In this document: positions 1 to 46,308 of the stretch, one piece after another
How the letters are laid out: each line of letters begins with the position of its first letter
Position numbering within the stretch: position 1 is the first letter of the stretch
Virus record (IMG/VR): IMGVR_UViG_3300018422_000001
Location: 64,001 to 110,308 of that record
From: a virus
DNA length: 46,308 bases
Direction: 5' to 3' (one strand)
Made by a program: the position numbers and the translations under genes
The notes under the pieces: generated by a model
Databases searched by the model: none
Seen by the model: only the letters and a program-made list of their open reading frames with translations
What the model was told of the DNA's origin: nothing

Positions 1-2
1 AC

Positions 3-1391
3 GAAGTGCAGGTCGGGCTGCGTCGACTGATTGCGTTCGATCACATCACGCTTGAGGGGATCATTCCTGCCCGGGAACAGTTCACGGTGTCTGTCGGCGG
101 CGCCGTCATCTTCGTTGGAAGCGATCTTGAAGAGCCGTATCGGTACGGCTGGACTGGATACAACGACGGCGACAACGACGACGCGATCCCAGGCGTTCGT
201 CGTTTCGTGTTCTATCCGCCGAGCGACTACGAGAGCGGCGCTCGAGTCGACGTGCTCGTTGAAGTCACGGGCGATGCGCCGGTGAGCTGGAGCTTCGTCG
301 CCTACGACTACGCGGCGCCGTTGATCGTCGAAGCTCTCGCGATCGATGCGATGCGCGTGCGAGTGACATTCGGAGAGCCTGTGTCGATGGTGAGTGCGGC
401 GCTCGAGGGCGATGCACTCAACCCCGACAGCTACGTGATCGAGCGCTCGACGCGACCCGCTGCGACACCGCAAGTCACGAGCGTCGAGCGACTCAGTGAC
501 TCGAGCGTGGTGCTCACGACGTCGTTCGAGCTGACATTCGGTGCGGGTTACATGCTCGTCGTGTCGGACATCGCAGACGAGTTCGGCAACCAGATCACGC
601 CTCCGAATAACGTGTTCGAGTTCATCGGCTATCTGCCACCATGGCCCGCAGGGCGGCGGTTTCTTCTGCACAACTTCGTCCCTGCGTACACGCTTGCTGC
701 AGACACGTCTGGCGATCTACGGCTGTTCCTTGGCTGCCTGCAGGATGGCCTCAACCTGCTTCTGTACTCGGTCGATCGCTGGGCCGAGATCCTCGATCCC
801 GAGCACGCGCCCGAGTCGTTTCTGGACGCGATGCTGCAGGATCTCGGTAACCCGTTCGACTTCGAGCTAGACGTCACGGACAAGCGCAAGCTCGCCAAGT
901 TGCTCGTTCGCATCTATCAGCTCAAAGGAACGCAGAAGGGGATCCGGGATGTCGTGCGCTTCTTTCTCGGCATCGAAGTCACGATCGAGATCTTCAACGG
1001 CATCGGCTGGCGCCTCGGCTACGATCGCCTCTCGTCAAAAGCGGCAGTTGCAGAGCCGAATCCAATCGTGATCGGCGCGGGCAGTCGAGCGAGGTACTCG
1101 TTTCGTGTGCGCTCGGATCAGATCCTGACTGCAGAGCAGCGCTCACGGATTCACACGATCGCGACGTACATGAAAGGCGCGCCGGAACATCTGGTCGGCG
1201 TTCGCGATGGCTCGCCCGTAGTGATTCGGCCCGACTTCTGGACTCTCGGAATCACGCAACTCGGCTACGCCGCCCTCTCGGATGGTGTTCCCGATGTCCC
1301 GAGCGACGTGCCGCTTGGCGCGCTCCTGTACGATGACGGTTCGGCACTTCTCGACGACGCAGACGGCGTCTCTTTCCTCATGGACGGTTGA
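3..1391 (+). CDS. Baseplate/tail protein, P2 gpI (TIGR02242)-like, truncated by window edge
   Basis: The frame is open to the left edge, so the true start probably lies outside the window; GTG at 6 is only the first internal start. Residues 1 to about 210 look like beta-sandwich (Ig/Fn3-like) domains with alternating hydrophobic residues. From about residue 220 the sequence resembles the P2 gpI tail protein family: FLHNFVPAYT, then an Asp/Leu-rich helical stretch (FLGCLQDGLNLLLYSVD), LLVRIYQLKGTQKGIRDVV and MKGAPEHLVGV. Proteins of this family sit in the baseplate of contractile tails and tail-like particles. It is followed by tail-fibre-like genes, which fits a baseplate-to-fibre order. The family call is by pattern only; the N-terminal domains are unassigned. 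Confidence 0.7.
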   Translation, partial: EVQVGLRRLIAFDHITLEGIIPAREQFTVSVGGAVIFVGSDLEEPYRYGWTGYNDGDNDDAIPGVRRFVFYPPSDYESGARVDVLVEVTGDAPVSWSFVAYDYAAPLIVEALAIDAMRVRVTFGEPVSMVSAALEGDALNPDSYVIERSTRPAATPQVTSVERLSDSSVVLTTSFELTFGAGYMLVVSDIADEFGNQITPPNNVFEFIGYLPPWPAGRRFLLHNFVPAYTLAADTSGDLRLFLGCLQDGLNLLLYSVDRWAEILDPEHAPESFLDAMLQDLGNPFDFELDVTDKRKLAKLLVRIYQLKGTQKGIRDVVRFFLGIEVTIEIFNGIGWRLGYDRLSSKAAVAEPNPIVIGAGSRARYSFRVRSDQILTAEQRSRIHTIATYMKGAPEHLVGVRDGSPVVIRPDFWTLGITQLGYAALSDGVPDVPSDVPLGALLYDDGSALLDDADGVSFLMDG

Positions 1392-1398
1392 GGTCGCA

Positions 1399-2025
1399 AT
1401 GCCCGAAAACGCGCTACTTTCGTCACGGCTCAATCCGACGCTTGCCTACGAGGATGGGCAGTATGGGTTGAGCCCTCTTGTGCTCGGGGAGATCTTCGAG
1501 ATCAAGGACACGGCTCAGAACGCGAATCTCGTTGCAGATTCAGCCTCGGTCGCAGTCGCTGGCCTCGTCTCGAGCGTCGAAGCAGCTCAGGCTAGCGCAA
1601 CTGCAGCGATGACGGCTGCAAACAACGCGTTCGATACAGCAATGGGCGCAGGCATGGCAGCAGAGGCCGCGCTCGGCATGCTCGATGTCATCGCGCCGAC
1701 CTCTTTCAGCTGGGTTGCGAACGAGGCGACGATCAACGTCCACGATGCGCGAAACTTCGCAGCGGAGCTTGAGCTGACCGGCCCGAGCATTCTGACGCTT
1801 GAAGCGGGGATGGATGGTCACAGCGGCGAGATCGTGGTCAAACAGGATGCCACTGGCAGCCGAACACTCGCGTTCGTGATCGCAGAGCGTACGATCGTCA
1901 ACGACGCGGATGCGCCGGACACTAACCCGCTCGCAACGCCGGGCGGGATCACCCGCTATCGGTACCTATTTCTGACGCTCGTCGGAGTACCGAGCGTGTT
2001 GCTTAGCAAGCATGGCTATCTGTGA
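1399..2025 (+). CDS. Putative tail-associated protein, Ala-rich helical segment
   Basis: A 208-residue protein. I chose ATG 1399 because GAGG lies just upstream and it follows the previous stop by 7 bp; an in-frame ATG at 1282 would overlap the preceding gene by 110 bp. Residues about 45-95 are Ala/Ser-rich and probably helical or coiled, while the C-terminal half (about 110-208) has a beta-rich pattern (LELTGPSILTLEAGMDG, YRYLFLTLVGVPSVLL). This coiled-coil-then-beta layout is common in short fibre or fibre-attachment proteins. It lies between a baseplate gene and a long fibre-like gene, so a virion structural role is likely. I do not recognise a named family. Confidence 0.6.
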   Translation: MPENALLSSRLNPTLAYEDGQYGLSPLVLGEIFEIKDTAQNANLVADSASVAVAGLVSSVEAAQASATAAMTAANNAFDTAMGAGMAAEAALGMLDVIAPTSFSWVANEATINVHDARNFAAELELTGPSILTLEAGMDGHSGEIVVKQDATGSRTLAFVIAERTIVNDADAPDTNPLATPGGITRYRYLFLTLVGVPSVLLSKHGYL

Positions 2026-2041
2026 TGCATAGGGTTTTGAA

Positions 2042-3766
2042 ATGAACAAGTTCCATACGTACTTCGGCCAAGTCATCACGGACACCGAGTTGAACGAGAT
2101 GCTCTCCGAGCTGACCGGAGGGATCGAGCGGTTCGTTCAAGACTTTGGTTATTTCGGCATCGCTGCCGGCGCGGTCGTGACTCGACACGAGCCCGCTAAC
2201 ATGACGGTCGATGTCTCGGGCCCGGCGATCATTTACGACCAGCTAGCGCAGCGGTTGTCGTTCGGCTCAACGCAAGTCGTCAACTGCTCGCAAGATGAGA
2301 ACGGCGTGAGCACGGCTGTCGTCGGACCATCGAATGCTCGATGGCTCTCGATTTTCGCGAAGTTCGTCTCGACGCCAAGCGACCCTCGCACAGATGATCT
2401 CGGCGCGACCGTATTCTATCGCGACCTCGCTGGCTTCCAATTACGCGTTTCACAGGGCTCGGAAGCGGACGCGATCGCCGACTCGCCTCGAGCCCCGTTG
2501 CGCAGCGATCAGGTTCTGCTCGCTGATGTGCGAATCGTCTACGGGCAGGTGTCGATCCAGTCGGTCGACCTCGACGTCTCTCGAACGCAGACGATCTACC
2601 GCCTCTCGGGCTCACCGATCTCGATTCAGGCGCGCGGGCTCTCGAGCGTGCTGCAAGCGATGCTCGATGCGCTCAACACAGTGCGAGACGGAGTCGATGC
2701 AGATTTCGTTGCGTTTCAGGCCACTGTGGATGCAGCACTTGCTGCGATGCTTGCCACAAACGAGGCAGCCTATTTGCGGACAGCCTTTACGGATGTCGCG
2801 AATACATTTGCGCGTGGCCAAGTCATCAACTCGGACAGTTATGAAACGCCGATCCTAGCCACAACCGTCGAGCCCGGGCTCGACGGTTGGAGGCTCCAGA
2901 TGCGATTCCCTAACGGCTCGGGCGTCGTCACGCGCATCTATACAGGCGGGATCGACGGGATGTTCATGATCTCGACCAATGCTAGGTGGCACGCGGGTAG
3001 CTGGGTTGCAGATGAGTTTGGGCTCGCCAGCCTTGCCGCTATCTGGAACATCGACGAGGTGCGCATCGTCAGGCGCGATGCGTATGAGTCTGGATTCAAC
3101 ACGAGCGCACCGGGCGATTCGACGCTGAAGGTCGGAAAGATCCGTGTGACTCACGATGTGCAGGCGAGCACTCTGGAAGCTACCGGCATTGAAGCCGACT
3201 CTGTGACTGCCGATGCCGTGACAGCCGATGACGTGACTGTGACCAACGACCTTCATGCGGGCGGTCTCTATGCGACTACGTTGATTCAATCGAATGCGAA
3301 CGTCGAAGCCAGCGCATTTCGTCTTAGGACTCCTGTTCTGAAGACCTATGCTATTCCGCTCGCGGGGCAAGCGGGCGGCGTGCACGGTCCAGATGGCACT
3401 GTGGCAACCAACGTCGGTCTGGATTGGATTTTGTTCCCGCTGCGGCTTCCTGCGGGTGTGCTGCATGGCCGCATTGAAATCGCACATTTTCAATCCTATG
3501 TGTCAAGCGGCGGCGTGCCATGCTCGTTTCAGCTGATGCGACGCACGAGAAGCTGGTCGACCGCCGGCGCGTTTTCTGTGCTCGAGCCAGTAGGGGCCGC
3601 CGATATAGGGTCGAGCGGAGATGGACACAATCTGACCGACATCACGCCCGGCGGGAGTTTCAATCCAGCCTATGAATACGTCGTGCAGTGGAAGCCGGGT
3701 GCATATCCTGCCTTCGTTGACGCGTTGCGCATGGTGGATTTGACAGACTATGGCCCTGGTAACTAA
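2042..3766 (+). CDS. Tail-fibre-like structural protein
   Basis: A 574-residue protein starting at ATG 2042. The N-terminus (ITDTELNEMLSELTGGIERF) resembles virion-attachment domains of phage fibres. The centre has Ala/Asp-rich helical stretches. Residues about 380-430 show a short-period beta pattern (EATGIEADSVTADAVTADDV), as in fibre shafts or beta-helices. The C-terminal 150 residues look like a globular beta-sandwich head. Its last 17 bp overlap the endolysin gene, linking the fibre and lysis genes in one transcript. Host-receptor binding is inferred from position and composition only. Confidence 0.6.
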   Translation: MNKFHTYFGQVITDTELNEMLSELTGGIERFVQDFGYFGIAAGAVVTRHEPANMTVDVSGPAIIYDQLAQRLSFGSTQVVNCSQDENGVSTAVVGPSNARWLSIFAKFVSTPSDPRTDDLGATVFYRDLAGFQLRVSQGSEADAIADSPRAPLRSDQVLLADVRIVYGQVSIQSVDLDVSRTQTIYRLSGSPISIQARGLSSVLQAMLDALNTVRDGVDADFVAFQATVDAALAAMLATNEAAYLRTAFTDVANTFARGQVINSDSYETPILATTVEPGLDGWRLQMRFPNGSGVVTRIYTGGIDGMFMISTNARWHAGSWVADEFGLASLAAIWNIDEVRIVRRDAYESGFNTSAPGDSTLKVGKIRVTHDVQASTLEATGIEADSVTADAVTADDVTVTNDLHAGGLYATTLIQSNANVEASAFRLRTPVLKTYAIPLAGQAGGVHGPDGTVATNVGLDWILFPLRLPAGVLHGRIEIAHFQSYVSSGGVPCSFQLMRRTRSWSTAGAFSVLEPVGAADIGSSGDGHNLTDITPGGSFNPAYEYVVQWKPGAYPAFVDALRMVDLTDYGPGN

Positions 3767-4427
3767 CACGCCAGCGAAGCCCGAGATCGTCGATCACAAG
3801 TTGACGTTCGCACGTTGGAAGCCGAGCGCGAATCACGGCGGGTTGCTCGTGCGGCCGACGTTGCTGATCATCCACTACACGGCGGGCAACTCACTTGCGA
3901 GCGCGATCACGACGCTCTGTGATGCTCGCAAGTTGGGGCCGCCGAAGGTGCCGGGCGGCCCGCCCGTCAAGCTCAAGCGCAAGTCGGCAAACCTCGTCAT
4001 CGGGCGCGCGGGGGAAGCCGTGCAGCTCGTCGCGTTCAATCGCGTTGCTTGGCATGCGGGCGAGAGCGAGTGGCGTGGCAAAGCGCAAACGAATCTCTTC
4101 TCGATCGGCATCGAGTTGGACAACGCCGGTTGGCTCGAACCGGGCGCTCCCGGGCGCTGGCACACGCGCGGCGGCAAGAGCGTGTTTTACACCGATGCCG
4201 AAGTGCTGATGGCTCGGCACAAGTCGGGCGGGCCTGAGAGAGCGTGGCATCGGTACTCGTCGGAACAGCTCGAGACCCTCGAGCGTGCTGCAATCGCGAT
4301 CGTTCGCGCCTATCCTTCGATCAAGGAAATCGTCGGGCACGAGGACGTCAATCCATCGCGCAAGACAGATCCCGGGCCCGCATTTCCGATGCACGAGTTC
4401 CGAACAAAGGTGCTCGCGTCTCGCTAG
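3750..4427 (+). CDS. Endolysin, N-acetylmuramoyl-L-alanine amidase (Amidase_2 / T7 lysozyme-like)
   Basis: A 225-residue protein, ATG 3750. Amidase_2 enzymes cut the amide bond between N-acetylmuramic acid and L-alanine in peptidoglycan. Seen here: LIIHYTAG with His42 as the first zinc ligand, VAWHAGES, SIGIELDNAGW, and IVGHEDVNPSRKTDPG with His197, Lys205 and Asp207 in the places of the remaining zinc and catalytic residues of T7 lysozyme. The family often has Cys or Asp as third ligand; here it is Asp. There is no obvious signal peptide or separate wall-binding domain, so export probably depends on a holin. Membrane-protein genes follow directly, as expected for a lysis cassette. Confidence 0.88.
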   Translation: MALVTNTPAKPEIVDHKLTFARWKPSANHGGLLVRPTLLIIHYTAGNSLASAITTLCDARKLGPPKVPGGPPVKLKRKSANLVIGRAGEAVQLVAFNRVAWHAGESEWRGKAQTNLFSIGIELDNAGWLEPGAPGRWHTRGGKSVFYTDAEVLMARHKSGGPERAWHRYSSEQLETLERAAIAIVRAYPSIKEIVGHEDVNPSRKTDPGPAFPMHEFRTKVLASR

Positions 4428-4430
4428 GCG

Positions 4431-4448
4431 TGTGGCCCCGGGGCTACA
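4431..4448. repeat. Dispersed 18-bp palindrome, copy 1
   Basis: TGTGGCCCCGGGGCTACA, one base from the perfect palindrome TGTGGCCCCGGGGCCACA found elsewhere in the window. It starts 4 nt after the endolysin stop and ends 8 nt before the GTG of the next small gene. Confidence 0.85.
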
Positions 4449-4456
4449 CTTGCCGA

Positions 4457-4588
4457 GTGCATTGGTTGATCGAGAAGCGCTATGCGATCGAGCGACTCGA
4501 GAGAGCCGCTCGTCGCGAGCAAGCTCGGGCCGATCGGATGATGCTCGCGATCGTCGTGCTCGCAGCCCTACTCACGCTCTGGAGATGA
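4457..4588 (+). CDS. Small single-pass membrane protein in the lysis cassette
   Basis: A 43-residue ORF from GTG 4457. The first half is highly charged and probably helical (RYAIERLERAARREQARADR). The C-terminus is one hydrophobic helix (MMLAIVVLAALLTLW). Its stop overlaps the ATG of the next membrane-protein gene by 4 bp (ATGA), which supports translation. A small charged and one-helix protein beside an endolysin could be a holin, antiholin or spanin component, but the helix is C-terminal, unlike a typical inner-membrane spanin. No family recognised. Confidence 0.55.
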   Translation: MHWLIEKRYAIERLERAARREQARADRMMLAIVVLAALLTLWR

Positions 4589-4938
4589 TCCCGATGGATA
4601 CCAAGCCCGCGACCCTTCTGATCCATGCCGGGTGCGTCGTCACGATCGCGGCTTGCATCACGGTCTCTGCGACACTTCTGCAGCCGTATCCCATCGCGGC
4701 TCTCACGGTGACGGGCGCGGGTTTCTGGCTTTGGGGAACACTCGGCTTCAAGCCCGCGGCGCCGATCCTCGATGCCATCGTCCAAAAGCTCGCACCGGCC
4801 GACGTCGTGCGACTCATCTCGCAGAGACCCGCGCCGATCGAAGAGCCTCGAGTGACACCGAGCGACATCGCACCGGGCGTCGGCCCGCTACCGACGCGCG
4901 CGCCAAGCGACCCGCCTACGGGCGCCTCGGAGCGCTGA
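4585..4938 (+). CDS. Candidate holin (two transmembrane helices)
   Basis: A 117-residue protein from ATG 4585 (a second in-frame ATG is at 4594). Two hydrophobic segments are visible: about residues 9-32 (LLIHAGCVVTIAACITVSAT) and 38-54 (IAALTVTGAGFWLWGTLGF). A Pro-rich polar tail follows. Size, two helices and position right after the endolysin suit a class II-like holin that would permeabilise the inner membrane. I see no family signature, so the call rests on topology and context. It overlaps the preceding small membrane gene by 4 bp. Confidence 0.5.
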   Translation: MIPMDTKPATLLIHAGCVVTIAACITVSATLLQPYPIAALTVTGAGFWLWGTLGFKPAAPILDAIVQKLAPADVVRLISQRPAPIEEPRVTPSDIAPGVGPLPTRAPSDPPTGASER

Positions 4939-4942
4939 TGCC

Positions 4943-5395
4943 GTGATCGTGCTGGTCTGCGGCGGTCGCGCCTACTTCGACCGGGCTCGCGTCTTCGAGG
5001 TGCTCGACCGCATTCATGCCGACGAGCCGATCACACGGCTCGTCGACGGCGCGGCGCCTGGAGCCGATTCTCTCGGCCATCGGTGGGCGGTCGAGCGTCG
5101 AGTACCGACCTCACGCTATCGGGCCGCCTGGACCCGCTACGGGCTCGCAGCGGGCGGTATTCGTAACAGGCGCATGTACCTCGCCAGCAAGCCCGATCTC
5201 GTCGTCGCGTTTCCGGGCGGCTCAGGCACGGCCGACATGGTGAAAGTGGCGCGCGCGGGCGGCACCCGGATCGTCCGAGTCGACGCTCCCGAGCCGATCC
5301 GAGCTGCAGTCGAGGTGCGGCAGCTTACGCTGACTTCGACCGACGCGGAGCGCGCGCGACCACGGGCCGAGCGAACAAGAAATCGGCGACGATGA
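4943..5395 (+). CDS. SLOG-superfamily protein (DUF2493 / YAcAr-like)
   Basis: A 150-residue protein from GTG 4943. The N-terminus IVLVCGGRAYFDRARVFEVL, then LVDGAAPGADSLGHRWA, IRNRRMYLASKPDLVVAFPG and SGTADMVKVARAGG, matches the order of the DUF2493 family: CGGR, the DGxAxGAD loop, the NRxM segment and the FPGGxGT loop. SLOG proteins are Rossmann-like and thought to bind nucleotides or nucleic-acid-derived ligands; the phage role is unknown. The C-terminal 25 residues are basic. Its 3' end overlaps the 3' end of a convergent gene by 71 bp. It starts 4 bp after the holin candidate. Confidence 0.8.
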   Translation: MIVLVCGGRAYFDRARVFEVLDRIHADEPITRLVDGAAPGADSLGHRWAVERRVPTSRYRAAWTRYGLAAGGIRNRRMYLASKPDLVVAFPGGSGTADMVKVARAGGTRIVRVDAPEPIRAAVEVRQLTLTSTDAERARPRAERTRNRRR

Positions 5396-5669
5396 CGCGC
5401 AAGAGCGTGTGCAGCGGGATCCCGCGGCGCTCTGCCTCTGCCTCGAGAAGCTGCCAAATGTCGCTCCCGAGCCGAAGAGTCTTCGTCGACGTGCCTACCG
5501 CCGTCGCGCCTTTTGCCGGCCGACCGCGGATCGCTCGAGTGTAGGCGAGGGCATTCGCTCGACCTTGTGCGCCACGGCCGAGCGTGCGAGTCGAATCGCC
5601 AGCGTTGTCGGCGGCAAGGACACTCGGGCGATCGCGGGTCTTCTTAGGGTTGGTTTTGCTCGGCAGCAT
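5325..5669 (-). CDS. Ribbon-helix-helix (RHH)-like DNA-binding protein
   Basis: A 114-residue protein on the minus strand. I chose ATG 5669 because GGGA lies upstream; the frame extends to 5789 but that longer form would cross the shared regulatory element. The N-terminal half is basic and Pro/Thr-rich. Residues about 58-98 (STKTLRLGSDIWQLLEAEAE, then RRGIPLHTLLRVIVADFL) fit an RHH fold: a short beta strand followed by two helices. RHH proteins are usually dimeric repressors that bind palindromes. The gene diverges from the pentapeptide-repeat gene with a palindromic element between them, consistent with a local regulator. Function is inferred. Confidence 0.6.
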   Translation of the reverse strand: MLPSKTNPKKTRDRPSVLAADNAGDSTRTLGRGAQGRANALAYTRAIRGRPAKGATAVGTSTKTLRLGSDIWQLLEAEAERRGIPLHTLLRVIVADFLFARPVVARAPRRSKSA

Positions 5670-5764
5670 TCGTCGGATCCCAAGTGAAGCGCACCCATAA
5701 AGAGTAGCACACATTACGGGCGAGGCAACCCGGGTCCGGAAAAGCGCAGTGGTTCCCGAGAGGT

Positions 5765-5790
5765 GTGAAATACCGCTAGCGCTTTTCAAG
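5765..5790 (+). promoter_or_regulatory. Shared 26-bp regulatory element, copy A
   Basis: The core GAAATACCGCTAGCGC lies inside an imperfect palindrome (TGAAA, CGCTAGCG centre, TTTCA). All 26 bases recur exactly on the other strand at 45806-45831, and a diverged copy lies at 46078-46103. Here it ends 20 nt before the ATG of the pentapeptide-repeat gene. It could be an operator, or a promoter used by the phage sigma factor. Confidence 0.7.
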
Positions 5791-5810
5791 ATGGGAGCTA
5801 GAGTCTGAGT

Positions 5811-6158
5811 ATGGCAACTCTGAACACGGCATTGTCGCTCTCGGGCGCGGATCTCACGGACGCGGATCTCTCGGGCGAGAATCTCTCGGGCGCGGACCTC
5901 TCGTTCGCTAACCTCACGGGCGCTAACCTCGTAGGCGCAAATCTCTCGGGCGCGAATCTTCGGGGCGCGTTCTTGGGTCGCGCAAACCTCTCGGGCGCAA
6001 ACCTCTCGGGCGCAAACCTCACGCGGTCAAACGCGTCATGCGCGAACTTCGCGCATGCGAATCTCACGGACGCGGATCTCACGGGCGCGGATCTCAGGGG
6101 CGCAAACCTGCAGGCCGCAACCGACAGCGGTGCCAACTTCAAGAATGCGCGAGTCTGA
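5811..6158 (+). CDS. Pentapeptide-repeat protein
   Basis: A 115-residue protein made almost wholly of A(D/N)LXX repeats: SGADL, TDADL, SGENL, SGADL, SFANL, TGANL, VGANL, SGANL, SGANL and others, about 18 units from residue 10 to 107. This is the hallmark of right-handed quadrilateral beta-helices. Some members mimic DNA and inhibit gyrase (for example MfpA and Qnr); most have no known role, and this one is short. The repeat is also visible in the DNA as degenerate 15-bp units. It follows the shared 26-bp element by 20 nt, so it probably has its own promoter. An alternative role is virion or host-interaction protein. Confidence 0.85.
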   Translation: MATLNTALSLSGADLTDADLSGENLSGADLSFANLTGANLVGANLSGANLRGAFLGRANLSGANLSGANLTRSNASCANFAHANLTDADLTGADLRGANLQAATDSGANFKNARV

Positions 6159-6160
6159 AC

Positions 6161-6382
6161 GTGAGACACATACGTAAATCCGACGCGAATGTGACCGATC
6201 ATCGGTACCGCTCGACGTCGAGGCTCAACAACAAAGCTCGCCCGACGTTCTGCGGAGCCGAGCCGACACCGCAAGACGAAAGCCGAAAAGGCGCGATGCA
6301 TCTGATCGCATGTGCTTGGGCTCGCCCCGACTGGAGCGCCGACTTGTGCCCCGACTGCAAGGCGAAGCTGCCGGCCGGTTGA
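6161..6382 (+). CDS. Small Cys-rich protein, possible zinc binder
   Basis: A 73-residue ORF from GTG 6161, 2 bp after the pentapeptide gene. Cys31, Cys51, Cys63 and Cys66 (LCPDCKAKL) plus His14 could bind zinc. The arrangement (basic N-terminus, RPTFCG, then CPDC near the end) resembles small zinc-finger proteins common in phages. A terminator that mainly serves the opposite strand follows about 90 bp later. Function unknown; coding status is reasonable but not certain. Confidence 0.55.
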   Translation: MRHIRKSDANVTDHRYRSTSRLNNKARPTFCGAEPTPQDESRKGAMHLIACAWARPDWSADLCPDCKAKLPAG

Positions 6383-6471
6383 ATGTGCAGCGCTCCGCGG
6401 TAACCAGCCGTTAGCCGCACTTGCATCCCTGCCGAGGAAAGCGCCGCACACCCACCGTGTAGCACGCCGGT

Positions 6472-6515
6472 AGAAAAACGAAGGGCCCGATCGCAGCGAC
6501 TCGATCGGGCCCTTC
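6472..6515 (-). terminator. Rho-independent terminator between convergent genes
   Basis: A perfect 14-bp stem (6480-6493 with 6502-6515; GAAGGGCCCGATCG arm) and 8-nt loop. On the minus strand the stem is followed by GTTTTTCT, so it ends leftward transcription from the genes at 7474-6596. On the plus strand the stem would also form but lacks a T-tract. The rest of the gap from 6383 to 6595 shows nothing else. Confidence 0.85.
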
Positions 6516-6595
6516 TGGGCGTGCAACGGTCTATGGCATGCAGAGCGTCTCAACAGAGGTCGCGCCCGCAGCGTTTCACATCTCGAGCGCGCGAG

Positions 6596-7090
6596 CTACG
6601 GCTTCGTCGGCTTCTTAGGCGGCGGCGGTGACGGCATGAGTAGGTCCTGCGAGAGCGCTCGAGTCGCTCTCGTTTCGCGTGTCAGTCGGGCCGCCGCACG
6701 GTCAATCGATCGTGCACTCGCGGCTTGAGCTTCGTCGAGCTTCTGAAAGGCCAAATCCAGCACGCCAGTGACCTCCTCTGCCGCGAGACCGCGGTCGGAG
6801 GTACCATCCGGCTTGATCGAATCCAAAGCCGTCTGAAGGGCTGCTAGGGGCACTGACGGCGGTGTTGGTGACGGCTGACTAACAGAGGGGATCTCGAGCA
6901 CGGATCTGTCAGGGTCGAGCGGCGCGGGCGGCGGCGCGATCGACTTGCCGGGAGGCGGTAGCTCGATCGGCGGCGCGGGCGGCAGCTGTCGAGCAACCTC
7001 GAGATCGGCCCGCGCGCGCGCAAGCTCTGCCGCGGCATCGAGTGGCACGGCGTCGGGTCGCTTCTTCTTTCGTCGCCAGCGCTCGAACAT
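6596..7090 (-). CDS. Pro/Ala-rich hypothetical protein
   Basis: A 164-residue minus-strand protein starting at 7090, 3 bp after the stop of the membrane/coiled-coil gene. The N-terminus is strongly basic (MFERWRRKKKRPD), followed by a short helix, a Pro-rich linker at about 36-85, and a C-terminal helical part (GVLDLAFQKLDEAQAASARS) ending in PPPPKKPTKP. There is no signal peptide, lipobox or membrane segment, so it is not an obvious outer-membrane spanin. It shares a transcript with the next gene, and the terminator follows. No family recognised. Confidence 0.6.
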   Translation of the reverse strand: MFERWRRKKKRPDAVPLDAAAELARARADLEVARQLPPAPPIELPPPGKSIAPPPAPLDPDRSVLEIPSVSQPSPTPPSVPLAALQTALDSIKPDGTSDRGLAAEEVTGVLDLAFQKLDEAQAASARSIDRAAARLTRETRATRALSQDLLMPSPPPPKKPTKP

Positions 7091-7093
7091 GGC

Positions 7094-7474
7094 TCACCTC
7101 CGAGGCGGGTTTGCGGGCGGTCGCGCGATGATCCCGCGGTCGACGAATGCGCTCTCGACGAGCTGCCGCAGCTCGCGACTCGCATCGGTGTTCCCGTCGA
7201 TCGTTTTCGCGAGCTGATCCTGTCGCGCGTACTGCATCGCGACTAGCTCGAGAAGCTTCGCGGTCGCGGCTTGTGCGTCGCTGATGCGCTTCTCTTGCAC
7301 CTCGGCAAGCTCGGTCGCTCGGGCGACAGCGGCTAGCTTCGCATCAGCGATGCGCGCCTCTTGCGCGTCGGACAGCTGACGATGCACGCGGTTGAGTGCC
7401 CAACCGCAGACAATCAGGATCGCACCGAGTGGCCCCCCGGTCTGCAGTAGCGCGGCGATGAGTTGTGCGTCCAT
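7094..7474 (-). CDS. Membrane-anchored coiled-coil protein, candidate inner-membrane spanin
   Basis: A 126-residue minus-strand protein. I chose ATG 7474 because the longer frame would run through the palindrome and the divergent gene. Residues 5-27 form one transmembrane helix (IAALLQTGGPLGAILIVCGW), followed by a long Ala/Glu/Lys/Gln heptad-like coiled coil (about 30-100). This N-in, one-helix, coiled-coil layout is that of Rz-like i-spanins, which join the two membranes at lysis. No partner o-spanin with a lipobox was found nearby. A dispersed palindrome sits 4 nt upstream of the start. It could also be a minor holin-like or scaffold protein. Confidence 0.6.
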   Translation of the reverse strand: MDAQLIAALLQTGGPLGAILIVCGWALNRVHRQLSDAQEARIADAKLAAVARATELAEVQEKRISDAQAATAKLLELVAMQYARQDQLAKTIDGNTDASRELRQLVESAFVDRGIIARPPANPPRR

Positions 7475-7478
7475 GCGA

Positions 7479-7496
7479 TGTGGCCCCGGGGCCACA
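7479..7496. repeat. Dispersed 18-bp palindrome, copy 2 (perfect)
   Basis: TGTGGCCCCGGGGCCACA, in the 73-bp gap between the divergent genes starting at 7474 (minus) and 7548 (plus). It is 4 nt from the minus-strand start codon, where a bound protein would block initiation. Confidence 0.9.
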
Positions 7497-7547
7497 CGAT
7501 ACCAACAACGCGAGACGGCTGCGGCTGATCGGTGATGCTCGCGCGGC

Positions 7548-7859
7548 ATGGCCAAGCGACAACCCCGCAAGACGAAGCCCGAGTCGGTCGCGAGTGAGCC
7601 GGGCGACCCGAACGCCTTGCGCTGCAAGAGTTGCGGCGTGCCGGTAACGCAGGCGTACACGAAAGCGGGAACACCGGTGCTGATGGATGTGCAGCCGAGC
7701 CCGGCCGGGGACATCTGGCTCGAGACCAAGCCCGACGGCTCGGTGCTCGCGACGATCATGCTCAGCTCGTCGAGTCGGCGAGCGATGCCGGAGCACGGGG
7801 CGGGCGGGTTGTACAAGTGTCACTTCGCGACGTGCACCAAGTACCGCAACGAGCGCTGA
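7548..7859 (+). CDS. Small zinc-ribbon-like protein
   Basis: A 103-residue protein from ATG 7548 with a basic N-terminus (MAKRQPRKTKPE). Cys26/Cys29 (LRCKSCGVPV) and Cys91/Cys96 (KCHFATC) could bind one zinc with a beta-rich middle between them (PVLMDVQPSPAGDIWLE). This is the layout of a zinc ribbon, often found in small nucleic-acid-binding phage proteins. It diverges from the coiled-coil membrane gene, with a palindrome between them, and is followed by the non-coding region. Specific role unknown. Confidence 0.65.
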   Translation: MAKRQPRKTKPESVASEPGDPNALRCKSCGVPVTQAYTKAGTPVLMDVQPSPAGDIWLETKPDGSVLATIMLSSSSRRAMPEHGAGGLYKCHFATCTKYRNER

Positions 7860-8088
7860 CCCAACGCCCCGAGTTCGATTTTTTTCGCCCAATGCAATTG
7901 CCATTCAATTCATCGGACCAAACGAATTGTATTGTACGAATACAGATCTAACGGATCGTTCGAGTTTTGTAATTAACCAAATTCTCGTTCGGTCCGCCGA
8001 TCGATCCCTCGCCGCTCGATCCCGCTCAACCGTCGCGCCCAATTTCTCGCACAGTCCTGACCGGTCGAAAGATCGATCGCGCCCTACA

Positions 8089-8110
8089 TGTGGGTCGTCT
8101 TCGACCCACA
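8089..8110. other. Hairpin with 9-bp stem in the non-coding region
   Basis: The arms TGTGGGTCG and CGACCCACA pair perfectly around a TCTT loop. The outer bases TGTGG/CCACA match the ends of the dispersed palindrome, but the core differs. There is no T-tract, so it is not a standard terminator. Confidence 0.7.
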
Positions 8111-8181
8111 GCCTCGAGCGCGCGAAGCGTGCTCGCACGGTCGACCGACTGTGAGATCTGCCCAACCTTCCGTTACCCAGA

Positions 8182-8243
8182 GCGCGCGCGCGTGCGCGCG
8201 CCCGCGACAGGTATATACGTGCGTGACGCGCGCGCGCATACGC
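8182..8243. repeat. Alternating purine-pyrimidine (CG)n tracts, potential Z-DNA
   Basis: Runs of alternating purine and pyrimidine: a 20-nt GC/GT tract at 8182-8201, then GTATATACGTGCGTG near 8211-8225, then ACGCGCGCGCGCATACGCG from about 8226. Such tracts can adopt Z-form under negative supercoiling. No coding explanation is apparent. Confidence 0.65.
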
Positions 8244-8297
8244 GAGCGCGCGCCCGCCCGGACTAAGCTTTTTGCACCGAGCCCGGGCACTCGAGCA

Positions 8298-8315
8298 TGT
8301 GGCCCCGGGGCCACA
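8298..8315. repeat. Dispersed 18-bp palindrome, copy 3 (perfect)
   Basis: TGTGGCCCCGGGGCCACA inside the gene-free region, about 100 bp before the terminator. It is the copy furthest from any start codon. Confidence 0.9.
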
Positions 8316-8418
8316 CGGACCGAAAAGCGATCGAGCGACGACGATTTGCGAGCGGCGATGGTCGACCCGAGATGCGACTCGCAATCAGTACATCGTGAGA
8401 CACGGCACGACCCAACCA

Positions 8419-8466
8419 GACGCTCTCAACGTCTCTACCCCGGGTGTTGAGAGCGTCGGTTTTTTC
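8419..8466 (+). terminator. Rho-independent terminator before the helicase gene
   Basis: A perfect 12-bp stem (GACGCTCTCAAC at 8419-8430 with GTTGAGAGCGTC at 8446-8457), a 15-nt loop and then GGTTTTTTCTT. The helicase start follows 14 bp later, so the terminator insulates it or ends a transcript from the non-coding region. Confidence 0.9.
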
Positions 8467-8479
8467 TTCGAGGCAGCTT

Positions 8480-9907
8480 GTGCTGGTGACGGTCGACAAC
8501 CGCTTGAGACTCCCGCCCGACTGCCCGGCTGCGCTCGCGAAAGAGCTGCGGGGCGTGTGCACGCATGCGAATCCGGCTCACGCCAAGATGCGCGCAATGG
8601 GCATGTGGACCGGCGCTACACCGAGAACGATCGCGACGTGGCGTGACGAGCCAGACGGCTCGATCTCGTTGCCACGCGGCATCACGAACAAGCTCCGCTC
8701 GATCGCGTTGCTACACGGGATCCGCGTTCGATGGCACGACAAGCGCACGAGTGTTCCGGTTGCGTGGGGCCCGTGCCTGACGAAGCAACGGGACTACCAA
8801 GTCGAGGGCCGAGACGCGTGCATCTCGCACGAGCAGGGCTTGCTGAGAGCTTCCACAGGCTCGGGAAAAACGTGCATCGCGCTCGCGGTGCTGCCGCAGC
8901 TCGGGCAACGCAGCCTCGTGATCTTGCGTGACACCAACTTGCTCGTGCAGTGGAAAGAGCGCGCGCAAGCCGAGCTTGGGTTGTCTGCGAAAGAGATCGG
9001 CATCGTCGCGGGCGGCAAGCGCAAGGTCGGCAAACGGTTGACGCTCGCTCTGCAACAGTCGCTCTACTCGGCCAAGTTTCCGTTGGCCGAGTTCGCGAAG
9101 CAGTTCGGAACGGTGATGATCGACGAGGTGCACGAGGCGGCGGCTCGAACGGTCAACGAAACGATCGACGCGTTTCCGGCGCGAGCCCGACTCGGCTTCT
9201 CGGCCGATGTGACTCGCAAGGACAAGAAAGAGTTCCTGATTCACGACTTGTTCGGGCCGGTGATCTACGAGATCGGCAGACACAAGCTCGAGGCTGAAGG
9301 CCACGTGTGCCCCGTGGTCGTGCGACTCGTGCCGACCGAGTTCGCTGCGGATTGGTACGTCAACGCGCCGGCCGAAGAGCGTGACTTCATCCGGCTCATT
9401 CGAGAGATGAGCGAGGATGTCGAGCGCAACACGGTGCTGCGATCGGTGATCCTCGAGTTGGTGCATGCCGGGCGCGTGCCGGCGCTCGTGTTCACGCACC
9501 TTCGCGATCACGCCAAACAACTCGCGCAGTATTGGCTCCCGGCAGACAACGTGCCGGCTGGTCTGATGATCGGCGGCAAGCCCGAAGAATTCGCCGAGTA
9601 CAAATCGGCGTTGACGACTGGATCGATCAAGGTTGCTGTCGGCACCTTCAAGGCGATCGGGCAAGGACTCGATCTTCCGAACGTGCTTGCGGGCGTGTGC
9701 TCGACTCCGATCGGCAGCAATCGGCAGTTTTTCGGCCAAGTGCGCGGGCGCATCTGTAGGCCGTACGCGGGCAAGACCGTAGCTCATCTCTACTATCTTT
9801 GGGATGAGCGGGTGTTCCCGGGCACGGCTCGCAATCTAGTCTCTTGGAACGACGATCTCGTCGAGGTTTTCGATCATGCTAGCGAAAGGTGGGTCCCCTT
9901 TCGTTAG
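8480..9907 (+). CDS. SF2 DNA helicase (UvsW/XPB-like)
   Basis: A 475-residue protein. I chose GTG 8480 because GAGG lies 6 nt upstream; the frame opens at 8444, inside the terminator. Helicase motifs: Q-like QRDYQ, Walker A ASTGSGKT (124-131), Ia/Ib LVILRDTNLLVQW, DEVH box (215-218), motif III-like LGFSADVTRKD, and C-terminal motifs near VGTFKAIGQGLDLPN and QVRGRICRP (an Arg-finger motif VI). UvsW-type helicases remodel forks and recombination intermediates, which fits the T4-like recombination genes downstream. An XPB-like or restriction-subunit-like assignment is possible, but no nuclease domain is visible. Confidence 0.85.
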   Translation: MLVTVDNRLRLPPDCPAALAKELRGVCTHANPAHAKMRAMGMWTGATPRTIATWRDEPDGSISLPRGITNKLRSIALLHGIRVRWHDKRTSVPVAWGPCLTKQRDYQVEGRDACISHEQGLLRASTGSGKTCIALAVLPQLGQRSLVILRDTNLLVQWKERAQAELGLSAKEIGIVAGGKRKVGKRLTLALQQSLYSAKFPLAEFAKQFGTVMIDEVHEAAARTVNETIDAFPARARLGFSADVTRKDKKEFLIHDLFGPVIYEIGRHKLEAEGHVCPVVVRLVPTEFAADWYVNAPAEERDFIRLIREMSEDVERNTVLRSVILELVHAGRVPALVFTHLRDHAKQLAQYWLPADNVPAGLMIGGKPEEFAEYKSALTTGSIKVAVGTFKAIGQGLDLPNVLAGVCSTPIGSNRQFFGQVRGRICRPYAGKTVAHLYYLWDERVFPGTARNLVSWNDDLVEVFDHASERWVPFR

Positions 9908-9928
9908 TCAACAAAGGGGTGTCTCACA

Positions 9929-10252
9929 GTGCCGAATGAAGCTGAGTCGAAACCACTGCTAGCAAGAGACGGCGATTCCATCTCTGTTAGTTATCCAGAG
10001 GTGAAGATACCGCTCGCGAAGTTTGCGATAGCGGGCGTCGGTGGGTTGATCTACGTGCGGCAGTTGAAGGCGGGCGACGATGTTCAGGCCGAGTACGATC
10101 GCGTGTATGCGTTCTTGAAGCGTGCGGCCGAGCGCGATGCGAAAGAGAAGGTGCAGCTTTGGTCGGCAGAGCTTCGGCCGCCGGCAGCAGTGCCGCCGAA
10201 GCTGCCCCCAAAACCATCGGGCCCGGTGACTGCGCCTGGGAGGCGCGCATGA
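9929..10252 (+). CDS. Hypothetical protein between two helicase genes
   Basis: A 107-residue protein from GTG 9929 with AAAGGGG about 10 nt upstream. The first half is beta-like (DGDSISVSYPEVKIPLAKFA, then GGLIYVRQLKAGD), the middle is a charged helix (AEYDRVYAFLKRAAERDAKE) and the end is Pro-rich. No family recognised. Its stop overlaps the next ATG (ATGA), so the two are translationally coupled and probably take part in replication by context. Confidence 0.6.
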   Translation: MPNEAESKPLLARDGDSISVSYPEVKIPLAKFAIAGVGGLIYVRQLKAGDDVQAEYDRVYAFLKRAAERDAKEKVQLWSAELRPPAAVPPKLPPKPSGPVTAPGRRA

Positions 10253-10701
10253 GCACGCTCAAAGCGTTTATCGAGGACCCGACATTCTCGCGTGCAAGAC
10301 CGGCGACGAAGCGGGCTCGTCATCTCTCGCCGCTCGAGATCGCGCTCGACGATGCAGCGAGGCGCGCGCAATCCGGTGAGTGGGATGGCTCGAAGGGCGC
10401 GACGTTCGTAGGGCTCTATGCGTTCTGCCATCGACGGGCGTACGGCGAGTTACCGGGCGAGTTGGAACAGCCGGGCGAGTTTCGGATCGCGGCGAGAGCT
10501 GCAGCCGAGGTTGTGCATCGGGCGTTCGCTGATGATGGCTGCGCGATGGCCGAGTTCATGGTGTGGTGTTGGAGCCGTGAGCAAAGAACGATGCTCTGGC
10601 GTCGATCGAAAAACCTCGAGTGCTCGAGGATGGGTTGGCGTCTGCAGTTCTCACGCCGGTTCGAGACTGACTATCGCGTTGCTCGATCGCAGAGGCGTTA
10701 G
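10249..10701 (+). CDS. Hypothetical protein upstream of the replicative helicase
   Basis: A 150-residue protein from ATG 10249, which overlaps the preceding stop by 4 bp; the frame opens earlier but that part overlaps the upstream gene. It is helical and rich in Arg, Trp and Cys (MVWCWSREQRTMLWRRSKNL). A conserved-looking core is GATFVGLYAFCHRRAYGELP. It ends 2 bp before the DnaB-like gene, a position where helicase loaders are sometimes found, but no ATPase or loader motif is visible. Function unknown. Confidence 0.65.
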   Translation: MSTLKAFIEDPTFSRARPATKRARHLSPLEIALDDAARRAQSGEWDGSKGATFVGLYAFCHRRAYGELPGELEQPGEFRIAARAAAEVVHRAFADDGCAMAEFMVWCWSREQRTMLWRRSKNLECSRMGWRLQFSRRFETDYRVARSQRR

Positions 10702-10703
10702 TC

Positions 10704-12152
10704 TTGGCGGTCGCGCCGAAGGAGTTCGTTTACGACGCGGCGAATGAAGCGCTTGTGTTGCGAGCCGCAGTCGGGCTCGCATGCAGCGACCGCGCACGAG
10801 CACGAGCGCTCGTGCATGCGATCGGCGCCGACGAGTTTCTCGTTGCCGCACATTGCTCGTTCTGGCGCTGTCTCAGGCAGATCGCAGACGGCTCGCTCGA
10901 GTACACGCCAGAGACATTGCGACAGTTGCTCGCCCTCGAACCGACGGCGCCGACCGAAGAGTACATCGCAGAGATCGAAGGCACGGCGACGGTTGCGCCG
11001 AACCTCGATTGGCATCTGCAACAGCTGAGATGGGATGCGACGCGGGCCCGCGTGATCCAGGGCGTGTTACCCGAGCTGGTCCGAGAGCTGAGTGATCCGC
11101 GAGTGCAGCACGAGCGCGCGGTGACGAGCGCGCGCTCGCTGTGTCGAGCGCTCGAGGGCGGCTCGGGCAGACGGTTCATTCATCGGCGCGAAGAGCTTGC
11201 GAAGAGCTACCGCGGCGAGCTTGGACAACGTCGACAGGGCTTCAACTTCTACCCCTCCGGATTCGGCGCGATTGACGAGAGCTTGTCTGAAGGATTCATG
11301 CCGGGGAACACATCGATCGTCACGGGCTTGTCGGGTAGCGGCAAGAGCACGTTCGCAGCGGCACTCGCGGTCAACCTCGCCAAGCAAGGGCGACGGCCGT
11401 TGCTCTGCGCGTGGGAGATGGGCGGCATCTCGACGCTCGACGTGCTCGTTTCGATGATGACGAAGATCCCGCTCACGTCGGTGATCCGAGGCACGTACTC
11501 AGACGACGACCATCGCAGACTCGAGCGCGCGAGTGACTGGATCAACAAGAAGATCCTCTTCATGGAGAACGCGTTTTTTGGGCAGGTCTCGAGCGGCGCG
11601 GCAAGCACCGAGAAGAAGCCGAGGCGCAGCAACGATCGCAACCTCGACATTCTCGAGGGCTACATTGCAGAGAGCGGCTGCGACGTCGTCATCATGGATC
11701 TCTGGGATCGCTTGCTCGCAGACCAGAGCCCCGATGCAGTGACGGACGCGCTGTATCGCCAGCAGAACATGCATCGTGAGTACGGCGTGCACGGCACGAT
11801 GTTGGTGCAGCTCCGGCTCAAGGATGTCGAGAAGCGAGCCGACAAGCGCCCGACGCGCGAATCGATCAAGGGAGTCGGAACATTCGTCGAGGTGGCGGAT
11901 CTGATCTTCGGCTGCCATCGTGACGCTCAGTTCAAAGACGTGCCTGACGACACGCTCGAGTTGATCTGTCTCAAGCAACGCAAGGGCGTCGCGAATTGGG
12001 CCGTGCGGTTTCCGTGGGAGGGCTCGACGTGCCAGATCACGGGTAACGGCGAATCGATCCCGTACAACCCGGGCCTCGAGAGTTCGCAGGAGTTCGGCGA
12101 GGTACCCGAGCCCGTGCGCACACGACCGCGCAAGATGAACAAGCGAGACTAG
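10704..12152 (+). CDS. DnaB-like replicative DNA helicase
   Basis: A 482-residue protein from TTG 10704. The N-terminal 110 residues are helical and match the DnaB N-domain pattern (LVHAIGADEFLVAAHCSFWR). The RecA-like C-domain has Walker A GLSGSGKST (208-216), Walker B CDVVIMDLWDRL with Asp332, GTMLVQLRLKDVEKR, and a Gly/Val-rich VGTFVEVADLIFGCHRD near the end. This family unwinds DNA ahead of the fork as a ring and works with the primase, which is the next gene (4 bp away). The TTG start is supported by the lack of a better start and by tight packing. T4 gp41-type helicases have the same domain order. Confidence 0.88.
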   Translation: MAVAPKEFVYDAANEALVLRAAVGLACSDRARARALVHAIGADEFLVAAHCSFWRCLRQIADGSLEYTPETLRQLLALEPTAPTEEYIAEIEGTATVAPNLDWHLQQLRWDATRARVIQGVLPELVRELSDPRVQHERAVTSARSLCRALEGGSGRRFIHRREELAKSYRGELGQRRQGFNFYPSGFGAIDESLSEGFMPGNTSIVTGLSGSGKSTFAAALAVNLAKQGRRPLLCAWEMGGISTLDVLVSMMTKIPLTSVIRGTYSDDDHRRLERASDWINKKILFMENAFFGQVSSGAASTEKKPRRSNDRNLDILEGYIAESGCDVVIMDLWDRLLADQSPDAVTDALYRQQNMHREYGVHGTMLVQLRLKDVEKRADKRPTRESIKGVGTFVEVADLIFGCHRDAQFKDVPDDTLELICLKQRKGVANWAVRFPWEGSTCQITGNGESIPYNPGLESSQEFGEVPEPVRTRPRKMNKRD

Positions 12153-12156
12153 CGGC

Positions 12157-13125
12157 GTGTCCTTCCGTGATCGGCTCGACGTCGAGATGTTGCTCGATGC
12201 GCTCGGCATTCGGGCGACCCGGAGAGGCAAGAAGCTCTTCGCGGTCTGCCCGAATCCAGATCACCCCGATAAGTCGCCATCGTGGGCCATCGTCGACGAT
12301 CAAGGGCACTCGCAGCACGGCGGGCATCACTGCTTCTCGTGCAAGTTCGGCGGTGGCCCGTGGGAGCTTGTGCAGGCCGTTCGAGGCGTCGACGAGAAAG
12401 AGGCGGGCGAGTTCGTCACGGCTCTGATCCTCGGGCAACGGCGAGGCGTCGAGGGTGTTCCCGAGGTCAAGATCCAGATGCCGCAAGCGCGACGCGGCTA
12501 CGAGCTGCCGCCGAACGTGCGCATACCGTCGCTCGACGGTAGCGAGTGGCCCGAGTGCTTTCGCAAGTACATCGCATCGCGTGAGGTCACGGACGATCAA
12601 CTCGAGCGCTGGCGCATCGGCTATGCAGTCGGCGGACGACTAGCTTGGCGTGTGGTGATCCCCGTGCACACTGCCGGTCGGCTTGTCGCACACGTCGCAC
12701 GGTCCATCTTCCGGGACGGGTCTGAGCGCTATGACATGCCGAGAGCGCGATCAGGCGCGAGCCCGCACATCGCGATACTCGGTGAGCCACTGCTCGATCC
12801 GGCGCTCGGTGTGCTGACGATTGCAGAGGGTGCCTTCTCGATGCTGGCCCTCGAGCGGGCCGGAGCGCCGAATCCAGTCGCGTTGCTTGGGTCTGATTGG
12901 TCGACGGCCCGAGCTGCAATCCTGACTCGACTACGTTGGGGTAGTGTCCTGATAGCTACTGATCCAGACCATGCAGGTGAGCGTGCAGCTGCAGCTATAG
13001 GTGGATCTTTTCGTCAGTCGAAAGTTTTGCGACTTCGCTTGGACGAATCGCCCGACGAAACGGAACACAGTGCTTTGCGAGAACGGATCATCGAGATACT
13101 GTCGGCGTCCGGTCGCGCCTCGTGA
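12157..13125 (+). CDS. DNA primase with CHC2 zinc finger and TOPRIM domain
   Basis: A 322-residue protein from GTG 12157. The CHC2 zinc finger uses Cys31, His36, Cys59 and Cys62 (FAVCPNPDHPD and HHCFSCKFGG). The TOPRIM domain shows the catalytic Glu224 (TIAEGAFSML) and the DxD pair Asp269/Asp271 (LIATDPDHAGERAA). At 322 residues it is short compared with bacterial DnaG because it lacks the C-terminal helicase-binding domain, as is usual in phages such as T4 (gp61). It would make RNA primers for lagging-strand synthesis with the DnaB-like helicase encoded just upstream. Confidence 0.88.
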   Translation: MSFRDRLDVEMLLDALGIRATRRGKKLFAVCPNPDHPDKSPSWAIVDDQGHSQHGGHHCFSCKFGGGPWELVQAVRGVDEKEAGEFVTALILGQRRGVEGVPEVKIQMPQARRGYELPPNVRIPSLDGSEWPECFRKYIASREVTDDQLERWRIGYAVGGRLAWRVVIPVHTAGRLVAHVARSIFRDGSERYDMPRARSGASPHIAILGEPLLDPALGVLTIAEGAFSMLALERAGAPNPVALLGSDWSTARAAILTRLRWGSVLIATDPDHAGERAAAAIGGSFRQSKVLRLRLDESPDETEHSALRERIIEILSASGRAS

Positions 13126-13265
13126 TGTTGACGGCAGCTCGCGTGACTCGGTAGTTCAGCTGTACACGTTGAGTGGAATCGACGCGTACGATTGCGCGGA
13201 AGTGGCCGGTTTGCGGGACACACGCTAACGTCAAAGGGGCAAGCCCCGATGAAGGACGGTAGGCT
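13126..13265. other. 140-bp gap before the UvrD-like gene
   Basis: The gap holds a TTGAC near 13128 with a weak TAGTTC about 18 bp later, a GGGGCAAGCCCC mini-hairpin near 13236-13247 and an AAGGA ribosome-binding site before ATG 13266. A promoter is possible but not strong. A short frame crossing 13228 is judged not coding. Confidence 0.35.
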
Positions 13266-15374
13266 ATGGCCTCGAGCAGTCATGTAGCGGACACGATGAA
13301 TCCCGAGCAGGCGGAAGTGATCGCTCACGTGCTCGGACCGCTGTGCGTGGCGGCGGTCGCGGGCTGCGGTAAGACCCGCGTGCTCGTGCATCGCATTGCG
13401 GCTCTGATCGAGTCGGGCGTCGATCCTGCCCGCGTGCTCGCGGTCACGTTCTCGAAGAAGGCTGCGATGGAGATGAATGTGCGGCTCGTCGCGCTCGGCT
13501 GCAGCGACTTGCGCGTAGGCACGTTTCATTCGCTCGCGTTGCAGATCTGCCGAGAGGAGCGGCCCGAGTTCAAAAGCTGGGACATCGACGACAAGGATCG
13601 GTACCGGTTCTGCGTCAAGGATGCCGTCGGCTATAAGGGCATGGATTGGAAGTCGGCCGACATCACGCACCTGCTCAACTACATCACTCGATGCAAGGCC
13701 GCGGGCGCGATGCCGGACAGCGCGCAAGCGCTCGAGATGGCGACCGACGAGTACAAACGTAAGGGCGGCGCGATTCGTGATCCGCGGCTCTGCGCCGATG
13801 CATATATCGCGGCCGAGATTGTCCGGAAGGAACGTCAGCTTCTGACGTTCGATGACATGCTGATCGAGGCGTGGCTCTTGCTCAAGCGAGATGAGTCGAG
13901 CCGCGCGCGATGGGCGGGTCGTTGGGATCACGTGCTGCAGGATGAATCGCAAGACGAGAATTTCGTGCAGCACGAGCTTGCATCGCAGCTTGCGCGCGAC
14001 CATCGCAACTACATGATCGTTGGCGACACCGCGCAGTCGATCTACAAGTTCCGCGGGGCGGATCCGCGTGCGATGTTGGCATTCGGTGCCGAGTGGAATG
14101 CTCGAGTCGTGAGCATGGCCCGCAACTACCGATCGGCGGACAGCATCGTGGCTGTAGCGAACAAGTCGCTTGCGGCGATGCCAGCGGACACGCATCTCGG
14201 CGTGCAGATGATCGCGTCGCGTGGCGTCGAGGGCCGTGTTTCGGCGCTCGAGTATGCCGACTTCGATGCAGAGGGCGAGGGCGTCACCGAGAAGATCCTC
14301 GAGTCGCACGAGGATGGGCGGGCGTGGCGTGATCACGTCGTGCTGTTCCGTACCAACGCGCAGAGCCGCGGCGTCGAAGAGAGCTTGCTGTCGGCCCGAG
14401 TGCCGTACATCGTGATCGGCGGCACCAACTTCTACGATCGGCGAGAGGTCAAGGACCTCTTGAGCTACCTACGGATCGCGGCGGGTCGCGGCTCGTTCGA
14501 TGATGTGCGGCGCTCGATCAACACGCCTTTCCGGTTTCTCGGCAAGGCATTCGTCGACGCTCTCGAGGCTCAGGTAGGCAGCACGGGCCCGGGCGTGGTC
14601 GACGTCGTGCGGGAGTTCATCTGTGGCCCTGCGAGGCTGCAGAGCCGGCAGAAGACCAGCGCTCTCGAGTATTGCGAGATCATCACGCGGCTCGGTCGCA
14701 CGATCACTCTTGGGATTGAGGCGGGCCCGACGAATCCAGGGCTCTACGGTAGCCCGCTCGAGATAGACGCAAAGCCTGCAGCTTTGCTCGAGGGCCTCTC
14801 GATGGAGCTGCGGTATGCCGAGTGGCTCACCCGATCAGAGGGTACCGAGAGCCCGGAGAACAACCGCGTCTCGAATGTGCGTGAGCTGATCCGTGCTGCG
14901 AGCCGCTTCCAGACCGTGGGGCAGTTGCTCGACTACATCGACGACGTCTTGCGGCGTGCGGCGCAAGCCAAGAGAGATGCGCTCACGAGTGACGTGGTCA
15001 CCCTCTGCTCGATCCATCGCAGCAAGGGGCTCGAGTGGCCGGTCGTGTTCGTGATCGGCTGCAACGAGAAAATTCTGCCGCACTCGCTTGCCGAAGACGA
15101 TTCAGAGGAGCGCCGGCTTTTCTACGTCGCGTGCACGCGGGCTCGGGATGTCCTCGAGCTGTCGTGCGTGGCCGAGGCGGCCGTAGGTCGGCGCGTGGTC
15201 GGTCTCGAGCCGTCTCGGTTCTTGGATGAGGTCGGCATTGTGCCGGCGACGGCGGGTGTGATCACGGTCGATGCAGCAGTGCTCGCGAAGGCAGGTGTTC
15301 CAAATTCAGACGGGGTAATGAATGACAATGACGGCGGAGACGCAGGCGCGATTCGACAAGACGTTCGCGGCTGA
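13266..15374 (+). CDS. UvrD/Rep-like SF1A DNA helicase
   Basis: A 702-residue protein from ATG 13266, near the usual UvrD/PcrA length of about 700-750. Motifs in order: Q motif MNPEQAEVI (Gln15), Walker A VAGCGKT (31-37), Ia TFSKKAAMEMN, Ib VGTFHSLALQICR, motif II DESQ (226-229), motif III VGDTAQSIYKFRGA, motif IV LFRTNAQSRGVE, motif V VTLCSIHRSKGLEW and motif VI RRLFYVACTRARDVL. UvrD-type 3'-5' helicases act in repair and fork restart, and T4 Dda fills a comparable role. No RecB-like nuclease domain follows. Its end overlaps the sigma-factor gene by 53 bp. Confidence 0.9.
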   Translation: MASSSHVADTMNPEQAEVIAHVLGPLCVAAVAGCGKTRVLVHRIAALIESGVDPARVLAVTFSKKAAMEMNVRLVALGCSDLRVGTFHSLALQICREERPEFKSWDIDDKDRYRFCVKDAVGYKGMDWKSADITHLLNYITRCKAAGAMPDSAQALEMATDEYKRKGGAIRDPRLCADAYIAAEIVRKERQLLTFDDMLIEAWLLLKRDESSRARWAGRWDHVLQDESQDENFVQHELASQLARDHRNYMIVGDTAQSIYKFRGADPRAMLAFGAEWNARVVSMARNYRSADSIVAVANKSLAAMPADTHLGVQMIASRGVEGRVSALEYADFDAEGEGVTEKILESHEDGRAWRDHVVLFRTNAQSRGVEESLLSARVPYIVIGGTNFYDRREVKDLLSYLRIAAGRGSFDDVRRSINTPFRFLGKAFVDALEAQVGSTGPGVVDVVREFICGPARLQSRQKTSALEYCEIITRLGRTITLGIEAGPTNPGLYGSPLEIDAKPAALLEGLSMELRYAEWLTRSEGTESPENNRVSNVRELIRAASRFQTVGQLLDYIDDVLRRAAQAKRDALTSDVVTLCSIHRSKGLEWPVVFVIGCNEKILPHSLAEDDSEERRLFYVACTRARDVLELSCVAEAAVGRRVVGLEPSRFLDEVGIVPATAGVITVDAAVLAKAGVPNSDGVMNDNDGGDAGAIRQDVRG

Positions 15375-16080
15375 TCTGGAAGCATGCAGAGACGGCACCC
15401 TCGAGTTCTCGGAGCTGATGCGGCGACATCGCGGGCTCATGATCCGCGAGATCCGGCGCTGGGAAAAACGGTGCAACGGGCTCGCGGGGATCGAGGACCT
15501 TGCGCAAGAGAGCTGGATCGAGGTCTGGCGCTCGTTGGGCGTGTTCGATCCGTCTCGAGGTGTTCCCCTAGTCGCTTTCGTGCGGCGACGTTTCTACTAT
15601 CGCCTGCTCTCGTTGAGTGATCGCCTAGTCAAAGCACGTCGCAAGGACGTCCGATACCTCAATCATCAGATCGTCTCCGAGAAGGTCGTCGTGCGGCGCA
15701 TGGCGGCGGAAAACGACAACGGCTCGGTCAACTCGCTCATCACGATCGAGCCATCGCCCGGCGAAGAGTGGCTTGACCAACACACACTAGCCGCTCGGGT
15801 CATCGGGGGCTTGCCATCGAGACAAGCGCGCGTGGTTGTCGGCGTGTGCCAGGGTGCAAGTGCCGAGTCGATCGGAACAGAGGTGTATGGCCACGGTTGC
15901 AAACGCCCTCGCAAGGCAGTGCTGCGCGCTATTGCGGCTGCGAGGTCTCTTGTAGATTCACCCAGCAGTCCGCGAAAGAAAGCTCAGGATGCCGACCACA
16001 AAGAAGCCAGAGAAGAAGCCGTCACGATCACCTACGCGAGGCGCCAGCGTGCGACCGGGGCGGGCGTCCGAGGCGCCTAA
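15322..16080 (+). CDS. Phage-encoded sigma-70-family RNA polymerase sigma factor
   Basis: A 252-residue protein; ATG 15322 (or 15328) overlaps the helicase gene by about 50 bp. Region 2 is clear: LAGIEDLAQESWIEVWRSLG, FDPSRGVPLVAFVRRRFYYR. Region 4 is weaker: LPSRQARVVVGVCQGASAES, followed by basic RPRKAVLRAIAAAR. There is no region 1.1 and no long region 3, so it is close to group 3/4 (ECF-like) factors. It would bind host core RNA polymerase and steer it to phage promoters. The palindromic element shared by 5.77, 45.81 and 46.08 kb is one candidate target. The last 30 residues are basic and of uncertain function. Confidence 0.78.
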   Translation: MTMTAETQARFDKTFAADLEACRDGTLEFSELMRRHRGLMIREIRRWEKRCNGLAGIEDLAQESWIEVWRSLGVFDPSRGVPLVAFVRRRFYYRLLSLSDRLVKARRKDVRYLNHQIVSEKVVVRRMAAENDNGSVNSLITIEPSPGEEWLDQHTLAARVIGGLPSRQARVVVGVCQGASAESIGTEVYGHGCKRPRKAVLRAIAAARSLVDSPSSPRKKAQDADHKEAREEAVTITYARRQRATGAGVRGA

Positions 16081-17221
16081 CCTCACGCTCGTCAAGGGCA
16101 GCAAGGCCAAAGCCGCGGGCATGCTGCTCGAGGACAAGAAGACGAAGGCGAATCCTGCAGTGATGCGCCGAGCCGCGAAGGTCCTCGGTATCAACGCGCC
16201 GAAGGCGACCGGCGCAGCGGCCGATCAAGAACTGCTCGGCAAGCTGCGGCTCGAGATCGCCAAGCGCACTGCGACGCTCACGCAGGAACAAATGTTCGAG
16301 TGCGTCGAGTGCAAAGAGATCTCGACCGATGACACCGAGTTCTGCCCGTTCTGCGGCGACGAAGGTGTTTCATCCGAAGCAGCGAACATCGCGGAGGTGG
16401 TCAACGGGGTGCCGGCGAACGCTCGGCAAGCCACGTCGATCCCGCCGCCTAAGAAGTCGTCGAAGCCTGCAGCTGCAGAGGCGGTAGAGGCAGAGGTAGT
16501 CGCTCCGTCGAAGCGGCGCGGCGTCGGCATCACGCGAACACCGGTGCCGGTCGCTGTCGACGTCGACGCTCGGCTGGCCGAGTTCGAAGAGAAGTTGGAG
16601 GCCGTGCTGCAGCGTCTCGACGTGCTGAAAAACAGTGCTGTCGGGATGTCCTACGACGTCGGGTTGGAGTTGAAGAAGATCCGAGACGAGCAACTCTTCA
16701 AAGCGCGCGGATACACGACGTTCAAGGACTTCGCGCTCAACGAGCTGCCGATGAAGCGCGAATCTGCTCTGCATCTCTGCTCGATCGTCGACACGTGGTC
16801 GCGCGAAGACTATCTGCAGATGGGCTACTCGAAGATCCGGCTGATCACGGCGATCACGGATCCTGTTGTCAAAGAGGAGCTGATCGCCGCAGCCAAGGGC
16901 GGCGCTACGCGAGCGCAGCTCACTGAGCGCGCGGCGCGCGGCAGCAACCCGCCTGCGAGTAAGCCTGCAGTCGAGAAGGGCGAGAAGATCACTCTGCTCG
17001 GCAAGATCGGTGCGCGTAAGCAGGCCGTGAAGTTCCACGATGCTGCGACGGGCGAGGTGCTCGATCACGCGGGCACGTTCAAGAACTTCAAGCCCGAGAT
17101 CTACGGCGAGCTGGAGATCTCTGACGGCGTCTTCGTGCGGTTCGGGCTACGGGTCAACGGCTCGAATCAGCTCGAGGGTTTGACAGTCAAATTTGTCCGC
17201 GCGGGCGACGGAGCCGAATAA
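15989..17221 (+). CDS. Zinc-ribbon protein of unknown function, possible DNA binder
   Basis: A 410-residue frame; ATG 15989 overlaps the sigma gene by 92 bp and an ATG near 16119 is an alternative. Residues 1-45 are basic and disordered. A zinc ribbon lies near residue 105 (CVECKEISTDDTEFCPFCGD). A coiled segment (about 195-215, LAEFEEKLEAVLQRLDVLKN) precedes a helical domain (TTFKDFALNELPMKRESALH, then YLQMGYSKIRLITAI) that has the look of the helical core of ParB-like or KorB-like proteins. The C-terminus is beta-rich. The gene lies between sigma and polymerase. Function not known; ParB resemblance is weak. Confidence 0.65.
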   Translation: MPTTKKPEKKPSRSPTRGASVRPGRASEAPNLTLVKGSKAKAAGMLLEDKKTKANPAVMRRAAKVLGINAPKATGAAADQELLGKLRLEIAKRTATLTQEQMFECVECKEISTDDTEFCPFCGDEGVSSEAANIAEVVNGVPANARQATSIPPPKKSSKPAAAEAVEAEVVAPSKRRGVGITRTPVPVAVDVDARLAEFEEKLEAVLQRLDVLKNSAVGMSYDVGLELKKIRDEQLFKARGYTTFKDFALNELPMKRESALHLCSIVDTWSREDYLQMGYSKIRLITAITDPVVKEELIAAAKGGATRAQLTERAARGSNPPASKPAVEKGEKITLLGKIGARKQAVKFHDAATGEVLDHAGTFKNFKPEIYGELEISDGVFVRFGLRVNGSNQLEGLTVKFVRAGDGAE

Positions 17222-17228
17222 CCCCTGA

Positions 17229-20036
17229 GTGGATCTAGTATCAGGATGGTCGGACGACAAATACGTCTATCTGGTCGAGCGGCCCGCGGGCGCAAGCGAC
17301 GTTCGGGTCCGACGAGTGAACGCCAAATGGTCGGCGTTCTTCGTCGGGCTCGATGACGATGATCGACACGCGCTGCAGCGTACCCGAGAGGTCATCGGGC
17401 TTTCGGTACGCGGCAAGCACACTCGAGTCGATTTTCGGAACAAGTGGGATCGGTACTCGGTCTGCAAGCGACTCAGCTCGCTGATCGAGGGCGCCCGAGC
17501 TGCGGCGTCTGGCGATGAGTTCGCACTCGGCGAGTCGATTCCAGACCCGCCCGCGATTCTCGAGGCCGACGTCAACCCGTTGAGGCGGCTACTCAGCGAT
17601 CACGGCTCGATCAACATTTCGACGAATCCGCGGCTCGCGTGGTTCGACCTCGAGACCGACAGCAGGTGTTCCTTCGTCGAGGCGGTCGAGTTCGGGCGAG
17701 CGCGCATCCTGTGTTGGTCGCTGACCGTCATCCAAGACGGCGCGGCAGTGCTCGTCGCGAGCGAGCTGCTCGAGGCCGATACCGATGCGGCCGAGCGTGC
17801 GTTGATCGAGCACTTTCTCGAGGCGTGCAGGCCGTACGACGTGCTGATGGCGTGGTCGGGCAATGGCTTCGATTTTCCGGTGATGGAGAAGCGCGCCGAG
17901 AAGATGCGCGCGCGACCGGGCGGCAAGGTGCCGCTCTGGAATCGGTGGTGTTGGCTCGACTGCATGGAGCTTTTCAAAAAGCTGCATGCTCACGTGCACG
18001 AGAGCGGCGAGGAGAAGATGAGCTTCAAGCTCAACTCGATCGCTCAGGTGATCGTCGGCGAGGGCAAGCGCGAATTCGAGGTGTCACGAACGTGGGAGAG
18101 CTGGGCCGCGGGCGGAGCCGAGCGTGCGCGCTTGCTCAAGTACAACGAGGTCGACGCGTTGCTCATGCCCAAGATCGAGTTGAAAACGGGATACGTCGCG
18201 CTGCACATCGCGGTGTGTTCCGTCACTCGATGCTTTCCCGACAGTCGATCGCTGATGGCTTCGCAGCAAGGCGACGGTTTCTTGCTGCGGCTCGGTGAGA
18301 TTCACGGGCATCGATGGCCGACGAAGACGATGCAAGACGAGGTTGCGCAGTATGCCGGCGCGTATGTGATGGAGCCGACTCGCACGGGGATCATCGAGAA
18401 CGTGCACGTCGCGGATTTCGCGGCGCTGTACCCCTCGATCATGCGTAGCTGGAACATCAGCCCCGAGACGTCGCTTGGGCGACTCGAGCCCGATCCGGTC
18501 GAGGGCAGCTGTCGACTGCCGTACACCGACATCTTGCGCTTCTCGCTCGCAGAGCGAGGCATGTTCCCGAGAGCGCTCGATGAGCTGGTCGAGCGTCGGG
18601 CCGAGTACTCGCGCAAGGGCGACGCAGCCGAGCCGGGCAGTGAAGAGTGGGATCACTATCGTCGTCTGAGCGGCGCCTACAAGATCGTCGCGAATTCGTT
18701 CTACGGGATCATGGGCTCGCCCTTTGCTCGCTTCTTCTCGGCGTCGGCAGCCGAGGCGGTGACTCAGACCGGCGCCTGGTTGATCAAGCGTGTCGCGGCT
18801 GCGAGCAAAGCAGTCGGCCTCGATCCGTTCTACGGCGATACCGACAGCGTTCTCGTGTCGGGTGAGTCGGAGCGATTCGCTGGCGTCGTGCGTGATCTCA
18901 ACGCGGGATGGAAGCCGTTGCTCGAGTCGCTCGGCTGCGCCGAGTGTCACGTCAAACTCGAGTTCGAGAAGACGTACTCGCGATTCGTGCTCGTGAGCGC
19001 GAAGCGCTACGTCGGGCGATACGCGGTCTTCAAGGGCAAGCCGGTCGCAGACAAGATCGAGGTCAAGGGGCTCGAGTACAAGCGAGGCGACACGATGCGC
19101 ATGACTCGCTCGATGCAGAAGCAGCTGATCGATCTGTTGCTCGGGCCCGAGGTGCCGTCGACCGAGACGATCCGCGCGTTCGTCGCGAGCTGGAAGGAGC
19201 ACGTGTTGACCGGCGAGTTGTCGATCGAGGACATCGTGTTGAGTCAGTCGGTCAAGGGGCTCACCGAGTACGCGGACAAGTATACGGCTCGGAAGTGCGC
19301 GGGGCCCGACAAGCGAAAATGCGACTACGTCTTTCAGTCGACCGACGTAGGCGTGCGGGGCGATGACGTCTGCCCGAGATGCAAGACCGTCCGCAAGAAG
19401 CTCGACCCGCCCGTGCATGTACGAGTCGCGAAGATCCTAGCCGAGCGAGGTGAAGAGATCCGAGCGGGCACGCGGGTCGAGTATCTGATCACGAGTCAGG
19501 AGGGCGAGAAGCTCAACGCGGTGCCTGCGCGCGACCCGGGCGCGCTCGAGTTGATCAACCGCCAATATTACTGGTCGACGCGCATCTATCCGCCGACCGC
19601 TCGCGTGCTCGAGAAGGCGTATCCAGACGAAGCGTGGGTCGAGACGAAGCACGAGAAGAAGACTCGGCGTCATCAGGAAAAGGTCGATCAGTTTCGAGGT
19701 GTGATCTCGGACCTACCGTTGTTCGCAGCCCTCGAGCCACCGGCGCAGATCGTGATCACTCTCGACTCGGATCTCGATGCGCCTGTCGATGTGGCCAAGC
19801 TCAAGCGTGTACTCGCGACATGCGCGGGCGAGAGAACCGTGCAGCTGCGAATGGTCGGGCGCGACGGGACGGTTACGACTGATCTCGGGCAGTGCAACGG
19901 ATCGAAAAAGACGATCGACGCGATCGAATCACTATGCGGGCCCGGATCGGTGTCCGCAGATGCAGTTGGCAGCAATCAGTCTCCGTATGGTTCAGCGCCG
20001 ACGAAAACTACCGCAGCCCGAGGCCGAAGCTTGTAG
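17229..20036 (+). CDS. Family B DNA polymerase with 3'-5' exonuclease
   Basis: A 935-residue protein from GTG 17229, similar in length to T4 gp43 (898). Exonuclease: ExoI FDLETD (Asp140, Glu142), ExoII GNGFDFPV (Asn212, Asp215), ExoIII KYNEVDAL. Polymerase: motif A VADFAALYPSI (Asp396), motif B KIVANSFYGIMGSP (Lys485, Tyr492), motif C FYGDTDSVL (Asp537, Asp539), then KRYVGRY. All catalytic residues are intact. After the palm there is an added four-Cys cluster at about 695-725 (KCAGPDKRKC and VCPRCKTVRK), like the zinc module of eukaryotic and viral type-B enzymes. It is the main replicase. The stop codon overlaps a dispersed palindrome. Confidence 0.95.
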   Translation: MDLVSGWSDDKYVYLVERPAGASDVRVRRVNAKWSAFFVGLDDDDRHALQRTREVIGLSVRGKHTRVDFRNKWDRYSVCKRLSSLIEGARAAASGDEFALGESIPDPPAILEADVNPLRRLLSDHGSINISTNPRLAWFDLETDSRCSFVEAVEFGRARILCWSLTVIQDGAAVLVASELLEADTDAAERALIEHFLEACRPYDVLMAWSGNGFDFPVMEKRAEKMRARPGGKVPLWNRWCWLDCMELFKKLHAHVHESGEEKMSFKLNSIAQVIVGEGKREFEVSRTWESWAAGGAERARLLKYNEVDALLMPKIELKTGYVALHIAVCSVTRCFPDSRSLMASQQGDGFLLRLGEIHGHRWPTKTMQDEVAQYAGAYVMEPTRTGIIENVHVADFAALYPSIMRSWNISPETSLGRLEPDPVEGSCRLPYTDILRFSLAERGMFPRALDELVERRAEYSRKGDAAEPGSEEWDHYRRLSGAYKIVANSFYGIMGSPFARFFSASAAEAVTQTGAWLIKRVAAASKAVGLDPFYGDTDSVLVSGESERFAGVVRDLNAGWKPLLESLGCAECHVKLEFEKTYSRFVLVSAKRYVGRYAVFKGKPVADKIEVKGLEYKRGDTMRMTRSMQKQLIDLLLGPEVPSTETIRAFVASWKEHVLTGELSIEDIVLSQSVKGLTEYADKYTARKCAGPDKRKCDYVFQSTDVGVRGDDVCPRCKTVRKKLDPPVHVRVAKILAERGEEIRAGTRVEYLITSQEGEKLNAVPARDPGALELINRQYYWSTRIYPPTARVLEKAYPDEAWVETKHEKKTRRHQEKVDQFRGVISDLPLFAALEPPAQIVITLDSDLDAPVDVAKLKRVLATCAGERTVQLRMVGRDGTVTTDLGQCNGSKKTIDAIESLCGPGSVSADAVGSNQSPYGSAPTKTTAARGRSL

Positions 20037-20769
20037 CCCCGGGGCCACATCTGACGATGCCAGTGATGATCGCTTTGCAGGCGATCCAGAAGAGCCCGGA
20101 ACACCCGAGCCGACCGAGCTGCAGAAGTCGTTTGCCCCGGTGCCATCGAAACCCGCGCCGGCAGCCGAGCCGTACACCGTCGCTCGGTTCCCTGCGAAGG
20201 CCGTGATCCCATCGAAGGAAAAGGCGATGCAGGATGCGGCGAAAGGCGAGCCGCAACAGAGCCCGCTGCCATCGGCGAAGGATCGACATCCGATGCCGTG
20301 GGGTTTGGTGATCACCGATGTCTTCAACATCGATGTGCACAAGACCTATGCACGGCTAGAGCAAGAGTTGTCGCTCGGGGACGGCGCGACCGAATACGGC
20401 ACTGTCTTGCATGCGGTCGACGCGAGCGCGCGCAACCTGTACGAGGCGGCTCGTCTCGCTCGCAAGGCCAAGCTCGCAGACGAAGGTTTCTCGGTCGAGC
20501 TGGACAAGCGTCTCGAGGTGCTGCGAACGGCGGCGATCACGGCTCTCGAGGTCGAGAAGAGTTCCGGTGCTCGCAGCAAGGCGCCGACGATCAAAGACAT
20601 CGACGATCGCATGCTCTCGAGTTGGCCCGATGAGGTGACGTCGATCCGAGCGCGCAAGCTCGAGATGCATGGCGCGTTGCGTGCGATCGAGGCTCTCGAG
20701 CAAGCGTGGCGCGATCGATGTCAGTCGCTGCGAACGATGGCTCAACAATTCAATCGAGCCGGCGCCTGA
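19987..20769 (+). CDS. Helical protein; candidate UvsY-like recombination mediator
   Basis: About 260 residues; ATG 19987 overlaps the polymerase by 50 bp and would read through palindrome copy 4, while a later GTG near 20138 is also possible. The first 95 residues are Pro/Glu-rich and disordered. The core is helical: DVFNIDVHKTYARLEQELS, EAARLARKAKLADEGF, then PTIKDIDDRMLSSWPDEVTS and a last helix pair (LRAIEALEQAWRDRCQSLRT). UvsY and analogous mediators share this pattern: an N-terminal helix pair, a T-x-x-x-(I/V)-(D/E) segment, and a final long helix. It lies beside SSB and UvsX candidates. The family assignment is inference. Confidence 0.5.
   Translation: MVQRRRKLPQPEAEACSPGATSDDASDDRFAGDPEEPGTPEPTELQKSFAPVPSKPAPAAEPYTVARFPAKAVIPSKEKAMQDAAKGEPQQSPLPSAKDRHPMPWGLVITDVFNIDVHKTYARLEQELSLGDGATEYGTVLHAVDASARNLYEAARLARKAKLADEGFSVELDKRLEVLRTAAITALEVEKSSGARSKAPTIKDIDDRMLSSWPDEVTSIRARKLEMHGALRAIEALEQAWRDRCQSLRTMAQQFNRAGA
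20032..20049. repeat. Dispersed 18-bp palindrome, copy 4
   Basis: TGTAGCCCCGGGGCCACA, one change from the perfect form. The change creates the TAG stop of the DNA polymerase (20034-20036). Confidence 0.85.
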
Positions 20770-20788
20770 GCCGGGAAAGGGTTTCGAC

Positions 20789-22276
20789 ATGGCTGGCGGA
20801 CTAGGTATTGCGGGGTTTCTGAAGCATAGCGACAGCGTCTCGAGCGGCGGCGGCAAGTGGCTCCGCACCTGGAAAAAGAAGGGCGTCGGCGAGGCGGTTG
20901 TCTGGTTGCACACGCGCGCGGTGATCGTGCCGTGTCTGAGTCACAGCTTCATGAACGAGGACACTTTCGAAGACAAGGAAACCGGCCGGCCGGTGCCGGT
21001 GTTGCGCTATCCGAGGTTCGTTTCGCCTGATGCAGAGGTCGTGCACAGGAATCAGTATTTCCGGAACGACGACGGCACGCTGCAGGTCCCGCCCGATCTG
21101 GATCCGTTTCTGCTTCTTCGCGAGTGGCTTCGCTTCGCGGATCACATCGCGCTCGATCAGCCGATCTTCAAGTGGGAGAACCCCAAAGAGCGCGACACGA
21201 TTCGGTGGTATCGCGGCGAGTTGAGCGGGCTCGAGAAGCGCGGTCAAAAGAATTTCGGTCACTCGCTCGATACGAAGTTCGAGTACCTCTACGTCGTAGT
21301 CGACAACGATGACGTGAGCACGGGGCCAGTGCTTGCGCGCGAGGGCAAGCTACTCAGTCAGAAGATCGTCGAGGTCATCAAGCAACAGCAAAAGATGCTC
21401 GGTGAGGCGGGCGGCGATCCCGCGCAGCATCCATACGCGTTCGAGTGGCGGGCCGAAGATGCCAAAAGCCCGATGAATGCGTACAAGGCATTCAAGCGAG
21501 AGGACATCGAGCTGACTGACGAGGTCTGGGAGAAGATCTCGTCAGACGATTTTCCGGATCCAGAGCCACACGGCTCGGTCGCGGACGGCGACATGGAAAA
21601 GATCCGGCAGGCGTTCGAAGCGGCGGCTCAGATCGATCTGCCGCTCGACGAGATCTTCTCGGACGACCCTGCAACGCGTCGGGCCCTGTCGCGACCGGGC
21701 GGCTCTGCCAAGCGAGAGCCGGCGAGACCGTCGCGAGCGGCGCAAGCGCGCGGCGTAACCCCACCGGCGCCGACGTCGAGAGCAACCGCGCCAGCGGCTA
21801 CCAGCGCCCCTAAGCCGGCTGCAACGAACGGGTCTGCTAGGCAACCCGCGCCTGCGACCGCGCCAGTCACAGGCGGGCTGCAGCGGCGTCGCAAGGTCGC
21901 GGCGCCAGACCCGGAGCCCGAGCCCGAACCGGAGCCAGAGGGCGAGCAGATCCCGTGCGACGAGTGCGGGATTGCGATGCTCGCGACTGACACGAAGTGC
22001 CCGAATCCAGAGTGCGGCGCTGAGTACGAGCCGATCGCAGACGACGAAGCCGAGCCGGCGCCTGCAGCGGTCGCGAAGCCGGCGAGTGCACCCAAGCCGA
22101 AACCCACGGGGCCTAAGCCGGCAGCTGCGACCAAGCCTGCAGCGACCAAGCCGGTTGCAACCGCGGCAGACTCGCCAGCTGCAGCGCCCGATTGCTGGTC
22201 GTGCGGCGCAGCACTAGCCGGCGCTGAAATGTGCCCGTCATGCGGCATTGATCAGGGCGATCAAATTCCGTTCTGA
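20789..22276 (+). CDS. Candidate gp32-like single-stranded DNA-binding protein with two C-terminal zinc ribbons
   Basis: A 495-residue protein from ATG 20789 with GGGAAAGG about 10 nt upstream. Residues 1-270 look like the phage SSB pattern: FGHSLDTKFEYLYVVVDNDD, a lysine-rich KLLSQKIVEVIKQQQKM helix, YAFEWRAEDAKSPMNAYKAF and LTDEVWEKISSDDFPD. From about 305 it is Ala/Pro-rich linker, with two four-Cys ribbons: CDECGIAMLATDTKCPNPEC and, at the extreme end, CWSCGAALAGAEMCPSCG. T4 gp32 has one internal zinc; here the ribbons are C-terminal. Position next to DUF3310 and UvsX supports the role of coating ssDNA in replication and recombination. Unusually long for an SSB. Confidence 0.55.
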   Translation: MAGGLGIAGFLKHSDSVSSGGGKWLRTWKKKGVGEAVVWLHTRAVIVPCLSHSFMNEDTFEDKETGRPVPVLRYPRFVSPDAEVVHRNQYFRNDDGTLQVPPDLDPFLLLREWLRFADHIALDQPIFKWENPKERDTIRWYRGELSGLEKRGQKNFGHSLDTKFEYLYVVVDNDDVSTGPVLAREGKLLSQKIVEVIKQQQKMLGEAGGDPAQHPYAFEWRAEDAKSPMNAYKAFKREDIELTDEVWEKISSDDFPDPEPHGSVADGDMEKIRQAFEAAAQIDLPLDEIFSDDPATRRALSRPGGSAKREPARPSRAAQARGVTPPAPTSRATAPAATSAPKPAATNGSARQPAPATAPVTGGLQRRRKVAAPDPEPEPEPEPEGEQIPCDECGIAMLATDTKCPNPECGAEYEPIADDEAEPAPAAVAKPASAPKPKPTGPKPAAATKPAATKPVATAADSPAAAPDCWSCGAALAGAEMCPSCGIDQGDQIPF

Positions 22277-22536
22277 TGCCGGACCTCATCAATCACCCGC
22301 CGCACTACGTGTTCAGTGCGATCGAACCGATCGACGCGATCGAAGCGTGGCAGCTCGGCTTCTGTCTCGGCAACGCGGTCAAGTACATCGCGAGGGCGGC
22401 GCACAAGGGTCGACTGCTCGAGGATCTCAAAAAGGCACGTTGGTATCTCGACCGCGAGATCACTCGTTTGGAAGACGAAAGAGTTGAAGCCTATGAAGCA
22501 ACGGCGCAAGAAGCCCGCAGCAGTCGATCCGATTGA
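22276..22536 (+). CDS. DUF3310 family protein
   Basis: An 86-residue protein; its ATG shares one base with the previous TGA. The order NHPPHYVF, IEPIDAIEAW, GFCLGNAVKYIARAAHKG and EDLKKARWYLDREI is the DUF3310 signature, common in phages (and sometimes annotated, without firm proof, as a nucleotide kinase or nucleotide-metabolism protein). The fold is a small helical bundle. It overlaps the UvsX-like gene by 44 bp, so the two are co-expressed. The biochemical role is not established. Confidence 0.88.
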   Translation: MPDLINHPPHYVFSAIEPIDAIEAWQLGFCLGNAVKYIARAAHKGRLLEDLKKARWYLDREITRLEDERVEAYEATAQEARSSRSD

Positions 22537-23629
22537 GGCGGACTCAGTTCCGCCTCCGCGCCGCACACCGATCCCGTTGCCGAAGGGTTGGAAGCGGGCC
22601 GAAGATGCGCTCGATCGCGTCGAGTCGGTATCGACGATCTTCCCTGACTTCAATCGCTCGACTCGCTGCGGCGGGTTGCCGATCAACCGCATGCACGTGA
22701 TTCACGGCGAGACTCACGGCGGCAAGAGTCTCTTCGTGCTCGGTCTGATCAAGAGCTTTCTCGACGGCGGACACGTGGCTGCATACGTCGACGCGGAACA
22801 CTCGACACCGCATGAGTTTGCCGAAGAGCTGATTGGCGACTTGTCGAAGTGCGAGGGCTTTTTCGGAAGTCGACCGGATACCTACGAAGACACGATCGAC
22901 GCGGTCAACGAGTTCCTCAACATGATGGTCACGCTACGCAAGACGCATCCGGAGAAGAAGGCGATCGTCGTCATCGACTCGATCAACAAGCTCACGCCAG
23001 CACGCGAGCTAAAGAACGTTCTGAAGAGCGGCGGCGAAGAAGTCAGCAAGGGCCACGCGGGCCGGTATCGAGCGGCCGTCAATCAGGCATGGCTCAACCA
23101 TCTGTCGCCACGTCTGAAGCCTGCAGGTTGCGCGATGGTGTTCATCGCACAAGAGCGAGTCGGTGCCGACGACGCACCATGGCAGCCCGACGGCGGCGTG
23201 CAGATCAAGGGAGGGCAGGCGTTGAGCTTCGACGCGTCTCTCTTGATCCGCGTGTCCAAGTCGATGCCGCTACGCGACACGACGCGCGTGACGAAAGAAG
23301 CACCGAAGGGCGAGATCGTCGGTTGGGCTCACCGAGTGCGGATCTATAAATCGAAGGTCGCGCACATGGACGGCGCGCAGTCGGATTGCGCGTTTCACTT
23401 CTCGAACGGCAAGCAAACACCGGCCGGCTTCGACACGTCGCGCGACGCACTGCATCTCGCGAAGAAGCTCGGTCTCTTGCAGATCAACGGATCGTGGCTT
23501 TCGTGGCGCAAGCGGCGTTGGCAAGGCGAGATGCGCGCGGCGCAATGGCTCTCCGAGAAGCCGGAGGTCCTTGCCGAGCTGATGAAAGAGATCGAGGCAC
23601 GGCTCGCGAGTGATCGCGGTGCGGCGTGA
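22493..23629 (+). CDS. UvsX/RecA-like strand-exchange recombinase
   Basis: A 378-residue protein from ATG 22493 (T4 UvsX has 391). Walker A GETHGGKS (72-79), VAAYVDAEHS with Glu102 in the place of the catalytic Glu of RecA, Walker B AIVVIDSINKL (Asp162), DNA-binding loop region around ELKNVLKSGGEEVSKGHAGR, motif CAMVFIAQER, and loop 2 region GGVQIKGGQALSF. The C-terminal part has helices typical of UvsX. The protein forms filaments on ssDNA, displaces SSB and starts recombination-dependent replication. Neighbouring SSB, UvsY, gp46 and gp47 candidates support this. It could alternatively be of the Sak4 group, but it is longer than those. Confidence 0.88.
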   Translation: MKQRRKKPAAVDPIEADSVPPPRRTPIPLPKGWKRAEDALDRVESVSTIFPDFNRSTRCGGLPINRMHVIHGETHGGKSLFVLGLIKSFLDGGHVAAYVDAEHSTPHEFAEELIGDLSKCEGFFGSRPDTYEDTIDAVNEFLNMMVTLRKTHPEKKAIVVIDSINKLTPARELKNVLKSGGEEVSKGHAGRYRAAVNQAWLNHLSPRLKPAGCAMVFIAQERVGADDAPWQPDGGVQIKGGQALSFDASLLIRVSKSMPLRDTTRVTKEAPKGEIVGWAHRVRIYKSKVAHMDGAQSDCAFHFSNGKQTPAGFDTSRDALHLAKKLGLLQINGSWLSWRKRRWQGEMRAAQWLSEKPEVLAELMKEIEARLASDRGAA

Positions 23630-23844
23630 CTGAGTTGCATCGAGTGAGTGCGTGCTTGGTCGACTGCCCTCTATGCAGCGAGTGCGCGTTCTGCACGCAT
23701 CCAAAAACGGCTAGCCGCTCGATCTGGGATGGCGGCGATAACGATCCTCATGTGTCGCCTCCAGCGTTCTGCCCACTACGAGAGAACCGTCTCGTGATCT
23801 ACCTAAATCCGGCCGAGCAGAACGAGCACGACGACGATGACTAG
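23626..23844 (+). CDS. Small Cys-rich protein
   Basis: A 72-residue ORF from GTG 23626, which overlaps the previous TGA. Cys10, Cys14, Cys17, Cys20 and Cys23 (CLVDCPLCSECAFC) and another Cys in PPAFCPLREN suggest zinc or Fe-S binding. The acidic end is EQNEHDDDD. Its last 42 bp overlap the 3' end of the antisense DUF3309-like gene. No named family. Confidence 0.6.
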   Translation: MTELHRVSACLVDCPLCSECAFCTHPKTASRSIWDGGDNDPHVSPPAFCPLRENRLVIYLNPAEQNEHDDDD

Positions 23845-23964
23845 CAGCAAGCCGAGTGCGCCGCTCGGGGCGTAACCCCAACCGCGAGAGTGGTTCCAGT
23901 TCGGCGCAGAGCCGAATACGAGAAACAGTAGGACGATGATGACGATCCAGCCGAGCGTAGACAT
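23803..23964 (-). CDS. DUF3309-like small membrane protein on the opposite strand
   Basis: A 53-residue minus-strand protein found by reading the gap by eye: starts ATG 23964 and stops with TAG at 23803-23805. The sequence has two hydrophobic helices (LGWIVIIVLLFLVFGSAP and GLLLVIVVVLVLLGRI) separated by NWNHSRGWGYAPSG. This is the pattern of DUF3309: a first helix ending in LP/AP, then W-x-HSRxWGYxPSGxLG, and a final helix ending in LLGRI. DUF3309 is common in bacteria and of unknown function. It lies antisense in the gap between a Cys-rich gene and the gp47-like gene. A host-derived acquisition is plausible. Confidence 0.82.
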   Translation of the reverse strand: MSTLGWIVIIVLLFLVFGSAPNWNHSRGWGYAPSGALGLLLVIVVVLVLLGRI

Positions 23965-23993
23965 GCGTCGACTCTACAAGGAAACGAGGGCCG

Positions 23994-24761
23994 ATGAAGT
24001 TTCTCGCGATCAGTGATCTGCATCTCGACGCGGTAACGGCGGGCAGACCTCGTCGGCCCGAGGTGGTCGAGTACCTGCGAGACGCGCATGCGGCGGCGGT
24101 TCGAGAGGATGTCGACGCGGTCATCTTTTCGGGCGATGCGTTCGACCCGGGAGGGCCGCTCGAGGCGTACAACAGCGCTTTGCTGATCTCGGCGCTGATG
24201 GCATTCACGGCGCAGCGACGACTGATCGCGATCGCGGGCAATCACGACGTGCTCGACACGTCGGAGCTTTTCGAGGGAGCGCCGATCACGACGCTCACCC
24301 CGCTGCGTGTCGCGGCGCAGTATTCCGAAGACGTCGGGCTCGTGAATGTCTTCGAGCACCCAAGCTTCGCGGAGATCGATGACTACGGCGTGCTTGCGTT
24401 GCCGTATGTGTCGCGAGCGCATGCCGCTCGGATGCCGGGTTGGATCGAAGATGCGTTCGGTCAAGCGGCTCGATTCGCGGCACTCGGCGGCAAGATCATC
24501 GTAGTCGCTCACCTCACGATCCCGGGCGCGGCGCTCGGCAGTGAGTCGATCGAGATGGCTCGAGGGCAGGATCAGATCTTCCCGTTCGAAGCGGTGTCTG
24601 TGCTCAAGCCGGCGCTCGTGATCAATGGGCACTACCACGCTCGGCAAGAGGTGGTCGGGCCGCATGATGTGTTGATCCAAATTCCGGGATCCCCGCTGCG
24701 GTTCACGTTTGGCGAGGTCGAAGACGAGCGCAAGGGAATCTTGATCGCGGAGGTCACATGA
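23994..24761 (+). CDS. gp47/SbcD-like recombination nuclease subunit
   Basis: A 255-residue metallophosphoesterase from ATG 23994. Motifs: Asp8/His10 (ISDLHLD), FSGDAFD (Asp48), AGNHD (Asn83, His84), VVAHLTI and the last NGHYHARQ. These are the metal-binding motifs of Mre11/SbcD. T4 gp47 has 339 residues, so this one is short and probably lacks part of the capping domain. With the gp46-like ATPase three genes downstream it would resect double-strand ends to make ssDNA for the UvsX-like protein. The last 4 bp overlap the next gene. Confidence 0.88.
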   Translation: MKFLAISDLHLDAVTAGRPRRPEVVEYLRDAHAAAVREDVDAVIFSGDAFDPGGPLEAYNSALLISALMAFTAQRRLIAIAGNHDVLDTSELFEGAPITTLTPLRVAAQYSEDVGLVNVFEHPSFAEIDDYGVLALPYVSRAHAARMPGWIEDAFGQAARFAALGGKIIVVAHLTIPGAALGSESIEMARGQDQIFPFEAVSVLKPALVINGHYHARQEVVGPHDVLIQIPGSPLRFTFGEVEDERKGILIAEVT

Positions 24762-25174
24762 AGGCTCGCCCTCGAGTGAAGAAGTCGATCCCGATGCCAA
24801 GCGGCGCGACGGTCCGGTTTGTGGGTCGACCCGATGCAGGCATGCTCGTCATTCGCGAGCCGGCCGAAGTCGACACGGCCGATGTCAGCGGCGCATACGT
24901 GAAATTCATGCCGACGATCCGTGTGTCGGAGAGAGCCTCTCTCGACTCGACTGGCATCGCGTCTCGGTTGCGAGAGCGTGGCGCGATCGCGGTCGTCGTC
25001 GTGCCGGTAGTGATCGCGGATCGAGGGCCGAGCAAGGACTCTGAGAAGCGAGTGCACAAGAGTGCCGAGCAGTGGATCAGCGCTTGGCTCGATGCAGTGC
25101 GCGGTGTCGAGCGTGAGGTTGCATTGCGAGCACTCGCCGAAGCGATGGCGAGTGCAGAAGAGGCAGGGTTGTGA
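24758..25174 (+). CDS. Hypothetical protein between the gp47 and gp46 genes
   Basis: A 138-residue protein from ATG 24758 (ATGA overlap). The first 95 residues look beta-rich (SGATVRFVGRPDAGMLVIRE) with a hydrophobic strand IAVVVVPVVIAD, followed by a helical tail (EQWISAWLDAVRGVEREVAL). No family recognised. Co-translation with the nuclease genes suggests a recombination accessory role; this is context only. Confidence 0.65.
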   Translation: MKARPRVKKSIPMPSGATVRFVGRPDAGMLVIREPAEVDTADVSGAYVKFMPTIRVSERASLDSTGIASRLRERGAIAVVVVPVVIADRGPSKDSEKRVHKSAEQWISAWLDAVRGVEREVALRALAEAMASAEEAGL

Positions 25175-25491
25175 CTGAACCGATTTCCATGCTGCTTTGG
25201 TGTCCTGAATGCGGTGAGCGTCACGTCGACACCGGCAGGTTCGTCGAGTTGGAACACCACACGCATGCTTGTCAGCATTGCGGGCACGTCTGGCGACCGG
25301 CGATCGTGCCGACGAGGGGCGTCCGGTTTCTACCCGGATTCAAGGGTCCGTCAGTGGTCGCCGCGGGCAGAAAGTTGTTCGAGGTCTACGCAGAGCGCGG
25401 CTTCTCTGACGTGACAGATCGACTTGCTGTGATAGCCGCGTTCGACGAATTCGAGCGTGCGTTGATCGCTGCCGAAGGTGACGGCGAATGA
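25171..25491 (+). CDS. Zinc-ribbon protein
   Basis: A 106-residue protein from GTG 25171 (overlapping the previous TGA). Cys11, Cys14, Cys34 and Cys37 (WCPECGERHVD, THACQHCGHVW) form a zinc ribbon followed by a conserved-looking GVRFLPGF, which also occurs in many phage proteins. The C-terminal half is helical. It overlaps the gp46-like gene by 4 bp. It may bind DNA or a replication protein; exact function unknown. Confidence 0.7.
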   Translation: MTEPISMLLWCPECGERHVDTGRFVELEHHTHACQHCGHVWRPAIVPTRGVRFLPGFKGPSVVAAGRKLFEVYAERGFSDVTDRLAVIAAFDEFERALIAAEGDGE

Positions 25492-27428
25492 GGATCGAAC
25501 GACTCTACATCGCGGGTTGGATGCCGTTCGCTGGCGAGCACACGATCGAGCTGCCGGCAGGCCCGATCGCGGTCGTAGGGGAACACAACGGCGACCCGCG
25601 CCGCTCGAACCGCGCAGGCAAGACGGCACTGCTCGAGGCGATCACGTGGTGCTTGTTCGGTGTGCATCGCAAGCGGCTCGACGATGCGATCATCAACCGA
25701 GGTGCGGACCTCTGCGAGGTCAACGTCGATCTCGGCGGGTTGGTCGTGATCCGTAGCAGAGCGCGCGGCAAGGGCTCGACGAAGCTGCAGGTCAACGTCG
25801 GCGGTGAGTCTCTCGTCGGCGAGTCGGCTCAAGCGAAGATCAACGAGCATCTTGGGCTCGGGCTCGACGACTACCTCGCAACGGCGTGCTTTCGACAAGG
25901 TGACGTTGAGAGCATCGTGTCGAGAACGGCGGGCGATCGGCTTGCTCTCGTTAGCGAGTGGCTGCAGCTCGGGCGATGGGCGGTCGCGAAGAAGGTCCAG
26001 GCCGCAAAGGTCAACGCGGCCGATGCCGCACTCGGTGCGAAGCGGTCTTCGCTCGCGACGCTCGAGGCGACCATGCTCACCGAGGCCCGGCGGCTGGAGC
26101 TACAAGAGACCGAGACCCGGTTGACGGCCGATGCCGAGCGCGGACAGAGGCGGCTCGCATCGATGCAAGCTCGATCGGGCGAGGCTGCAGACGCGCGGAT
26201 CGCTCTAGAGCAGCATCTCGAGATCGAGAACCTACGAGCCCGAGCGGGCGAGCTTCGAACGCAGCTCGCAGGCAAGCAAGCGGCCGACCGAGAGACCGAG
26301 GCCAAGTTGAGAGCTGTCGAAGAAGCGGCTCAGGCGGAGCAAGCCGCTCGCAAGCTGGTCGATGAGGTCGCGACGATCGCGTCTAGCGGCTTCGATGGCA
26401 TCTGCCCGGTGATGTGCGCGGCATGCCCGGTCGCGCCCGACGTAGAGGCTGCAGTGCGCTCCAACACCGAGCTTTACGATAGCCGTAGCAAAGAGATGAG
26501 GGCATGCGGCGCGACGACGCGCGATCGGCGAGGAGATGCCGTGCTTGCGCGGTCGGTGTCGACTCAACTCGAGCGAGCGTCTGCCGAGTACGGCGAGATC
26601 GTGCGACGCGGCAAAGAGCTTGCTGCGGCCGTGGCGTTGAGCGTCGAGGATGCGACCAAGCGTCTCAAGGACGGCGAAACCATCGAGGCCGGTTTCGCAG
26701 AGGCACAAGCCGAAGTCTCTGCGGCGGCGAGGCAGCTCGGTGACGTGCAGCGCTTGCTTGCCGCGGGCGTCGAAGCCGAGCTGCAGTGTCGAGCGTTGCG
26801 CGACAGCGTGTCGATTCTCGAAGAGTCGGCGCGCGTGAGTAGCTTGGCTCTGCGCGCGATCTGCCAAGTGCCGGCCGACATTGCGCGCGACGAGCTGATC
26901 GTGCTCGAGGCCGACGCGAATCACTTGCTGCAAGGCACGGGTGTCAGCGTTCGATTTTCGTGGGCGCGAGAGCTGGCCGAGAAGTCGCCAGCCTGCGACG
27001 AGTGCGGGCACGTCTTCGCGTCGAAACGAGGCGATGCATGTCCACGGTGCAGCGCGGCTCGAGGTAAGAAGCGCGCTCAAGAGTTAGAGATCCTCTGCGA
27101 CGACGGGTCCGGGCTCGAAGAAGATGTCCGATTCAACAGCGGTGGAACACGCGCGATCGTCGGCGCGTCGATTCGACTCGCGGCGTCGGCTCTTTTGCGG
27201 CGGCTACGTGGTGCGCCTGCAGCGTGGGCGATCGTCGACGAGCCATTCGGCCCACTCGACAGCGAGAACCGAGAGCAGCTCGCCAGAAGCTTCGCGGGCA
27301 TGCTCAACAGCGTCGGTCTCGAGCAAGCGCTCGTCGTGTCGCACGACATGGTTTTGCTGAGTGGGCTGCCGAGCAAACTCGTGATCAACAAGACCGGCAG
27401 TGGTTCGAAAATTCGATTGGAGGTCTGA
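25488..27428 (+). CDS. gp46/SbcC-like (Rad50 family) ATPase
   Basis: A 646-residue SMC-like ATPase; T4 gp46 has 560. Walker A is of the extended type (GEHNGDPRRSNRAGKTALLE, residues 31-50) as in several phage and RecN-like proteins. A long coiled coil is interrupted near residue 306-313 by CPVMCAACP, a plausible zinc hook. A second four-Cys cluster (CDECGHVFA and ACPRCSAAR) sits at about 503-520. ABC signature FNSGGTRA and Walker B AWAIVDEPFGPLDSE are near the end, followed by a His loop (LVVSHDM). It should pair with the gp47-like nuclease. The second zinc cluster close to the ATPase head is unusual. Confidence 0.9.
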   Translation: MRIERLYIAGWMPFAGEHTIELPAGPIAVVGEHNGDPRRSNRAGKTALLEAITWCLFGVHRKRLDDAIINRGADLCEVNVDLGGLVVIRSRARGKGSTKLQVNVGGESLVGESAQAKINEHLGLGLDDYLATACFRQGDVESIVSRTAGDRLALVSEWLQLGRWAVAKKVQAAKVNAADAALGAKRSSLATLEATMLTEARRLELQETETRLTADAERGQRRLASMQARSGEAADARIALEQHLEIENLRARAGELRTQLAGKQAADRETEAKLRAVEEAAQAEQAARKLVDEVATIASSGFDGICPVMCAACPVAPDVEAAVRSNTELYDSRSKEMRACGATTRDRRGDAVLARSVSTQLERASAEYGEIVRRGKELAAAVALSVEDATKRLKDGETIEAGFAEAQAEVSAAARQLGDVQRLLAAGVEAELQCRALRDSVSILEESARVSSLALRAICQVPADIARDELIVLEADANHLLQGTGVSVRFSWARELAEKSPACDECGHVFASKRGDACPRCSAARGKKRAQELEILCDDGSGLEEDVRFNSGGTRAIVGASIRLAASALLRRLRGAPAAWAIVDEPFGPLDSENREQLARSFAGMLNSVGLEQALVVSHDMVLLSGLPSKLVINKTGSGSKIRLEV

Positions 27429-28081
27429 TGAGCAGAGTTGTCGGGCTAGACGTTTCGTTGCGCGCACCGGGCGTGTGTTGGTTGCACGGCAAGCTGCGGC
27501 GTGACAATCGGGATCGCTGCGGTCGCATTTGCAGTCGGATCGGCGACGGTCTTGAGGCAGAGGCAACGAGCTTCCGGCTTGGCGAGGATCTTCGCGGCCC
27601 TCATCGTTTAGCGGTGCTGACCGATGCGATCGAGGCGTGGTTGCGATCGCGCGACTTGCTCACGGTCGGACGTTTGTACGTGCAAGAGGGCTATGCATTC
27701 GGTTCGCAGCAGTCGCACTCGCTAGGCGAGATCGGCGGATGCATTCGCAAGGTCATCTGGCAAAGCGGAGGCAATCTCATCGTTATCCCACCGTCGACGT
27801 TGAAGCGGTTTGTGACGGGCGTCGGCAAGGGAAACAAGAACGTGATGGTCAAGCATGTCGACAAGCGGTGGGGCTTCGACAGCGACGACGAAAATGAGTG
27901 CGATGCATTCGCGTGTTCGATGGTCGGGCTCGTCGACACCTATCGGGACGAGTGGTCGGCGATCGAGGCCGACATCTTGAGCAAGAAAGTCGAACGGTAT
28001 GCTGGCAAGGATCAAGAAGCTTGGCTCGGCGGAGGTGCGCCTGGGAAGATGGCAAGACGTTCTCGTCGACGTCTTGCCTGA
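27428..28081 (+). CDS. RuvC-like Holliday-junction resolvase
   Basis: A 217-residue protein from ATG 27428, which overlaps the gp46-like stop (TGATG). The RNase H-fold catalytic residues are seen in order: GLDVSLRAPGV (Asp8), YVQEGYAFG (Glu), a long helix LGEIGGCIRK, and DENECDAFACSMVG (acidic pair at the end). RuvC-type enzymes nick symmetric strands of four-way junctions. It fits at the end of a recombination gene cluster, where T4 uses endonuclease VII instead. Its end overlaps the methyltransferase by 83 bp. Confidence 0.78.
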   Translation: MSRVVGLDVSLRAPGVCWLHGKLRRDNRDRCGRICSRIGDGLEAEATSFRLGEDLRGPHRLAVLTDAIEAWLRSRDLLTVGRLYVQEGYAFGSQQSHSLGEIGGCIRKVIWQSGGNLIVIPPSTLKRFVTGVGKGNKNVMVKHVDKRWGFDSDDENECDAFACSMVGLVDTYRDEWSAIEADILSKKVERYAGKDQEAWLGGGAPGKMARRSRRRLA

Positions 28082-28715
28082 TGTGCTCGTGTCGGATCCG
28101 CCGTACTCAGAGAAGACGTGCTCCGGGCATGATGCTGCAGACACGATGATCCGAGACGGCAAGGCTCGTCGAAAGATGGGCTATCCAGCGTGGACCGCTG
28201 ATGACGTCGCGGAGTTCTGCCAATGGTGGGCGCCTCGCACTCGAGGATGGTTCGTCGCGTTCACCGATGACGTGCTGTTCCCTGTCTATCGAGAGGTGCT
28301 TAGCGACCTCGGACGGTTTGTGTTTGCTGCAGTGCCATCGGTGCAACGCGGCATGACGGTACGGCGACAGGGTGACGGGCATTCGAGTTGGACCACGTGG
28401 ATCGTCGCGGCTCGACCGCGCACAAAGGAGTTCTCGAAATGGGGCACGCTACAGGGCGCGTATATTCTTCCACCGGGCTTCAAAGAGAAGGGGCAGAAGG
28501 TCACGGGCCAGAAGACGCTATGGGTGATGGATCAGGTTGTACGCGATCACTCGAGGTCGGGGGATCTGGTAGTCGACCCGTGTTGCGGGTCGGGGACCAC
28601 GTTGCTAGCGGCGGCACGCGCCGGACGAAACGCGCTCGGCTGCGATCGAAGCGAGGAGGCTGTATCGATCGCGCGAGAGCGATTGTTCGGTACACAAGTC
28701 AGCGCCGGAGAGTGA
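27999..28715 (+). CDS. Beta-class DNA methyltransferase (probably N6-adenine)
   Basis: A 238-residue protein from ATG 27999. DPPY (Asp33-Tyr36, motif IV) precedes the AdoMet-binding motif I (VVDPCCGSGTTLLAAARAG, about residues 187-205), the order of the beta class. DPPY favours N6-adenine, though N4-cytosine is not excluded. A target-recognition stretch lies between. There is no restriction enzyme gene next to it, so an orphan methyltransferase for anti-restriction or regulation is likely. The last base overlaps the next gene. Confidence 0.85.
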   Translation: MLARIKKLGSAEVRLGRWQDVLVDVLPDVLVSDPPYSEKTCSGHDAADTMIRDGKARRKMGYPAWTADDVAEFCQWWAPRTRGWFVAFTDDVLFPVYREVLSDLGRFVFAAVPSVQRGMTVRRQGDGHSSWTTWIVAARPRTKEFSKWGTLQGAYILPPGFKEKGQKVTGQKTLWVMDQVVRDHSRSGDLVVDPCCGSGTTLLAAARAGRNALGCDRSEEAVSIARERLFGTQVSAGE

Positions 28716-29125
28716 TGCAAAAGTCGAGCGGCAAGGCAGTGCAAGAGGTGGTCGAGTTCGCGCGGCGGTGGTCGGGCGCCGGGCCTCTCGTCGTGCAAGC
28801 GTGGGATTCGTGGGAGGCGATCGCGTGCGAGTTTTTCGGGCTCACGGCGACCGATGCTGCGGGCGAGATGCACGCGGTGATGTCGATCGTCGAGAGCGTG
28901 GCATTCGGCTCGCCAGAGGACGTCAAGGCTGCCGTGCGAGACGCGCGGCCTGATGCGGTCGAGATCGCGCACGAGTTGCTTTCGCATCTGCCGCAGTTCG
29001 ATGTCGTGCTCGAGGCCGAGTTGAGATTTCGTGCCGGTGATCTGAGTTCGGATTGGTCACTTCAGCTCGTTGACGGGAAGTTGGTAGCACGATCGGAGTT
29101 TCGAGCTGGGCACGAGAGCCATTGA
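28715..29125 (+). CDS. Hypothetical protein
   Basis: A 136-residue protein from ATG 28715, sharing one base with the methyltransferase stop. It appears helical in the first 95 residues (AVQEVVEFARRWSGAGPLVV, DAAGEMHAVMSIVESVAFGS) with a beta-hairpin-like C-terminus (SSDWSLQLVDGKLVARSEF). No family recognised. Co-transcribed with the upstream recombination genes and the small genes that follow. Confidence 0.6.
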   Translation: MQKSSGKAVQEVVEFARRWSGAGPLVVQAWDSWEAIACEFFGLTATDAAGEMHAVMSIVESVAFGSPEDVKAAVRDARPDAVEIAHELLSHLPQFDVVLEAELRFRAGDLSSDWSLQLVDGKLVARSEFRAGHESH

Positions 29126-29136
29126 TCGAGGTGACC

Positions 29137-29547
29137 ATGACCGAGGACAAAGACATCGAGACGCTACGGCGCGAGCTAGAGCAGTTGCGAGGCGGCGGTG
29201 CCAAAGAGATCCAGACTGCTTCGAGTCTCGTGAAGGGGCTCGAGGATCGATGCGACTTGCTGACGAAGCAGCTTGCGAAGGCCGACGCGGAAAACGAGAG
29301 GCTGCACGTCGAGTCACTGCGCGCTCGACGCGCAGTGACGCTCGCTGGCAAAGAGGCCGATGCTAGCGTTGCCGTGATCGCGGCCGAGCTGGCGCACGAG
29401 CGGCTCGAGAAGGAGCGTGCTCTAGCCGAGCTGGCGCGCGCGAACGCAACTCGAGGGGCCGAGATGGAGCGAGACTCTCGCGAGTTTCTCGCGAGTGCGC
29501 CGGATCCAGGACACTCGAACGGCGCAGAGCCTGTGGAACACGGGTGA
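29137..29547 (+). CDS. Coiled-coil protein
   Basis: A 136-residue protein. I chose ATG 29137 with GAGG 8 nt upstream; a TTG at 29122 is the alternative. Almost the whole length is a charged helix with heptads (IETLRRELEQLRG, LTKQLAKADAENERLHVESL, AELAHERLEKERALAELARA). It may act as an oligomer or scaffold. No family recognised. Overlaps the next GTG by 4 bp. Confidence 0.6.
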   Translation: MTEDKDIETLRRELEQLRGGGAKEIQTASSLVKGLEDRCDLLTKQLAKADAENERLHVESLRARRAVTLAGKEADASVAVIAAELAHERLEKERALAELARANATRGAEMERDSREFLASAPDPGHSNGAEPVEHG

Positions 29548-29921
29548 GCGTTCGGGTGCAAGTCGTCGCGGTGTGGGTGACGACGGGTTGGACCGATGTT
29601 GCCCGGCTGCGACTTTGGGCAAAGCAGGTGCCGACCTCGTTCTGCATCCTGCTTACCGACGATGTCACCGAGGCCAACACGGTGCTTGCGCGGCAGCTCA
29701 AGTGCTCTGATGTCACGGTCGGGCTCATTCGGCTACCTGGAGCCCTACGATCGGCGGACGCCCTCTGGAAGGCTCGAGTGCGGCGCGACGAGGTGATGGT
29801 CTCGCTCGCAGATGAGGTCGTCGTGTTCGGCTCCGATCCGCGCGACGTCGAGACATGGCGGCGAGTCGAGGCCACCGCTTCGAAGACAGTGACGATCTTT
29901 CACGCTGTCGAGGGCGTGTAA
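29544..29921 (+). CDS. Hypothetical Rossmann-like protein
   Basis: A 125-residue protein from GTG 29544. Alternating strands and helices (VQVVAVWVTT, PTSFCILLTDDV, CSDVTVGLIRLPG, DEVVVFGSDP, KTVTIFHAVEG) suggest an alpha/beta fold, with overall character like SLOG-type proteins but without their loop motifs. Its TAA lies inside palindrome copy 5. Function unknown. Confidence 0.6.
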   Translation: MSVRVQVVAVWVTTGWTDVARLRLWAKQVPTSFCILLTDDVTEANTVLARQLKCSDVTVGLIRLPGALRSADALWKARVRRDEVMVSLADEVVVFGSDPRDVETWRRVEATASKTVTIFHAVEGV

Positions 29922-29934
29922 TCCCGGGGCCACA
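29917..29934. repeat. Dispersed 18-bp palindrome, copy 5
   Basis: TGTAATCCCGGGGCCACA, two changes from the perfect form. One change forms the TAA stop of the upstream gene; it ends 1 nt before ATG 29936 of the next gene. Confidence 0.8.
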
Positions 29935-29935
29935 C

Positions 29936-30172
29936 ATGACCGAGCGAGAGTATTGCGAGGCGTCGGCGGACGCGTTCTATCGGTCCGACGCGCTAGCGGC
30001 CGACTGGATCCTGCGAGAACGCGATCAGGCGCGCAGAGATGTCGAGGCCCGATTCGGCGAGTTGCTTACGGCGGCGCGGGCGGTGATCGAGTTCATCCCG
30101 CTCCCGGTCGAGCACCGAGCTGCAAAAGTGTTCCGTTCGTTGAGGGCGTGCATCGTCCGATTCACGAACTAG
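29936..30172 (+). CDS. Small hypothetical protein
   Basis: A 78-residue ORF from ATG 29936, directly after the palindrome. It is helical and charged: EYCEASADAFYRSDALAADW, ARRDVEARFGELLTAARAVI. No ribosome-binding site other than the G-rich palindrome is seen. A similar N-terminal pattern (a charged start, (E)YCEA / (H)CEAVASAW) appears in the gene at 33555, which also follows a palindrome. Function unknown. Confidence 0.5.
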   Translation: MTEREYCEASADAFYRSDALAADWILRERDQARRDVEARFGELLTAARAVIEFIPLPVEHRAAKVFRSLRACIVRFTN

Positions 30173-30178
30173 AGCTGT

Positions 30179-30481
30179 ATGCTCACAAACATCGGCCCGT
30201 CCGCATTGAATGAAAAGTTCGTCGCTCGAGAAGAGTCGCGCGAGAAGCTTCTCGAGTTGAGGCGCTCGCTAGCGGTCAAGCGAGCCGAGTACGATGCGCT
30301 TGGTAAAGAGATTGTGGCGATGGAAAAGCAGATCGCCAAAGAGCAGCAAAAGCTCGTCGATGCGACCAACGAGGTCTCGAAGCTTCTGCACTCGGACCTT
30401 GCTGGCATCGTACCCAAGTCGTCGAGCATCTCGCCCGAGAGCGGGACGAGTCGTGCAGCGACAGAGAATGGCCAGACATGA
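30179..30481 (+). CDS. Small coiled-coil protein
   Basis: A 100-residue ORF from ATG 30179. Residues about 12-75 form a charged helix (REKLLELRRSLAVKRAEYDA, LGKEIVAMEKQIAKEQQKLV), followed by a Ser-rich polar tail. It overlaps the next gene by 4 bp. No family recognised. Confidence 0.55.
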   Translation: MLTNIGPSALNEKFVAREESREKLLELRRSLAVKRAEYDALGKEIVAMEKQIAKEQQKLVDATNEVSKLLHSDLAGIVPKSSSISPESGTSRAATENGQT

Positions 30482-30681
30482 GCAAGGCGCCATCGACCGA
30501 GACTCAACTCAAGACAGCGCTTCGCGACCTCAAGCGATGGAAGGCGAGAGCGTGCGAAGCCGAGAGGCGAGAGGGATCTTTGCGAGACACCCTCAACTCT
30601 TTGAACCGCTCGTTCGATGAGTGCGAGAAGGAGCGCGCACTGCTCGTGATCGCGGTGGCCAAAAAGCTCACGGATGGGTGA
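30478..30681 (+). CDS. Small helical protein
   Basis: A 67-residue ORF from ATG 30478 (ATGA overlap). It is a single charged helix (LKTALRDLKRWKARACEAER, LNRSFDECEKERALLVIAVA). Its stop is overlapped by the next ATG by 8 bp. Function unknown. Confidence 0.5.
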   Translation: MSKAPSTETQLKTALRDLKRWKARACEAERREGSLRDTLNSLNRSFDECEKERALLVIAVAKKLTDG

Positions 30682-30865
30682 AACACCGAGCGAGAAGAGA
30701 CGACTTCGCGAAGCCGAGAAGCGCCATGGCAGACGGCATTGCGTTCTCTCGGATCGCGCGTGTTGCGTCTGCGGTGAGCTTGCGGCGGATCCTGAGAGTG
30801 CGTGTCCGGGCCCGGGATCATTCGAGGCGAGCAATGGAAGTGAAGAAGCCAACGGCGGTCGGTGA
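30674..30865 (+). CDS. Small Cys-containing protein
   Basis: A 63-residue ORF from ATG 30674. Highly basic N-terminus (SEKRRLREAEKRHGRRHCVL) followed by ACCVCGEL and a further Cys in ESACPG; possibly a metal binder. Overlaps the next ORF by 32 bp, so one of the two may not be translated. Low confidence. Confidence 0.4.
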   Translation: MGETPSEKRRLREAEKRHGRRHCVLSDRACCVCGELAADPESACPGPGSFEASNGSEEANGGR

Positions 30866-31058
30866 CCTGCAGGAACAGCGCAAGCATCACGATCATCGTG
30901 AGGCGTGGTTCAAGACCTACCGCGCTGCGATCGCGGGCGCTGCAGGTCGCATAGCGACGAGTGCCTCATCGGTCGACAAGGCCGAAGAGATGCTGAAAGT
31001 CGCAGGCGGGACGGCGACGATGCTGGCGAACGCAGTGCACGGAAAGCTCGATGCATGA
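30834..31058 (+). CDS. Small helical protein
   Basis: A 74-residue ORF from ATG 30834 with GAGGCGA upstream. It is helical (REAWFKTYRAAIAGAAGRIA, KAEEMLKVAGGTATMLANAV). Its last bases overlap the following ATG (ATGA). Function unknown. Confidence 0.5.
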   Translation: MEVKKPTAVGDLQEQRKHHDHREAWFKTYRAAIAGAAGRIATSASSVDKAEEMLKVAGGTATMLANAVHGKLDA

Positions 31059-31288
31059 AGATTCTCACTCGCGACGAGCAGACCTATCAGGCGATCGCGT
31101 CAACGCGGCTCTGGCGTGACATCGTGCTGCGCGCGGATCGGATGAAGGTCGCGGGCGTCGGGGCGATCGATCTCGAGGTTTTGAACGATGCCGAGCACGA
31201 GATGATCCGAGGTTGGGCGAGCGGCGGCGCTCGCATCGAAGATGCGCCTGCAGTGATCCTCGACTACTTTGCTCGACTCGAAAAATGA
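31055..31288 (+). CDS. Small hypothetical protein
   Basis: A 77-residue ORF from ATG 31055, coupled by ATGA to the previous gene. Helical with conserved-looking WRDIVLRADRMKVAGV and VLNDAEHEMIRGWA. No family recognised. Confidence 0.5.
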   Translation: MKILTRDEQTYQAIASTRLWRDIVLRADRMKVAGVGAIDLEVLNDAEHEMIRGWASGGARIEDAPAVILDYFARLEK

Positions 31289-31295
31289 GGCTCCA

Positions 31296-31526
31296 ATGAC
31301 AGCAGACGAGACAGCAGAACTTGAGCACGTGGGCTTCGTGTCGGTCGACTTCGAGCGAGCGACAACGACACCTGAGATTTGCGATCTCATCCTTCGTGAG
31401 AGAGGGCGAGTGCGTGACGCATGTGCACTCGAGGCCGATGCGTTGCGTGCGGAAGTTGAGCGATGGACCGAGCGAGTGCGTGTGCTCGAGGATCGGCTCT
31501 CTGCGATTCGCATCATGTGCGGGTGA
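31296..31526 (+). CDS. Small coiled-coil protein
   Basis: A 76-residue ORF from ATG 31296 with GAGG in front. The last 45 residues form a charged helix (LEADALRAEVERWTERVRVL). Function unknown. Confidence 0.5.
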   Translation: MTADETAELEHVGFVSVDFERATTTPEICDLILRERGRVRDACALEADALRAEVERWTERVRVLEDRLSAIRIMCG

Positions 31527-31565
31527 GATGGTCGAGCGAGGGCCTTGCGCCTAACACATCGACAC

Positions 31566-31790
31566 ATGAAACGAGATCAAGAGACGAAGGCTGAGAGGCG
31601 CGAGCGCACCGAGACTATGTTGTTTGCCGAGGTGCGCGTGTTTCTCGATGCGCTCGAAAAAGCAAACCCGATGTGGGAGGACGGCGATACGCACACGCTC
31701 GAGATCGAGGGCGGTTGCGATGGATACGACGATCAGGATTCGCATCGTTACAGCTTTCGCGTGAAACGCACGCAAGAGGAGGCTCTGTGA
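31566..31790 (+). CDS. Small acidic hypothetical protein
   Basis: A 74-residue ORF from ATG 31566; an in-frame TTG at 31545 is less likely. A charged helix is followed by an acidic beta-like part (THTLEIEGGCDGYDDQDSHR, YSFRVK). Overlaps the next GTG by 4 bp. Function unknown. Confidence 0.5.
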   Translation: MKRDQETKAERRERTETMLFAEVRVFLDALEKANPMWEDGDTHTLEIEGGCDGYDDQDSHRYSFRVKRTQEEAL

Positions 31791-32302
31791 CGGCGCCGGT
31801 CAACGCGCCGCTCTCGCCCGAACACGAGCGGGTGATGAGCGAGAGTCTTGATTTCTACGATCGGCTTTTCGACTGCGACGAAGAAGTGCAGTTCGAGACG
31901 CTATACGAGTTCGTTCTCGAGCAACGGGCGGACGCGGTAGTGCAAGCGGCCGATGCAGCGCTGCAGCGATCCGAGGACCTGCTCTCGCGGTTCGAAGAGC
32001 TACGCAGCCTTTTCAAGGCAGCTGATCAAGTCGCGGGATCGTGGCCAGACCGAGCTGCGGTGTGGGCTGCTCTCGATGCGAACGAGACTAAGCGTGAGCC
32101 GAAAGCCGAACACTTCGCGGTCGCGCTACGCACTGAGTTGGAACAGCTTCGCTACACGGAACAGCTGATGTGCGCGCTCTACGCCGAGAAGACCGACGGC
32201 ATCGCGGCTCTCGATCAACCGAGGTTTACGCCACGCGAGCTAAAGAGGGTGTTGCTCGCGCGAGTGCCTGCAAACGACAACAACGATCGCGACGACAGAT
32301 GA
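31787..32302 (+). CDS. Helical hypothetical protein
   Basis: A 171-residue protein from GTG 31787 (overlapping the previous stop, AGGAGG upstream). Helical and acidic (EEVQFETLYEFVLEQRADAV, RSEDLLSRFEELRSLFKAAD), ending in an Asn/Asp-rich tail. It is the largest gene in this run of small genes. No family recognised. ATGA overlap with the next gene. Confidence 0.55.
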   Translation: MTAPVNAPLSPEHERVMSESLDFYDRLFDCDEEVQFETLYEFVLEQRADAVVQAADAALQRSEDLLSRFEELRSLFKAADQVAGSWPDRAAVWAALDANETKREPKAEHFAVALRTELEQLRYTEQLMCALYAEKTDGIAALDQPRFTPRELKRVLLARVPANDNNDRDDR

Positions 32303-32532
32303 AGAAGATTGGTCGACCGAGCCGCGGGCTCGAGGCCGTGCTTTTTATCCGAGTCGATCAACCGTTGCTCGATCGACTCGACGCGTTGCTCGAGAGGTGT
32401 CGTGTTCAGAACGCGACTCGGAGCTACACGCGATCGGATCTCGTGCGCGAGCTACTGCAGCTCGCTCTCGATCGGGATGAGTTGCAGGCGCCGGCTGCGC
32501 GAATCGCGGCGGCGAGGGAGTTCTTTCGATGA
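32299..32532 (+). CDS. RHH-like DNA-binding protein
   Basis: A 77-residue ORF from ATG 32299. The segment AVLFIRVDQPLLDRLDALLE followed by RSYTRSDLVRELLQLALDRD fits a strand plus two helices of the ribbon-helix-helix fold; N-terminal KKIGRPSRG resembles the basic lead of such regulators. It is one of three RHH-like proteins in the window. Target unknown. Confidence 0.55.
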   Translation: MKKIGRPSRGLEAVLFIRVDQPLLDRLDALLERCRVQNATRSYTRSDLVRELLQLALDRDELQAPAARIAAAREFFR

Positions 32533-32786
32533 TCGTCGTCAAGGTCGAGCTGCACAGTGCCATCACGGGACGGGTCAGCGAGATCGCCAGAGCTGAGATC
32601 TGCAACGTCGGCGGCACGCACGAGGCGGGCGACTATGCGGCTGACTTCAAGTGGCGCAATCGTGAGTTCGGTAGTTGGCTCGGCAAGGGGCAACGCGGAG
32701 CGGTGAAGGGCTATCCGAGGCGCACGGTGAACGTTTGGTCACTCGTGATCCGCGCGCTACGGTCGGCGTTTCCAGAGGAAACGTGA
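32529..32786 (+). CDS. Conserved-looking phage protein, unknown function
   Basis: An 85-residue ORF from ATG 32529 (ATGA). The start IVVKVELHSAITGRVSEIAR and later GDYAADFKWRNREFGSW are the kind of pattern I associate with a small protein seen in many phages (beta-strand, helix, beta-strands). Function is not known. Followed by further tiny genes with 4-bp overlaps. Confidence 0.6.
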   Translation: MIVVKVELHSAITGRVSEIARAEICNVGGTHEAGDYAADFKWRNREFGSWLGKGQRGAVKGYPRRTVNVWSLVIRALRSAFPEET

Positions 32787-32929
32787 CCAGCTATCAGATC
32801 AGCTTTATCCCGCTGTCTTGGGCGATCGGCGTGTGGCGCAGACAGCACAAGACGACGCTCGCGATCGGACCGTTTCGCTTCTCGGTGTCACGCGGCCTAC
32901 GCGGCTGGAAGGTGCCGGGCGGCCGATGA
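32783..32929 (+). CDS. Very small hypothetical protein
   Basis: A 48-residue ORF from GTG 32783, overlapping the previous stop by 4 bp and the next start by 4 bp. Moderately hydrophobic N-terminus (YQISFIPLSWAIGVWRR), basic end (SRGLRGWKVPGGR). Coding is supported mainly by the overlaps. Confidence 0.45.
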   Translation: MTSYQISFIPLSWAIGVWRRQHKTTLAIGPFRFSVSRGLRGWKVPGGR

Positions 32930-33111
32930 CGCAAGACGACATCGAGAAGAAGCTCGCTCTCGAGAAGAAGGCACTCGCGTTGCTCATTCAAGCGGTCGAC
33001 TCGGCGCTTCTCTACGTCGATCAAAAGCATCCAACTGCGATGACGGCGCCAGACGTGATGAAACTTCGAATCTACATCGCAGCCCTCAAGCTGAGACATC
33101 CTGGAGCCTAA
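32926..33111 (+). CDS. Very small helical protein
   Basis: A 61-residue ORF from ATG 32926 (ATGA). Predicted to be helical (DIEKKLALEKKALALLIQAV, APDVMKLRIYIAALKL). No family recognised; it ends 3 bp before the next gene. Confidence 0.45.
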   Translation: MTQDDIEKKLALEKKALALLIQAVDSALLYVDQKHPTAMTAPDVMKLRIYIAALKLRHPGA

Positions 33112-33114
33112 GAC

Positions 33115-33516
33115 ATGAGCCACGATCCTGACGGCGAGTACCAAGAGTCGACACCGATCACGAGCGACAGCGACGTGATCGACAGCTACGCAGAGCAACA
33201 GCTCGCGATCAGCCGCAGGCAACTCGAGCTGCAGCGCAATGTCGCTACAGCGGTCATCGAGTGGCTCGAGACGATGGCTCGAGAGGCGGAGAGGAATCGA
33301 GCCGAGGTGCAAGCCGAGGCTGAGATGCTTGCGGCGCAACAGCCCGATCCTTGGGGAGCCGAGTATCGAAACCTGATGCGTGAGTCAGTGCACTATCATC
33401 AGAGGCAAGCAACGTCGCTCGAGAGCATCGCGGAGTCACTTCGCTCGATCACGGGCGTCATCAACGCTGCAGCCGCTACCGAGGCCGCTGCGCAGCGGGC
33501 CTCGTCGAATGGCTGA
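33115..33516 (+). CDS. Coiled-coil hypothetical protein
   Basis: A 133-residue protein from ATG 33115. Charged helix at about 23-85 (EQQLAISRRQLELQRNVATA, ETMAREAERNRAEVQAEAEM), then another at LESIAESLRSITGVINAAAA. Followed by palindrome copy 6. Function unknown. Confidence 0.55.
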   Translation: MSHDPDGEYQESTPITSDSDVIDSYAEQQLAISRRQLELQRNVATAVIEWLETMAREAERNRAEVQAEAEMLAAQQPDPWGAEYRNLMRESVHYHQRQATSLESIAESLRSITGVINAAAATEAAAQRASSNG

Positions 33517-33524
33517 TCGAAGCG

Positions 33525-33542
33525 TGTGGCCCCGGGGCCACA
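33525..33542. repeat. Dispersed 18-bp palindrome, copy 6 (perfect, extends to 22 bp)
   Basis: TGTGGCCCCGGGGCCACA; symmetry continues two more bases on each side (33523-33544). It lies 8 nt after one stop and 12 nt before ATG 33555. Confidence 0.9.
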
Positions 33543-33554
33543 CGGGAGCGACGC

Positions 33555-33782
33555 ATGAACACGCACGAGAAGGAACACTGCGAAGCCGTGGCGAGCGCTT
33601 GGTTGCAAGACCGAGCCGAGACCTCGCTGGCCGAGCTGCTCCAGAACGAGCGCGCGGCGGTGCGTATGGGCCTCGCACGGGCCCTGCAACCGGTGCTCGA
33701 CTTCCGAACCATCCTCGTGCAGGGCCGCCGCTACGCGGCCGTCTCAGACCTGCGAGAGGCCCTGCAAGGAACCTCTCGCTAG
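33555..33782 (+). CDS. Small hypothetical protein
   Basis: A 75-residue ORF from ATG 33555, right after palindrome copy 6. Helical, with HCEAVASAWLQDRAETSLAE and AALQ-type ends. The start resembles that of the gene at 29936, which also follows a palindrome. Function unknown. Confidence 0.5.
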   Translation: MNTHEKEHCEAVASAWLQDRAETSLAELLQNERAAVRMGLARALQPVLDFRTILVQGRRYAAVSDLREALQGTSR

Positions 33783-33784
33783 CG

Positions 33785-33958
33785 ATGCCGGGCCTGATCT
33801 ACCGATGCGATGCCTGCAAGTACCTGACGAACCGCTGCGCAGCGTGCCGCGCTCGACGAGCCGCCGCCGTTCGGATCGATTCATGGCTAGACCTTATCCT
33901 CAAGACGCTTTGGAGCCCGAGCCCGAACACGACTTGCAGATCGACACTGGTACGCTAG
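33785..33958 (+). CDS. Very small zinc-ribbon-like protein
   Basis: A 57-residue ORF from ATG 33785. Cys8, Cys11, Cys18 and Cys21 (YRCDACKYLTNRCAAC) can bind one zinc; the rest is Arg/Ala-rich. Its 3' end overlaps the 3' end of the convergent leftward gene by 59 bp. A shorter frame starting at 33882 overlaps it and looks less likely. Confidence 0.45.
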   Translation: MPGLIYRCDACKYLTNRCAACRARRAAAVRIDSWLDLILKTLWSPSPNTTCRSTLVR

Positions 33959-34730
33959 CCCCGCCTGCAAGCCAGCATTGAGCGATGACGCGGTGACAGG
34001 ACTGGCACTCGACCGAGTGCTCTTCATACGGGCTGTCCTCGAGACCCTCGACACGAGGCCGAGTGCCCGTAGCCTTGTCGATCACCTGCGCCAGCAACCC
34101 AATCTCATCGGGCATGATCGTAGCCCATCGTCCATCGAGCACGAACCGCTCGTGCAGCGTCTCGACCAGATGACGAACCACCTGCAGAGCCAACCGGCTC
34201 TCGGGATCAGACCCGCCATTACGCTCTGCCAACTGCCGCCACGAATCCCGCTCGGCAACGCACCGAGCATAGTTGGCCAGCAGCATCACCCGACCGGCAG
34301 CAAGCTCACGCAACCGACCAAGCCACAACAAAGCAGCTTCAACGAGCACAACCATTCCTTTGGTCTCTGCCATAGGCAAGGTCGTAAGCAGAGCGCTCGC
34401 GACAGGGTCATCGGCATACGCACGAAGCCGACCGACCGTCATCTCGCTCAACGCATCAGCTGGGCTCAGAGGCAACGCATGCCAGTCATCCAAGGCCGTA
34501 GCCATGCGGTCGAGAGCATCCATCACGGCACGATGGAACACGAGAGGGTCGACACCAGGCGCAGCCTCGAGCGAGGCGCGTAAGAAGGCATAGGCAGAAC
34601 GAGCGCGAGCGAGTGTGGCAACCGTAGCTTGGTCGCTCGAGTGAGTCAGCTCACGGACTCGCAGCTCCTCGCCCGCGATGTCGAGCAGGTCGGATACGCC
34701 GTCGAGGGGATTGGCATCAGCGGTTCTCAT
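33900..34730 (-). CDS. Hypothetical protein with C-terminal zinc ribbon, leftward
   Basis: A 276-residue minus-strand protein. I chose ATG 34730 (MRTADANPLD), where the base context GTGGCCCGG-ATG-AGAACCG is shared with the gene at 39843. The bulk is helical (residues about 15-200) and a zinc ribbon closes it (VECQSCHRVIAQCWL, ICKSCSGSG). It is the only leftward gene in this part and diverges from the terminase genes. Function unknown; a regulator is possible. Confidence 0.62.
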   Translation of the reverse strand: MRTADANPLDGVSDLLDIAGEELRVRELTHSSDQATVATLARARSAYAFLRASLEAAPGVDPLVFHRAVMDALDRMATALDDWHALPLSPADALSEMTVGRLRAYADDPVASALLTTLPMAETKGMVVLVEAALLWLGRLRELAAGRVMLLANYARCVAERDSWRQLAERNGGSDPESRLALQVVRHLVETLHERFVLDGRWATIMPDEIGLLAQVIDKATGTRPRVEGLEDSPYEEHSVECQSCHRVIAQCWLAGGASVPVSICKSCSGSGSKAS

Positions 34731-34846
34731 CCGGGCCACGTAGCGCGTGTGCGCCCGATGCTCAAGTGGCCTGTGTTGGTGAGCACGAGGCGCGGCATGC
34801 GGCGCAAACGGATCCGAACCTGATCCGAGGCCCACAACCCCTCGAC

Positions 34847-34912
34847 CGATCAGAGGCCAGACCGCTCGAGACCGTCAAACGATCAGAGGCCAGACCGCTC
34901 GAGACCGTCAAA
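34847..34912. repeat. Two exact 33-bp tandem repeats upstream of the small-terminase candidate
   Basis: The unit begins CGATCAGAGGCCAGACC and ends GACCGTCAAA; copies are at 34847-34879 and 34880-34912, with partly matching sequence after. Such short repeats next to a small-terminase gene are typical of packaging (pac/cos) sites, but a repeated peptide is an alternative. Confidence 0.75.
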
Positions 34913-34994
34913 CGATCAAGAACCGCCCTCGAGACCATGCTCAACCCGTCAAACGACCTCTCGCCAGACCAACCGATCCAGAATTGTAGCCGCG

Positions 34995-35011
34995 GTCCCG
35001 CAAGATGGGAG
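34995..35011. promoter_or_regulatory. Inverted repeat GTCCC-N7-GGGAG, candidate operator
   Basis: GTCCCGCAAGATGGGAG overlaps the ribosome-binding site of the small-terminase candidate. Close matches lie at 44811-44826 and 44753-44768 upstream of the leftward operon. Confidence 0.4.
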
Positions 35012-35022
35012 AGCCTCATGAG

Positions 35023-36009
35023 ATGCCGATAGCAGCGATCAGTCCTGAGAGGTGGGCAGCCATCATCGAGATTTACCAGCAACACGGCGGGCCGACTCTC
35101 GCGGCGGGTCGCGAGCTGGGTTGGCCGCCCGCAAGGACACGGCGAGTGTGGAACAACGGCTATCCGAGCCAAGGCTTGCCGTCGGTCAAGTCGACCATTG
35201 CCTCGGACCTCGATGCCATCGAGAAGATCAGGGCCGGCCGAGCAGACATCGAGGCGCGAGAGCGAGCGGCGCTCGAGGGCAACCGGCGCCCGAGCGATGC
35301 AGACGAAGCGGTCGAGCGCGCGGGGCACAACGTCGAGGTCGTGAAGCCGGCAGAGCAGCGGCGGATCGAAGCGATGCTGCGCAGAGAGAGCGACAGAGAG
35401 AAAGCGAGACAAGACTCTCTCAAGAGTCGAGCCGAAGAAGCGGCGTTGGTTACTCACGCACGGCGCAACTCACTCGCACTCAACGTCGTCACGGCTCAGA
35501 TACTGCGGGGTGCCCAAGCACTCGCGGGCAAGATACAAACACAGCTCGAGGCCGAAGCGCGAAGCGACAAGCCGATGACGGTCGCGGAACAGCTCTCGCT
35601 CGTGCGACAGGCTGCAGCGATCGCGCGCTTCAACAGCGAGGCGGCAATGATGGCGGTCAAGACCGAACGCATGGTGCTCGGCACGAGCGACCATTCACCC
35701 GAGCCGGCCGAGCAAGGCGGCTCGCTCGAAGAAGCCGCGCAGTGGATTGAGTCGAGCGTCAAGGCAGTGCAGCGGGCGCGACAGCGCGGCATGCTCGTGA
35801 TCGTGGCCGGCGATCAGACACCGACCGTCGAGCACGGGCGTGTGGCCCCGGGGCCACAACCCATCGAGGCCGAGGTCGACGACGATGACGAGCGCGACGA
35901 AGGCGACGAGCAAGCGAGCGGTCGGGTCGAGCTACGAGGGGAATCGCCTCGAGCGAGCATGGATGAGATTCGAAGGCGCGTGCGAAAGATGACGCTCGGC
36001 AGTGCTTGA
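35023..36009 (+). CDS. Candidate terminase small subunit
   Basis: A 328-residue protein. ATG 35023 has GGGAG 12-16 nt upstream; ATG 35005 is in frame and lies inside the inverted repeat. Residues 5-55 form a helix-turn-helix-like domain (ISPERWAAIIEIYQQHGG, LAAGRELGWPPARTRRVW), followed by long charged helices (about 60-230) and an acidic tail. Small terminases bind packaging sites with an N-terminal HTH and oligomerise through helices, so the layout and the place upstream of the large subunit fit. It is rather long. Palindrome copy 7 lies inside it. Separated from TerL by a serine recombinase gene. Confidence 0.5.
   Translation: MPIAAISPERWAAIIEIYQQHGGPTLAAGRELGWPPARTRRVWNNGYPSQGLPSVKSTIASDLDAIEKIRAGRADIEARERAALEGNRRPSDADEAVERAGHNVEVVKPAEQRRIEAMLRRESDREKARQDSLKSRAEEAALVTHARRNSLALNVVTAQILRGAQALAGKIQTQLEAEARSDKPMTVAEQLSLVRQAAAIARFNSEAAMMAVKTERMVLGTSDHSPEPAEQGGSLEEAAQWIESSVKAVQRARQRGMLVIVAGDQTPTVEHGRVAPGPQPIEAEVDDDDERDEGDEQASGRVELRGESPRASMDEIRRRVRKMTLGSA
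35841..35858. repeat. Dispersed 18-bp palindrome, copy 7 (perfect, inside a gene)
   Basis: TGTGGCCCCGGGGCCACA, coding for part of RVAPGPQP in the small-terminase candidate. It lies at the junction of the helical part and the acidic tail. Confidence 0.9.
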
Positions 36010-36037
36010 GTAACACGCACCCTCCGGTGTGTGTTAC
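36010..36037. other. Hairpin with 12-bp stem between the terminase-side gene and the recombinase
   Basis: GTAACACGCACC (36010-36021) pairs with GGTGTGTGTTAC (36026-36037) with one G-T pair and a CTCC loop. No T-tract follows. It starts directly after the TGA at 36007-36009 and ends 8 nt before ATG 36046. It might be a recombination (res-like) site, an operator of the recombinase, or an RNA structure. Confidence 0.8.
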
Positions 36038-36045
36038 ACTTGAGC

Positions 36046-36732
36046 ATGATACGTCGAAGGAAACAGGGCGGGAGCCCTCGAGTCGCGGTCGCATACCTAC
36101 GCGTGTCGACCACCGATCAACGAGTCGAACAACAGCGCGACGCGATCGAGAGATGGGCTGCGGCGAGCGGCATCACGATCGCGGCATGGTGCGTCGACAT
36201 GGGAGTCTCAGGCGCCGCACCAATCGACGAGCGACCTGGACTGCTCGAGGCACTCGCCGCTCTACGTGAGCGCAAGGCGGGCTTGCTCGTTGCTGCGAAG
36301 CGCGACCGACTCGCTCGAGACGTAGCGACCGCGGCGGCGATCGAGCGACTCACGGTCGAGGCCGGCGCTCGAGTCGTGACAAGCGACGGGCTCGACTCGA
36401 GCGACACGCCAGAGGGCGCGTTGATCCGAGCCATCATCGACGCGATGAGCCAATACGAGCGAGCGCTGATCCGAGCGCGCACGAAAGCGGCGTTGCGAGC
36501 GAAGGCGGCTCGAGGGGAACTATGCGGTGAGGCGCCGTTCGGCTTTCGCGCTCGAGACGGTTTGCTCGAGTGGCATCCGGGCGAGCAAGCCGCGCTCGAG
36601 AGCATGAAGGAACACCGGCGCTCGGGAGCAACGCAACTCGAGATCGTCGAGAGGCTCACGGCCGAAGGACACAAGCCACGGGGCACACGATGGCATGCGA
36701 CCACGATCGGGCGCCTTGTGAGAGACATCTGA
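36046..36732 (+). CDS. Serine recombinase (resolvase/invertase family)
   Basis: A 228-residue protein; ATG 36046 was chosen because GTG 36031 lies inside the hairpin. Catalytic motif AYLRVSTTDQ (Ser21), RDAIERWAAAS, GVSGAAPIDERPGL, the KRDRLARDV motif with conserved Arg, and MSQYERALIRARTKAALRAK at the start of the E helix. A short C-terminal DNA-binding part has a helix-turn-helix (ATQLEIVERLTAEGHKP, WHATTIGRLVRD). Size is that of small resolvases or invertases, not large integrases. Its place between terminase genes is unusual; a role in invertible segments, multimer resolution or as a mobile gene is possible. Confidence 0.85.
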   Translation: MIRRRKQGGSPRVAVAYLRVSTTDQRVEQQRDAIERWAAASGITIAAWCVDMGVSGAAPIDERPGLLEALAALRERKAGLLVAAKRDRLARDVATAAAIERLTVEAGARVVTSDGLDSSDTPEGALIRAIIDAMSQYERALIRARTKAALRAKAARGELCGEAPFGFRARDGLLEWHPGEQAALESMKEHRRSGATQLEIVERLTAEGHKPRGTRWHATTIGRLVRDI

Positions 36733-36744
36733 TAGCGTCGAGGC

Positions 36745-39700
36745 GTGACTGATGATCGGCAGACGCACACACCTATGCGCGCGCGCGTAGAGGGCACCCC
36801 TCTCAAAACGGGCAGGCATCGCATACGGGTGAAACGGGCGCCAGAGAACGCCCTCGAGAGCCCGCCTGCGAGCCCCGGCGATCAGCACCCCTTAGACACC
36901 CCTATGCAGAGCCCCGGCGCCGACGACAGGGGCGGCTCAGAGGGGCAGCTATCTCAGGGCACCCCTACCATAGAGGGCGACAGCGAGGCGCAGAGAGGCC
37001 CTATCACAGAGGGCGCTCACGACGAGCACGATGCACAAGGGCAGGGCATCGAGGCTAGCGCACACGTCGTGCAGAGCGATGTGCGCAGAGCATCCGACAT
37101 GGAGGGGGGTGGGGTCTTTTCTCCACTTTTCTCTCACCCCCAAATGCAGCCCTGCCAATCTCCTACGAAGGATCAAAAATTTTTGAAACCTGGGGTTGAG
37201 TCGGTTGAGGCGGTTGAGGCGGTTGAGTCGGTTGAGTCGGTTGAAGGGGTTGAGCTGCAGACCAGCGTTGACGCGGTTGAAGGGCCGAACGAGGCCGCGC
37301 CGCTGAGTGATGCCGAGGTTGCGATCTCGCTCAAGCAACGTGCGGCCGAGGCGCGCGCGCAGCTGCATGAGCTGTGCAGGCGCGATATCAACGCGTTTTG
37401 TGAGTACGTGCTGAAAGACGACGAGACGAGCGAGCCGGTCGAGCAGACCGACTTCCACGTGCGCGCGCAGCATGCGTTGAGCGAGCACAAGCAAGTCGTC
37501 GTGATGTCGCATCCGGAAAGCGGCAAGGCCCTCGCGCTCGACACCGAGATCCCGACACCCGACGGCTGGACCACGATGTATGAGCTACGTGCCGGCGATC
37601 GCGTGTTCGGCGGCGACGGCAAGCCGTGCACGGTGACGATGGCCACGCCGATTCAACTCGAGCGGCGTGTGTACGAGGTCGAGTTCGAGGACGGCTCGAT
37701 ACTGAAAGCCGATACCGATCACCGATGGCTCGTGCGCAAGCGACAGGCGTTCGGCACTCGCGTCGTGACGACGGGCGAGATGCTAGATCGACTCACCGAG
37801 ACAGACGGGCATTTCGTTTGGTCTGTTCCGTGTGCTGCGGCGGTCGAGTATCCGCGCAGACGGTTGCTGCTCGATCCCTATGTGCTCGGTGCGTGGCTTG
37901 GCAACGGTTCGACGGCCGATGCGTCGCTGCATTTCTACGAGCCCGACCGTTTCGTTTGGGATGAGAGCGTGGCGATGGTCGGGGGCAGGCAGCCTCGCAG
38001 AGACACGCGCAAGCCGCATGTTTTGCGCGGCACGTTGGGCGCGACGACGGGGCATGTCCGCAGTCGGTTGGTACGGCTCGGCGTGCTTGGGGATAAGCAC
38101 ATCCCGTTTCAGTATTTGCAGGCGTCTGTCGCGGATCGGCGGGCATTGCTTGCGGGCTTGCTCGACACCGATGGATCGGTGAGTCGAGCGTCGGGCGGTA
38201 GCTCACGGATCGAGCTGACGTTCTGCAACGAGAGGCTTGCGACAGACTCACTTGAGTTGATCCGCTCGCTTGGGTTTCGCGCGACTATGGCTGAGAGCGA
38301 CGCTGTCATTGCGGGTCGCGTTGTTGGCAGGCGGTGGCGCATCAACTTCACTGCGCGCGAGCCAGTGTTCCGTCTGCCGCGAAAGTTGGTCGGGCAACAA
38401 CTCGGCGGATCGACGCGCACGCACTGGAAGCACATCGTTGCGATTCGCGAGATCCCGTCGGTGGCGGTCAAGTGCATCGCAGTCGACAGCGCGGATCACA
38501 CGTATCTCGCCGGGCGCGCGTACACGGTGACGCACAACACGACGAACATCGCGGTCGGTCGCGTGCTTTGGGAGCTTGGGCGCAATCCGAACTTGCGCGT
38601 GATGCTGCTTTACAACGCAGAGGATTCGGCGGCGAAAACGCTCGGCGCGATCAAGCGGTACATCGAGACGAGTCGCGAGCTGCAGCAAGTATTCCCGCTG
38701 CTCAAGCGTGGTTCGATCTGGAAAGACGATCAGATTTTCATTCAGCGGAGTGCATTTGACCGCAACCCGAGCGTCGTCGCTGTCGGCTACAACAGTCGAC
38801 GTATCGGCGGCTCGCGTGTCGACTTGCTGATCATCGACGACTTGCTCGATGCGATCGTGACGGCGACTGAAGCGCAACGTCGCAAGCTGTCATCGTGGGT
38901 CAAAAATACGGTGATGACGCGGTTGTCGACGAATGCGCTCGTTGCGTTCCTGACGAATGCTTGGCATCCGCGTGATCTCGCGCATGAGCTGATCAAAGAG
39001 CGCGGTTGGCATCTCATCTGTCGGCCGATACGCGATCCCGACGGTTCGATTAGCTGGCCGACGCGTTGGACTGAGCGGCGCTTGAAGCAGAAGCGCAAAG
39101 ACTTGGGTCCGCTCGAGTACGCCAGATCATTCGAATGCAATCCGCGCGACGACGAGGCGCGGGTGTTTCGGCCCGAGCACATCGAGCAAGCCTTGAAGGC
39201 GGGCAAGGGCTACGGGTTTTTGAGCGGTGTCGATGTGATGCCCGAGAACTGTCTGATCGTGACGGGCATCGATCTCGCGGCGGGCGACGACACGAAAACG
39301 AAGGGCGCGCGTACCGTGCTCTCGAGCGTGTTCTTTCATCCGAATCAGGACAGACAGCTCGTGCGTATGCGGAGCGGTCGCTGGCGTGCACGGCAGATCC
39401 TCGATCACGTGGCGGCGGTCGGGCAGCTGTTCCCTACGAATCACTGGATCGTCGTCGAGAACAACGGTGTGCAGCGTTACATTCTGGATCTCGCGCACGA
39501 GAACGGCGTCGAGGTCGGCGTCTCGCTCGTGCCGTTTACGACCGGGCGGAACAAAGCCGACCCCCGATTTGGGATAGCGAGTCTTGCGGCAGAGTTCGAG
39601 GCGCGGCGGTGGGTCTTGCCGAGCGACTGCGATCCCGACGACCAAGAAGAAGTCGAGGGCCTCGTCTCTCAGCTCATCGACTACGTACCAGAGGCCCACA

Positions 39701-39816
39701 CGGGGGATAGACTTATGGCTACTTGGTTCGCGCGCGAGATCGGGCGGCGAATCTTCGCTCGGTTCTACGGCTCGGGCCGTTTTTACAGTGGCTCGTCGGT
39801 ACGCGCTATCGGTTAG
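36745..39816 (+). CDS. Terminase large subunit with in-frame intein
   Basis: A 1023-residue precursor from GTG 36745 (later starts possible). Residues 1-170 are low complexity and include a 9-bp-repeat stretch near 37194-37250 (VESVEAVEAVESVESVEG). The ATPase Walker A HPESGK at 256-261 is interrupted by an intein (262-598) and continues at Thr599 (TTNIAVGRV). Walker B LLIIDD (Asp698, Asp699). The RNase H-fold nuclease begins near VTGIDLAAGD (Asp843) and WIVVENNGVQ, and the C-terminus contains the TTGRNKADPRFG region. The spliced protein would be about 686 residues and would pump and cut DNA during packaging. A functional enzyme needs splicing because the P-loop is split. Confidence 0.9.
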   Translation: MTDDRQTHTPMRARVEGTPLKTGRHRIRVKRAPENALESPPASPGDQHPLDTPMQSPGADDRGGSEGQLSQGTPTIEGDSEAQRGPITEGAHDEHDAQGQGIEASAHVVQSDVRRASDMEGGGVFSPLFSHPQMQPCQSPTKDQKFLKPGVESVEAVEAVESVESVEGVELQTSVDAVEGPNEAAPLSDAEVAISLKQRAAEARAQLHELCRRDINAFCEYVLKDDETSEPVEQTDFHVRAQHALSEHKQVVVMSHPESGKALALDTEIPTPDGWTTMYELRAGDRVFGGDGKPCTVTMATPIQLERRVYEVEFEDGSILKADTDHRWLVRKRQAFGTRVVTTGEMLDRLTETDGHFVWSVPCAAAVEYPRRRLLLDPYVLGAWLGNGSTADASLHFYEPDRFVWDESVAMVGGRQPRRDTRKPHVLRGTLGATTGHVRSRLVRLGVLGDKHIPFQYLQASVADRRALLAGLLDTDGSVSRASGGSSRIELTFCNERLATDSLELIRSLGFRATMAESDAVIAGRVVGRRWRINFTAREPVFRLPRKLVGQQLGGSTRTHWKHIVAIREIPSVAVKCIAVDSADHTYLAGRAYTVTHNTTNIAVGRVLWELGRNPNLRVMLLYNAEDSAAKTLGAIKRYIETSRELQQVFPLLKRGSIWKDDQIFIQRSAFDRNPSVVAVGYNSRRIGGSRVDLLIIDDLLDAIVTATEAQRRKLSSWVKNTVMTRLSTNALVAFLTNAWHPRDLAHELIKERGWHLICRPIRDPDGSISWPTRWTERRLKQKRKDLGPLEYARSFECNPRDDEARVFRPEHIEQALKAGKGYGFLSGVDVMPENCLIVTGIDLAAGDDTKTKGARTVLSSVFFHPNQDRQLVRMRSGRWRARQILDHVAAVGQLFPTNHWIVVENNGVQRYILDLAHENGVEVGVSLVPFTTGRNKADPRFGIASLAAEFEARRWVLPSDCDPDDQEEVEGLVSQLIDYVPEAHTGDRLMATWFAREIGRRIFARFYGSGRFYSGSSVRAIG
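37194..37250. repeat. 9-bp tandem repeat inside the terminase N-terminus
   Basis: Six or seven units of GGTTGAGTC/GGTTGAGGC, encoding Val-Glu-(Ser/Ala) triplets. The DNA around 36770-37260 differs in composition from the rest of the gene (clusters of CCCC and GGGG), and an A/T run AAAAATTTTT occurs at about 37172. Confidence 0.7.
37528..38538 (+). mobile_element. Class 3 (WCT-type) intein with LAGLIDADG domain, in TerL Walker A
   Basis: A 337-residue intein, residues 262-598, between Lys261 and Thr599. It begins with Ala (ALALDTEIPTPDGW), not Cys or Ser. Block B has ADTDHRW (His326, Trp328), block F VKCIAVDS (Cys577) and block G THN|T (Thr596, Asn598). Trp-B:12, Cys-F:4 and Thr-G:5 are the marks of class 3 inteins, which use the block-F Cys as the initiating nucleophile. 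A LAGLIDADG homing endonuclease lies between: first motif GAWLGNGS (Asn387 where Asp is usual) and second LLAGLLDTDGSVS (Asp476). The Asn would be expected to weaken or abolish cutting. Confidence 0.88.
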
Positions 39817-39832
39817 TCGGCGGGCCGTGGTA

Positions 39833-39842
39833 TGTGGCCCGG
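39833..39842. promoter_or_regulatory. Half-site of the dispersed palindrome before ATG 39843
   Basis: TGTGGCCCGG is one half of the palindrome, directly before ATG 39843. A matching CGTGGCCCGG lies directly before the minus-strand ATG at 34730 (34731-34740), where the following bases ATGAGAACCG also match. Confidence 0.5.
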
Positions 39843-40148
39843 ATGAGAACCGACAAGGCCGATCCGCGCGGCAAGCGAGAGTGCTCGCTCTTCTATCGAG
39901 TGTTGCCCGACGGGCATGACGTCACGGTCTATCCGATGACGTTCGGCACAGCGCGGCTCTGCCTCGGCTACGAAGACGACGAGGTCAACGTGCTCGATGC
40001 CTACTGCTACGACGATCCGGCGCTGGCGTGCGTCGCTGCAGAGCAGTGGTCGGGCGAGGGCGATCCGCTCGACGGTTGGACGCGACACATCAACTCGGGC
40101 CGGCGCAGACCGGGCGGCGATCCGACGAAAGAAACGGTGCGTTGGTAA
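39843..40148 (+). CDS. Hypothetical protein
   Basis: A 101-residue ORF from ATG 39843, whose start context is shared with the gene at 34730. The first part is basic (MRTDKADPRGKRE) and then beta-rich with aromatic residues (CSLFYRVLPDGHDVTVYPMT, RLCLGYEDDEVNVLDAYCYD). Its TAA overlaps the next ATG. Function unknown. Confidence 0.55.
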   Translation: MRTDKADPRGKRECSLFYRVLPDGHDVTVYPMTFGTARLCLGYEDDEVNVLDAYCYDDPALACVAAEQWSGEGDPLDGWTRHINSGRRRPGGDPTKETVRW

Positions 40149-40387
40149 TGGCACTTGGTCCCGGTAAATACGACGACGTGTGCACGCGCGCGATGCTCGA
40201 GACCGATGCGATTGCTTCGGTCTTGATCGTGATCGAGGGCAACAGGGGCACCGGGTTTAGCGTCAACTTTCGAGTTCCCGATCCCGATGACGCTCCCGCG
40301 CTACTCGCAGAGATCGCGAGCGCGATTCGCAGCATGACCAATCAGATGGAAGCCGATGCAGCAAAGCTGTCGGGCAATGACGCGTAA
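40148..40387 (+). CDS. Small hypothetical protein
   Basis: A 79-residue ORF from ATG 40148, overlapping the previous TAA. Strand-then-helix: IASVLIVIEGNRGTGFSVNF, APALLAEIASAIRSMTNQM. It overlaps the next gene by 11 bp. Function unknown. Confidence 0.5.
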   Translation: MALGPGKYDDVCTRAMLETDAIASVLIVIEGNRGTGFSVNFRVPDPDDAPALLAEIASAIRSMTNQMEADAAKLSGNDA

Positions 40388-40838
40388 GCAATGCGAGCTA
40401 TGCCCGTGGAAAGTGTCGACCAATCCGCTCGACATTCCCGACGGCTACGATGTTGAATTACACAAGCGACTTGCCGAACGAACGATCGCGGAGCCGAGTA
40501 GCCTTGCTGCGATCAACAGCGACTTGCACGTGATGGCATGTCACGAGAGTCACCCCGACCAAGAGATCCCGTGTGTGGGTTGGCTCGTGAATCAGTTCGG
40601 CGTGGGGAACAACATCGCGCTGCGTCTCGCGGTGTGGCGCAAGTGGATCTCGATGGACGTCGAGACGGTCGGGCCGCAGCACGCATGTTTCGAAGACACC
40701 TTGCCGGAGAACAAGAATGCCGATGCTGCGAATGCTGACGAACGAAGACGAAGTAAACGCGTATCTGCTCGAGCACCATCTCACGCGCGGATACGTGACG
40801 ATCGACGTCGCTCTGATGCAGGGAGGCGGGATGAGTAG
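40377..40838 (+). CDS. DUF6283-like Cys-containing phage protein
   Basis: A 153-residue frame from ATG 40377. CELCPWKVSTNPLDIPDGYD, MACHESHPDQEIPCVGWLVN and QHACFEDTLP match the pattern I associate with the DUF6283 phage family, which has four Cys that may bind metal. The similarity ends near residue 115; the last 40 residues overlap the next gene by 122 bp and are Arg-rich. The annotated stop is the only one in frame, so either the tail is real or a frameshift extended it. Function unknown. Confidence 0.65.
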   Translation: MTRKQCELCPWKVSTNPLDIPDGYDVELHKRLAERTIAEPSSLAAINSDLHVMACHESHPDQEIPCVGWLVNQFGVGNNIALRLAVWRKWISMDVETVGPQHACFEDTLPENKNADAANADERRRSKRVSARAPSHARIRDDRRRSDAGRRDE

Positions 40839-40968
40839 CGGTCAACCCGCGGTGTTGCTCGTGCTCGAGATCGACGGGCGCAAGGTCGTCGCCAAGACCT
40901 CGTTGCAGATCCTCGAGACGATGACGAGCGCGATGCGCGGAGCGTCGGGTATGAAGCGCCCGCTATGA
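40717..40968 (+). CDS. Small hypothetical protein
   Basis: An 83-residue ORF; ATG 40717, 40723 or 40732 could be the start. NEDEVNAYLLEHHLTRGYVT, a beta-rich AVLLVLEIDGRKVVAKTSLQ and a helical end. It ends with an overlap to the next start (ATGA). A 122-bp overlap with the upstream frame is unusually long. Function unknown. Confidence 0.5.
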   Translation: MPMLRMLTNEDEVNAYLLEHHLTRGYVTIDVALMQGGGMSSGQPAVLLVLEIDGRKVVAKTSLQILETMTSAMRGASGMKRPL

Positions 40969-41126
40969 GCGAGGTCGGCATGCGATTGCTCGCAGCGGTC
41001 GGCGTGTTGTCGCTGGCTCCGCTGATTCTGCCGCGTGTCGAGTTGAGCACGACACAAGCGTTCGGCTTTGGATGGGTTTGCGCGTGTCTAGTGGTGTTCG
41101 GGCGCAAGACAGCGAGGCGCTCGTGA
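40965..41126 (+). CDS. Small two-helix membrane protein
   Basis: A 53-residue ORF from ATG 40965, overlapping the previous stop by 4 bp and the next GTG by 4 bp. Two hydrophobic stretches (LLAAVGVLSLAPLILP and FGFGWVCACLVVFG) separated by a short polar loop, with an Arg/Lys end. It may be a small holin-like or membrane protein. No family recognised. Confidence 0.6.
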   Translation: MSEVGMRLLAAVGVLSLAPLILPRVELSTTQAFGFGWVCACLVVFGRKTARRS

Positions 41127-41383
41127 TCTTCACGGTCTGGATTTTGCGACGAGGGCGCTCACCGGGCTCGAGATACGTGTGCACTAGCGGCGATGAGCGC
41201 CCGCAATGCGAGCCTAACGAGACCATCGAGCCGGTGCTTTGCTATCGGCTCGATGGTGCGAGCGGGCAACGTGAGGACGTCGACGGCGGCGCGTGGCTCA
41301 CGGCAGTGACGGCGCTCTCGATCCAGAACTGGGAATTGGCGGCGTATATCGGCCGCACCGATCGCAAGCCCTCGAGCGGCTAG
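41123..41383 (+). CDS. Small hypothetical protein at the end of the rightward genes
   Basis: An 86-residue ORF from GTG 41123. Basic beta-like start (VIFTVWILRRGRSPGSRYVC), Cys in QCEP and VLCY, then helical (AWLTAVTALSIQNWELAAYI). It ends with TAG inside CTAG at 41380-41383, where the convergent gene also stops. Function unknown. Confidence 0.55.
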   Translation: MIFTVWILRRGRSPGSRYVCTSGDERPQCEPNETIEPVLCYRLDGASGQREDVDGGAWLTAVTALSIQNWELAAYIGRTDRKPSSG

Positions 41384-41604
41384 CTTCGTTGCGCGCGCAA
41401 GCGTCGTCGGATGGTTCCGACCGAGCACCCGAGCCGTAGCGCGAGCTGCACGGCATTCATCTCGCCCGAGAGCACGCGCTCGAGGTCGCGTGACTCGATC
41501 TCGAGCCTCGGTCGACCGACGAGCACGCCTTCGGCTTGAGCCTTTCGAATGCCCTTCTTCGTGGCGAGGGAGATTGCGTTACGGCAGTGCTCGCAGATGC
41601 TCAT
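41380..41604 (-). CDS. Resolvase C-terminus-like helix-turn-helix protein
   Basis: A 74-residue minus-strand ORF from ATG 41604 (ATGA overlap). An N-terminal CEHC pair (Cys4, Cys7), then ATKKGIRKAQAEGVLVGRPR, which resembles the region before the DNA-binding domain of serine resolvases, and a helix-turn-helix (NAVQLALRLGCSVGTIRRRL). It lacks the catalytic domain of a recombinase, so it may be a small regulator made from a resolvase DNA-binding part. Confidence 0.6.
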   Translation of the reverse strand: MSICEHCRNAISLATKKGIRKAQAEGVLVGRPRLEIESRDLERVLSGEMNAVQLALRLGCSVGTIRRRLRAQRS

Positions 41605-42203
41605 GATCCGGATGCTTTGCGATACGGTTCGGGTTGAGTGTTGGTCGAGTCGTGTTCCATCACCAAGCCGAAGACCTCGGCTCGGTCAACGCTCACTTGC
41701 TGCCGCGCGCGCCGGGTCGCCAGCGCTTGCGCTCGGATGCAGGCCCGATGCTTCGTGCTGCTACCGTGTAACGGCTGCATCGGCGACGGGCAGTGCTCGT
41801 AGTTGCACCAATGCACGGTCCGGGGCTGCGGCTCTCGAGCCCGCGCGCGAGCCCGAGCATCGGCTACGGCAGCTCGCTCGCGCGCGGCCCGGACTTCGGC
41901 AAGCCGCGCCGCCCGGGCAGTCATGATGTCGTCGTGCGCTAGCACCCGCTGCAGCTCGACGATTGCGAGCCGCTTGGCCCGCCCTGCAGCCTCCGGCGTG
42001 TCACCGAGTAGCTCGCCAGCCTCGGCGGCAGTGAAGCCGCCTAGCGCGAGCCAGAGGGCACGACGGGCCTGTTCCGACAGGCGCCGGAGGGCCCCGTAAA
42101 AGTGCAACGCATCCTCGGGCGACATGCTCTCACGCCACGTCGACCCGAAAGATGCGATTGCGAGCGGCGGTCTGATGCGCATGAAGCCCCCGATCCACGT
42201 CAC
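41601..42203 (-). CDS. Sigma region-4-like HTH protein
   Basis: A 200-residue minus-strand protein; GTG 42203 overlaps the previous stop. Residues about 30-85 (LHFYGALRRLSEQARRALWL, FTAAEAGELLGDTPEAAGRA, KRLAIVELQRVL) have the order of sigma region 4: a helix, LSEQxRxALWLxLGGxxxAEIxELLG, and a recognition helix. No region 2 is seen. A Cys pair (WCNYEHCPS) and a long Arg/Ala helix follow. It could be a regulator that acts with the sigma factor, an anti-sigma, or simply a DNA-binding protein. Confidence 0.58.
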   Translation of the reverse strand: MTWIGGFMRIRPPLAIASFGSTWRESMSPEDALHFYGALRRLSEQARRALWLALGGFTAAEAGELLGDTPEAAGRAKRLAIVELQRVLAHDDIMTARAARLAEVRAARERAAVADARARARAREPQPRTVHWCNYEHCPSPMQPLHGSSTKHRACIRAQALATRRARQQVSVDRAEVFGLVMEHDSTNTQPEPYRKASGS

Positions 42204-42700
42204 GACTGCTCGGCTTGTTCGCTTTCGAGCTGCGCTAGATGGTTCTTTAGCAGAGCGATTTGGCCACGGCGATCGATCGAAGACGCGTGATAGACGCTAT
42301 CGAGGCGTTGATCTGTGATCAACAACAGAAACGACTCGGTTCGGTAGAGCATTCGCATCACGGTTTCCGAGATCGCGCGAATCTTGCTCGCGAGAGCCTC
42401 TGGACTGTCGGGATCGTATGAGCTGGTCGCCCTGCCCTCTCGGCCGACGAGCCATTCGTTGATCTGTCGGACGCGGTTGACCGGATACGCGCGCGGGTGA
42501 TCGGCCATGCGCACGTGAGCGATTGCCGCAACGAGTAGCTCGTCGATGAGGTCGGTCTCCTCGCCAAACTCTTTGCCGGCTAGGTCTGCGATTCGCGATG
42601 CGCGCGTGATCGTCTCGTTGAAACCCGCGGGCGCTCGCCCGAGGATCGCGTTGACGAAGTCGTCGTCCGCGTTTGGACGCCAGAGCTTGCGCTTGGTCAT
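42200..42700 (-). CDS. Hypothetical protein of the leftward operon
   Basis: A 166-residue minus-strand protein from ATG 42700 (ATGA). Helical throughout (FNETITRASRIADLAGKEFG, DLIDELLVAAIAHVRMADHP) and ends with LLKNHLAQLESEQAEQS. No family recognised. One of seven genes joined by 4-bp overlaps. Confidence 0.58.
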   Translation of the reverse strand: MTKRKLWRPNADDDFVNAILGRAPAGFNETITRASRIADLAGKEFGEETDLIDELLVAAIAHVRMADHPRAYPVNRVRQINEWLVGREGRATSSYDPDSPEALASKIRAISETVMRMLYRTESFLLLITDQRLDSVYHASSIDRRGQIALLKNHLAQLESEQAEQS

Positions 42701-43179
42701 GACGACTGCTCGGGCCCCTTGATCGGCATCGGTCCCATAGGCCCGACCTTCGCATCGCGGTTGCGCTCGTCGTGCTTGTCGAGCAACTCGAGGGCTTTGC
42801 GTACGCGATCGGGATCGCTCTGGATCAGCTCCTCGAGCTGCAGCGATGCGATCTGCGTTTTGATCTCGGCGATCGATGCCTCGTGCTCGCGTTGCTTCGC
42901 GGTCAGTAGCTCGATCTCGCGCGCGGCGTCGCGCGGCTCGACTGCACGTACTCGCGGGGCTCGAGGTGCACGTACTCGCGGGGCTCGAGGTGCACGTGTG
43001 CGCGGTTTAGTTTTGGTGTCGAAGTACAAGACGGCTTCGCGGTCGAGCGCGATGCGCTCGCTCTGGCTCAACGCAGTGCGGCTGATTGCTTGCTTCGCGA
43101 TTCCGAGCGTGGCGTAGGTGCCCGACGTGATCTTCGCCCGCATGTCTGCGAACGTCATGAGTGGCTTTTTGGTCTTCAT
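42697..43179 (-). CDS. Hypothetical protein with repeated Ala-Pro-Arg segment
   Basis: A 160-residue minus-strand protein. ATG 43179 has GAAGAGAG upstream. The first 50 residues look conserved (PLMTFADMRAKITSGTYATL, IAKQAISRTALSQSERIALD), then a basic APRAPRVR repeat encoded by two 24-bp units, then a coiled helix (EIELLTAKQREHEASIAEIK). Function unknown. Confidence 0.6.
   Translation of the reverse strand: MKTKKPLMTFADMRAKITSGTYATLGIAKQAISRTALSQSERIALDREAVLYFDTKTKPRTRAPRAPRVRAPRAPRVRAVEPRDAAREIELLTAKQREHEASIAEIKTQIASLQLEELIQSDPDRVRKALELLDKHDERNRDAKVGPMGPMPIKGPEQSS
42944..42991. repeat. Two exact 24-bp tandem repeats in the coding region
   Basis: Units at 42944-42967 and 42968-42991 (GCACGTACTCGCGGGGCTCG plus AGGT), with the start of a third. 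They encode APRAPRVR-type basic repeats on the minus strand. Confidence 0.8.
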
Positions 43180-43403
43180 GGCTTGCTCTCTTCGTTTGAG
43201 TTGGACTCGGGGGTACGACTGTTGCTCGGTGAGTTGTCGCGCCATTGCTGCAGCGCTTCGTCTGCGGTCATGCCACGCCCGGGCGCGCGATACGAATCGT
43301 CTCGCGACGAGACCATGCTGCACGCACACCATGCCGCGAAATTGCCGCCCGCTTCGCGCACGACAGTCACAGCGTGAGCGCATCGCGGACAGCGGGGTTT
43401 CAT
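43176..43403 (-). CDS. Lar-like small zinc protein
   Basis: A 75-residue minus-strand ORF from ATG 43403. KPRCPRCAHAVTVV, then WCACSM, and DEALQQWRDNS resemble the restriction-alleviation (Lar) type family: CPxC near the start, a second Cys pair and a final A-x-x-x-W motif. Cys5, Cys8, Cys26 and Cys28 could bind zinc. The Ser/Asn-rich tail is unstructured. The role as Lar is not shown; many such proteins have no known function. Confidence 0.55.
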   Translation of the reverse strand: MKPRCPRCAHAVTVVREAGGNFAAWCACSMVSSRDDSYRAPGRGMTADEALQQWRDNSPSNSRTPESNSNEESKP

Positions 43404-44272
43404 GACTTGAGCAGGTCTCTTTGTGCTAGGAGCTGCGTGATGGTTTCGACGGTCGCGGCGTGACCGAACTTGGCTGCGTCGAGGCTGCAATATCGAAGCG
43501 AGCGTTCCTCGGATGGCACCCAATCGGCTAGCACGTGTGTCTCGAATACATATCGACTACGCCCGATGCTGCTATCTACGCCTGTCCAGATAGTAGACAC
43601 GACAACATCTTCGATCGTGGTGCGTGCAATGGTTGCGTAATCGGGGGCGTTGAACAACTCCATCCATCTGGCGTAATCGATCGGGTTGAGGTCGCGATCG
43701 TAGAAGTCGAGCACGCTCGTGCGCTTCAACTCTTTGCTGATTCGTTTGACCTCGCTCTCGAAGAGCGGGGAAGCGCTCGCCTCGGTCTCGCGGAACACTT
43801 CTCGGCCTCCGGCGATCGTCGAGTCGCGCATACGCCCTTGTTCTAGGTCGGCGAGATAGCCGCGAGTCACGATCAAGATGTCGGGAGCATCGGGCTCGTA
43901 GAGTGACTCGAATGCGGATTCGATCGCGGCTTCGCGTGACTCGAACATGTCTTGCAGGGCCGGCAGTCCGAGTTTGCCGAACGGGCCTCTCTCGTGATCT
44001 TCCCATCGGTCGACTCGTTCGGCTGCGAGGATGCGCGCGCGTAGCTCGGTGAGGTCGACGAAGATGCGATCGCCGACGGCGGGCGTGTGTTGCGGTCTGT
44101 AGTCGGGGCGTATTCGATCCGGCTCGGGCTCGACCATCATCAGCTCGCCCGACAGCGATGGGATTTCGATCGGGACGGCGCCATCGCGACTGTTCCAAAG
44201 CGATTCACGTTGCCCGTCTTCGCTGATGTACGTGACGAAGCAATAGGCCAACGAGTGCTTGTGGCGAGTCAC
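43400..44272 (-). CDS. Conserved-looking hypothetical protein
   Basis: A 290-residue minus-strand protein from GTG 44272, overlapping the upstream stop. It starts RHKHSLAYCFVTYISEDGQR and later has VGDRIFVDLTELRARILAAE, EPDAPDILIVTRGYLADLE and VLDFYDRDLNPIDYARWMEL. An alpha/beta structure is likely. I do not recognise a family. It is the largest protein of the leftward operon. Confidence 0.62.
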   Translation of the reverse strand: MTRHKHSLAYCFVTYISEDGQRESLWNSRDGAVPIEIPSLSGELMMVEPEPDRIRPDYRPQHTPAVGDRIFVDLTELRARILAAERVDRWEDHERGPFGKLGLPALQDMFESREAAIESAFESLYEPDAPDILIVTRGYLADLEQGRMRDSTIAGGREVFRETEASASPLFESEVKRISKELKRTSVLDFYDRDLNPIDYARWMELFNAPDYATIARTTIEDVVVSTIWTGVDSSIGRSRYVFETHVLADWVPSEERSLRYCSLDAAKFGHAATVETITQLLAQRDLLKS

Positions 44273-44691
44273 TTCAAGCTCGCGAGTGCGCCGACGTTCG
44301 GCGTTGACTCGACCTTGACGATCCCACGATCCCTAGGCGAGTCGCCGCAGAGCGAGCGATACTCGTCATCCCACGGGCCGAAGTGCAGGGTGCGCTCGTT
44401 CTCGATCCGCGCTTGCACGTGCGTGTAACGCGTAAAGCGCTCGACGCTCATGATCAGCATGAATCTCGCGCGCGGCGTCGAGTGCCAGACGATCTCGCTC
44501 GTGTTGCCGTCGAGATAGGCGCTCTGCAGAACGACGTCGGCAGTCTCGATCCATGCGTGTGCGAATCGAACGCCGCCCATTACGCAGATGCCATGCACGA
44601 GATGGAACTGCGAACGCATCGGCGCCGGAACATCCGACATGAAATCGAGCGTGTCGTCGAAGCAGTGGTGCGTCGGCCGCAGAGTATTCAT
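44269..44691 (-). CDS. Hypothetical protein, first gene of the leftward overlap operon
   Basis: A 140-residue minus-strand protein from ATG 44691 (GTG 44700 is an alternative). CFDDTLDFMSDV, QFHLVHGICVMGG, AHAWIETADVVLQSAYLDG and HVQARIENERTLHFGPWDDE suggest an alpha/beta fold; the H-A-W-I-E segment occurs in phage proteins of unknown role. Candidate operators lie upstream. Its stop overlaps the next GTG. Confidence 0.6.
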   Translation of the reverse strand: MNTLRPTHHCFDDTLDFMSDVPAPMRSQFHLVHGICVMGGVRFAHAWIETADVVLQSAYLDGNTSEIVWHSTPRARFMLIMSVERFTRYTHVQARIENERTLHFGPWDDEYRSLCGDSPRDRGIVKVESTPNVGALASLK

Positions 44692-44752
44692 GCCGCGCAC
44701 CGTACGGCAGTGGATACATGCGCGACAACCGGCTTTCCTAGGCTAACCCATA

Positions 44753-44768
44753 GTCCCGCATGCGGGAC
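44753..44768. promoter_or_regulatory. Perfect 16-bp palindrome upstream of the leftward operon
   Basis: GTCCCGCATGCGGGAC. A related GTCCGCAAGATGGGAC lies at 44811-44826 and GTCCCGCAAGATGGGAG at 34995-35011. It lies 62 bp before ATG 44691. The rest of the gap 44692-44865 shows nothing clear. Confidence 0.5.
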
Positions 44769-44810
44769 GCGGTTTCGTGAGCTGCCTTACGTCTGACGAA
44801 ATCGGCTGGC

Positions 44811-44826
44811 GTCCGCAAGATGGGAC
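44811..44826. promoter_or_regulatory. Related inverted repeat GTCC-GGGAC
   Basis: GTCCGCAAGATGGGAC, 42 bp from the perfect palindrome in the same intergenic region. Two similar sites near each other suggest cooperative binding of a regulator. Function inferred. Confidence 0.4.
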
Positions 44827-44865
44827 GTCGCGTCTCGAGCTGCAGTCATGTTCCTACGTGAGCGC

Positions 44866-45069
44866 TCACTTGCTCTCTCCGAGTTTCACGCCGTGCGAAG
44901 CGCACCACGTTTCGGCGGCGGCGTAGGCGTTGCTCCGTTGCCCATACGGGAACAGACGCGTGACGTGCACGACTTCGTTTCGTATAGACACAGTCCCTTC
45001 GCAGCCGAAGTGCATGCCGACGTTGCGGACCGTGATTCGTGCGACCTGATTTGTTCTAGCGGTTGTCAT
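44866..45069 (-). CDS. Small hypothetical protein
   Basis: A 67-residue minus-strand ORF from ATG 45069, preceded by GATTTCAGT. It is beta-rich (QVARITVRNVGMHFGCEGTV) followed by a helix (NAYAAAETWCASHGVKL). The initiation context is shared with the next gene upstream (45401). Function unknown. Confidence 0.55.
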   Translation of the reverse strand: MTTARTNQVARITVRNVGMHFGCEGTVSIRNEVVHVTRLFPYGQRSNAYAAAETWCASHGVKLGESK

Positions 45070-45098
45070 ACTGAAATCTTTGCGCGCTCGATCAGCGC

Positions 45099-45401
45099 TC
45101 ACTTGCTCGCGCCTGTCGCGAGCAACTTCTCGCGTAACGTCGCTCGTGTCGGGCCGTAGACCCAAACACGATGACTGCCCGACGCGAAGGAGCGGTAGTT
45201 GCGCGAGAAACTTGGCCGGTGTTCCTGGTACGTCGTCAACCCTTTCGGGCAGCCGCCCGTCGAGGCAAGGACTCGACGCACACTCGCGATCGAATGGCCC
45301 GAGGTCTCTGCGATCTCGGCGGCGGTGAGGTCGTTACCCGTGGCGATGAAGTGTTGCACGACGTGATCGGTCAACGATTCGAGAGTGAGCTTGAGAGACA
45401 T
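45099..45401 (-). CDS. Helix-turn-helix-like protein
   Basis: A 100-residue minus-strand ORF from ATG 45401, preceded by GGATTTCAGG. The helix-turn-helix segment NDLTAAEIAETSGHSIASVR (with the following RVL) fits a winged-helix or MarR-like domain; LTDHVVQHFIATGN precedes it. The C-terminus is basic and aromatic. It may regulate the leftward genes. No family recognised. Confidence 0.6.
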   Translation of the reverse strand: MSLKLTLESLTDHVVQHFIATGNDLTAAEIAETSGHSIASVRRVLASTGGCPKGLTTYQEHRPSFSRNYRSFASGSHRVWVYGPTRATLREKLLATGASK

Positions 45402-45420
45402 CCTGAAATCCTTACGAGTC

Positions 45421-45446
45421 GACACGAGCCCGAGCGGGCTCGTGTC
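45421..45446. other. Intergenic hairpin, 11-bp stem
   Basis: GACACGAGCCC pairs with GGGCTCGTGTC around a GAGC loop, in the 59-bp gap between two leftward genes. There is no T-tract in either direction, so it may be an RNA processing or stability hairpin, or a protein-binding site. Confidence 0.6.
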
Positions 45447-45460
45447 TCATCGGCAGATTT

Positions 45461-45742
45461 TCAGCGGCTCGTGAGGCGGCAAGATTCCGTTGCGCGGCGT
45501 GCGAGCGAGTCGCAATCGCCAAACCTGAGCGCGACGGCAAGCTGATGGTCCGCGTGAAAGAGACCTACGCTGTATGACAGCGAGCGAACCGCACATGCAC
45601 GGGCGTTGCTCTCGCCACCGTCTGCGAGGCAACGCAGAGCGTCGTCGAGGCAGAGCCGAGCGCTCGACATCATCGCGGCGCCGTTGTCGACGTGCTTGGT
45701 TGCGAGGGCGATGATCTGCGCGGTTACGGTCGAGGTCGTCAT
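45461..45742 (-). CDS. Small helical hypothetical protein
   Basis: A 93-residue minus-strand ORF from ATG 45742. Ala/Leu-rich helices: TAQIIALATKHVDNGAAMMS, LCLDDALRCLADGGESNARA. The shared 26-bp element lies 63 nt upstream. Function unknown. Confidence 0.55.
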   Translation of the reverse strand: MTTSTVTAQIIALATKHVDNGAAMMSSARLCLDDALRCLADGGESNARACAVRSLSYSVGLFHADHQLAVALRFGDCDSLARRATESCRLTSR

Positions 45743-45805
45743 CTGAGAGGCTCCGGGTCAGTCGGTCGCGTTGTGCGACCTGACAACTCACAATCTAGCT
45801 CCGGT

Positions 45806-45831
45806 CTTGAAAAGCGCTAGCGGTATTTCAC
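45806..45831 (-). promoter_or_regulatory. Shared 26-bp regulatory element, copy B
   Basis: Exact reverse complement of 5765-5790, pointing toward the leftward gene at 45742. The bases after it (GGAGCTAGA) also match copy A, so the conserved block may be longer than 26 bp with a few changes. Confidence 0.75.
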
Positions 45832-45841
45832 AAGTGCCCGG

Positions 45842-46057
45842 TTACTCTGCAGGAACCTCGATCGGCAGCCCGAGCCGCTGTCGCATGTAGTACGAGAGCG
45901 TCAAGTTGAGCGCGCGCGCTTCTCTCTTGAGCTGAGCCTTTTCGCTGACGGTCAACCCGATGAAAGCCGGAGATCCCTTGCGTTTTTTTCCAAGGCGCGG
46001 TCGACCCGCGCCCTCACGTGCTCCGCCCTGTGTAGGTGCGGGTGTTTTCTTTGCCAT
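45842..46057 (-). CDS. Small RHH-like protein
   Basis: A 71-residue minus-strand ORF. ATG 46057 has CCAGGG upstream. Basic start (GGAREGAGRPRLGKKRKGSP), then AFIGLTVSEKAQLKREARAL and NLTLSYYMRQRLGLP, a strand plus two helices as in ribbon-helix-helix proteins of the plasmid mobilisation/regulator type. The 26-bp element copy C lies 20 nt upstream, as copy A does for its gene, so autoregulation is plausible. Confidence 0.62.
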   Translation of the reverse strand: MAKKTPAPTQGGAREGAGRPRLGKKRKGSPAFIGLTVSEKAQLKREARALNLTLSYYMRQRLGLPIEVPAE

Positions 46058-46077
46058 GATCAACCCTGGATCGTCAC

Positions 46078-46103
46078 GATGAAAAGCGCAAGCTGTATTT
46101 CAG
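46078..46103 (-). promoter_or_regulatory. Shared 26-bp regulatory element, copy C (diverged)
   Basis: Matches copy B at 21 of 26 positions (core TGAAATACAGCTTGCGC on the minus strand). The palindromic outer TGAAA/TTTCA bases are kept. It ends 20 nt before ATG 46057, the same spacing as copy A before ATG 5811. Confidence 0.6.
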
Positions 46104-46123
46104 AGGTCGGGTCCCGGGGCAGC

Positions 46124-46308
46124 ATGTGCGACGGGAGGCACGACTCGACCGGCGCCGTCGGTGATCCCGTTTCCCGGCGGTCGCGGCCCGGCGCCCTCGA
46201 GCCCGGCGCCCTCGAGCCCGGCGCCCTCGAGCCCGGCGCCCTCGAGCCCGGCGCCCTCGAGCCCGGCGCCCTCGAGCCCGGCGCCCTCGAGCCCGGCGCC
46301 CTCGAGCC
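46124..46308 (+). CDS. Possible partial ORF of EPGAL repeats running off the right edge
   Basis: From ATG 46124 the frame is open to the end of the window (61 codons). After about 20 residues it consists of Glu-Pro-Gly-Ala-Leu repeated, encoded by exact 15-bp units. It diverges from the RHH-like gene with element copy C between, like the arrangement at 5.67-5.81 kb. It may be real coding sequence, or merely an open frame produced by the repeat. Confidence 0.3.
   Translation, partial: MCDGRHDSTGAVGDPVSRRSRPGALEPGALEPGALEPGALEPGALEPGALEPGALEPGALE
46186..46308. repeat. 15-bp tandem repeat at the right edge
   Basis: The unit GCCCGGCGCCCTCGA is repeated exactly about 8.2 times from 46186 to the last base. 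The array reaches the window edge, so its real length is unknown and this may be why the assembly stops here. Confidence 0.95.

Follow-up and report, generated by a model that had tools for sequence, protein, structure and literature searches.

The whole stretch analysed here (the window, 46,308 nt) is the final 46 kb of a virus record of 110,308 bases and contains a terminase gene whose Walker A motif is split by a long in-frame insert. What is this insert, and can it still remove itself from the protein and spread to uninterrupted copies of the gene? We conclude that it is very probably a full-length class 3 intein whose self-removal restores the terminase, and that its nuclease, presumably once a homing enzyme, has lost a catalytic Asp; the element is predicted to splice still but no longer to home. 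The intact splicing residues, taken together with Asn126 in the nuclease, give it the look of an intein that has kept splicing and lost homing.

Terminase gene, insert and empty sites

The interrupted open reading frame (36745..39816, plus strand) encodes a precursor of 1023 aa from a putative GTG start; the relative L002 (see below) has an ATG further upstream. By homology the frame is a phage terminase large subunit. The phrog_38 terminase large subunit family matches residues 599-996 (E = 2.5e-56), a stretch that takes in ATPase and nuclease regions. Outside the insert, the closest solved structures are chains of phage terminase/DNA maturase B (4BIJ and 8DGC). The NCBIfam model NF033889 (termin_lrg_T7) scored 62.5 bits, under its cut-off of 150, and thus counts as a weak T7-type match. 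The N-extein (36745..37527, plus strand; residues 1-261) ends in SHPESGK, that is, Walker A through its Lys. The 337-aa insert (37528..38538, plus strand) occupies residues 262-598, and the 425-aa C-extein (38539..39816, plus strand) runs from the Walker A Thr (Thr599, the +1 residue; 38539-38541, plus strand) through the rest of the ATPase and the nuclease. Walker A is split between Lys261 and Thr599, as SHPESGK|ALALDT...YTVTHN|TTNIAV. Within the N-extein, a 9-base tandem repeat at 37194-37254 encodes VESVEAVE-like residues, and the N-termini of the related terminases vary there.

Three close terminase relatives were found in other virus records. In L002, whose terminase is 95% identical over the C-extein, the site is empty and reads SHPESGK|TTNIAVGR (uninterrupted sequence SHPESGKTTNIAV); in L004, with a terminase 74% identical, the site is empty as well (uninterrupted sequence SHPESGKTSGIAV). 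The third, L003 (IMGVR_UViG_3300043388_000012), also has a 74% identical terminase and carries an intein at the same point, 76% identical to that of the window. The two empty sites fix both junctions independently of any intein motif. A profile of class 3 inteins made from 58 loci, with the window and its nearest relative L003 left out, matches ORF residues 262-598 exactly (E = 3.5e-111). An earlier sequence-only reading of this DNA had placed an intein at 37528-38538, between GK and T of Walker A; the empty-site relatives and the profile agree that this placement is exact. The counter-case named in that reading, a Cys or Ser start at another junction, is excluded by the empty site of L002.

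A small serine recombinase gene (36031..36732, plus strand; Pfam Resolvase, 8.2e-33) separates the terminase from a putative gene for its small subunit (35005-36009). It is present in the window and in L002; no match to it was found in L003 or L004, where the small-subunit and terminase genes adjoin.

Class 3 residues, fold and predicted splicing

Class 3 inteins are defined by signature residues at B:12, F:4 and G:5 together with a His at B:10 (PMC3196547; PMC5222942), and Ser or Thr is typical at +1 (PMC5222942). The window intein begins with Ala1 (ORF A262; 37528..37530, plus strand) and so has no N-terminal Ser, Thr or Cys nucleophile. Block B supplies His65 at B:10 (37720..37722, plus strand) and Trp67 at B:12 (ORF W328; 37726..37728, plus strand), and block F supplies Cys316 at F:4 (ORF C577; 38473..38475, plus strand), the predicted initiating nucleophile. 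The intein ends in Thr335-His336-Asn337 at G:5-7 (ORF T596-H597-N598; 38530..38538, plus strand; T596 codon 38530-38532, N598 codon 38536-38538), and Thr599 follows at +1. Translation and alignment bear out, to the residue, the Ala start and the W328, C577 and T596 assignments proposed from the sequence alone. Given the composition of the protein, W, C and T would fall on three given columns by chance with a probability of ~1e-5, quite apart from the full-length homology. The W/C/T residues were present in 144/144 full-length classified relatives, as were the B:10 His and the terminal Asn, and all of these are invariant in the 60 rows of alignment A3.

Structural comparison points the same way. 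The best solved-structure matches by sequence are the class 3 DnaB1 inteins 6RIX, 6BS8 and 6RIY (E ~1e-22), while class 1 DnaE inteins and a gp41-1 entry reached E ~0.03 in the same comparison. The crystal structure of MchDnaB1, itself a class 3 intein, shows a protease-like triad of His65 (the base), Cys124 and Thr143 beside Trp67 (PMC7664689); the His and Trp of the window intein carry the same numbers, 65 and 67. The mycobacterial DnaB1 inteins (M. smegmatis 6BS8; M. chimaera MchDnaB1, 6RIX/6RIY) share with it A1, H65, W67, the F:4 Cys, the G:5 Thr, the HN end and the splicing fold. They differ in that the solved chains are 139-146 aa long, lack a nuclease domain and come from a DnaB helicase, whereas the window intein has 337 aa, a LAGLIDADG domain and a terminase host. 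An AlphaFold model computed from the 60-row alignment (mean pLDDT 95; a two-sequence alignment gave 35) comprises a splicing domain and a LAGLIDADG nuclease. Its top fold match, over the full length, is PI-SceI, and against class 3 6BS8 the TM-score normalised to 6BS8 is 0.85. PI-SceI and other LAGLIDADG-bearing VMA inteins have this two-domain architecture but start splicing as class 1 inteins, from Cys1.

In the tree, the window intein pairs with that of L003 within the class 3 set (SH-aLRT 99). The 127-row set that holds the window is separated from L177 with SH-aLRT 97, L177 being the single class 1 row and the deep nodes being weakly supported. In the same tree, a class 3-like intein from the Lactococcus phage 949 terminase (L179) joins this one class 1 outgroup row on a long branch. 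L179 and an intein in a 'DarB-like' gene of Vibrio phage D269 (L182) have an Ala start, the F:4 Cys and the G:5 Thr; at B:12, in the profile alignment, they have Ile and Asn, respectively, in place of the class 3 Trp, and may be a natural departure from the W/C/T rule. The terminase intein of Acidovorax phage ACF1 (L009) has the full W/C/T set yet starts with Cys, and its catalytic block C position holds Asn.

On residues, the 144-relative set, solved-structure matches and the class 3 profile, the class 3 assignment holds. An Ala start is also common to class 2 inteins (PMC4031507), and the insert might in principle be a class 1 or class 2 intein with a misplaced junction. The K|T junction is fixed by the empty sites, no Cys or Ser stands at position 1, and both the profile and the solved-structure matches point to class 3; class 2 inteins are KlbA orthologues with a G:6 Ser and a +1 Cys (PMC4031507), where the window intein has His and Thr. 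We give a class 1 or class 2 origin practically no credence.

If the chemistry follows that of the class 3 family, His65 would activate Cys316, which would attack the Lys261-Ala1 bond and form the block F branched thioester. The N-extein would then be transferred to the Thr side chain at +1, and Asn337, aided by His336, would cyclise and release the intein. Rearrangement of the ester to a Lys-Thr peptide bond would join Lys261 to Thr599, restore Walker A and yield a terminase of 686 aa, the length computed for the spliced product (1023-337). Since 337 residues part the P-loop Lys from its Thr in the precursor, it may soundly be inferred that DNA packaging would depend on splicing.

Could the insert instead be a splicing-dead pseudogene in a non-functional phage or record? 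A dead class 3 intein is documented, Arthrobacter Arth_1007 (PMC3196547), but that intein lacks the F:4 Cys and the B:10 His, and the window intein retains every catalytic splicing residue. Compared with L003, its splicing parts are the best conserved (78% identity in the N part and 83% in the C part, against 73% in the nuclease), and the terminase extein, whose P-loop an unspliced insert would destroy, is intact. We regard a dead intein as very improbable.

The homing endonuclease and its Asp-to-Asn change

The homing endonuclease domain of LAGLIDADG type covers approximately intein residues 111-290 (37858..38397, plus strand). Two Pfam matches that pass their cut-offs, LAGLIDADG_3 (9.8e-06) and Hom_end (1.6e-05), support it, as does the PI-SceI fold match. 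An active nuclease of this type should have an Asp at both catalytic positions, in block C and block E. Here the second LAGLIDADG aspartate, Asp215 in block E (LLDTDG; 38170..38172, plus strand), is intact, and the first catalytic Asp, in block C (WLGNG), is replaced by Asn126 (codon AAC; 37903..37905, plus strand). The sequence-only reading overlooked this change. The L003 intein, alike in terminase family, site and W/C/T residues, has the catalytic Asp (WLGDG, codon GAC). Among the 144 relatives the block C residue is Asp in 138, Asn in four (the window, L009, L025 and L048), Ala in one and Gly in one; the six non-Asp inteins do not cluster in the tree, the pattern that independent losses would give.

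In PI-SceI the equivalent residue, Asp-218, binds the catalytic metal, and cleavage depends critically on it (PMC1508164); in VMA inteins the loss of such residues accompanies dead nucleases (PMC8966425). Our literature search found no direct test of a LAGLIDADG Asp-to-Asn change, and the support comes from these two studies. Read together with Asn126, they indicate that the window nuclease can probably no longer break both DNA strands; it may still cut single strands, since one of its two nuclease centres is intact. Asn126 is seen in one assembled record and might be local variation or an error.

The opposing view is that the intein splices and its endonuclease still works, Asn126 being tolerated or an assembly artefact, which would make this a fully mobile class 3 intein. 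Asp215 is intact, Asn also occurs at this position in three other sampled inteins, and the remainder of the nuclease is conserved under purifying selection: the window and L003 inteins differ with dN/dS ~0.14 (NG86; dS is high), and the nuclease part with dN/dS ~0.15. Against this stand the Asp in 138/144 relatives, the critical role of Asp-218 in PI-SceI and the scatter of the non-Asp cases on the tree. We consider continued mobility unlikely, though worth keeping in mind. Under the preferred reading, of an intein that splices and no longer homes, the nuclease would formerly have copied the intein into empty terminase alleles like those of L002 and L004. The purifying selection seen across the intein as a whole between the window and L003 also speaks for this reading. 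The loss of the nuclease looks recent, because the nuclease part is still 73% identical to that of L003 with the low dN/dS above, against 78% and 83% for the splicing parts. Raised identity around the insertion site, a mark of recent gene conversion, was sought, and no clear tract was seen. The standard homing cycle runs through invasion, fixation, nuclease decay and loss. Close empty and occupied alleles, with a nuclease that seems to have died only lately, fit this cycle and leave the picture unchanged. That an intein without a working nuclease is retained as a timing or redox switch on DNA packaging, acting through cysteine-dependent splicing, seems to us highly unlikely.

Class 3 inteins in phage genes and other features of the window

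The sequence-only reading had also called class 3 inteins rare. A tblastn search with the intein matched 692 phage records, 597 of them at >=80% coverage and many annotated as terminase or helicase; the class was checked for part of these matches. Contig scans gave at least ~585 confirmed relatives in viral contigs and at least ~585 in cellular contigs; viral contigs searched with the single intein as query had given no matches, and an alignment query was used there instead. Gly-Lys precedes 117 of the 144 extracted inteins, and the site is mostly GK|T/S. Having been drawn with a class 3 query, this sample of 144, all of them W/C/T, speaks to abundance; it does not tell what fraction of all inteins is class 3. 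The terminase is the main intein carrier of mycobacteriophages, and in phage terminases the point between the invariant P-loop Lys and the Thr is a classic site, TerL1-a (Kelley et al., 2016; PMC5050341). The many class 3 relatives, together with this published survey, leave the claim of rarity unsupported and outdated.

The window intein shares with the TerL1-a allele the host function, the K|T point and a phage gene (PMC5050341), but lies in another terminase family (phrog_38, weakly T7-type) and in an uncultivated virus record. At the protein level it is ~30-46% identical to the named phage inteins in the alignment. The closest of these is the DnaB-like helicase intein of Brevibacterium phage Rousseau (OV696622.1; L005), ~43-46% identical and class 3 at GK|T; its host gene is a helicase and its block C Asp is intact, whereas the window intein has a terminase host and Asn. 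The window intein is a correct, ordinary example of a well-known and common kind, and a well-resolved addition to the class 3 inteins already known from the P-loops of phage packaging motors.

Two repeat regions were noted elsewhere in the window. The record ends within a perfect 15-base tandem repeat of 8.2 copies (46186-46308), so the assembly probably stopped there. Degenerate 15-base tandem repeats at 5838-6103 are of the kind expected for pentapeptide-repeat proteins.
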